NCBI GenBank assembly: GCA_009886115.1
Contig: VFJJ01000040.1
Location: forward strand, 1-34,256
DNA: 34,256 nucleotides
Direction of reading: 5' to 3'
Source: Actinomycetota bacterium
GTDB taxonomy: Bacteria > Actinomycetota > Acidimicrobiia > IMCC26256 > VFJJ01
The notes beneath the pieces were generated by a model, which saw nothing but the letters and a program-made list of their open reading frames with translations, did no database searches and was not told the origin of the DNA. Every line of letters begins with the position of its first letter. The first letter of the stretch is position 1. Below are positions 1-34,256 of the stretch, in pieces. The position numbers and the translations under genes were made by a program.

Positions 1-932
1 GCGGGGTCTCGCCCACCATCGCCGCCGATCTGAACGCTCTCCCCGAGGTCGAAGCGGCGACGGGGCTCCGATTCGGCTTCGCGACCCTCGACGGTGACGC
101 CGAGGGCTATGCGGCGCTCGACCCGCAGACCGTGGCGAGCATCATCGACCTGCAGGTCGTCGAGGGCAGCTTCGCCGACCTGGGCGGCGCGGGTGACGAC
201 ACCGTGATGCTCCAAGACGGGCGCGCCCGCGACCTCGACGTCACGATCGGCAGCACCGTTGCGTTGGCGTTCATCGACGGATCGACAAGAGATCTCAGGG
301 TGGTCGGCATCTACGCCAAGGACGACGCGATCTACGGGTCCGAGTTCGTGGTGTCGCAAGCGCTGCACGAGTCGACGGGCATCGACCAGTTCGACCAACA
401 GGTGTTCGTGAAGCTGGCGAGCGGCGTCTCCATCGAAGAGTCTCGACCGGGGATCGAAGCTGCGGTCGCCGCGTTCCCATCGGCCGATCTCCAAGACCGC
501 GAGACGTTCATCGACGAGCAGGCCGCACAGGTCGACACGTTCGTGAACCTGATCTACGCCATGCTCGGGTTGGCCGTGATCATCGCCATCGGCAGCATCT
601 CCAACACGTTGAGCCTGTCGATCCACGAACGGACCCGGGAGATCGGGTTGGTCCGGGCGGTGGGCTCGACCCGACCCCAGACCCGGTGGATGGTCCGCTA
701 CGAGTCGTGGATCGTGGCCCTGCTCGGCACGGTGATGGGCATCGTCATCGGCGTGTTGTTCGGGTACGCGATCGTGGCCGGCCTCGAGGACGAGGGGGTC
801 GTCTTCTCGATCCCCGTCGCCAGCTTGGTGGTCGTCATCGTGGGTGCCGTCGCAGCCGGCTCGCTGGCGGCCATCCGTCCCGCCCGCCGCGCCGCCCGGC
901 TCGACATCCTCCGGGCCGTCTCGGCGGAGTGA
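1..932 (+). CDS. ABC transporter permease, FtsX/MacB-like, C-terminal part (5' end outside window)
   Basis: The reading frame is open from the first bases of the window to a TGA at 930-932, so the gene begins upstream. The first part (to about 530) reads as an extracytoplasmic MacB-type periplasmic core. It is followed by three hydrophobic segments, at about 540-600, 715-790 and 815-880. The segment after the first helix contains SIHERTREIGLVRAVG, the signature of the FtsX-like permease domain (PF02687) in lipoprotein-releasing and macrolide-type exporters, where it couples to the ATPase. The C-terminus RPARRAARLDILRAVSAE is also typical, as these proteins usually end in a PxxALR-like segment. 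The substrate cannot be told from this fragment. The ATPase partner is expected outside the window. No gene follows in the same operon, because palindrome A1 begins 15 bases after the stop. Confidence 0.9.
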   Translation, partial: GVSPTIAADLNALPEVEAATGLRFGFATLDGDAEGYAALDPQTVASIIDLQVVEGSFADLGGAGDDTVMLQDGRARDLDVTIGSTVALAFIDGSTRDLRVVGIYAKDDAIYGSEFVVSQALHESTGIDQFDQQVFVKLASGVSIEESRPGIEAAVAAFPSADLQDRETFIDEQAAQVDTFVNLIYAMLGLAVIIAIGSISNTLSLSIHERTREIGLVRAVGSTRPQTRWMVRYESWIVALLGTVMGIVIGVLFGYAIVAGLEDEGVVFSIPVASLVVVIVGAVAAGSLAAIRPARRAARLDILRAVSAE

Positions 933-946
933 GTGCACGTCGTCAT

Positions 947-997
947 CGAGCACCTGTCGCTGAAGGGCAACACGTGCGGTTCACCGACAGGTGCTCG
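947..997. repeat. Intergenic palindrome, family A copy 1
   Basis: There are perfect 13-bp inverted arms at 947-959 (cgagcacctgtcg) and 985-997 (cgacaggtgctcg) around a 25-nt spacer. A second copy lies at 31854-31900 in the opposite orientation. Aligned on the same strand, both spacers are 25 nt if the outer arm bases are taken equally, and both carry GAAGGG-N6-GTGCGGTT. It sits in the 177-bp gap between the permease and the phosphatase. There is no T-run, so a simple intrinsic terminator is not the obvious explanation. It looks like a dispersed REP-like or MITE-like element. Confidence 0.85.
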
Positions 998-1109
998 ACG
1001 GGTGCTCGATGGATTCTCGCCGTCGACACCTCCGGTTCGCCGATCGGCAACCCGGACCGGCCATGCTCTCCCCACGACTTCACCTGGCCCTGCCGGGAAG
1101 GACACCCTC

Positions 1110-1913
1110 GTGAGCACCGATATCCACCCTGAGATGCACCCCGAGATCGCTGCCCGACGCATCCCGCTCGAGGGCTCGTGGAACTTCCGCGACCTGGGCG
1201 GCTACGAGACCATCGATGGGCGCTCCATCAAGTGGCGCAAGGTGTTCCGGGCCGACGGCCTCGATGCGCTCACACCCGACGACCACGTCACGATCGTCGT
1301 CGAGCTCGGCGTGCGGGTGATCTACGACCTCCAGCGCGAGGGCGAGGTCGATCAGCCCGTCCCGCTGTACCAGCGAGCCGACGCTCCCCGGCGCGTCCAC
1401 CTGCCGATCGGCGGGCAGCTCTCGACCAACAACGGGTTCCACGAGAAGGTGCTCGCCGGCGAGATCGACCGCATCGACCCGTCCTGGATGACCGAGATGT
1501 ACGCAAACTTCTCACGTACCCACGCCGGCGACTACGGCGTGATGCTGCGGGGTCTCGCCGAGGCCGACGACCTGCCCGCGGTCTTCCACTGCGCGGCCGG
1601 CAAGGACCGGACCGGGATCGGCGCCGCGCTCTTGCTCGCGGTGCTCGGGGTCCCCGACGACACGATCGTGGCCGACTACCACCTCACCGAGCAGGCCCGG
1701 CTCCCGCGCATCAAGGAGATGGGCGACCGCCTCGCCGAACAGGGCGTCGACATCAACAACCTCCGGGGCTACTTCGGTGCCGCTCCCGAGTGCATGCGCG
1801 ACACGCTGGCCAGCCTCCGGTCGGAGTTCGACTCTATCGAGCGGTTCCTGGCCGAGGAGGCCGGCGTCGACTCGACGACGATCACCCGCCTGCGCTCTCT
1901 GCTCTTGGAGTAA
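1110..1913 (+). CDS. Tyrosine-protein phosphatase (Y_phosphatase3 family)
   Basis: A 267-residue cytoplasmic protein with the cysteine-phosphatase P-loop HCAAGKDRTG (His160, Cys161, Arg at the end of the loop), the signature of PF13350-type tyrosine or dual-specificity phosphatases. The N-terminal segment SWNFRDLGGY is also characteristic of this family. The nucleophilic Cys and the phosphate-binding Arg are both present, so it should be active. The GTG at 1110 was chosen because it has a purine-rich ribosome site (ggaagga, about 1096-1102) and starts just ahead of the conserved domain. The open frame extends upstream to 933, but that part runs through palindrome A1 and is low-complexity. The family acts on phosphotyrosine or phosphoinositides; the substrate here is unknown. 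It is monocistronic and is followed by an 18-bp tandem repeat and palindrome B1. Confidence 0.88.
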   Translation: MSTDIHPEMHPEIAARRIPLEGSWNFRDLGGYETIDGRSIKWRKVFRADGLDALTPDDHVTIVVELGVRVIYDLQREGEVDQPVPLYQRADAPRRVHLPIGGQLSTNNGFHEKVLAGEIDRIDPSWMTEMYANFSRTHAGDYGVMLRGLAEADDLPAVFHCAAGKDRTGIGAALLLAVLGVPDDTIVADYHLTEQARLPRIKEMGDRLAEQGVDINNLRGYFGAAPECMRDTLASLRSEFDSIERFLAEEAGVDSTTITRLRSLLLE

Positions 1914-1920
1914 CAGCCTG

Positions 1921-1974
1921 CCTGCAACGATCCAACTGCCTGCAACGCGCCAACTGCCTGCAACGCGCCAACTG
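1921..1974. repeat. 18-bp tandem repeat, three units, abutting palindrome B1
   Basis: Units 1921-1938, 1939-1956 and 1957-1974 follow the consensus cctgcaacgcgccaactg; only the first unit differs, by two bases. The last unit runs into the left arm of the palindrome at 1966-2019, sharing gccaactg with it. The array may therefore have grown by duplication of the element's edge. It begins seven bases after the phosphatase stop codon. Confidence 0.9.
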
Positions 1975-2019
1975 TCAGCGTGGCGGGCCGTATCCGGCCC
2001 GCCACGCTGACAGTTGGCG
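1966..2019. repeat. Long perfect hairpin, family B copy 1
   Basis: A 25-bp perfect stem (1966-1990 with 1995-2019) closes on the 4-nt loop tatc. It sits between the convergent ends of the phosphatase and fumC, where it could act as a bidirectional terminator. A second copy at 9522-9571, however, lies in a divergent promoter region, so termination cannot be its general role. The copies are in opposite orientation, with loops tatc and gata. Confidence 0.9.
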
Positions 2020-2025
2020 ATGGCA

Positions 2026-3465
2026 CTACCGCGACCCGCCGCGCGTCATGGCTCCCAGGTCGAGGATGCGGTCGAGGTCGGCCGCGGCCATGAGGCCTCG
2101 CTCGACGACCACGTCGCGCACCGGGCGGCGCTCTCGCACGGCCTGCTGCACGACACCGGCGACGACCTCGTAGCCGAGGTGGGGGTTGAGCGCGGTGGCG
2201 ATGGCGGGCGACGAGCCGGCGTGGCGCAGGCACGTTGCCTCGTCGGCGACAATACCGTCGACACAGCGGGAGGCGAAGACCTGGCACACGTTTGCCAGCA
2301 ACCGCAACGATTCCAGCAGGTTCCGGGCCATCACCGGCAGGTACGTGTTCAGCTCGAACGCCCCGTGCGAGCCGGCGAAGGCCACTGCCGTGTCGTTGCC
2401 CACGATCTGCACGGCCACCTGAGCGACGACCTCGGGAATCACCGGGTTCACCTTGCCCGGCATGATCGACGAGCCCGGTTGGAGGTCGGGCAGGTGGATC
2501 TCGCCGAGGCCGGCCGCGGGACCCGAGCCCATCCAGCGCAGGTCGTTGGCGATCTTCATGAGCCCAATGGCCGCCGTGCGGACCTGACCCGAGGTCTCGA
2601 CGAGCGCATCGGGTGCCGCCTGGCTGGCGAAGCGGTCGCGGGCCACGGTGAACGGCAGGTCGAGCCGTTGTGCGAGCGCCGCGATCACGGCCGGCCCGAA
2701 ACCCTTGGGGGCGTTGAGCCCCGTCCCAACGGCCGTTCCCCCGAGCGGCAGCTCGGCCAGACGGGGCACGGCGTCCCGCAGCCGTTGCGCGGCATCCTCG
2801 ACCTGGGTCGCGTACCCGCCGAGCTCCTGTCCCAACGTGATCGGCACGGCGTCCATGAGATGGGTACGGCCGGCCTTCACGACGTGCGCCAGCTCCCGGG
2901 CCTTGGCCCGCAACGAGGCCGCGAGCGTCTCGAGCGCGGGGACGGCCTGCCTTACCACCAGCTCCGTGGCGGCGATGCGGATGGCGGAGGGGAACACGTC
3001 GTTCGACGACTGGCTGGCGTTCACGTGGTCGTTGGGATGCACCGGGGGCCGGCGGGGCCCCAGCCGGTCGGTCGCCAACGAGGCGATCACCTCGTTGGCG
3101 TTCATGTTCGACGACGTGCCCGAGCCGGTCTGGAACACGTCGACGGGGAACTGGTCGTACCAGCGGCCGTCCGCCACCTCGTTCGCCGCCGCGGCGATCG
3201 CCCGGGCCATGGCGGTGGTCACCCCGGGAACCGACCGCAGCCGCCCGTTCACCAATGCGGCCTCGGCCTTGACGAGTGCCAGCGCCCTGATGAGCGCGCG
3301 CTCGATGGGCACGCCCGAGATCGGGAAGTTGGCAACGGCCCGCGCCGTCTGGGCCCCGTAGCGAGCCTCGGCCGGCACGTCGACCGTCCCCAGCGAGTCG
3401 TGCTCGACCCGGGTCTCGCGCCTGCTGGTACTCGTTCCGTTGGTCTCGCCTCTCGCACCGCCCAT
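2026..3465 (-). CDS. fumC: Fumarate hydratase, class II
   Basis: A 479-residue member of the fumarase/aspartase superfamily, which forms homotetramers with active sites built from three subunits. It hydrates fumarate to L-malate in the TCA cycle. Visible signatures are the N-terminal [15 protein letters not shown], the [13 protein letters not shown] segment, [14 protein letters not shown], and the mobile catalytic loop [11 protein letters not shown] at about residues 325-335. The wording of these blocks favours FumC over aspartase or argininosuccinate lyase. The ATG at 3465 was preferred over one at 3492, which would place the start inside palindrome C1 and add a non-conserved extension. mdh, the next TCA step, lies about 1.6 kb upstream on the same strand, separated by a toxin-antitoxin pair. 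Confidence 0.93.
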
Positions 3466-3472
3466 CCCCGCA

Positions 3473-3515
3473 TTCTTCGCGCTTTCGCGCACCCCCGGTG
3501 CAAAATCGCGAAGAA
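3473..3515. repeat. Intergenic palindrome, family C copy 1
   Basis: A 43-nt element with perfect 9-bp outer arms (ttcttcgcg at 3473-3481, cgcgaagaa at 3507-3515) and an inner gcacc-ccc-ggtgc hairpin at 3489-3501. The second copy at 13019-13061 has the same length and orientation and 39 of 43 identical bases. Here it lies between the mazF stop (3533) and the fumC start (3465), so it falls in the fumC leader region. Confidence 0.88.
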
Positions 3516-3532
3516 ACCTAGAAACGAGACGC

Positions 3533-3850
3533 TCAATCGAGGCCGAGGAGGGTCGTCAGCGCTTCGTCGACGCTCCACAGCTCGTCCCGGCTGAGGTGGC
3601 CCCTGAGATCCCCGAGCCGCTGGGCATCGACGGCGCCGATCTGCTCGACGAGGACCCGCGTCGTCTCACCGTCGAGGTCGATCTCGGGCCGAAACGACGC
3701 GGGACGGGCGCTGCGCGAGGTCGGGGCCACGATCACCACCGAACGGTGAAGGAACTCGTCGGCTTGGACCACGACGGCGAAGCGATCGCCGTGCAGCTCA
3801 TGACCGACACCGTTCGGCAGCTTGAATCGGCAGACGTCACCCCGGAGCAC
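3533..3850 (-). CDS. mazF: MazF/PemK-family endoribonuclease toxin
   Basis: A 105-residue protein starting at a GTG. It opens with [19 protein letters not shown] and continues [20 protein letters not shown], then [15 protein letters not shown] and LVEQIGAVD. This is the full order of blocks in the MazF/PemK fold (PF02452), a sequence-specific mRNA interferase. The conserved Arg near the start and the Thr-Ser after VIVAP match the usual active-site region. It overlaps the upstream antitoxin gene by 14 bases, the usual coupled antitoxin-toxin arrangement. It lies directly upstream of fumC on the same strand, so read-through into fumC is possible. The cleavage motif cannot be predicted from sequence. 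Confidence 0.88.
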
Positions 3851-4076
3851 GCAGCGACTCCATGAGCGAAGCGACGGCGAGCATCTCGGCGCGATCGGCC
3901 TCGTCGGCCTCGAGCGCCGCGGCCTCGGCTGCAAGCTCCGAGGGACGCTGAAGCCGGCGAGCCGACGAGATCAGGGCCGAGCGGATGGCCTCCGATCGAG
4001 AGAGCCCCGTGGCCTCCAGCACCCGGAGTGCCTGCTGGGCTTCGGTGTCGAGCCTGACCGAGATGGCGTCCGTCAC
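3837..4076 (-). CDS. Ribbon-helix-helix antitoxin (partner of MazF-like toxin)
   Basis: A 79-residue protein starting at GTG. Residues about 4-45 (ISVRLDTEAQQALRVLEAT then GLSRSEAIRSALI) have the beta-strand plus two-helix pattern of CopG/Arc DNA-binding domains. The acidic, Ala/Glu-rich C-terminal tail is the expected toxin-neutralising region. The stop overlaps the toxin start by 14 bases. The gene appears leaderless: TACACT at 4083-4088 lies six bases upstream of the GTG. An inverted repeat covers that -10 box, which is consistent with autorepression. Confidence 0.85.
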   Translation of the reverse strand: MTDAISVRLDTEAQQALRVLEATGLSRSEAIRSALISSARRLQRPSELAAEAAALEADEADRAEMLAVASLMESLRAPG

Positions 4077-4082
4077 CCCCAG

Positions 4083-4107
4083 AGTGTACCACAAAACGCG
4101 ATACATT
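4083..4107 (-). promoter_or_regulatory. Toxin-antitoxin promoter with putative autorepression operator
   Basis: AGTGTA (4083-4088) and TACATT (4102-4107) form an imperfect inverted repeat with a 13-nt centre, a spacing compatible with tandem RHH dimers. Read on the minus strand, the inner half-site is TACACT, which also serves as a -10 hexamer six bases before the antitoxin GTG. A bound repressor would block the promoter directly. This is inferred from sequence alone. Confidence 0.5.
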
Positions 4108-4152
4108 GCCCCGCGCCTCGGTTCTCGTGGGGCTGGCGTCCGGCCCCCGACG

Positions 4153-5085
4153 CTACGAGAGGAACTGGGTGACGTCGGACTGCTTGGCTCGCACGGCCTC
4201 GGCGGCCTCGCGCAGGGCGCCCAGCTCGGCGGCGGAGAGGGGGAGCTCGACGATCTGCTCCACGCCGCCCCGGCCGAGCTTGGCCGACACGCCGAGGTAC
4301 ACGTCGGAGATCCCGTACTGGCCCGTGACCCAGGCGCACACCGGCATCTCGGCCTTGGAGTCGGTGGCCACCGCCTCCACCATCTTCGCTGCCGCACTCG
4401 CCGGGGCGTAGTAGGCCGAGCCCGTCTTGAGCAGCGCCACGATCTCGGCGCCGCCGTCACGGGTCTTCTGCACCAGCCAGTCGATGGTCTCGGCGTCGGC
4501 GATCTCGGTGAGCGGTCGACCGTCGACCCGAACCAGCGACGGCACCGGCACCATCGTGTCGCCGTGCGAACCCAGGGTGATGGCCTCCACCTTCGACGGC
4601 GACACGCCGAACTTCTCGGCCACGAAGTGCTTGAAGCGGGCCGTGTCGAGCATCCCGGCCTGGCCCATCACCCGGGCCGACGGGAATTCGCTCACCCGGG
4701 CGGCCAACGCCGTCATCTCGTCGAGCGGGTTCGACACCACGATGAGCACGGCGTCGGGCGAGGTGGCCACGAGCTGGCGGGTGACGTCGCCGACGATCTT
4801 GGCGTTCACCTCGAGGAGGTCCATGCGGCTCATGCCCGGCTTGCGGGCCAAACCAGCGGTGATCACGCAAATGTCGGAGCCCTCCGACTCGGCGTAGCCG
4901 TTCGACCCCACGATACGGGTGTCGAAGCCCACAATCGAGCGGCTCTGCATCATGTCGAGCGCGATGCCCTGGGGCTTGCCCTCGATGATGTCGATGACGA
5001 CCACCTCGTCGGCGTACCCCGCCTCGGCGACTCGCTGGACGGTGGTGGAGCCGTAGAACCCTGACCCGACGACGGTGACCTTCAT
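4153..5085 (-). CDS. mdh: Malate dehydrogenase, LDH-like type
   Basis: A 310-residue cytoplasmic NAD-dependent dehydrogenase that oxidises L-malate to oxaloacetate. The Rossmann nucleotide loop is GSGFYGS (residues 7-13), with an acidic residue (VVVIDI) at the end of the second strand, as for NAD. Substrate-binding arginines appear in AGLARKPGMSRMDLL, the catalytic His in GSHGDTMVP (about residue 174), and the conserved Asn in VVSNPLDEMT. The overall form is that of the LDH-like (tetrameric) malate dehydrogenases, not the E. coli dimeric type. The ATG at 5085 has a weak purine-rich site (gagg) about 10 bases upstream, and a TACCGT -10-like box sits at 5128-5133. Its product pathway links it to fumC and icd in this window. 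Confidence 0.93.
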   Translation of the reverse strand: MKVTVVGSGFYGSTTVQRVAEAGYADEVVVIDIIEGKPQGIALDMMQSRSIVGFDTRIVGSNGYAESEGSDICVITAGLARKPGMSRMDLLEVNAKIVGDVTRQLVATSPDAVLIVVSNPLDEMTALAARVSEFPSARVMGQAGMLDTARFKHFVAEKFGVSPSKVEAITLGSHGDTMVPVPSLVRVDGRPLTEIADAETIDWLVQKTRDGGAEIVALLKTGSAYYAPASAAAKMVEAVATDSKAEMPVCAWVTGQYGISDVYLGVSAKLGRGGVEQIVELPLSAAELGALREAAEAVRAKQSDVTQFLS

Positions 5086-5100
5086 GGCGCGACAGACCTC

Positions 5101-5331
5101 ACGAGAGAGCGGGCTGGTGACGCCGAAACGGTAGCGCTGACCGTTTGGCAGGCCGGAACCGGTCGTCCGACACCCACGATCGAGCCGGGCGATCCCGGGA
5201 CCTACTGCTTGCCGTGGTCGGGGCTCGAGAACGTGTCCGAAGGCCGCCGCGACGGGATGCTCGAAACTGCGTCGCGCTATCGGGATTCGATCTTCCGCTT
5301 CGCCGACGAGATCGTCTCCAAGCTCAGGTAG
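5101..5331 (+). other. Possible coding remnant without a start codon
   Basis: The plus-strand frame ending in TAG at 5329-5331 reads smoothly for about 75 codons and ends SRYRDSIFRFADEIVSKLR. Upstream it has no credible start, and the frame closes with a TGA at about 5062 inside mdh. The amino-acid composition looks coding, but I cannot assign a family. It is best read as the 3' end of a decayed gene. No intact gene is present from 5086 to 6109. Confidence 0.3.
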
Positions 5332-5348
5332 CTCGATCGGCCCATGGG

Positions 5349-5462
5349 TCAGTCGGGGATCGGCTGGGCTAGGTGCGCAGAGAGGTCACCGATCAGGTCG
5401 CCGTCGTCGATGAGCTCCGCGTAGCGGTAGAGCAGGTTGGTGATCTCGGTCTCAGGGCTCAC
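5349..5462 (-). pseudogene. Truncated SnoaL/NTF2-like gene, N-terminal 37 codons
   Basis: A GTG at 5462 is preceded by a strong ribosome site (gaggagg, eight bases upstream). The peptide starts SPETEITNLLYRYAELIDDG, the typical N-terminal helix of SnoaL-like (NTF2-fold) proteins of about 130-150 residues. After residue 24 the sequence loses the family pattern and stops at 5349. The beta-sheet cone that forms the pocket is missing, so this is a truncated remnant whose translation signals survive. A full-length relative is present at 18769-19362. Confidence 0.6.
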
Positions 5463-5549
5463 GTACTCGCCTCCTCGGTGGGTCGGCCGTCACGGCACAC
5501 ACGACCGCGATCACACGATCCGATCGCGCGGTCACGCGCTCCGGAGCGA

Positions 5550-6097
5550 CCGGGCCGCCGGCGAATTGGTGCGCCCAGCTGCAACGGCCGTGGCGGTCCC
5601 CGGAGGTGTGGTGATCGCGACCGGTGAAGGGGACGAGCGCGCCGCCACAGCGCTGGTTGCGTTTGTCGGGTTCGCGGGCGATGTGCGGTGGATGCGCCGC
5701 GTTCCCGGACATGCGGCCGTGTAGAAGTCACCGGCGGGAAGGATCGATCGTCCAGCGCGATGCGACCGGCGCTCCGGTTGCCGTCTTTCGACAGGGTGTC
5801 TGGCTCGACGATGCCGGCACCCTCGCTGCCCTCCAGCGAACAGTGTCGTTCGAGTTCGAGATGAACGGCGCGTTGGTCTGCGGCTGGACGATGATCGACA
5901 CCACCAACGGGCAGCCCGTCCAGACCTGGACGAGCAGCGACGCATTCGCCGTGGGCTGTTGCGGCGACGGGCCTTTCGTGCACACGGCCCAGACCGGCGG
6001 GGTGGTGATCTCGACGAACAGCCCAGTCGTCAATGTTTGGCTACCGGCGGGGCTCTCTCAGCCGACGGTGACGACCTCGCTCGTCACCCCGCGCTGA
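5550..6097 (+). pseudogene. Frameshifted remnant, possibly of a beta-propeller-like protein
   Basis: Two plus-strand frames carry complementary coding-like stretches. The first (to a TAG near 5724) includes AVPGGVVIATGEGDERAATA and VGFAGDVRWMRRVPGH. The second (about 5755-6097) includes GAPVAVFRQGVWLDDAGTL and GWTMIDTTNGQPVQTW and ends TSLVTPR. Together they look like one gene broken by a frameshift near 5720-5760. The alternation of short beta-strands with W, D and TG resembles PQQ or related propeller blades, but the family is a guess. No start codon with a ribosome site is visible. Confidence 0.4.
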
Positions 6098-6109
6098 GCC
6101 CGCACCTCG

Positions 6110-6940
6110 TCAGGCGCCCGTTCGGCGACCGTCGACCTCGCCGAGCATGACGCGGCGGGCCTCGGCCAGCTCTTGGATGCGGTGCGCCGCGTCGACCTCG
6201 GCGCCGCCGTGGTCGGGATGGGCGACCTTCAAGAGCCGCCGATAGCGACGCTGCACGTCGACCCGGGAGGCCGCGTCGGTCGGCCCGTATCCCAACACCT
6301 CCATGGCCCAACGGAGCTCGCTCGGCACCCGGCTCCAGTCGAGCACGCTCGGTCGAGCGCCGGGGCCCGACCCCGACCCGTCGGCGCCATGGCCGCCGGG
6401 ACCGCCGGGGCCGCTGGGGCTGCTCCCGTCGAGCACGAAGGTCACAGGCTCGAACTCGGTGACGTAGCGGACCGTCACGTCGACCGGGAACACGTCGGGC
6501 GTCCCGACCGAACGTTCGATCGACTCCAGGCACTGGGCCCGGGGCCGTGGGGCCAAACGGGAAGCGGCCCACACCGCCGCGATGAGCTGGGGGACGGGAT
6601 ACTGCGACGACACGTCGAGCTCGACGACGAGGCCCCCGTCCTCACCCAGCAACCGGTGCCGGGAACGGGCCAGGCCCACGAGATCGGTCTGGAGCCGAAA
6701 GCGCAGCCGGCGCCGAGGTACGTCGATGCTGCCCTGACGAGCCTCGGCGAGGAACGCCGGGACCTCGGCGCGCTGATCGTCGTCGAGACCAGCCGCCCCC
6801 ATCGACGCGACACATCCCAGCAACAGCGCTGCCGCCGAGCCGCCAGCCGGGAGCTGCGTCGAGGCGATCGCCACGCGACGGGTCGGCATGTGCCGGCGCG
6901 TGTGACGCACCTCCAGCTCGGCCAACGCATCGAGGGTCAC
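6110..6940 (-). CDS. J-domain protein with unknown N-terminal region
   Basis: A 276-residue protein starting at GTG 6940, with ggagg about eight bases upstream. The C-terminal 60 residues form a J domain: WAMEVLGYGPTDAASRVDV, then YRRLLKVAHPDHGG, which contains the HPD motif that stimulates DnaK ATPase. The first 175 or so residues match no family I recognise. They contain a hydrophobic Ala/Leu stretch (about 37-52) that could be buried or could be a membrane segment. A Gly/Ser/Pro linker (about residues 173-200) joins the two parts. A C-terminal J domain without the G/F and zinc regions makes this a class III (DnaJC-like) co-chaperone that probably recruits DnaK to a specific client. It lies downstream of icd on the same strand, 86 bases away. 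Confidence 0.75.
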   Translation of the reverse strand: MTLDALAELEVRHTRRHMPTRRVAIASTQLPAGGSAAALLLGCVASMGAAGLDDDQRAEVPAFLAEARQGSIDVPRRRLRFRLQTDLVGLARSRHRLLGEDGGLVVELDVSSQYPVPQLIAAVWAASRLAPRPRAQCLESIERSVGTPDVFPVDVTVRYVTEFEPVTFVLDGSSPSGPGGPGGHGADGSGSGPGARPSVLDWSRVPSELRWAMEVLGYGPTDAASRVDVQRRYRRLLKVAHPDHGGAEVDAAHRIQELAEARRVMLGEVDGRRTGA

Positions 6941-7026
6941 GGAACCTCCATCTCAGCTCCCACAGGAGCCTTCGGTTCGGTGACCCTCGTCGGATGCGCA
7001 ACAGGTGTCAGGCGATGCGCTCGCAG

Positions 7027-8220
7027 CTACAGCCGGTCGATGATCGCGGTGGCGAACTCGGAGCACTTGACCTCGGTGGCGCCGTCCATGAGTCGGGCGA
7101 AGTCGTAGGTGACGATCTTCTCGGAGATGGTCTGCTCCATGGCCGTGATGATGTCGGCGGCGGCGGCCTTCCAGCCGAGGTGCTCGAACATCATGACGCC
7201 CGAGAGGATCACCGAGCCCGGGTTGACCTTGTCGAGGTCGGCGTACTTGGGGGCGGTGCCGTGGGTGGCCTCGAACACGCCGTGGCCCGTGACGTAGTTG
7301 ATGTTGCCGCCCGGCGCGATGCCGATGCCGCCGATCTGCGCAGCCAGAGCATCGGACAGATAATCGCCATTCAGGTTCATGGTGGCGATCACGTCGAACT
7401 CGTCGGGACGGGTGAGCACCTGCTGGAGCGTGATGTCGGCGATCGAGTCCTTCACCAGGATCTTGCTGCCGGGCTTGCCACCGCAGTCGTCCCAGCCTAC
7501 CGCCACGTCGCTGAACTCCTCACGAACGAGGTCGTAGCCCCAGTTCATGAACGCGCCCTCGGTGAACTTCTGGATGTTGCCCTTGTGCACCATGTTCACC
7601 GACGAGCGCTTGTTCTCGACGGCGTAGTTGAGCGCGGCCCGGATGAGGCGCTTCGAACCGGTGCGGGAGATGGGCTTGATGCCGATGCCCGAGTCGATCC
7701 GGATGTCCCAGCCGAAGGCCTCCTTGAGGTAGCCGATCAGCTGGAGCGCCTCGGGCGTGCCCTCCTCGACCTCCATGCCGGCGTAGACGTCCTCGGTGTT
7801 CTCACGGAAGATCACCATGTCGACCTTCTCGGGCGACTTCACCGGAGACGGCACACCCTTGAAGTAGCGCACGGGCCGCAGGCACACGTACAGGTCGAGG
7901 AGCTGACGCAACGCCACGTTGAGCGAACGGATGCCACCGCCGATGGGCGTGGTGAGCGGACCCTTGATGCCGATGAGGTGATCACGGAATCCCTCGACGG
8001 TCTCCTCGGGGAGCCAGTTACCGGTCTCGTCGAAGGCCTTCTGGCCGGCGAGCACTTCCTTCCAGGCGATCTTCTTGCCGTGCTTGGCGGCCGCCGCGTC
8101 CATGACCCGGACCGATGCCTTCCAGATGTCGCGGCCGGTGCCGTCGCCCTCGATGAAGGGGATGACGGGCTCGTCGGGGACGTGCAGCACCCCGTCGACC
8201 AGCGTGATCTTCTCTGCCAT
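7027..8220 (-). CDS. icd: Isocitrate dehydrogenase, NADP-dependent
   Basis: A 397-residue homodimer-type enzyme that converts isocitrate to 2-oxoglutarate and CO2 with NADP+. It contains RSLNVALRQ around Ser99, equivalent to the regulatory Ser113 of E. coli, plus [13 protein letters not shown] and [17 protein letters not shown]. The NADP determinants HGTAPKYAD (Lys-Tyr) and [10 protein letters not shown] (Tyr, Arg) are intact. The ATG at 8220 was preferred over an in-frame ATG at 8247 because it has a good ribosome site (gaggagcagga) and matches the length of homologues. No AceK kinase gene is in the window, so regulation by phosphorylation is not implied. The upstream gap (8221-8398) holds palindrome E. 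Confidence 0.95.
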
Positions 8221-8317
8221 TCCTGCTCCTCGGACGTACGCGATCAAAACCGAGGCATCCTACGCAGAGGCCTCGCCGAGCCCGCTACCGGAGTTCCGCG
8301 GGACCGCCACGCGGGAG

Positions 8318-8361
8318 CAGGAGTGAGTACTACCCCCTCCAGGGCGAACAACTCACGCCTG
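8318..8361. repeat. Intergenic palindrome E (single copy in window)
   Basis: Near-perfect 11-bp arms, caggagtgagt at 8318-8328 and actcacgcctg at 8351-8361 (one mismatch), flank a 22-nt spacer. The layout of an 11-13 bp stem and a 20-25 nt spacer is like families A and D, though the sequence differs. It lies in the leader region upstream of icd and downstream of the zinc-ribbon gene. Confidence 0.6.
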
Positions 8362-8398
8362 GTCGGATGGCGGGGGCGGCGGGGGCGGCGGCAGCTGT

Positions 8399-8587
8399 TC
8401 AGCGGACGAGGAGCACCGACACCAGGGCCACGACCCAGAGTCCGGCGCCGAAGAGCACCACCACCGTGAGGTGACGCTGCGAGGGTCGGGGTCCGTCGAC
8501 GAGGTGGAAGTTGCAGGCGCCACAACGGGTTGCGCTGGGCGTGTTGTCGGCCGAGCAGACGGGACAGGGGCGCGCCAACGGCGTCAT
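8399..8587 (-). CDS. Small zinc-ribbon membrane protein
   Basis: A 62-residue protein with two Cys pairs, CPVC (residues 8-11) and CGAC (about 22-25), that make a rubredoxin-like zinc ribbon. A polar linker and one C-terminal transmembrane helix (about residues 40-60, [20 protein letters not shown]) follow. The start ATG overlaps the folD stop as ATGA (8584-8587), so its translation is probably coupled to folD. The zinc ribbon should face the cytoplasm, with the tail anchoring it. The function is unknown. The reading frame is supported by the Cys spacing, the helix and the overlap, not by a known family. Confidence 0.75.
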
Positions 8588-9456
8588 GGCGTAGCGGTTC
8601 GCGCGGCTCGGCGCAGCCCAGCGTCGACGGTGTTGCGCAACAACATGGCGATGGTCATGGGGCCGACCCCACCGATGCGCGGGGTCACGAACGCCGCCAC
8701 CTCGGCCACGTCTTCCGAGACGTCCGAGAGGATCTTCTTGCCGTCGCGTGAGAGCCCGGCACCCACCACGGCGGCCCCGGGCTTGATCATGTCGGGCGTC
8801 ACCAGGCCCGGGAACCCAGCGGCGGCCACGACGATGTCGCCCTGGCGCACGTACCCGGCCAGGTCCTTCACCCCGGTGTGCACCACGGTCACCGCGGCGT
8901 TGCAGTTGGGCCGCTTGAGAGCGAGCAGGAGCGCCAGCGGCCGGCCGATCGTGAGGCCCCGTCCGATGATCACCACGTGGCGGCCCTCGATGGGCACCCC
9001 GTAGTGCACGAGCAACGCGACGATCCCGCCCGGGGTGCAGGGGATGGGCCCCGGAGCGCCCATCACGAGCCGACCGAGGTTCACGGGGTGCAGTCCGTCG
9101 GCGTCCTTGTCCGGATCGACGGCGAGCAACGCTGCGGTCTCGTCGAGGCCCTTCGGGAGCGGGAGCTGCACGATGTAGCTGTCGACGGCGGGATCGGCGT
9201 TGTAGCGGGCGATCGTGGCCAGCACGTCGGCCTGGGTCGCCGATGCCGGCAGGTGGGTGTGCACGGAGGTGACACCCACCTCGGCGCAGGCCGTGATCTT
9301 GTGGTTGACGTAGGTCTCAGACGCCGGATCGTCGCCCACCAGGATCGTGCCCAGGCCCGGGGTCACGCCCCTCGTGGCCAGCTCGGCCACCTCGTCGGTG
9401 AGCGTCGCCCGGACCGCCGCCGACACCTCCACCCCACTCAAGAGCTGCGCTGCCAT
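8584..9456 (-). CDS. folD: Bifunctional methylene-THF dehydrogenase / methenyl-THF cyclohydrolase
   Basis: A 290-residue cytoplasmic enzyme that interconverts 5,10-methylene-THF, methenyl-THF and 10-formyl-THF. It shows the family blocks [17 protein letters not shown] (with the Tyr and Lys of the active site), [41 protein letters not shown] and [15 protein letters not shown] (NADP-binding loop), ending [17 protein letters not shown]. The usual VGRS loop reads GRGLTIGRP, a Ser-to-Leu type difference in the cofactor loop. The ATG at 9456 has ggagggtcacg upstream; an in-frame extension to 9525 runs into palindrome B2. Its product, 10-formyl-THF, is used by the PurN and PurH proteins encoded about 5 kb away. 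Confidence 0.95.
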
Positions 9457-9521
9457 CGTGACCCTCCGGTTCGCTGCGCGGTCGTCCGTCACGCGCGTAC
9501 CACCGTACGCCGAACAACGAC

Positions 9522-9571
9522 CCAACTGTCAGCGTGGGGGTCCGGATACGGCCCCTCACGCCGACAGTTGG
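9522..9571. repeat. Long hairpin, family B copy 2 (inverted)
   Basis: Arms 9522-9544 and 9549-9571 pair at 20 of 23 positions, one further pair being G-T, and close on the loop gata. On the minus strand it matches copy 1 (1966-2019) closely, including the loop. It lies in the divergent promoter region between folD and the kinase gene, ending 11 bases before the presumed kinase -10 box. Confidence 0.85.
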
Positions 9572-9582
9572 CGGGCGACGGG

Positions 9583-9588
9583 TACGCT
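9583..9588 (+). promoter_or_regulatory. Putative leaderless -10 box for the kinase gene
   Basis: TACGCT lies seven bases before the ATG at 9596, with no ribosome site between. This spacing recurs at many starts in the window and fits leaderless transcription. Confidence 0.4.
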
Positions 9589-9595
9589 GCCGCCG

Positions 9596-11848
9596 ATGGC
9601 TGAACCCGCTGGTCGCCACATCCAGATCCCGGGCTTCCGCGACTTCGTGGAGATCGGTCGCGGTGGCTTTGCCGTGGTGTACAAGGCCCAGCAGGACGTG
9701 TTCGCTCGCGACGTCGCGGTGAAGGTCATCACCGTGCTCGACGTGAGCGACGAAGCCCGGCGGCGCTTCCAGCGGGAGTGCACCGCCATCGGGCGTCTGG
9801 CCTGGCACCCGCACATCGTGACCGTGTTCGATGCCGGTGACACGCCCGAGGGCTGGCCCTACTTGGTGATGGAGTACCTGCCCGCCGGGTCGCTCGGCGA
9901 CCGCATTTCGAGCAGCGGCGCCCTGGCCTGGAGCGACGTGGTCGCCATCGGCGTGAAGATCGCCGGGGCCCTCCAAGCGGCGCACGACGAGGGCAGCCTG
10001 CATCGCGACGTGAAGCCCGACAACGTGCTCGTGAACCGGCTGGGCGAGCCCATGCTGGCCGACTTCGGCATCGCCACCCTGCAGGACGGCACCCGTTCGC
10101 GTTCGGGGATGGTGACCGCCACGCTCGTGTACGCGGCGCCCGAGGTGCTCGCCGGACAGCGGGCCACGGTGGCCAGCGACGTGTACGCGCTCGGAGCCAC
10201 GATGCACGCGCTGATCACGGGGAAGCCCCCGTTCACCCGCGACACCGACGAGAACGTGTTCGCCATCATGCGCCGCATCGACGCCGAGCCGGCGGGCGAC
10301 CTGCGCCCGCTCGGGGTGCCCGGCCCCGTGGCCGCGGCCATCGAGCAGGCCATGGCCAAGGCGCCGGTCGACCGTCCCCCCACGGCCGCGGCGTTCGCCA
10401 CGTTGCTCACCGAGGCCGCGCTGGGGGCCGGGCACTCGGCGCATCGTGCGCCGCCCGCGCCCGCGCCCGCTCCGGTGCCAGCCCCGACGCCTACGGCTGC
10501 GCTGATTCCCGTACCGGCAGCGTTCCCACCACCTCCTCCTCCGCAGTTCGTTGCCGTACCTGCGGCCACGGTGATCCCGCCCGGCGCAGCGGCGCCCTGG
10601 TCTCCTCCACCCGTCCCCGCGGCTCCCGTCCCCCCGGCTGCTCACCCCTCGGGCCCGTCCAGGGGCACGCGTCGGCTGGCGCTGATCGCAGGTGCCACCG
10701 CGGTCGTGATCGCGGCGGTGGCCATTGCCCTGTCGATCGGCGGAGGGAGCGACGGAGGGAGCGACGACGGCGGCGGCTCGAACGGTGGTTCCGACCCGAC
10801 ATCGGAGGCAGCGCAGTCGAGAGACGGCCCGGACGGGGCCGAGGCGACGACCATCCCCGATCCGGAGCCCGGCCAGATCATCACCGTCGTGGGGACCGGT
10901 ACCTCAGGCGATTCGGGTCCGGGGCTGGCGCCGGTGACCCTGCTCGACAACCCGTGGGCCATCGCCATCGGCAGCGACGGCAACATCAACATCGCCAACA
11001 CGGGCCGCAATGTGATCCGCATCGTCGACAAAGGCGCTTTCGTCGGTGATCTGGCGCCAGCCTCGGGTCAGACCCTCGACGCGCCCAGGGGCATCACGGT
11101 CGGTCCGGGCGGCAGCGTGCTCTACGCCGACACCAACCACCACCAGATCGGCCGCATCGGCGCCGACTCCAGCATCACCACCATCGCCGGCACCGGCGAC
11201 GCCGACTACGGCGGTGACGGTGGTCCCGCGACAGAGGGTCAGCTCAATGCGCCTCACGGCCTCGCCGTCGGCTCCGACGGCGCCACCTACATCGCCGACA
11301 CGTTCAACGACGCGATCCGCCGCATCGACCCCGACACCGGCAGCATCACCACCATCGCCGGCACCGGCGACGCCGGGCTCTCGGGCGACGGCGGCCCGGC
11401 CACCGCTGCGCAGCTCAACGCTCCACTCGGCGTGGCGGTCGATCCACGGGACGGCGCCATCTACGTGGCCGACACCGACAACCACCGCATCCGCCGCATC
11501 TCGGTCGACGGCATCATCACCACCATCGCCGGCACCGGTTCCGAAGGCGGATACACGGGTGACGGGGGCCCGGCCGTCGACGCTCAGCTCGACGGGCCAT
11601 CCAGCGTCGCCGTCGGCCTCGACGGTGCCATCTACGTGGCTGACACGTTCAACGACGTGATCCGCCGCATCTCGGTCGACGGCATCATCACCACCATCGC
11701 CGGCACAGGGGAGCCGGGCGACAGCGGTGACGGCGGCCATGCCGGCGACGCCCAGCTCGACGGCCCGCGGGGCGTCGCCGTCGGCCCCGACGGCGACGTG
11801 TACATCGCCGACACCAGCAACCACAAGATCCGCCGCATCGGCGCTTGA
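9596..11848 (+). CDS. PknD-like Ser/Thr protein kinase with extracytoplasmic NHL propeller
   Basis: A 750-residue receptor-type kinase. The cytoplasmic kinase domain (about residues 13-275) has the glycine loop IGRGGFAVVY (20-29), Lys43 in VAVK, the catalytic loop HRDVKPDN (136-143) and DFG (156-158), so it should be active. A Pro/Ala-rich juxtamembrane linker (about 283-357) leads to one transmembrane helix (361-381). A Gly/Ser/Asp-rich spacer (382-425) and a C-terminal beta-propeller of about 55-residue NHL repeats (427-750) follow. The repeats read ITTIAGTG, GDGGPA, AQLNAP, GVAV and YVADT. The kinase-TM-NHL order is that of mycobacterial PknD, whose propeller faces outward as a sensor. The start is the ATG at 9596; upstream in-frame sequence crosses palindrome B2. 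A binding-protein reading frame begins directly after the stop in the +1 frame. Confidence 0.93.
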   Translation: MAEPAGRHIQIPGFRDFVEIGRGGFAVVYKAQQDVFARDVAVKVITVLDVSDEARRRFQRECTAIGRLAWHPHIVTVFDAGDTPEGWPYLVMEYLPAGSLGDRISSSGALAWSDVVAIGVKIAGALQAAHDEGSLHRDVKPDNVLVNRLGEPMLADFGIATLQDGTRSRSGMVTATLVYAAPEVLAGQRATVASDVYALGATMHALITGKPPFTRDTDENVFAIMRRIDAEPAGDLRPLGVPGPVAAAIEQAMAKAPVDRPPTAAAFATLLTEAALGAGHSAHRAPPAPAPAPVPAPTPTAALIPVPAAFPPPPPPQFVAVPAATVIPPGAAAPWSPPPVPAAPVPPAAHPSGPSRGTRRLALIAGATAVVIAAVAIALSIGGGSDGGSDDGGGSNGGSDPTSEAAQSRDGPDGAEATTIPDPEPGQIITVVGTGTSGDSGPGLAPVTLLDNPWAIAIGSDGNINIANTGRNVIRIVDKGAFVGDLAPASGQTLDAPRGITVGPGGSVLYADTNHHQIGRIGADSSITTIAGTGDADYGGDGGPATEGQLNAPHGLAVGSDGATYIADTFNDAIRRIDPDTGSITTIAGTGDAGLSGDGGPATAAQLNAPLGVAVDPRDGAIYVADTDNHRIRRISVDGIITTIAGTGSEGGYTGDGGPAVDAQLDGPSSVAVGLDGAIYVADTFNDVIRRISVDGIITTIAGTGEPGDSGDGGHAGDAQLDGPRGVAVGPDGDVYIADTSNHKIRRIGA

Positions 11849-11849
11849 G

Positions 11850-12992
11850 GGAGCGTGGGCCGATGGCGCAGGCGGCGGGGACGAACAAGGCGATGCGACC
11901 ACCGAGGCGGCCAGCGAGCTGAAGCTCGACGATCCGGTGTCGATCATCGGCCTGTACGAGGACACCGGCGAGAGCCCGGCGGCCCAGCCGTACTTCGCCG
12001 CTGGCGCGCAGATGGCCATCGACGAGATCAACGAGGCCGGCGGGATCGGCGGCCAAGAGGTCACTTACGAACGCATCGCAGCCGGGTTGGCTGCCGACGC
12101 GGCCGTCCAATCAACGCTTCAGGCCATCGACAAGGCACCCACGGCGATGATCGGCTTGGTATCGTCGGGTCAGGTGATCGCGGCGGCGCCCGAGAAGAGG
12201 ATGGCCGAGATCCCGGCCATCCTCTTCTCGGGCGCACCGCAGGCGTTCCTCGACTACGAGGGCGAGGGCGGCGTCGGCAACGAGTGGGTCTTCATCCTCC
12301 GTCCACGCAACACCTCGATCGCGGCGCAGCAGGTCGCCTTCGTCAACGATGAGTTCGCGCCGAGCAAGGTCGCGCTGCTCTGTGTGAACAACCCGTTCGG
12401 CACCGCGAGCTGTGACGTCATGGAGGCCGAGCTCGAGGCGCTCGGCATCGAGGTCACGACCCGGGAGACGAACGAGTTCGACGCCACCGACATGACGGCG
12501 CAGGTGCTGGCCATCCAGAACGGTGATCCCGACCTCATCCTCGACGTGAACTTCCCGAACCGGATCACCGTGTTCGGTAACCAGCTCATCGAGAACGGCC
12601 TTGCCATCCCGCACGTCGCCGGGGCCAGCGCCGGCTTCGCCTTCCTCTCCGGCAACCTCAGCGACGACGCCCGCGATCTCCTTTACGGAGTCGAGGACTG
12701 CCTCCCGACCCTCCAGAACGAGGAGTGGGCAGCCAAGTACGAGGACCAGTTCGCCGCTCTGCCCAACTATGCGGCCGCCGAGACCTACGACGCGGTGTAC
12801 ATCATCAAGGATGCCATCGAGCGGGCTGGCAGCACTGAGGGCCGCGCCGTTCGCAATGCCTTGGCCGAAACCGACTACGAGGGCATCTGTACCACCTACC
12901 AGGCCGACGCGGGGAATGGCCTGCATCACGGCGCCGTGATCGTCAACTACGTCGATGGTCAGATCAACATCGTCAAAGAGCTCAGCTTTTGA
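11850..12992 (+). pseudogene. Signal-less periplasmic binding protein (Peripla_BP_6, branched-chain amino-acid type): truncated gene or displaced kinase sensor domain
   Basis: About 380 codons of a type I periplasmic binding protein: DDPVSIIGLYEDTG, MAIDEINEAGGIGG, VALLCVNNPFGTASCDVMEA, TDMTAQVLAIQNGDPDLIL, YAAAETYDAVYIIKDAIERA and a natural C-terminus INIVKELSF. The mature domain looks complete. At the 5' end there is no start codon with a ribosome site, no signal peptide and no lipobox; only a linker (GAGGGDEQGDATTEAASE) precedes the domain. The frame is open through the end of the kinase gene in the +1 frame. No permease or ATPase of a Liv system is nearby. It is either a 5'-truncated pseudogene, or the extracellular domain of a receptor kinase cut off by a frameshift or deletion. 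Kinase-binding-protein fusions are known in actinobacteria. Confidence 0.65.
12186..12235. repeat. 21-bp perfect palindrome inside the binding-protein frame
   Basis: Arms 12186-12206 and 12215-12235 are perfect reverse complements around the 8-nt loop gagatccc. In the reading frame they encode APEKRMAEIPAILFSGA, which fits the family, so the hairpin coexists with plausible protein sequence. It does not resemble the intergenic families A to E. Confidence 0.88.
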
Positions 12993-13018
12993 TCTCTCGC
13001 AGCGTCGCCACCCCGGGT

Positions 13019-13061
13019 TTCTTTGCGATTTCGCGCACCCCCGGTGTAAAAGCGCGAAGAA
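13019..13061. repeat. Intergenic palindrome, family C copy 2
   Basis: The outer arms ttctttgcg (13019-13027) and cgcgaagaa (13053-13061) pair with one G-T. The core cgcgcacccccggtg is identical to copy 1 at 3473-3515. It lies between the convergent ends of the binding-protein frame (12992) and purH (13081). Confidence 0.88.
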
Positions 13062-13080
13062 TCGTGCCGTCGTCGCTCCT

Positions 13081-14796
13081 TCAGTGCTTGAAGTGGCGGC
13101 GGGACGTGAACACCATCGCGATCCCGTGCTCCTCGGCGGCGGCGATCACCTCGTCGTCGCGGATCGAGCCGCCGGGCTGGATGACCGCAGCCACGCCGGC
13201 TGCCGCGGCGGCGTCGAGGCCGTCGCGGAAGGGGAAGAAGGCGTCGGAGGCACAGACCCCGCCGTGGGCCCGGTCGCCGGCCTTTCTCGACGCGATCTCG
13301 GCGCTGTGGACCCTTGACTGCTGCCCGGCGCCGATCCCCACGGCCACACCGTCGCGAACGAGCACAATGGTGTTCGACGTGACGTGGGCGCACACGACGT
13401 AGGCGAACTCGAGATCGCGCCACTGGGCTTGGGTCGGCTCGACCTTGGTGACGACCCTCCAGGCCGACCGGTCGACGACGGTCGTGTCGGCCTCCTGCAC
13501 GAGGAAGCCGCCGTCGATCCGGGCGTAGTGCAGGCCCGGCGCCCCCGAGGGCGCGGGGGCCTCGAGCACCCGGAGGTTCTTCTTCTCGTTGAGGATGTCG
13601 ATCGCGCCGGCCTCGTACGACGGCGCCACGACCACCTCGATGAAGACCCCGGCGATCGCCGACGCCGTTGCGCACGTCAGCTCCCGATTGACGGCCACCA
13701 CGCCACCGAAGGCCGAGAGCGGATCGCACTCGAACGCCCGCCGGTAGGCCTCGACCACCGAATCTGTCACCGAATCTGTCGCAGAATCTGCGCGCGAATC
13801 GCCCACCGAATCTGTCGCAGAATCGGCGCGGACGGTCGCCTCGGTCACGACCGCCACCCCGCAGGCGTTGGCGTGCTTGACGATCACGCACGCCGGCTCG
13901 CTGAACGAGCACACGAGCGTGTACGCGCTCTCGACGTCGAGCAGGTTGATGAAGCTGAGTTCCTTGCCTCCGTGCTGCACGGCCCGATCGTGGAAACCCG
14001 CCGGACCCCCTCCCACCTCGCGATAGCGCGCCGCTCGTTGGTGCGGGTTCTCGCCGTAGCGCAACGACGCGACCCGCTCCAGGGTCAGGGGCAGGTGGAC
14101 GGGCAGCGGATCGGCTGCACCGTCTCGGTCGTCGGCTCTGTCCCCGGCGGCGCCAGCCGGAGCAGCAGCAGCAAGGGGCCCCTGGAGCCAGCGAACGATG
14201 GCGGCGTCGTACTCGGCGGTGTGCGCGAACGCCTGTAACGCCAAGGCCTGGCGGGTCTTGGCGCCCAGCGTGCACTGGTTGAACTGGAGCTCGCCGAGGA
14301 TGCCCGGGTACGAGGCCGGATCGGTGACCACACCCACCCAGGCGTGGTTCTTGGCCGCGGCGCGCACCATGGTCGGCCCACCGATGTCGATGGTCTCGAT
14401 CGAAGGCCGGGCCAGGAAGGGGTACAGGTTCGAGACGACGAGATCGACGTAGCCGTAGCCCTCGCGCTCCATGTCGGCGACGTGGTCGGGTACGCCGCGG
14501 TCGGCCAGGATCGCACCGTGCACGCGGGGATGCAGCGTCTTCACCCGGCCGCCGAGCATCTCGGGCGCGCCGGTCACGTCCTCGATCTTCACGACCGGAA
14601 CTCCAGCGGCGGCAAGCTCCGAGGCCGTTCCCCCGGACGACCACAGCTCGACGCCCAAGGCCACCAGGCCCCGGGCGAACTCGACCAGGCCCGTCTTGTC
14701 GTACACCGACAGCAGCGCCCGGGACACCGGGACCCTGTCGACACGCCCCGTCGCGCCAACCTCAGCAGCGCCAGCCCCGCCACCCTCGTCAACCAC
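13081..14796 (-). CDS. purH: Bifunctional AICAR transformylase / IMP cyclohydrolase
   Basis: A 571-residue enzyme for the last two steps of IMP synthesis. The N-terminal IMP cyclohydrolase (MGS-like) domain has LLSVYDKTGLVEFA, LWSSGGTASELAAAG, GGRVKTLHPRVHGAIL and VVSNLYPF. The AICAR transformylase part has LRYGENPHQRAA, the Lys-His pair in VIVKHANACGVAV (Ala where most have Pro), DPLSAFGGVVAVNREL and DAFFPFRDGLD, with the usual end SRRHFKH. A 24-residue insert of six four-residue units (xxDS) sits between the Lys-His segment and VEAYRRAFECDPLSAFGG. It is encoded by a 12-bp tandem repeat at 13759-13830. The GTG at 14796 overlaps the purN stop by eight bases; a GTG about 22 codons further in, just before SRALLSVYDKTG, is an alternative start. 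Confidence 0.95.
   Translation of the reverse strand: MVDEGGGAGAAEVGATGRVDRVPVSRALLSVYDKTGLVEFARGLVALGVELWSSGGTASELAAAGVPVVKIEDVTGAPEMLGGRVKTLHPRVHGAILADRGVPDHVADMEREGYGYVDLVVSNLYPFLARPSIETIDIGGPTMVRAAAKNHAWVGVVTDPASYPGILGELQFNQCTLGAKTRQALALQAFAHTAEYDAAIVRWLQGPLAAAAPAGAAGDRADDRDGAADPLPVHLPLTLERVASLRYGENPHQRAARYREVGGGPAGFHDRAVQHGGKELSFINLLDVESAYTLVCSFSEPACVIVKHANACGVAVVTEATVRADSATDSVGDSRADSATDSVTDSVVEAYRRAFECDPLSAFGGVVAVNRELTCATASAIAGVFIEVVVAPSYEAGAIDILNEKKNLRVLEAPAPSGAPGLHYARIDGGFLVQEADTTVVDRSAWRVVTKVEPTQAQWRDLEFAYVVCAHVTSNTIVLVRDGVAVGIGAGQQSRVHSAEIASRKAGDRAHGGVCASDAFFPFRDGLDAAAAAGVAAVIQPGGSIRDDEVIAAAEEHGIAMVFTSRRHFKH
13759..13830. repeat. 12-bp in-frame tandem repeat in purH, six units
   Basis: Units of the form cgaatctgtcgc begin at 13759, 13771, 13783, 13795, 13807 and 13819. 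Units two and five are identical. Being in frame, they add 24 residues of an Ala/Thr/Asp/Ser repeat to PurH. The units are AT-richer than the surrounding gene. Confidence 0.92.
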
Positions 14797-15370
14797 GGGC
14801 GAATCCCTCTCGTACGAGTTCCCAGAGCACCGCCGGGTACAGGCGGTGCTCGACGGCCTTGATGCGCTCGTGCAGCGTGGTCTCGGTGTCGTCGGCCAGC
14901 ACCGGCACGGCCTCCTGGGCCAGGATCGGCCCGGTGTCGACGTCGAGACCGGCCAGGTGGACCGTGCAGCCCGTCACCTTGACGCCGTAGCCGAGCGCGT
15001 CTCGCACCGCGTGCCAGCCCTTGAACGCAGGCAGCAGAGACGGATGGGTGTTGACGATCCGGCCGGGAAAGGCGTCGTGGACCGGCGCGGCCAGGATCGT
15101 GCCGAAGCCGGCCATGGCCACGAGGTCGGGCCGATGGCCTGCGAGCACCGAAACCACCTCGCGGGTATAGGCCTCGCGCTCGAACGCGGGGCCGTACGTC
15201 GTGCGCTCGACGATCTCGACGCGCACCCCCGCAGCGACGGCGCGATCGACCGCGACGCACGGCCGGTCGACGACGAGCACGGTGACGGGCAGCCCGGCGT
15301 CGACGATGGCCTGGAACACCGTCCCGCTCCCCGAAGCCAACACGGCGATGGCGCCCAGCCCCTCACCCAC
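14789..15370 (-). CDS. purN: Phosphoribosylglycinamide formyltransferase
   Basis: A 193-residue enzyme that transfers the formyl group of 10-formyl-THF to GAR in purine synthesis. It shows IAVLASGSGTVFQAI at the N-terminus, the catalytic Asn and His in VNTHPSLLPAFKG, and the catalytic Asp in GLDVDTGPILAQE. The GTG at 15370 was chosen because a TAGCCT box lies seven bases upstream (leaderless pattern) and the protein then begins six residues before the first strand, as in homologues. An ATG at 15409 would add a non-conserved extension. It overlaps purH by eight bases, so the two genes are probably cotranscribed and translationally coupled. Confidence 0.93.
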   Translation of the reverse strand: MGEGLGAIAVLASGSGTVFQAIVDAGLPVTVLVVDRPCVAVDRAVAAGVRVEIVERTTYGPAFEREAYTREVVSVLAGHRPDLVAMAGFGTILAAPVHDAFPGRIVNTHPSLLPAFKGWHAVRDALGYGVKVTGCTVHLAGLDVDTGPILAQEAVPVLADDTETTLHERIKAVEHRLYPAVLWELVREGFARG

Positions 15371-15377
15371 GTTGCGG

Positions 15378-15383
15378 AGGCTA
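15378..15383 (-). promoter_or_regulatory. Putative leaderless -10 box for purN-purH
   Basis: TAGCCT on the minus strand lies seven bases before the purN GTG at 15370. It decides the start choice for purN. Confidence 0.45.
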
Positions 15384-15419
15384 CCGGCGGGCGCGTTCAG
15401 CATCGGCACCCGCGCGCCC

Positions 15420-15425
15420 TAACCT
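15420..15425 (+). promoter_or_regulatory. Putative leaderless -10 box for the 15433 membrane protein
   Basis: TAACCT lies seven bases before the ATG at 15433. A ggagg tract (15426-15430) also lies in this gap but is too close to the ATG for good ribosome binding. Confidence 0.4.
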
Positions 15426-15432
15426 GGAGGCA

Positions 15433-16032
15433 ATGGCTGAGCGCTACCGCCCTTCGATCGACGAGTGGATCATCCTCACCTGCGGCGGGCTGCTGCTCGT
15501 CGTCTCGTTCGCGCCCTGGTACTGGACCGATGTCGGCGGGACGGTCGACCAGCGCACGGCGTGGCAGGGCCCCGGCCTGGTGTTCGCCCTGCTCGGCATC
15601 CTCACCGCCGAGATCATGGCGTTCCTCGTCGCCGCGCGTCTCGCCGGAACCACGGCTGCGAGCACCATCGACGCCAAGCGCTGGGGCACCATCCACCTGG
15701 CCGGTGGGGTCGTGGCGTTCATCGCCATCGTGGCTCGCATGGTCGCCGGGAGCGACCAGGGGACCTGGGGCCTGTATCTCGGTCTGCTGCTCACCGGCGG
15801 CCTGCTCCTCGGCGGCCTGGGCACGTGGAAGTCGAGCGGCGGATGGTGGCCCAAGCTGCTGACGGGCGGCGGACCCGAGCTCAGCCGGCCCGTTGTCCGT
15901 CCGGCCGGCGATGAGGTGCCGGCCGATTCGGCGTGGGGTCGAGGGGCGCCCGACCCGGATCACCCGGATCACCCGGATCATGAGCAGGAGCAGGAGCAGG
16001 AGCACGAGCAATCTCCACCCGTGCATCGTTGA
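15433..16032 (+). CDS. Small membrane protein of unknown function
   Basis: A 199-residue protein with four predicted transmembrane helices: about residues 13-30 (LTCGGLLLVVSFAPWYW), 47-67, 88-103 and 114-130. The first loop holds TDVGGTVDQRTAWQG. The 65-residue cytoplasmic-like tail is low-complexity, with Asp-Pro-His and Glu-Gln repeats. That tail is encoded by 9-bp and 6-bp microsatellites and overlaps, antisense, the 3' end of the molybdopterin oxidoreductase by about 150 bases. The SFAPWYW segment after the first helix resembles small DUF-type actinobacterial membrane proteins, but I cannot name a family. It is divergent from purN with about 60 bases between the starts. Confidence 0.75.
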   Translation: MAERYRPSIDEWIILTCGGLLLVVSFAPWYWTDVGGTVDQRTAWQGPGLVFALLGILTAEIMAFLVAARLAGTTAASTIDAKRWGTIHLAGGVVAFIAIVARMVAGSDQGTWGLYLGLLLTGGLLLGGLGTWKSSGGWWPKLLTGGGPELSRPVVRPAGDEVPADSAWGRGAPDPDHPDHPDHEQEQEQEHEQSPPVHR

Positions 16033-18022
16033 ACGACGCCCCACCGGCCAGGTCGTTCAAGGTTGCCGGGGCCAGCGCATTGGCCGTGAGGCCACCCCGT
16101 ACGTCCTTGCGCCACAAGCCTTTCGGGATCACCACGACCCCAGGCCGAACATCGTCAGCCACGCGCGCCGGAAGCTCGATCGTCGCCTGGTCGTTCCACA
16201 CCCGCACCAGATCCCCGTTCCCGACCCCTCGCACCGCGGCGTCGTCGGGATGCATCGTGACCACCGCGGCCGCCGCCTGGAGCTCGCCGAGCATCGAGTT
16301 GATGGTGCGGTTCGTCGCCGGGCTCAACAGCACCAACGGGTAGCGGGTGTCGGGTTCGCGGTAGCGGGGCAGCCGGTCGGCCACATCGAGCAACGGGTCG
16401 AACAGCCGCGCCCGCCCGCCCTCGTGGCTGGGGACCGTGTCGCGGAACTGCACGGTGGCACCGGCCGCTCGGAGCTCGCCAGGTGGCTGCCGAAGCGCCA
16501 ACCCGAGGAGGCGGCCCGGCGTCGGATCGAACGCGGCGACCATCGCCGGCTCGGCGCCGAGCAACCGAACGGCCAGGGCAGCGGCGACCTCGTCGTTGGT
16601 GCGGCTCTCGCCGACCCGGTCGATGACCGCGGGCATGGCCTGCAGGTGGAACGTGCCGTACGACGAGGCCACGTCGTCGGCCTCGAAATGGGTCGTGGCC
16701 GGCAGCACGACATCGGCCATGAGGGCGGTGTCGGTGAGCACCTGCTCGTGCACCACGGTGAACAGGTCGTCACGGGCCAGGCCCCGCAGCACCGCTGTCT
16801 GATCGGGGTTCATCACCGCAGGGTTGGCGCCCTGCACGAACAACACGGTGATCGGGGGCTCGAGCGTCGCATCGCAGAGCAGAGCGCCCAACTGGTTCAT
16901 GTTGATCGAGCGGCGACGAGGGGGCGAGCCGTCACCGGGATCACGGCTGCCGAGTACGGCCGCCCGCAGCGCACGGCCGTCCCAGGCCGAACGCGCCGCG
17001 GCCGACAGGCTGGCCATCACACCCGAGCCGGCCTCGCCGAACTGTCCGACGAGCAAAGGCAGCGCCAGCACGGCCCGGCAGGCCGAGCCCCCGTTGCGGT
17101 TGCGCTCGAGGCCCCAACCCAGGCGCAAGAAGGCCGGCCGTTCGGTGGCCCACCATTCGGCGGCGGTCGCCAGATCGGCTGCGCTCACGCCGCACACCTC
17201 AGCCGCTCGATCGAGGGCCCACTCCTCGCACGCGTCGAGGTACTCGTCGGTCCCGTCGACGTGCGCGTCGAGAAAGCTCTGTGCCACCAAGCCCACGTGT
17301 CGGAGATGTCGAGCCATGGCCATGGCTGCGACCACGTCGGTACCGGGCCTGATCGCCAGGTGCAGATCGGCCCGGGCGGCCGTCGCGGTGCGTCGCGGGT
17401 CGACGACGACGACACGAGCGCCCGTCGAGCGGCGGGCCTGCTCGACGAGCGGAGGGAAGTGGGTGTTGGAGATCGCCGGGTTGGCGCCCCAGATCACCAC
17501 CAGGCGAGCGTCGACGACGGAGCGGGGATCGGCCGACAGCATGTCTCCGAACACCGACCACCAGGCCCGCCCTGCCGTGGCCGCGCAGATCGTGTGGAGC
17601 ACGTCGCTGACCCCGAGACGCTCGAAGAGGAGGGCGCTCAGCCCACCGCTGGCCAGCACCCCGGTCGAGGAGTTGTAGGCATACGGGACGATGGCCGCTG
17701 GACCGTTCCCCGAGATCGCCGCGCTCATCCGGGCCGCGACCAGGTCGAGCGCCTCCTCCCAGGATGCGGTCCTGAACTCCCCCGAACCTTTGGGGCCACT
17801 GCGGATCAGCGGTGTGAGCAGTCGTTGCGGGCCGTGAACTCGGGGCACCGAGCGGCGCACCTTCTGGCAGATGAAACCTGCGGTGACCGGGTTCACCCCG
17901 GGCGTGTCGATCGGCGCGACATCGACACCCACGAGTCGGCCGTCCTCGACGGTGACCTCCAGCGTGCAGGTGTCGGGACAGTCGAGGGGACAAGCGGTGA
18001 TCAGCGCGGCACGATCTCCCAT
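15881..18022 (-). CDS. Molybdopterin-dependent oxidoreductase (DMSO reductase superfamily)
   Basis: A 713-residue protein. An N-terminal 4Fe-4S site is formed by Cys11, Cys15, Cys19 and Cys52 (ACPLDCPDTC, then FICQK), followed by molybdopterin domains with VVIWGANPAISNTHF, VVVVDPRRTATA and LFVQGANPAVMNPDQ. A C-terminal MoCo-binding barrel is marked by LSPATNRTINSML and VRVWNDQATIELPARV. No Tat signal is visible, so it is probably cytoplasmic. The electron partner and substrate are unknown; formate dehydrogenase-like or BisC-like enzymes are possible. The ATG at 18022 starts close to the first Cys and has a CAGACT box seven bases upstream; an in-frame ATG at 18103 is less likely. The last 45 residues (GDPGDPGDPG and a Pro/Arg tail) lie beyond the conserved barrel and overlap the membrane-protein gene antisense. 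Confidence 0.9.
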   Translation of the reverse strand: MGDRAALITACPLDCPDTCTLEVTVEDGRLVGVDVAPIDTPGVNPVTAGFICQKVRRSVPRVHGPQRLLTPLIRSGPKGSGEFRTASWEEALDLVAARMSAAISGNGPAAIVPYAYNSSTGVLASGGLSALLFERLGVSDVLHTICAATAGRAWWSVFGDMLSADPRSVVDARLVVIWGANPAISNTHFPPLVEQARRSTGARVVVVDPRRTATAARADLHLAIRPGTDVVAAMAMARHLRHVGLVAQSFLDAHVDGTDEYLDACEEWALDRAAEVCGVSAADLATAAEWWATERPAFLRLGWGLERNRNGGSACRAVLALPLLVGQFGEAGSGVMASLSAAARSAWDGRALRAAVLGSRDPGDGSPPRRRSINMNQLGALLCDATLEPPITVLFVQGANPAVMNPDQTAVLRGLARDDLFTVVHEQVLTDTALMADVVLPATTHFEADDVASSYGTFHLQAMPAVIDRVGESRTNDEVAAALAVRLLGAEPAMVAAFDPTPGRLLGLALRQPPGELRAAGATVQFRDTVPSHEGGRARLFDPLLDVADRLPRYREPDTRYPLVLLSPATNRTINSMLGELQAAAAVVTMHPDDAAVRGVGNGDLVRVWNDQATIELPARVADDVRPGVVVIPKGLWRKDVRGGLTANALAPATLNDLAGGASFNDARVEIARAPAPAPAHDPGDPGDPGRAPLDPTPNRPAPHRRPDGQRAG
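15954..16010. repeat. Adjacent 9-bp and 6-bp microsatellites in overlapping gene ends
   Basis: Three copies of cccggatca (15954-15980) are followed by gagcag-type units (15982-16010, the fourth gagcac). Both arrays are multiples of 3 bp and lie where two opposite genes overlap. They therefore extend one protein with DPDHPDH and EQEQEQ, and the other with GDPGDPGD. Confidence 0.9.
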
Positions 18023-18101
18023 GCCGGAGAGTCTGACCGGCTGGCCCTTGGCGATCGACCCATTTCCCGCCTTGGCCACAATCCCTTGCGATGCCCGCAA
18101 C

Positions 18102-18641
18102 ATGCTCGACCTCTCGGCGAGGCTTCAGGCCGAAGGCTCACCGTGCTACCCCCAGATCACGCCGCGCTCGTTCGACGTGCAGGTGAACTGGGACGGGGGC
18201 ATGTCGTTCATGAACATGCCGCAGGGGTGGCACCGGGTCGTGCAGGCGTCACGGCCCCACAAGGCCGCGCTGCTCAGCGATCGGACATGGCGCGCCACCG
18301 CGCGCGAGGAATGGGATCGCACCGCCTTCACGATGATCCGCCACCGCCGGCCCGAGAACATCCGGCTGCTCTCGGTCACCCGACCCGAGCACGAGCGCTG
18401 GATCAACCAAACGTTCGAACAACTCGTCGCCGAGCGTGGCGGCCATCCGAGCGACGTGCTCGCCGACTGGGTGCTCGACAACGATCTCGAGCCCGGGGTC
18501 GTGGGGACGGCCATCGCCAACGGCGATGTCGAGGGGGCCGCCGAGATGCTCGTGCACCCGGCCGGCGTGATCGGCAACAGCGACGCCGGAGCCCATCAGC
18601 AGATGTTCTGCGCTGTGGGAGACACGACCCTGCTGCTCACC
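18102..18641 (+). pseudogene. Internal fragment of an amidohydrolase (N-acyl-D-amino-acid deacylase type)
   Basis: About 180 codons match the middle-to-late part of the D-aminoacylase-like amidohydrolases: SARLQAEGSPCYPQITPRSF, VQVNWDGGMSFMNMP and GVIGNSDAGAHQQMFCAVGD, the last holding the Asp of the metal site in NSDAGAH. The N-terminal metal-binding HxH region and the C-terminal third are absent, and after TLLLT (18641) the frame runs into unrelated Pro/Arg-rich sequence. Full-length members are about 500-580 residues. The fragment is divergent from the oxidoreductase gene and has no own start signals. It is a decayed gene. The remaining gap to 18768 holds nothing recognisable. Confidence 0.75.
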
Positions 18642-18768
18642 GGTGTCGTCGTGGCCGAGCACGACGAGCCCACGGCGGCCCCGCCCCGGCCGCCTGCTCC
18701 GGCGCTGAGAGAAGCGCCCCGGCGCCACGCCCTTGGGCATGGCGGCGAGGAACGATCCGCTGAGGGCG

Positions 18769-19362
18769 TCAGCCTGCCCCGTCGCCGGCTGCGGTGGCGC
18801 CTGCCGCGCTGGCATCGATGCCGGCCCAGAAGCGGCCCCACGATTCGTAGGCCTCGGGGAGTTGGTGGGTGGTGAGCGCATCGGTACCGACGTTGACCCC
18901 GGCGCCGTGAGCGGGGCGGGCGAGCGCGTCGACGATGTACCAGCGGTGGAACTTGCGCCGAGCGAAGCACCAGTCGCCGTCGACGCGCACGTAGCTGTCC
19001 CAGTACTGCAGGACGCCGATCTCCCACCCGCCCGTGCGCGGGTACTCGAGCTCGTCGCGGCAGTAGACGATGCCCCGAGCGTGGTCGGCGTCGTCGAAAT
19101 CGACCACGTGGTTCCCGATGAAGTGCACCGAGGTGCGCATCTGGCTCATGGTGTGCGTGAACCAGACTTTCAGGGCCTCACGGCCCGATGCGTCTGCTCC
19201 CACGCGCACGTCGGGCACGAACAGCTCGACGAGCCTGTCCATGTCGCGGGAGTCGAGCGCCACACCGTAGCGATGGGGCAACTGGCGGATCGACGCCAGC
19301 GACTCCATGCGATCGAGCCGTTCCTCGACCGTGACCGGGTTCCAGGGACCGAGTCGGGACAT
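18769..19362 (-). CDS. SnoaL-like / NTF2-fold protein
   Basis: A 197-residue protein starting at ATG 19362, with agaggag seven bases upstream. It reads RLDRMESLASIRQLPHRYGV, then LDSRDMDRLVELFVPDVRVG, VHFIGNHVVDFDDADHARGI and YVRVDGDWCFARRKFHRWYI. This is the helix-plus-curved-sheet pattern of the SnoaL_4 group, used as hydrolases, isomerases or binding proteins in degradative pathways. The Tyr and Asp in the first helix region and the pocket His/Asn (HFIGNHVVDF) are in the usual places. The substrate is unknown. The adjacent amidohydrolase and oxidoreductase suggest a former catabolic cluster, but that is inference. Confidence 0.85.
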   Translation of the reverse strand: MSRLGPWNPVTVEERLDRMESLASIRQLPHRYGVALDSRDMDRLVELFVPDVRVGADASGREALKVWFTHTMSQMRTSVHFIGNHVVDFDDADHARGIVYCRDELEYPRTGGWEIGVLQYWDSYVRVDGDWCFARRKFHRWYIVDALARPAHGAGVNVGTDALTTHQLPEAYESWGRFWAGIDASAAGATAAGDGAG

Positions 19363-19405
19363 GTGACGCTCCTCTGAGTTGGTGTCGGGCAGCGTCGCGC
19401 GGCCG

Positions 19406-20185
19406 TCAGTTCCAGGTCGAGCGCAGCCGACGCACCTCGGCCAGCGCCTTGGCCGCTTCGGGGGCAGCCAACGCCTGCGCGGCGGTGTCGATGACGCGGC
19501 AGGCATCGTGCACGGCACCGAGCTGGCCCAGGGCCCGACCCAGCTCCACCTGTTCGGCCGCCCGGAGCCCGGGGATGGCCAGGCGCAGACGAACCGTCCA
19601 CAGGGCATCGGGGATCTGGCTACGCCGCTGGTACACCCCGTGGAGGTTCGTGAGCATGCGCACGAGGATCGAGCAGGTATCGACCGGAGCGAGGAAGCCC
19701 GGCAGGAACTCCATGCCTTCGCCGAAGAGGCGATGGAACAGGGCCTGCACACCGGCCACGTCGAGACAGGTGCCGCCGTTGAAGGGATCGAGATAGGTCG
19801 CCACCTCGAGCCGTCGACACACGAAGTGCCCAGGAAGGCCGATGCCCACGAGAGGCACGCCCATCCGGCGACCCACCTCGATCGTCAGTGCCGAGAGCAG
19901 GATCGGAAGCCCGGTACGGCGATCGAGCACGTCGTTCAGGAACGAGTTGCGAGGGTCGTAGTAGTCGGCGGCGTTCCCAGCGAAGGCGAGCTCGACGAAC
20001 AGGTGCCGCACCATCGCGTCGAAGCCGCCCGGAGGCCCGCACTCGGCAGCCAGCGCGTCGAGCCGACGGAGCTGTGAGGCAACATCGAGCGCTGGATACG
20101 CGTGGGCAGCGATGAGCAACGACGCCTCGTCGAGCGGCACGTCGGGCCGGTTGACGACCTCGGTGAAACGGGCAGTGGCGTCCAT
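19406..20185 (-). CDS. SirB1-family transglutaminase-like protein
   Basis: A 259-residue protein with the family core YYDPRNSFLNDVLDRRTG, then IPL-type ALTIEVGRRMGVPLVGIG, LPGHFVCR and TYLDPFNGG. This is the SirB1/UPF0162 pattern (PF13369), a transglutaminase-like fold in which the Cys nucleophile is usually absent, as here. The C-terminal 80 residues are helical, TPR-like (ALGQLGAVHDACRVIDTAAQ). The biochemical role of the family is not established. The ATG at 20185 has a TACCGT box seven bases upstream; an in-frame GTG at 20209 is an alternative. It is divergent from the PAC2 gene. Confidence 0.85.
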   Translation of the reverse strand: MDATARFTEVVNRPDVPLDEASLLIAAHAYPALDVASQLRRLDALAAECGPPGGFDAMVRHLFVELAFAGNAADYYDPRNSFLNDVLDRRTGLPILLSALTIEVGRRMGVPLVGIGLPGHFVCRRLEVATYLDPFNGGTCLDVAGVQALFHRLFGEGMEFLPGFLAPVDTCSILVRMLTNLHGVYQRRSQIPDALWTVRLRLAIPGLRAAEQVELGRALGQLGAVHDACRVIDTAAQALAAPEAAKALAEVRRLRSTWN

Positions 20186-20192
20186 TGGTTCG

Positions 20193-20198
20193 ACGGTA
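20193..20198 (-). promoter_or_regulatory. Putative leaderless -10 box for the SirB1-like gene
   Basis: TACCGT on the minus strand lies seven bases before the ATG at 20185. There is no ribosome site in the gap. Confidence 0.4.
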
Positions 20199-20230
20199 GC
20201 CGTGAGCACGGTCGCGACTCAGGAGCCGGG

Positions 20231-20286
20231 CCCGCCGGGTCTCGACAGCCAGCCTGCGAGGCTCAGGAGCCGGCTGACCCGGCGGG
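20231..20286. repeat. Inverted repeat in divergent promoter region (palindrome F)
   Basis: Perfect 11-bp arms cccgccgggtc (20231-20241) and gacccggcggg (20276-20286) flank 34 bases that contain a smaller agcct-gcg-aggct hairpin. It separates the -10 boxes of the SirB1-like and PAC2 genes, so it could be an operator or another dispersed element. Confidence 0.6.
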
Positions 20287-20290
20287 TGTC

Positions 20291-20296
20291 TAAGGT
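20291..20296 (+). promoter_or_regulatory. Putative leaderless -10 box for the PAC2 gene
   Basis: TAAGGT lies eight bases before the ATG at 20305 and five bases after palindrome F. Confidence 0.4.
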
Positions 20297-20304
20297 GAGC
20301 TGTC

Positions 20305-21240
20305 ATGAGCTCGCTCGTCTGGGACCAGCGTCCAGCGCTGCACCGTCCGGTCATGATCGCCGCGTTCGACGGCTGGAACGACGCCGGCGAGGCCGCATCG
20401 GGCGCCGTTGCCTGGATGCGCCGGCGCTGGGAGGCGACGCCCTTCGCCCGGCTCGATCCCGAGGAGTACATCGACTTCCAATCGAGTCGCCCCACGATCG
20501 AGCTGCGCGACGGCGTGATCAGGAACATCACCTGGCCCACGATCGAGTTCCATGCGGGCTTTCCCGGTCGTGGCCGGGCCGGTCAGGCGACCCACGACGT
20601 GGTCCTCGTCACCGGCCCCGAGCCCAACCTGCGATGGCGGTCGTTCTGCGCCGACGTACTCGCCGTGGCGTCGGAAACCGGCTGCGAGATGGTCATCACC
20701 TTGGGTGCCCTGCTCGCCGACACGCCGCACACCCGACCCCTGCAGATCACCGGGGTCACCGCCGACACCACGCTGGCCGACGGCCTCGGTCTGGAGCGCT
20801 CCACCTACGAAGGCCCGACAGGCATCGTGGGCGTGTTGATCGACGCCAGCCGCAAGGCCCATCTGGCCCCGGTGTCGCTGTGGGCACCCATCCCCCACTA
20901 CGTGTCGTCAGCCCCGAACCCCAAGGCCACCATGGCCCTGCTCGACCGTCTCGAGGCACTGCTCGGGATCGACACCGGGGCCCGGGGGCTCGCCATCTCG
21001 GCCCAGGAGTGGGAGGACCGGGTCAGCGAGGCGGTCGCCGACGATCCCGACACCGCCGTCTACGTCCACCATCTCGAAGAACGGGCCGACGCCACGCAGG
21101 TGGTCGCCAGCGACCTCGCCAACCTCGCCGACCTCGCCAACTTGGCCGACCTGGCCGAGACCGAGAACCTGCCGACAGGTGACGCGCTGGCCGAGGAATT
21201 CGAGCGGTACCTCAGGGAGAGCGGCGACGATCCTGCGTGA
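20305..21240 (+). CDS. PAC2-family protein
   Basis: A 311-residue cytoplasmic protein of the PAC2 family (PF09754, related to eukaryotic proteasome assembly chaperone 2), common in actinobacteria that carry a 20S proteasome. Typical blocks are PVMIAAFDGWNDAGEAASGA, FPGRGRAGQATHDVVLVTGP, VITLGALLADTPHTRP and SLWAPIPHYVSSAPNPKATM. The C-terminus GDALAEEFERYLRE is the expected family end. A repeated Asn-Leu-Ala-Asp-Leu-Ala stretch just before it comes from an 18-bp tandem repeat (21112-21159). The bacterial role is not established. It converges on the M20 peptidase gene with a 14-base gap. Confidence 0.9.
   Translation: MSSLVWDQRPALHRPVMIAAFDGWNDAGEAASGAVAWMRRRWEATPFARLDPEEYIDFQSSRPTIELRDGVIRNITWPTIEFHAGFPGRGRAGQATHDVVLVTGPEPNLRWRSFCADVLAVASETGCEMVITLGALLADTPHTRPLQITGVTADTTLADGLGLERSTYEGPTGIVGVLIDASRKAHLAPVSLWAPIPHYVSSAPNPKATMALLDRLEALLGIDTGARGLAISAQEWEDRVSEAVADDPDTAVYVHHLEERADATQVVASDLANLADLANLADLAETENLPTGDALAEEFERYLRESGDDPA
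21112..21159. repeat. 18-bp in-frame repeat in the PAC2 gene (about 2.7 units)
   Basis: Units at 21112-21129 and 21130-21147 (gacctcgccaacctcgcc type) are followed by a partial third unit to 21159. The array encodes DLANLADLANLADLAE, an amphipathic, possibly helical insert before the conserved C-terminus. Confidence 0.85.
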
Positions 21241-21254
21241 GCCGTGCTGAACGC

Positions 21255-22604
21255 TCAGCCGCCGAGGAGGTCGCGGGCGACGACCTCCCAGAGCGCCGTC
21301 GACAACCGCAGCGATTCCTGATCGACGCGCTCGTCGTGGCCGTGGAACATCGTCGAGAACTCGCCGAAGCCGATCTTGGACGAGAACAGCCCGAACCCGT
21401 AGGCCGTGACGCCCATGCGCCGGAAGAAGCGGGCGTCGGTGGCGCCCACCATGAGCATCGGCACGGGCTGGCTTCCGGGGACCAGCGCCGAGCAGGCCCG
21501 GGCGATCGAGTCCCACAGCGGCGTTCCCAGGGGCGACTCGCTCGAGGGATCGTCGATGATGTGAACGATGTCGACGTGATCGGCGAGATCGCCGAGCGCG
21601 TCCTCGAGCATGGCCCGCACGTCGGCCGTCCGCTCCCCGGGCATGGTGCGGATGTCGACCTCGATCTCGGTGAGGTCGGGGATCACGTTGGTCTTCACAC
21701 CGCCGTGCACCACGTTGGGTGAGATCGTCGTGTGGGTGCAGGCGTGGGCCAGCCGGGCGAACGACAGGTCGGAATGCTCAGCCAGGAAGGGCCGGAGCTT
21801 CTCCGCGTCGAGCAGGACCTCCGCCCATTCGGGGGGCAACCCGAGACCGTTGACGAAGCCCTTCCAGACATCGGTGATCTGGGTGCGGGGCCGGTACTCG
21901 GCGAGGCGGCGCACGACCTCGGCCGCTTTCACCACGGCGTTGTCGGTGCGGAACGGCTGCGAGCCGTGCCCGGGCGTGCCCTTGATCCGCAGCGTCGCCC
22001 ACTGCGGCCCCTTCTCGGCCACGGCCACCGGGAGTCGGGGTCCGTCGGGATGGGGTTGGGGCATGCCGCCGAACTCGGTGACGACGTAGTCGCACGCCAA
22101 CGCGTCGCGCTCGTTGGCGACGAGCCATTCGGCACCGTGCACCCCGCGGGCCTCTTCGTCGGCCACCGCGAAGTAGACGAGGTCGCCGTCGGGGTTCCAA
22201 CCCGAAGCGGCCAGGCGCTTCGTGGCCACGGCCATCGAAGCCGTGAGGTTCAACATGTCGACCGCGCCCCGGCCCCACACCTCGCCGTCGATCAACTCAC
22301 CACCGAGCGGGTCGTGGCGCCAGCCTTCGGCGTTGAAGGGCACGACATCGGTGTGGCCCATGAGCATGAGGGCTGGAGCATTCGGATCGCGGCCCTGGCG
22401 ACGGGCCACGATCGAGGCCCGACCCGGAACCGGCTCGTAGCGCTCGACGTCGAGCCCGACCCCGTGGAGGTAGTCGGCGATCAGGTCGGCTGAGCGCGAC
22501 TCGTGACCCGACTCGACGGTGCCGTCGTTCACGCACCCGTTGCGGATCAGGTGCTGGAGGAGCTCGGTGACCTCACCGGTGGGATCGTCGTCGACGTGCG
22601 CCAT
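21255..22604 (-). CDS. M20-family zinc peptidase/deacylase
   Basis: A 449-residue cytoplasmic metallohydrolase with the M20 metal and catalytic set. MLMGHTDVVPF supplies the first His and catalytic Asp, VWGRGAVDML the bridging Asp, and VADEEARG the general-base Glu pair. TEFGG sits at the next metal position, and the final His is in TMFHGHDERV. The dimerisation (lid) domain is central, with GTPGHGSQPFRTDNAV. Family members hydrolyse dipeptides, N-acyl amino acids or succinyl-diaminopimelate. The overall wording (large lid, C-terminal FGEFSTMFHGHDE) fits the group of acetylornithine deacetylase/CPG2-like peptidases with unclear substrates. The ATG at 22604 has TACCGT five bases upstream (22610-22615) and no ribosome site. 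Confidence 0.9.
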   Translation of the reverse strand: MAHVDDDPTGEVTELLQHLIRNGCVNDGTVESGHESRSADLIADYLHGVGLDVERYEPVPGRASIVARRQGRDPNAPALMLMGHTDVVPFNAEGWRHDPLGGELIDGEVWGRGAVDMLNLTASMAVATKRLAASGWNPDGDLVYFAVADEEARGVHGAEWLVANERDALACDYVVTEFGGMPQPHPDGPRLPVAVAEKGPQWATLRIKGTPGHGSQPFRTDNAVVKAAEVVRRLAEYRPRTQITDVWKGFVNGLGLPPEWAEVLLDAEKLRPFLAEHSDLSFARLAHACTHTTISPNVVHGGVKTNVIPDLTEIEVDIRTMPGERTADVRAMLEDALGDLADHVDIVHIIDDPSSESPLGTPLWDSIARACSALVPGSQPVPMLMVGATDARFFRRMGVTAYGFGLFSSKIGFGEFSTMFHGHDERVDQESLRLSTALWEVVARDLLGG

Positions 22605-22644
22605 GGCCCACGGTACGCCGTCGCTCGAGTCTCGGGCCGACAGC

Positions 22645-23790
22645 TCACTCGTGGATGGAGTAGACGAGCAGGCCCTCTCGGCTGTTGCACTCGGCCCGGC
22701 CCTGGTGGCGGAGGTGCTCGAGGTGGGCCCAGGTCTCGCTCTCGGCCATGTTTCCCCAGTGCTTGGGCGGGAACAGGCCCTGCGTGTACTCCTCGACGGT
22801 GCCGGGGCGACCCAGGGCCCTCGAGATCTCCAGCACCTTCTCCAGCCGCTCGACGTGATGGGCCTTGATGGCCTCGACCCGCCCGATCAGGTCGGTGAAG
22901 GGCACGCCGTGGGCCGGGAGCACGATCTTGACCGAGTCCTTGTAGGTGCCGACCCGGTCGAGCGACTGCACGAACTCGTCGAGCGGGTCGGATGCGGCGC
23001 CGATCCCCGAGATGTGCGGCGTGATCCCCGGCAGCACATGATCACCGGAGATCATCACGCCGGCCTCGGGGTCGTACAGGCACAGGTGATCGTCGGTGTG
23101 GCCCGGAGTGTGGATGGCGAAGAACTCTCGGCCGGCGAGCCTGATGACCTCGCCGTCGATCATCCGGTGCGTGGGCACGGTGGGCACGAAGTACTTGCGC
23201 TGGAAGTAGCGCTGACTCCTCATCACCATGCGGTGCTTGAAGGCGGGCCGGAAGCCCTTGCCGCCCCAGGGCGTGGTCTTGCCCCACCGCATCGTCCCCT
23301 TCCCGTACCGGACCGGCTTCGCTGCGGCCGCCTGACCCGCGCGCCGACCGTGCTCGTGGCCATGACCCGCGTGGCCGTGGTCGTCGGCCGGCGGGTCCTC
23401 GGAATCGGGATCGGTGTTCTCGAGCGTCACGAGGTCGGGGGCGTCGTCCCACGGCATGCGGAACACCGCGTGGGTCACGATCCGGGCGTCGGCTTCGAGG
23501 GCCAGCCGCCCGGCCCCACCGAAGTGATCGGGATGCGAGTGGGTCACGACGATCGTGTGGACGTCGGCGATCTTGAAGCCCGCCGCCTTGAGTCGCGCCG
23601 GGATCGCTGGCCAGTGCTTCTTCCCCGGCAGCCCCGGGTCGACGACGGCGATCCCGCGGTCGTCGATCATCGTGTACATGTTGACATGGCCCAGGCCCGT
23701 GAAGTTCGCCGGGAGCTGGAGGCGCAGGATGTTGGGCGCCACCTCGACGATGGTGTCCTCGGCGGGCATCTGCTCCGACTTCTTGGGCAT
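22645..23790 (-). CDS. Metallo-beta-lactamase-fold hydrolase with His-rich insert
   Basis: A 381-residue protein of the MBL fold. The binuclear metal motif is VVTHSHPDHFGG, with further ligands in FFAIHTPGHTDDHLCLYDP, VMISGDHVLPG and IVLPAHG. A C-terminal winged-helix-like segment (IKAHHVERLEKVLEISRAL) is typical of the glyoxalase II / LACTB2-related group that acts on thioesters or other small esters. A loop at about residues 138-150 is His/Gly/Asp-rich (DDHGHAGHGHEHG) and is followed by a basic linker. It is not part of the usual fold and could bind metal. The ATG at 23790 has ggagag eight bases upstream. It lies 40 bases from the M20 peptidase start on the same strand. Confidence 0.88.
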   Translation of the reverse strand: MPKKSEQMPAEDTIVEVAPNILRLQLPANFTGLGHVNMYTMIDDRGIAVVDPGLPGKKHWPAIPARLKAAGFKIADVHTIVVTHSHPDHFGGAGRLALEADARIVTHAVFRMPWDDAPDLVTLENTDPDSEDPPADDHGHAGHGHEHGRRAGQAAAAKPVRYGKGTMRWGKTTPWGGKGFRPAFKHRMVMRSQRYFQRKYFVPTVPTHRMIDGEVIRLAGREFFAIHTPGHTDDHLCLYDPEAGVMISGDHVLPGITPHISGIGAASDPLDEFVQSLDRVGTYKDSVKIVLPAHGVPFTDLIGRVEAIKAHHVERLEKVLEISRALGRPGTVEEYTQGLFPPKHWGNMAESETWAHLEHLRHQGRAECNSREGLLVYSIHE

Positions 23791-23925
23791 CGCTCATCTC
23801 TCCTCGCTCCCGGGCGCGAACGCGCGCTCCAGGGCAGGGGCAGACTACCGACCGCCCGTCGCAGCCCCCGGCTCAGCGCGAGCGCGAGCGTCGAGTGGGC
23901 GCCTCGTGATCAGGCCTCGCGGCCC

Positions 23926-25431
23926 TCACCGGCGACCGCCCCGCTTCCGGCCGTCAGCAGCCCGCACCAACACCGCGAACTCCTCCTCGACCCCGGCCAC
24001 GAGCGGCGCTAGGTCGGGCAGCGTCGCGGCGTCGGCATTGAAGCCGATCGAGAGCCGCCCGTCGTAGGAGAGCACGCCGACCGACAGTGCGGTCTCGCGG
24101 GCCAACGGAAGGATCGGGTACCAGTGCAGGAGCTTCGCGCCATGGCACCACAGGGGATGCTGGGGTCCGGGCACATCGACGACGAGCAGCGGCGCCGACG
24201 ACGATGCCCGCATCGCCATGCGCACGGCGAGATCGAAGAGGGTCGGAGCGCCCCACTCGCCGACATCGAGGAGCTCGCGAGCGCCCGCGGCGATCCGACC
24301 TGAGGCCGTCGAGCCCCCCGCTCGGAGCCGTCCGGTGCTCTGCTGGACGGCGCGCAACCGGGCCAACGGATCGTCGAGATCGAGGGGCAGGTCGGCGAAG
24401 AGCGCGTGGACCGACGTGGAGAACCCCGAGCCCTCGGAGGACTCGGAGCCCTCGGAGGACTCGGAGCCCTCGGAGGACTCGTGCCGGTCGGATCGCTCGG
24501 ACATGGTCACCGAGACCGGCAAGAGGGTGCGCAGCACGCGGTTGGCCGTGGCCTCACCCCGAACGGTGAGCACCCTCTCGACGCCCCCGAGCACCGCGGT
24601 CACCACCACCTCGTGCACCGTGGCGCCGAGGATCCGATGGGCCCGTTGAACCGGAGCCAGCGCGATGCTCGCCGTCGCCACCTTCCGCGTCCGACCGCCC
24701 AAGCGACGCAAGGCCGGACGAGGGCCCGGCACCGGTCGGCTCGCGAGGGAGGTCACGCTCCGGGCGACGCCGAGCACCCGCCCGGCGCGCCGCCGCGAGC
24801 CCCGCAACGCGGCACCGACCACCCGCAGCCCTTCCGCCGGATCGCTCACACGGTCGCGCCACGCTCGCCCCAGGAGCTCCATGGGCGTGGGTACCTGCAT
24901 GGGGATCCACGAGGGAGCCGCCACCGGGGCGGTGACGGGTGCGTCGTCGTACAGGAGCGACCACCGGTGCAGCGCGTGGACACCGTCGACGATCGCCGGG
25001 TGGATCCTCTCGATCACCGCCACCCGACCGCCCTCGAGGCCTTCGACGAAGCACAGCTCCCACAAGGGCCGCGAGCGATCGAGCGGTTGGGCCATCACCC
25101 GGGCGACCAACGCGTGGAGCTGATCGGGTCGTCCGGGCGCGGGGAGGGCCGCGTACCTGACGTGGTAGGCGATATCGAAGTCGGGGTCGTCGATCCACTC
25201 CGGTCGCCCCTGGGCCAGCGGGACGATGGCCAGCTTCTGTCGCAGTCGCGGCACCAGGTGCAGCCGGCGCTCGACGTGCGCCCAGAGCTCACTCGAGCGC
25301 AACCGCCCGTCGGGCTCACGCAGCGGGGCACCGTCGAGGATGGCGACCGACCCGGTGTGCACCGGGGTGTCGAAGGTCTCGACGTGCAAGAGCCCGGCGT
25401 CGGCCGGGGAGCAGCGATCGGTCACGGGCAT
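23926..25431 (-). CDS. WS/DGAT-type acyltransferase homologue with altered HHxxxDG motif
   Basis: A protein of about 501 residues from the wax ester synthase/diacylglycerol acyltransferase family (PF03007 and PF06974). It opens SPADAGLLHVETFDTPVHTG. It then has FDIAYHVRYAALPAPG, QPLDRSRPLWELCFVEGLEG and, at the active site, ERIHPAIVDGVHAL. The family motif is HHxxxDG; here the second His (position 145) is Pro, encoded ccg, so the usual catalytic base is missing. The C-terminal domain has VPGPQHPLWCHGAKL and LSIGFNADAATLPD. An 18-bp tandem repeat (24428-24481) adds a Ser/Glu/Gly stretch between the domains. The start is uncertain: ATG 25431 begins at the family-conserved segment, while ATG 25482 and GTG 25518 are also in frame. 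The protein may be inactive as an acyltransferase or act on another substrate. Confidence 0.85.
   Translation of the reverse strand: MPVTDRCSPADAGLLHVETFDTPVHTGSVAILDGAPLREPDGRLRSSELWAHVERRLHLVPRLRQKLAIVPLAQGRPEWIDDPDFDIAYHVRYAALPAPGRPDQLHALVARVMAQPLDRSRPLWELCFVEGLEGGRVAVIERIHPAIVDGVHALHRWSLLYDDAPVTAPVAAPSWIPMQVPTPMELLGRAWRDRVSDPAEGLRVVGAALRGSRRRAGRVLGVARSVTSLASRPVPGPRPALRRLGGRTRKVATASIALAPVQRAHRILGATVHEVVVTAVLGGVERVLTVRGEATANRVLRTLLPVSVTMSERSDRHESSEGSESSEGSESSEGSGFSTSVHALFADLPLDLDDPLARLRAVQQSTGRLRAGGSTASGRIAAGARELLDVGEWGAPTLFDLAVRMAMRASSSAPLLVVDVPGPQHPLWCHGAKLLHWYPILPLARETALSVGVLSYDGRLSIGFNADAATLPDLAPLVAGVEEEFAVLVRAADGRKRGGRR
24428..24481. repeat. Perfect 18-bp tandem repeat, three units, in the WS/DGAT gene
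   Basis: Units 24428-24445, 24446-24463 and 24464-24481 (gagccctcggaggactcg) are identical. They encode a repeated Glu-Ser-Ser-Glu-Gly-Ser stretch in a solvent-exposed linker. Perfect identity suggests recent expansion. Confidence 0.95.
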
Positions 25432-25515
25432 CGGGAGCCATTCCAGCAGATGCGGGCCGGCCCCCCGACCATCCTCGGTCATCCCCGACCATCCCGGCCG
25501 TTCGCGACCGCCGGG

Positions 25516-25525
25516 CACCTAGGCT
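25516..25525. promoter_or_regulatory. Putative bidirectional -10 region
   Basis: The sequence cacctaggct holds TAGGCT on the plus strand (25520-25525), eight bases before the ATG at 25534, and TAGGTG on the minus strand (25516-25521), facing the acyltransferase gene. The two -10-like hexamers overlap by two bases, so the two divergent promoters may exclude each other. Confidence 0.35.
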
Positions 25526-25533
25526 CGGGCTCG

Positions 25534-26076
25534 ATGACCGCGACCGATCCCACCACCGTCTGGCGCATCCGGCCCGAGCTCGTGCTGGCCATCCAGGCCC
25601 GTTTCGGCGCGCCCGTCGACAGCTACGTCAACGGCTCACAGGTGTGGCTGGCCCCCGTGGGCCCGGGCGAGATCATGCTCGAGCTGCGCCTGCACCCGAG
25701 TGCCGAGTACCGGCTCCCGGCCGGTGTCTCGCCCCACGAGCTGTGGGACCAGGTGGTTGCGGCCCTGGTGACGGGCACCGATCCGGCGTCGATGCACCTC
25801 GGTGACGAGCATTGCGCGCTCGCCTCCCTGTGGGACGGTCTGGAGTGCTATCCCGCGTACGGCGACCCGTGCGAGCCGGCAGCGTTGGCCGACGCCCTGA
25901 CCCGGGCGCTCAACGGGCTCGAGCCCGACGCCGCCGGGCTCGTCGACCATGGGGCCGTCGGCGACGAATGGGAGGCGTCGGATTGCCGGGCCTCGCTCCT
26001 CGGGCTGGTCCTCGCCCAGCTCCGAGCCGATCCGACTCCCCCACCGCCGAGCACCGGTCAGGAGCGCGGGCGCTGA
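25534..26076 (+). CDS. Conserved-looking protein of unknown function
   Basis: A 180-residue soluble, acidic protein with no signal peptide or membrane segment. Readable features are TTVWRIRPELVLAIQARFGA, VNGSQVWLAPVGPGEIMLEL, HPSAEYRLPAGVSPHELW and SLWDGLECYPAYGDPCEPAA. I do not recognise the family. The balanced composition, conserved-looking Trp/Cys positions, the -10-like box eight bases upstream and the fit between neighbours support a real gene. It converges with the Nudix gene across a small hairpin at 26084-26105. Confidence 0.7.
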   Translation: MTATDPTTVWRIRPELVLAIQARFGAPVDSYVNGSQVWLAPVGPGEIMLELRLHPSAEYRLPAGVSPHELWDQVVAALVTGTDPASMHLGDEHCALASLWDGLECYPAYGDPCEPAALADALTRALNGLEPDAAGLVDHGAVGDEWEASDCRASLLGLVLAQLRADPTPPPPSTGQERGR

Positions 26077-26083
26077 TCCCGAC

Positions 26084-26105
26084 ACCTCACACGCGCTCGT
26101 GAGGT
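26084..26105. terminator. Candidate bidirectional terminator hairpin
   Basis: acctcac (26084-26090) pairs with gtgaggt (26099-26105) over an 8-nt loop, between the convergent stops at 26076 and 26130. There is no U-run on either strand, so support is the position and the stem only. Confidence 0.35.
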
Positions 26106-26129
26106 TGGATGCGCTCGGGCCACGGGATC

Positions 26130-26834
26130 TCAGTCGTCGAGCGTGCCCCGCCAGGCCGGGGTGCGGGGGACATCGTAGAAACAGGGACGATCGACACCGT
26201 CGATGGCGTCGAACGCGAGCTCGACCCACCGATTGGCCCCGGCGAGCGGCATCGGCAACGCATGGCGGGGGTAGAAGCCCACGGTACGGGTCTCGAGCGG
26301 ATGGCCCTTGAGGGTCCCACCGAGCAGCCGGCAGTAGAAGATCATCGAGTACATCGGCACGTGGCTGAAGCCCAGCCGCAGACCGTCGAACACAGCGATG
26401 AGCTTCACCGGCTCGACCTCGAGGCCCGTCTCCTCGAAGACCTCCTTGACCGCCACCTCCGATGGCGAATAGCCGACGTCGGCCCAGCCCACGGGGTAGA
26501 GCCACCAGCCCGAGTCGGCTCGCTGGGTGAGCAGGATCTCACCGGCGTCGTTGGCGACCACGGCAGCGACCGCCGTCTTGGGCGTCACGTAGCCCGCAAC
26601 CCCGTCGCCCACCGACGAGAGCCACTCCTCGAAGAGGATGTCGGCCTCGGCCTCCTCGAGCGCGAGATGGCGGATGTCGGCCGCGACCTTCAGCACCTCC
26701 TCGAAGCGCTCCCGCTCGTAGAGGCTCTTGGTGAAACCCATGCCGGTGCGGGCGATCCCCGAGAGCGTCTCGGCCCACCGCATGAGATCGGACGCGCTCA
26801 CCCAGTGCTGTTCGTGCGGTTCGCGAGACGGCAT
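26130..26834 (-). CDS. Nudix hydrolase with N-terminal helical domain
   Basis: A 234-residue protein. Residues about 10-70 (DLMRWAETLSGIARTGMGF, YERERFEEVLKVAADI) are the NUDIX_N-type helical domain (PF12535). The Nudix fold follows from TPKTAVAAVVANDAGEILL. The Nudix box is GWADVGYSPSEVAVKEVFEE followed by TGL. Relative to Gx5Ex7REUxEExGU, the first Glu is Tyr and the Arg is Lys. The metal-binding KEVFEE helix is intact, so activity is likely. The substrate is an unknown nucleoside diphosphate derivative. A TAATGT box lies six bases before the ATG at 26834 (leaderless pattern). The cNMP-binding gene is divergent, 130 bases away. Confidence 0.9.
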   Translation of the reverse strand: MPSREPHEQHWVSASDLMRWAETLSGIARTGMGFTKSLYERERFEEVLKVAADIRHLALEEAEADILFEEWLSSVGDGVAGYVTPKTAVAAVVANDAGEILLTQRADSGWWLYPVGWADVGYSPSEVAVKEVFEETGLEVEPVKLIAVFDGLRLGFSHVPMYSMIFYCRLLGGTLKGHPLETRTVGFYPRHALPMPLAGANRWVELAFDAIDGVDRPCFYDVPRTPAWRGTLDD

Positions 26835-26840
26835 GGCCTG

Positions 26841-26846
26841 ACATTA
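26841..26846 (-). promoter_or_regulatory. Putative leaderless -10 box for the Nudix gene
   Basis: TAATGT on the minus strand lies six bases before the ATG at 26834. It is the best match to TANNNT among such boxes here. Confidence 0.45.
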
Positions 26847-26952
26847 CGTCGCCGCCCGCCGGGTCGCGTCCGGCAGGGCCCGATGACGACCCGGCCCCGG
26901 CATCCGAGAGGCGCCGGGCGAGCCGGGGAGGACCCGAGGAGTCCCCGTCGGG

Positions 26953-26958
26953 CAGAAT
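26953..26958 (+). promoter_or_regulatory. Putative leaderless -10 box for the cNMP-binding gene
   Basis: CAGAAT lies six bases before the ATG at 26965. The first base deviates from the T of TANNNT. Confidence 0.3.
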
Positions 26959-26964
26959 GCCCCC

Positions 26965-27411
26965 ATGACCGAGACCACACCGTCGGGCCGGGCCGACAGC
27001 GCCACCCTCGCGCTGCTGGCCCACGTGGGGCTGTTCGCCGGCTGCACCCGCCACGAGCTGAGCGTCATCGCCCACGCCACCTACGAGGCCGACATCGCAG
27101 CGGGAACCGTGATCTGCCGGGAGGGCGAGGAGGGCAACAACTTCTTCGTCATCGTCGAAGGTGTGGCCTCGGTGTCGATTGCCGGCGCCGTCGTCGATCG
27201 CCTGAGCGCCGGCGAGTTCTTCGGCGAGATGTCGTTGCTCGACGGTCAACCGCGCTCGGCCACCGTCACCGCCGACTCGCCGCTCATCGTGGTGGTGTTG
27301 CCCCGCGAGAACTTCGAGCAGGTGATCCTCAAGGCCCCCCACGTCGCGCTCTCGATGCTGCGCGAGATGGCGACGCGCATCCGCTCCGCCGACACCCGCC
27401 CCATCCACTGA
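26965..27411 (+). CDS. Cyclic nucleotide-binding domain protein
   Basis: A 148-residue single-domain protein of the CRP/CAP cyclic nucleotide-binding fold (PF00027). The phosphate-binding cassette reads AGEFFGEMSLLDGQPRSATV, with the Glu (FGE) and Arg (PRSA) that hold ribose and phosphate of cAMP or cGMP. Upstream it has GTVICREGEEGNNFFVIVEG. No C-terminal helix-turn-helix is present, so this is not a CRP-type regulator; it probably acts as a sensor for a partner protein. The ligand is presumably cAMP, from family knowledge. It converges with glnD across a 44-base gap. Confidence 0.88.
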   Translation: MTETTPSGRADSATLALLAHVGLFAGCTRHELSVIAHATYEADIAAGTVICREGEEGNNFFVIVEGVASVSIAGAVVDRLSAGEFFGEMSLLDGQPRSATVTADSPLIVVVLPRENFEQVILKAPHVALSMLREMATRIRSADTRPIH

Positions 27412-27455
27412 CTGGCGGGCCGGCGATCCAATGACCGGCGGGCCTGCCGGCGGCG

Positions 27456-30023
27456 TCAGAGCACGGCGAGCAACGCAGCCTTCAAGCGCTCGGACTCTTC
27501 GGCGTCGAGAGGTTCGCCGAGGTCGGTGAGGAGGTAGAACGTGTCGACGACCCGCTCGCCGATGGTGGCCACCTTCGCCAGTCGCACGTTGAGCCCCAGG
27601 GTGAACAGCGTCCGGCAGATCCGGTAGAGCAAGCCGATCTCGTCGTCGGCGTGCACCTCCACGACGGTCGCGAAGTCCGACGCCCCGGGGTCGAAGACAA
27701 CCTCGGCCGCCTGGGGCGCCGAGCCTCGACGGCGTCGGGCCGCGTACGTCGCGGCCCGGCTCTTGACGCGCTCGTCGAGGTCGAGCCCCCCCGACAGGCC
27801 GGCGACAACGTCACGATCGACCACCTCTCGGCCAGCGGCGTCCCCGACGCGGCCGAACGGATCGGCGATCCGGTACGCCTCCAGCGCCATCCCGTCGACT
27901 CTCGTGTACGCCGCGGCGTCGTGCACGTCGAGGCCGTGCAGGGCCAGGACCCCCGTGACAGCGGCCAGGATCCCCGGACGGTCGGGGGCCACCACGGTGA
28001 CATCGAGGTACCCGTCGGCGGCGCCGGGGGCCCAGTCGACGGCAGTCTCCCTCGCATCGAGCAGGCGCCGGTGACGGGCCATGGCCTCGGCGTCGAAGGC
28101 GAGCGGGTACGACGCTGGAAGGGCGTCGAGGTAGCGATCGGCGTCGTCGGCGCCCAGCAACGCTCGCAGGCCGACGCGCCGTTCGACGGCCAGCCGGTCG
28201 ACCACGGCGCCCTGCTCCAGGAGGTGGCGTGCCTTCACGTACAGCTCGCGCACCAGCGCGGCCTTCACGGAGCCCCAGGCCGACGAGCCGGTGGCGATCG
28301 AGTCGCCGACGGTCAGCAGGTACAGCAGCGACAAGGTCTCGACGTCACCGGCCAGCCGTGCGACGCGCACCACCGTGGCCTCCTCCGACAGATCACGTCG
28401 GGTCGCCGTGTCGGGCATGAGGAGGTGGTGCTCGACGAGCACCTCGACCAGTTCCCCCTCGTCGGCCGGGAAACCCAATGACGCCATGGCTTCCCCGGCG
28501 ATGTCGGCGCCCACGTGCGAGTGGTCGCCGGGCAGGCCCTTGCCGATGTCGTGGAAGAGCGCTCCTAGCACGAGCAGGTGCGGGCGGGTCAGCTCGCCGG
28601 CGACCCGGCCGTCGAAACCCTCGTCGTGGAACAGCGCGGCGCAGCGGGCGACGGCTTCGAGCAGGTGACGGTCGACGGTGTAGCGGTGGTAGGCGTTGCG
28701 TTGGGGCAGCGACCGGACGCGCCCCCACCCGGGCATGATCGCCGCGAAGGCGCCGACGCGATCGATGGCCTCGATAACGGGAACGGCGCGCTCACCGGCG
28801 AGGAGCAGTCGCACCAAGGCATCGCGGGCCTCGTCGTTCCAATCAGCCGGCCCGTGACGCAGTCCGGCGAGGCGCAGCACCGATGCCCGCTCGAGCGGCA
28901 CACCGTGCTCGGCAGCCTCCGCAGCCAAGCGGAGCGCAGCCAGACCGTCGGGTCGCGGTCCGCTCTCGGTGAGCGACAACGCGGCCCGTCCATCGCGCAG
29001 CACGATCCCGTGGGCGAGCCGCCGCTCTCCGGGGGTGCCGAGGTAGCCGGGGCCGCGCACGGCCGATCGCAGCCGCTCCCAGGCGTCGTCGGCAATCCAG
29101 GCCACACCGCGCGCTGCAGCCGCGAGGTCGCGCACGAGCACGTCGGCATCGGGCGCGCCTGCTGCTGCGGCCACGGCGTCCTGGTCCTGGAGCAGGATCT
29201 CGTCGCCCTTGCGCCCGGTCACCCGGTGGTGAGCGACACGCACCTGGAGCAACAGCTCGCTCGCCCGATCGAGCCGCTCGGGGTCGGCCCCGTCGATGTA
29301 GCCGTCTCGGACGAGCGCCGCCAGGCCCACCTCTGAGCCGTCGAGCGTCGATCCGGCCCAGGCCAACGCCTGCATGTCTCGCAGACCGCCAGCACCGTCC
29401 TTGAGGTTCGGCTCGAGGAGCTCGGCGATCGGCCCCGGGACGCGCTGGCGAAGGTCGTGGGCCTCGGCGAGCTCGCCGATCACCCGGGCGCGGCGTTTCA
29501 CGGCCAGCGCCCTGACCTTGACGGCCATCTCGTTCGCGAGGTCGGCATCGCCCGAGACGAGCCTGACCCCCAGCATCGACGTGAGCGCCTTCAGGTCTTC
29601 GTCGGCGACGGTCACGGCTTCCTTCACGGTCCGCGCCGCGTGCCCGGTGACGAAACCCGCGTCCCACAAGGGATACCAGAGCGCGTCGGCCAGCGCGGCC
29701 ACCCCACGGCCGCCGTCGTGCACGAGGAGCACGTCGAGGTCGGACCCCGGGCACAGCTCGGCGCGGGAGTACGACCCGAGCGCCACGAGCGCGACTCGAC
29801 CCCGGAAACCCGCCGATCCGCAGGCCTCGGCGAACCGCTCGGCGAGGGCCCGATCGACCAGCGCCGCCATGGCCTGGCCGAAGGCCCGGCCCCCGAGCGC
29901 CCCGTCGGCGACCAGCGCGAGGCGCCCCCGTCGCAGCGCATCGGGCTCCAGCGGGCCCGCCCGGCCGGGACCGCCCGGGCCGCTGTCGGGACTCCCCGAC
30001 CCGCCGCGGCGCCCGAGGCTCAT
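27456..30023 (-). CDS. glnD: PII uridylyltransferase / uridylyl-removing (or adenylylating) enzyme
   Basis: An 855-residue sensor of nitrogen status that modifies GlnK on Tyr51 and removes the group again. The nucleotidyltransferase motif is ALGSYSRAELCPGSDLDVLL (Gly83-Ser84, Asp95, Asp97; many GlnD have Gly-Gly). The HD phosphohydrolase domain contains LGALFHDIGKGLPGDHSHVG and the downstream VEHHLLM. Two C-terminal ACT domains bind glutamine: VTVVAPDRPGILAAVTGVL and VVEVHADDEIGLLYRICRTL. The N-terminal 25 residues are Gly/Ser/Pro-rich. In corynebacteria the homologous enzyme adenylylates PII, and which reaction occurs here cannot be told. It follows glnK by nine bases in an amt-glnK-glnD operon. 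Confidence 0.95.
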   Translation of the reverse strand: MSLGRRGGSGSPDSGPGGPGRAGPLEPDALRRGRLALVADGALGGRAFGQAMAALVDRALAERFAEACGSAGFRGRVALVALGSYSRAELCPGSDLDVLLVHDGGRGVAALADALWYPLWDAGFVTGHAARTVKEAVTVADEDLKALTSMLGVRLVSGDADLANEMAVKVRALAVKRRARVIGELAEAHDLRQRVPGPIAELLEPNLKDGAGGLRDMQALAWAGSTLDGSEVGLAALVRDGYIDGADPERLDRASELLLQVRVAHHRVTGRKGDEILLQDQDAVAAAAGAPDADVLVRDLAAAARGVAWIADDAWERLRSAVRGPGYLGTPGERRLAHGIVLRDGRAALSLTESGPRPDGLAALRLAAEAAEHGVPLERASVLRLAGLRHGPADWNDEARDALVRLLLAGERAVPVIEAIDRVGAFAAIMPGWGRVRSLPQRNAYHRYTVDRHLLEAVARCAALFHDEGFDGRVAGELTRPHLLVLGALFHDIGKGLPGDHSHVGADIAGEAMASLGFPADEGELVEVLVEHHLLMPDTATRRDLSEEATVVRVARLAGDVETLSLLYLLTVGDSIATGSSAWGSVKAALVRELYVKARHLLEQGAVVDRLAVERRVGLRALLGADDADRYLDALPASYPLAFDAEAMARHRRLLDARETAVDWAPGAADGYLDVTVVAPDRPGILAAVTGVLALHGLDVHDAAAYTRVDGMALEAYRIADPFGRVGDAAGREVVDRDVVAGLSGGLDLDERVKSRAATYAARRRRGSAPQAAEVVFDPGASDFATVVEVHADDEIGLLYRICRTLFTLGLNVRLAKVATIGERVVDTFYLLTDLGEPLDAEESERLKAALLAVL

Positions 30024-30032
30024 GGCGTGCCG

Positions 30033-30392
<360 letters not shown>

Positions 30393-31670
30393 CTAGAAGT
30401 TCCCGTGCATGCTGCCAGCGTCGCTCAACGAGTAGCCGACCTCGGAGTGTTGCGAGAGGTCGAGACCGGTGAACTCGTCCTCTTCGGAGATCCGGATGCC
30501 GCCCGGCATCAGCTTCTTCATGGCCATCAGGATGATCCAGGTGACCACGAACGAGAACACCGCCACGACCACGACCGCCAGCACCTGCTCGCCGAGAAGA
30601 CCGGCGCCGCCACCGAAGAACAGCCCGTCCTTGCCCGCACCGAGGACGGTCTGGTCGGCGAAGAGCCCGAGCAGGATCGATCCGAGGATGCCGCCGACGA
30701 GGTGCACGCCCACCACGTCGAGCGAGTCGTCGTAGCCGAAGCGGTGCTTGAGCGACACGGCCAAGAAGCACAGCACACCGGCGAGCACGCCGATGATCAT
30801 CGGGGCGAGTCCGCCGACGAAGCCGGCGCACGGGGTGATGGCCACGAGACCGGCGACGGCGCCCGACGCCGCGCCCAGGGTGGTGGCGTGGCCGGTCTTG
30901 ATGCGCTCGGCGACGAGCCAGCCGATCATCCCGGCCGCCGCGGCCATGTGGGTGTTGACGAACGCCTGGGCGGCCAGGCCGTTCGCCGCCAGAGCGGAGC
31001 CGGCGTTGAAGCCGAACCAGCCGAACCACAGGATGCCCGTCCCCACCATGGTCATCGTGAGGTTGTGCGGCGGCATGGCGTCGCGGGGCCAGCCCTTGCG
31101 CTTGCCCAGCACGATGACGGCCGCCAGGGCGGCGGCGCCGGCGTTGACGTGGACGACGGTGCCACCGGCGAAGTCGAGCGCCCCCCGCTCGAACAACCAA
31201 CCCGCCGGCGCGAAGACCCAGTGGGCGACGGGCGCGTACACGAGGATCAGCCAGAGGCCGCTGAACACGGCCCAGGCGGCGAAGCGCATCCGGTCGGCGA
31301 TGGCGCCGGTGATGAGTGCCGGCGTGATGATGGCGAACATCATCTGGTAGGCCATGAACACCAGCGGCGGGATGGTGAGCGTCTCGAAGCCCGGGGGCGC
31401 CGTGGTGAGCAGATCCTTCATGCCGGCGAAGTCGAGGTTGCCGATGAAGCCGCCGGTGCCGCCGAAGACCAGCGAGAACACGAACAGGCCCCAGAGGATG
31501 CTCACCAGGCCCATGCAGAAGACGTTCTGCATGATCATGGCCAGCACGTTCTTGGCCCGCACCATGCCGCCGTAGAACAGCGCCAGGCCCGGTGTCATGA
31601 ACAGCACCAGGGCCGTGGCGACGATCACCCAGGCGGTGTCGCCACTGTTGATCTCAGCTGCGAGCATCAT
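30393..31670 (-). CDS. amt: Ammonium transporter
   Basis: A 425-residue inner-membrane Amt/MEP/Rh channel with about 11 transmembrane helices. The twin pore histidines are His174 (TVVHVNAGAA) and His323 (VVGVHLVGGI), and the aromatic gate is at APVAHWVF. The family signature DFAGGTVVHVNAG is intact. There is no cleavable signal with confidence; the N-terminus MLAAEINSGDTAWVIVATAL starts close to helix 1. The cytoplasmic tail ends ISEEDEFTGLDLSQHSEVGY plus about 12 residues, a common regulatory tail that meets GlnK. The ATG at 31670 (or 31667) has gggggaa upstream. It is the first gene of the amt-glnK-glnD operon, with a TAATAAT -10-like box at 31754-31760. Confidence 0.96.
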   Translation of the reverse strand: MMLAAEINSGDTAWVIVATALVLFMTPGLALFYGGMVRAKNVLAMIMQNVFCMGLVSILWGLFVFSLVFGGTGGFIGNLDFAGMKDLLTTAPPGFETLTIPPLVFMAYQMMFAIITPALITGAIADRMRFAAWAVFSGLWLILVYAPVAHWVFAPAGWLFERGALDFAGGTVVHVNAGAAALAAVIVLGKRKGWPRDAMPPHNLTMTMVGTGILWFGWFGFNAGSALAANGLAAQAFVNTHMAAAAGMIGWLVAERIKTGHATTLGAASGAVAGLVAITPCAGFVGGLAPMIIGVLAGVLCFLAVSLKHRFGYDDSLDVVGVHLVGGILGSILLGLFADQTVLGAGKDGLFFGGGAGLLGEQVLAVVVVAVFSFVVTWIILMAMKKLMPGGIRISEEDEFTGLDLSQHSEVGYSLSDAGSMHGNF

Positions 31671-31753
31671 GCATTCCCCCGTCAGGTTTCAGGTTGCTGT
31701 CAGCGAGGTGACGGCTGCATGCTCCGGCCACGATGTTGCCCGAGCAGGTCCCG

Positions 31754-31760
31754 ATTATTA
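31754..31760 (-). promoter_or_regulatory. amt: Putative -10 box of the amt operon
   Basis: TAATAAT on the minus strand is the most AT-rich hexamer in the 265-base gap upstream of amt. It leaves a leader of about 75 bases with a ribosome site (gggggaa). No clear -35 is visible. Confidence 0.4.
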
Positions 31761-31806
31761 CGTGCGTGTGAACGGCGAGCCGGCGGGCGGGCCTCGGGGG
31801 GCCTCA

Positions 31807-31853
31807 GGGCCGGGTCACCACCCCGCCTCCGGGGCCGGGTCGCCACCCCATCC
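31807..31853. repeat. 25-bp direct repeat next to palindrome A2
   Basis: gggccgggtcaccacccc (from 31807) recurs at 31832 as gggccgggtcgccacccc, a 25-bp period with one mismatch in the first 18 bases. The second unit ends exactly where palindrome A2 begins. This parallels the 18-bp array that abuts palindrome B1. Confidence 0.75.
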
Positions 31854-31900
31854 AGCACCTGTCGCTCAACCGCACCCCTCCCCCTTCAGCGACAGGTGCT
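31854..31900. repeat. Intergenic palindrome, family A copy 2 (inverted)
   Basis: Perfect 13-bp arms agcacctgtcgct (31854-31866) and agcgacaggtgct (31888-31900) flank a 21-nt spacer. On the minus strand the spacer reads GAAGGG-N6-GTGCGGTT, as in copy 1 at 947-997. It lies between amt and the 31936-32490 gene, which point away from the element in opposite senses of the same strand. Confidence 0.85.
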
Positions 31901-31935
31901 CGCTGGTGGCTCAGCGTCCGGTGGCCGCTCGTGGC

Positions 31936-32490
31936 TCAGCGCTCGTGGCGGGCCTTCATGACGGTCGCCTTGGCCACACCCCACACGAGGTGCAATGGGG
32001 CGAGGTCGTCGTCGCCGAGCTCGGCGAAGGTCGCGAAACCCAGCCCGTACACGTCGTCGGGCCAGGAGCGCTCGTCGTGCTCGTCGCGCACGACCTCGGG
32101 CATCCCGAGCTCACGCAACAGCGCGGTGGGCTCGCGCACCGACGTGCGCACGATCTGTAACGGCGTCGCCCGCTGCTCGTCGGGATCGAGCGTCAGGAAG
32201 TCGCGCAGCGCGGCCACCACCCGGGCCGTCGCCACGGCCGCCGCCGCCCGGGCAGAAGCCGTGATCTCAGCGCGACGGTCGGGGTCGGTGACGCCACCCC
32301 AGGCGTCGAGCAGCCGCTCGACCCGTCGGCTGAGATGGGCGGGGAGCGCCCGCTCGACGCCGGCGACGATCAGCGCGCCGACCTGGGCGAGCTGCTCGAG
32401 ACCGCGAGCCTCCGCCACCACTCGGTCGGCTCCGAGCTCGGGGCCGCCCCGAGGTACGCCAGGGGGAAGCGACGGCGTGGGGACCGTCAC
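31936..32490 (-). CDS. Unknown protein, third gene of the hemQ operon
   Basis: A 184-residue soluble, largely helical protein. Its most distinctive stretch is near the C-terminus: RDEHDERSWPDDVYGLGFAT, then FAELGDDDLAPLHLVWGVAK. That density of acidic and aromatic residues suggests a conserved functional region. I do not recognise a named family. The GTG at 32490 overlaps the stop of the NIL-domain gene as GTGA, the same overlap seen between hemQ and the NIL gene. The three proteins are therefore probably made in fixed proportion. The first 30 residues are Pro/Gly-rich and could be shorter if an internal start is used. Confidence 0.75.
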   Translation of the reverse strand: MTVPTPSLPPGVPRGGPELGADRVVAEARGLEQLAQVGALIVAGVERALPAHLSRRVERLLDAWGGVTDPDRRAEITASARAAAAVATARVVAALRDFLTLDPDEQRATPLQIVRTSVREPTALLRELGMPEVVRDEHDERSWPDDVYGLGFATFAELGDDDLAPLHLVWGVAKATVMKARHER

Positions 32491-32732
32491 GGGGCGATGA
32501 CGTCGCCGTCCATGCGGTTCACCCTCACCCCACGCGAGCGGTAGTACTCGATCGCCGCCTCGACGGCATCGGGATCGCCCAGCAGCTCCATGATCACCCA
32601 GCCGCTGTGCTCCTCCACGTTGGCCCGGCGGACGTTGGGCATCACGTCGAAGCGCTTCACGACCTCGTAGGTGATGGGTTGGCCCACGATCTCCTCGGGG
32701 AACGACAGGAACAGGCGCTCGTGCACGGTCAC
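32487..32732 (-). CDS. NIL-domain protein
   Basis: An 81-residue protein consisting of one ferredoxin-like NIL domain (PF09383): VHERLFLSFPEEIVGQPITY, then VVKRFDVMPNVRRANVEEHS, GWVIMELLGDPDAVEAAIEY and a final GVRVNRMDG. NIL domains bind methionine at the end of MetN ATPases and also occur with ferredoxin domains or alone. No ABC ATPase is nearby, so a ligand-binding or regulatory role is likely but unspecified. The GTG at 32732 overlaps the hemQ stop as GTGA, and its own stop overlaps the next gene the same way. Confidence 0.85.
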   Translation of the reverse strand: MTVHERLFLSFPEEIVGQPITYEVVKRFDVMPNVRRANVEEHSGWVIMELLGDPDAVEAAIEYYRSRGVRVNRMDGDVIAP

Positions 32733-33508
32733 CGCAACCCGACCGATGCCAAGACGGCGGCCGGTTGGCCGAGGAGGCCGAACCAGAACGGCCCGAACAC
32801 GGCGTACTCGGCCGACGCGGCGTCGAAGCGCATCTCGTAGACGATGTCCTTGATGTCGACGGCGTCGTCGGCGAGCAGGGTCACCCCCCACTCCCAGTCG
32901 TCGAGGCCCGTCGAGCCCGTGATGAGCTGCTGCACCCGTCCGGCGTAGGCCCGACCGGTCTTGCCGTGACCGGCCATGAGCCGCTTGCGGTCGTCGAACG
33001 AGAGCGCGAACCAGTTCGCGCCCACGTCGCGCTTCTTGGCCATGGGGTAGAAGCAGATCGTGCGCTTGCGGGGCAAATTCGGGTACAGACGATCGTGGCG
33101 GTACTTGGCCATCCGCTCGCTGAAGGCGACGATCGCCGTGTCGGCGGCCTCGCCGGTGATGCCTTCACGTTCGAGGCGGCGGCGCTCGTCGTCGTCGTTC
33201 ATCGTGTACTCGGAGAGCTCGGTGAGCGACACGAACGAGTCGAGCGGCTCCAGCGCCGTGGCCCGCAGCTCGGCCTGGAAGGCCTGCAGCCGGGCCAGGT
33301 CGGGGCCAAGCACCATGATGCCGAGGTCGGCCTTGTGCCCGAGCACGCTGAACACGAGCGCCTGGCTCCCGTCGGCCTGCGCTTCGAATGATTCCACCGC
33401 GGCGACGACCTGCTTCTCCGTGGCGGCGCTGTCGCTGCGGGCGGCGGCACCCACCCGGTAGAACAGGTGCAGCACCCCCCAGCCGATCTTCGGTTCCAAG
33501 GGCTCCAT
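32729..33508 (-). CDS. hemQ: Coproheme decarboxylase (chlorite dismutase family)
   Basis: A 259-residue enzyme (also named ChdC) for the last step of the coproporphyrin-dependent heme pathway of Gram-positive bacteria. It oxidatively removes two propionate carboxyls from coproheme to give protoheme. It shows the catalytic Tyr in FYPMAKKRDVGANWF (Tyr154), the proximal heme His in LMAGHGKTGRAYAG (His181) and the conserved TGSTGLDDWEWGVTLLAD. The chlorite dismutase signature Arg pattern is not expected in HemQ. The ATG at 33508 has TAGCCT eight bases upstream (33517-33522) and no ribosome site, a leaderless pattern. It is the first gene of a GTGA-coupled trio with the NIL protein and an unknown protein. 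Confidence 0.93.
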   Translation of the reverse strand: MEPLEPKIGWGVLHLFYRVGAAARSDSAATEKQVVAAVESFEAQADGSQALVFSVLGHKADLGIMVLGPDLARLQAFQAELRATALEPLDSFVSLTELSEYTMNDDDERRRLEREGITGEAADTAIVAFSERMAKYRHDRLYPNLPRKRTICFYPMAKKRDVGANWFALSFDDRKRLMAGHGKTGRAYAGRVQQLITGSTGLDDWEWGVTLLADDAVDIKDIVYEMRFDAASAEYAVFGPFWFGLLGQPAAVLASVGLR

Positions 33509-33516
33509 GGTGCGCG

Positions 33517-33522
33517 AGGCTA
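33517..33522 (-). promoter_or_regulatory. hemQ: Putative leaderless -10 box for the hemQ operon
   Basis: TAGCCT on the minus strand lies eight bases before the hemQ ATG. The same hexamer precedes purN. Confidence 0.45.
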
Positions 33523-33554
33523 CGCGCTCGGGGCCGGCCTCGCCGCGCTGCCCA

Positions 33555-33600
33555 AGCTGGCAGCGCTACGGCCCGCATGTGGTCCACAGCGCTGCCAGCT
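33555..33600. repeat. Intergenic palindrome D (single copy in window)
   Basis: Perfect 13-bp arms agctggcagcgct (33555-33567) and agcgctgccagct (33588-33600) surround a 20-nt spacer. It lies between the TrmO-like gene and hemQ, both minus strand, about 33 bases upstream of the presumed hemQ -10 box. The architecture is the same as family A, but the sequence differs. Confidence 0.8.
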
Positions 33601-33642
33601 CCCGACTGGTCGGGATGGCCCTGCGCTCACCGTTTCGCCATC

Positions 33643-34107
33643 TCACCAGTACCCGTCCATGAGCTCGGTGGCCCAGGGCGGCTCGGTCACCTCGCCCCAG
33701 GGCGCGAAGCCGCCGAGGTACGGCTTCACGTCGAGGACGGGCGACCCGTCGACGGCATCGAGACCCTCCACCGCGATCGTGTGACCGGACGCGCTGACGA
33801 CGCGGCACACGGTGAGGCCGATCCGGTTGGGCCGGTCCTTGGCCCGCTGGGCCAGGATCCCCACGAGCGGCCAGTCGGTACGCCCCCGCGGATGGCGAGC
33901 GCCCCGGCACACCCCGTCGGGATCGACCCGGTCGAACACGAACACCACCTCGATGTGCGAGAAGGAGTCGAGCCCGAGCGTGGCCTCCGCGTCGACGACC
34001 GACGGGTCGAGCTCGATCGTCGCCCGCACCGCCCCCCACTCGTCGTCCTCCACCACCCCCCGTCCACCCCGCACGTACCCGATGGGCTCCATCGCGAATG
34101 CGGTCAT
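33643..34107 (-). CDS. TrmO-like tRNA methyltransferase (UPF0066 family)
   Basis: A 154-residue protein of the TrmO/YaeB/VirR family (PF01980). In E. coli TrmO adds the N6-methyl group to t6A37 of tRNA-Thr using SAM. Motifs visible are EPIGYVRGGRG near the start, FSHIEVVFVFDRV, ARHPRGRTDWPLVGILAQRA, KDRPNRIGLTVCRVV and SPVLDVKPYLGG. E. coli TrmO is about 235 residues; this is the short actinobacterial form without the C-terminal extension. The ATG at 34107 has ggagg eight bases upstream; a GTG at 34110 directly before it is in frame. The start overlaps the stop of the upstream sigma-factor gene by one base. Confidence 0.88.
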   Translation of the reverse strand: MTAFAMEPIGYVRGGRGVVEDDEWGAVRATIELDPSVVDAEATLGLDSFSHIEVVFVFDRVDPDGVCRGARHPRGRTDWPLVGILAQRAKDRPNRIGLTVCRVVSASGHTIAVEGLDAVDGSPVLDVKPYLGGFAPWGEVTEPPWATELMDGYW

Positions 34108-34256
34108 CACGTTCCTCCGTCTGGTGGCGGGCCTGGCAACCGGATGCCGGCCAGCTTCTCAGGGTTGAGCACCGATCGGAAGGCGACGATCCCCTCGTCG
34201 ACCATCTCGAGCGACCAGACCAGGTCGACGATGCCCGCTCGATGGCACACCATCCC
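34107..34256 (-). CDS. C-terminal end of an ECF sigma factor with SnoaL-like domain (ECF41-like), 5' end outside window
   Basis: Fifty codons from the window edge to a TGA at 34109-34107. The peptide contains LVWSLEMVDEGIVAFRSVLN followed by PEKL, close to the NPDKV/L motif at the end of the C-terminal SnoaL-like domain of ECF41 sigma factors. After it comes a Pro/Gly-rich tail. Assignment rests on this short end only. In ECF41 factors this domain regulates sigma activity in cis. The stop overlaps the start of the TrmO-like gene by one base, so both are probably cotranscribed. Confidence 0.55.
   Translation of the reverse strand, partial: GMVCHRAGIVDLVWSLEMVDEGIVAFRSVLNPEKLAGIRLPGPPPDGGT

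Follow-up and report, generated by a model that had tools for sequence, protein, structure and literature searches.

A 34,256-nucleotide stretch of an Actinomycetota genome (contig VFJJ01000040.1 of assembly GCA_009886115.1; hereafter the window) carries an intact PknD-like receptor kinase gene and, directly behind it, a LivJ/LivK-type binding-protein gene that has no beginning. We consider it probable that a recent deletion took the 5' end of what was once a separate lipoprotein gene. A second copy of a liv-type lipoprotein binding-protein gene would have sat behind the kinase; a deletion reaching from the kinase stop to just past the lipobox would then have removed the ribosome site, start and signal, leaving a copy that could no longer be exported and would now be a young pseudogene. 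The kinase can be recognised as complete rather than broken from the count of propeller blades against the stop codon, together with an intact paralogue of the binding-protein gene elsewhere in the genome. The features of the locus are as follows.

8584-9459, minus strand: folD, left neighbour (Pfam, synteny)
9522-9571, no strand assigned: left-edge dispersed palindromic repeat, REP-like, at about 40 places in the genome
9596-11848, plus strand: Ser/Thr protein kinase gene (Pfam Pkinase, NHL and TEN_NHL; kinase motifs and transmembrane helix; propeller model)
10850-11845, plus strand: NHL propeller sensor (AlphaFold2 model, Foldseek, alignment to a paralogue on contig C113)
11849-11895, plus strand: junction, 47 bp
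11896-12992, plus strand: Peripla_BP_6 (LivJ/K-type) binding-protein gene without start, signal peptide or lipobox (Pfam, DNA identity to the paralogue on contig C95, dN/dS, fold)
12186-12235, no strand assigned: near-perfect palindrome of 50 bp in the binding-protein frame, with a 22-bp perfect stem and a 6-nt loop
13017-13064, no strand assigned: right-edge dispersed repeat, REP-like, at about 20 places in the genome
13081-14796, minus strand: purH, right neighbour (Pfam, synteny)

The kinase gene and its propeller sensor

The kinase reading frame runs from ATG 9596 to TGA 11846-11848, and its product matches Pfam families Pkinase (E 5e-44) and NHL (E 1e-30). It encodes, in order, a cytoplasmic kinase domain with the catalytic motifs GRGGF, VAVK, HRDVKPDN, DFG and APE, a Pro-rich juxtamembrane part, a transmembrane (TM) helix, a Gly/Ser/Asp linker and a six-bladed NHL propeller. 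By hydropathy, the helix (amino acids 361-379) is the single strong hydrophobic segment and lies between kinase and sensor. Kinase domain, single TM helix and closed six-bladed sensor are all present, which makes this a PknD-like receptor Ser/Thr kinase.

The propeller fixes where the gene ends. AlphaFold2 modelled the sensor as 24 strands in six blades of four (pLDDT 81, pTM 0.87, from an alignment of only two sequences), with blade six closed by the N-terminal strand IITVVGTG and the final strand, KIRRIG, stopping one residue short of the stop codon. Foldseek matched this model to NHL propellers, including that of Mycobacterium tuberculosis PknD (1rwl; TM-score 0.83 by target length). In an alignment, the C113 kinase paralogue closes its propeller in the opposite way, with a C-terminal strand; because the two genes close in complementary ways, both hold whole propellers. 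Since the last strand of a complete six-bladed propeller reaches almost to the stop codon, the model indicates that the kinase gene is complete and ends naturally there. The original prediction had spoken of a broken or rearranged receptor kinase: ‘rearranged’ stands, as the binding domain has lost its 5' end, and ‘broken’ does not, as the propeller is complete at the stop.

The external domain of M. tuberculosis PknD is a six-bladed propeller (PMC3601408). Like PknD (PDB 1RWI/1RWL), the window gene joins a Ser/Thr kinase through one TM helix to an extracellular six-bladed NHL propeller, but its blade sequences are different and its Gly/Ser/Asp linker is longer. In the PDB its NHL part matches the PknD sequence only weakly (E 5e-11), and the repeats are closer to teneurin-type NHL. 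By analogy with PknD, the external propeller of the predicted receptor presumably binds something and signals through the TM helix to the kinase domain.

The same genome encodes ten or more additional kinases of similar type that have other external parts. A receptor-kinase family (L025-L034, on contigs C93, C159, C113, C73, C99, C193, C217, C95 and C83) has a near-identical layout with differing external parts, among them PASTA-like, NHL, SUMF1/FGE-like and other domains (we assigned the domain names by eye). Several NHL stretches resembling the kinase propeller also occur in one frame of about 2242 amino acids on contig C127 (24882-28880).

The binding-protein copy and its intact paralogue

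The Peripla_BP_6 domain (Pfam E 1e-43) lies in the +1 frame relative to the kinase and ends at TGA 12990-12992. It is predicted to adopt a complete two-lobe fold, like LivJ/LivK-type solute-binding proteins of the same Pfam family such as 3TD9 and 4GNR; unlike them, it has no signal peptide, lipobox or adjacent permease. In the binding-domain frame hydropathy revealed neither a signal nor a TM segment, and a lipobox was also absent, so that of the marks of a secreted Liv-type ABC binding protein the locus has the fold and neither of the export signals. There are no linked permease and ATPase genes at the locus, where the copy's neighbours are the kinase and purH. The sole standard in-frame start between kinase stop and domain is GTG 11937, which coincides exactly with the first beta strand and lacks a real Shine-Dalgarno sequence. 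Two in-frame candidates farther upstream, GTG 11727 and ATG 11739, lie within the NHL coding region and yield no signal peptide, and the one Shine-Dalgarno/ATG pair of fair quality (11863) leads into 19 codons of frame 1 that stop short of the binding domain. We thus confirm the original prediction's description of a domain directly behind the kinase stop, in the +1 frame, without usable start, ribosome site, signal peptide or lipobox.

An intact paralogue lies in the same genome on contig C95 (5463 to about 6716, minus strand). Start codon, signal peptide, lipobox (VAAAC) and Thr-rich linker are all present there, and liv-type transporter genes (Pfam BPD_transp_2 and ABC_tran) lie beside it. 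The two copies share 85% protein and 86% DNA identity (the latter over 1100 bp) and are colinear and gap-free over 359 codons. DNA homology begins only at 11896, within the linker, and stops 3 bases past the stop codon. The seven closest class homologues inspected are likewise stand-alone proteins that begin with an export region of the usual kind, in most cases including a lipobox. None of the five class hits inspected for their unusually long frames was a kinase fusion: they were lipoprotein genes, or a binding protein whose frame continues into a permease, and what lay upstream was open frame only. Public genomes yielded no orthologous junction, the contig scan returning only remote binding proteins (22-38% identity), and plasmid records held ordinary binding proteins only. 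The family comprises one genome, and the ancestral arrangement is reconstructed from the paralogue and the anatomy of the locus rather than from an orthologous junction.

The 47-bp junction shows no homology to the intact C95 copy and reads GAWADGAGGGDEQGDA in the binding-protein frame, like a coding linker right up to the kinase stop. Elsewhere in the genome it has no informative match, the best (on C160) being short and adjoining an unrelated gene. It is probably a residue of the lipoprotein linker.

Comparison of the 359 gap-free codons gave dS 0.43, dN 0.088 and dN/dS 0.20, with no indels. We counted 67 nonsynonymous differences where about 175 would be expected had the window branch been wholly neutral; with a functional dN/dS assumed at 0.10-0.20, the neutral share of that branch is 0 to about 23%. 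Derived residues divide into 24 in the window copy and 18 in the intact copy (p 0.44; outgroups distant, 24-41% identity). From this deficit of nonsynonymous differences and the 24/18 split, the codon comparison indicates that purifying selection acted on the copy through most of the period after the copies split and that its frame was kept until recently.

The palindrome at 12186-12235 bears on the same history. Its hairpin is strong (-59.5 kcal/mol, z -8.6), and the segment is 96% palindromic in the window copy versus 72% in the intact C95 copy; both arms of a formerly imperfect inverted repeat, still visible in C95, now match. Across 137 kb of genome it is the only perfect stem of at least 16 bp within a known coding frame, the other four looking like dispersed repeats or terminators. 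The palindrome likely arose by a quasipalindrome template-switch mutation; template switching at such sites typically leaves changes of this kind (PMC7202029, PMC8604942). It may also be an artefact of the assembly or the library. The change created a Lys where seven of seven outgroups have Ile, Leu or Val, and this residue and the new palindrome are fresh changes that fit recent damage.

Competing accounts of the junction

The original prediction favoured a fusion receptor, in which kinase, NHL propeller and binding protein once formed a single product whose frame was broken by one base, through a real mutation or a sequencing error. If true, this would be a two-sensor receptor kinase, and such kinase/binding-protein fusions are annotated in Streptomyces; our literature search on them yielded nothing useful. 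The idea has real attractions. The kinase TM helix would put both sensors outside, so that no signal peptide would be needed, and none is present; the binding domain was retained under selection; and the junction can be read as a Gly/Asp/Glu linker in the binding-protein frame. Yet one continuous open frame is absent, TGA 11846-11848 and the +1 frame standing between the two parts, and the stop falls exactly where a complete propeller ends. A random break sparing the kinase could hit any of about 385 linker and binding-domain codons, yet it lies at the domain boundary; a deletion ending short of the kinase stop explains a break at the natural kinase end without coincidence.

Two further arguments for the fusion had come from the reading frame and the linker. 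The +1 frame is indeed open across the kinase stop, as claimed, but open +1 frames of equal length (41 codons) occur at 20-80% of positions in the window's genes, and being so common by chance they make the observation uninformative. A missing signal peptide and an open second frame should generally be treated with caution as weak evidence of fusion in GC-rich genomes, because there a stop is often spanned by an open second frame. The proposed resemblance between the junction linker and the kinase TM linker is within chance, matched equally well by 9% of shuffles at the protein level and 14% at the DNA level. No kinase fusion stood among the class hits inspected, and none of the genome's ten best-matching kinase genes carried a binding-protein sensor or had one in tandem. 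We rejected on the latter ground the alternative origin also put forward, a deletion between tandem receptor kinases. An intact, separate lipoprotein gene had been named as the sign of simple 5' truncation, and one exists, 85% identical, as the paralogue on C95 rather than as an orthologue at the locus. With a complete propeller, an intact C95 paralogue and separate class homologues, the fusion reading is mostly unsupported, and we judge it unlikely. Part of the evidence does not discriminate: long purifying selection with neither a stop nor a frameshift is also what a binding domain still in use would show, and a coding-like junction up to the kinase stop is predicted by a fusion too, so that both observations suit deletion and fusion alike.

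An artefact of assembly or binning, with the kinase wrongly joined to the binding-protein copy or the gene's 5' part lost, would suit a genome in 224 contigs and a junction common to no relative. Against it, neither part of the junction is found at full identity in a second place in the genome, contigs C95 and C107 carry the same two dispersed repeat families, which points to one genome or very close ones, and the C95 copy cannot simply have been misjoined here, as it differs by 14% in DNA; we hold such an artefact to be quite improbable. There is a slim chance that a frame change at the boundary gives rise to both one- and two-sensor receptors, the latter with NHL propeller and Liv-type domain stacked outside the cell. 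Slimmer still is the prospect that translation of the copy continues, restarting at GTG 11937 or coupled to the kinase stop, and gives a cytoplasmic binding domain with no leader: the frame is kept open and that GTG sits precisely where the fold begins, but it has no Shine-Dalgarno sequence and the frame opened at 11863 misses the domain. A programmed +1 frameshift at GCT TGA, producing kinase-NHL together with kinase-NHL-binding-protein, would make sense of a UGA stop exactly at the domain boundary followed by an open +1 frame. That site, however, shows neither a known slippery sequence nor a Shine-Dalgarno stimulator upstream, there is no conserved homologue, and open +1 frames are common in the window; we hold this to be very improbable.

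Genomic setting

The deletion that we favour would have struck a block that is itself new to the locus. In all 13 order relatives checked, purH and folD are direct neighbours on one strand, whereas in the window the pair is split (8584-14796) by the kinase and binding-protein block, which has the opposite orientation. Given this adjacency in 13 of 13 relatives, the block is an insertion in the window lineage. The repeats at its two edges each recur in the window: the 50-bp REP-like palindromic element (CCAACTGTCAGCGTG...CACGC..GACAGTTGG) at 1966-2019 as well as 9522-9571, and the second dispersed family (GCGCACCCCCGGTGTAAAAGCGCGAAG core) at 3450-3515 as well as 13017-13064.
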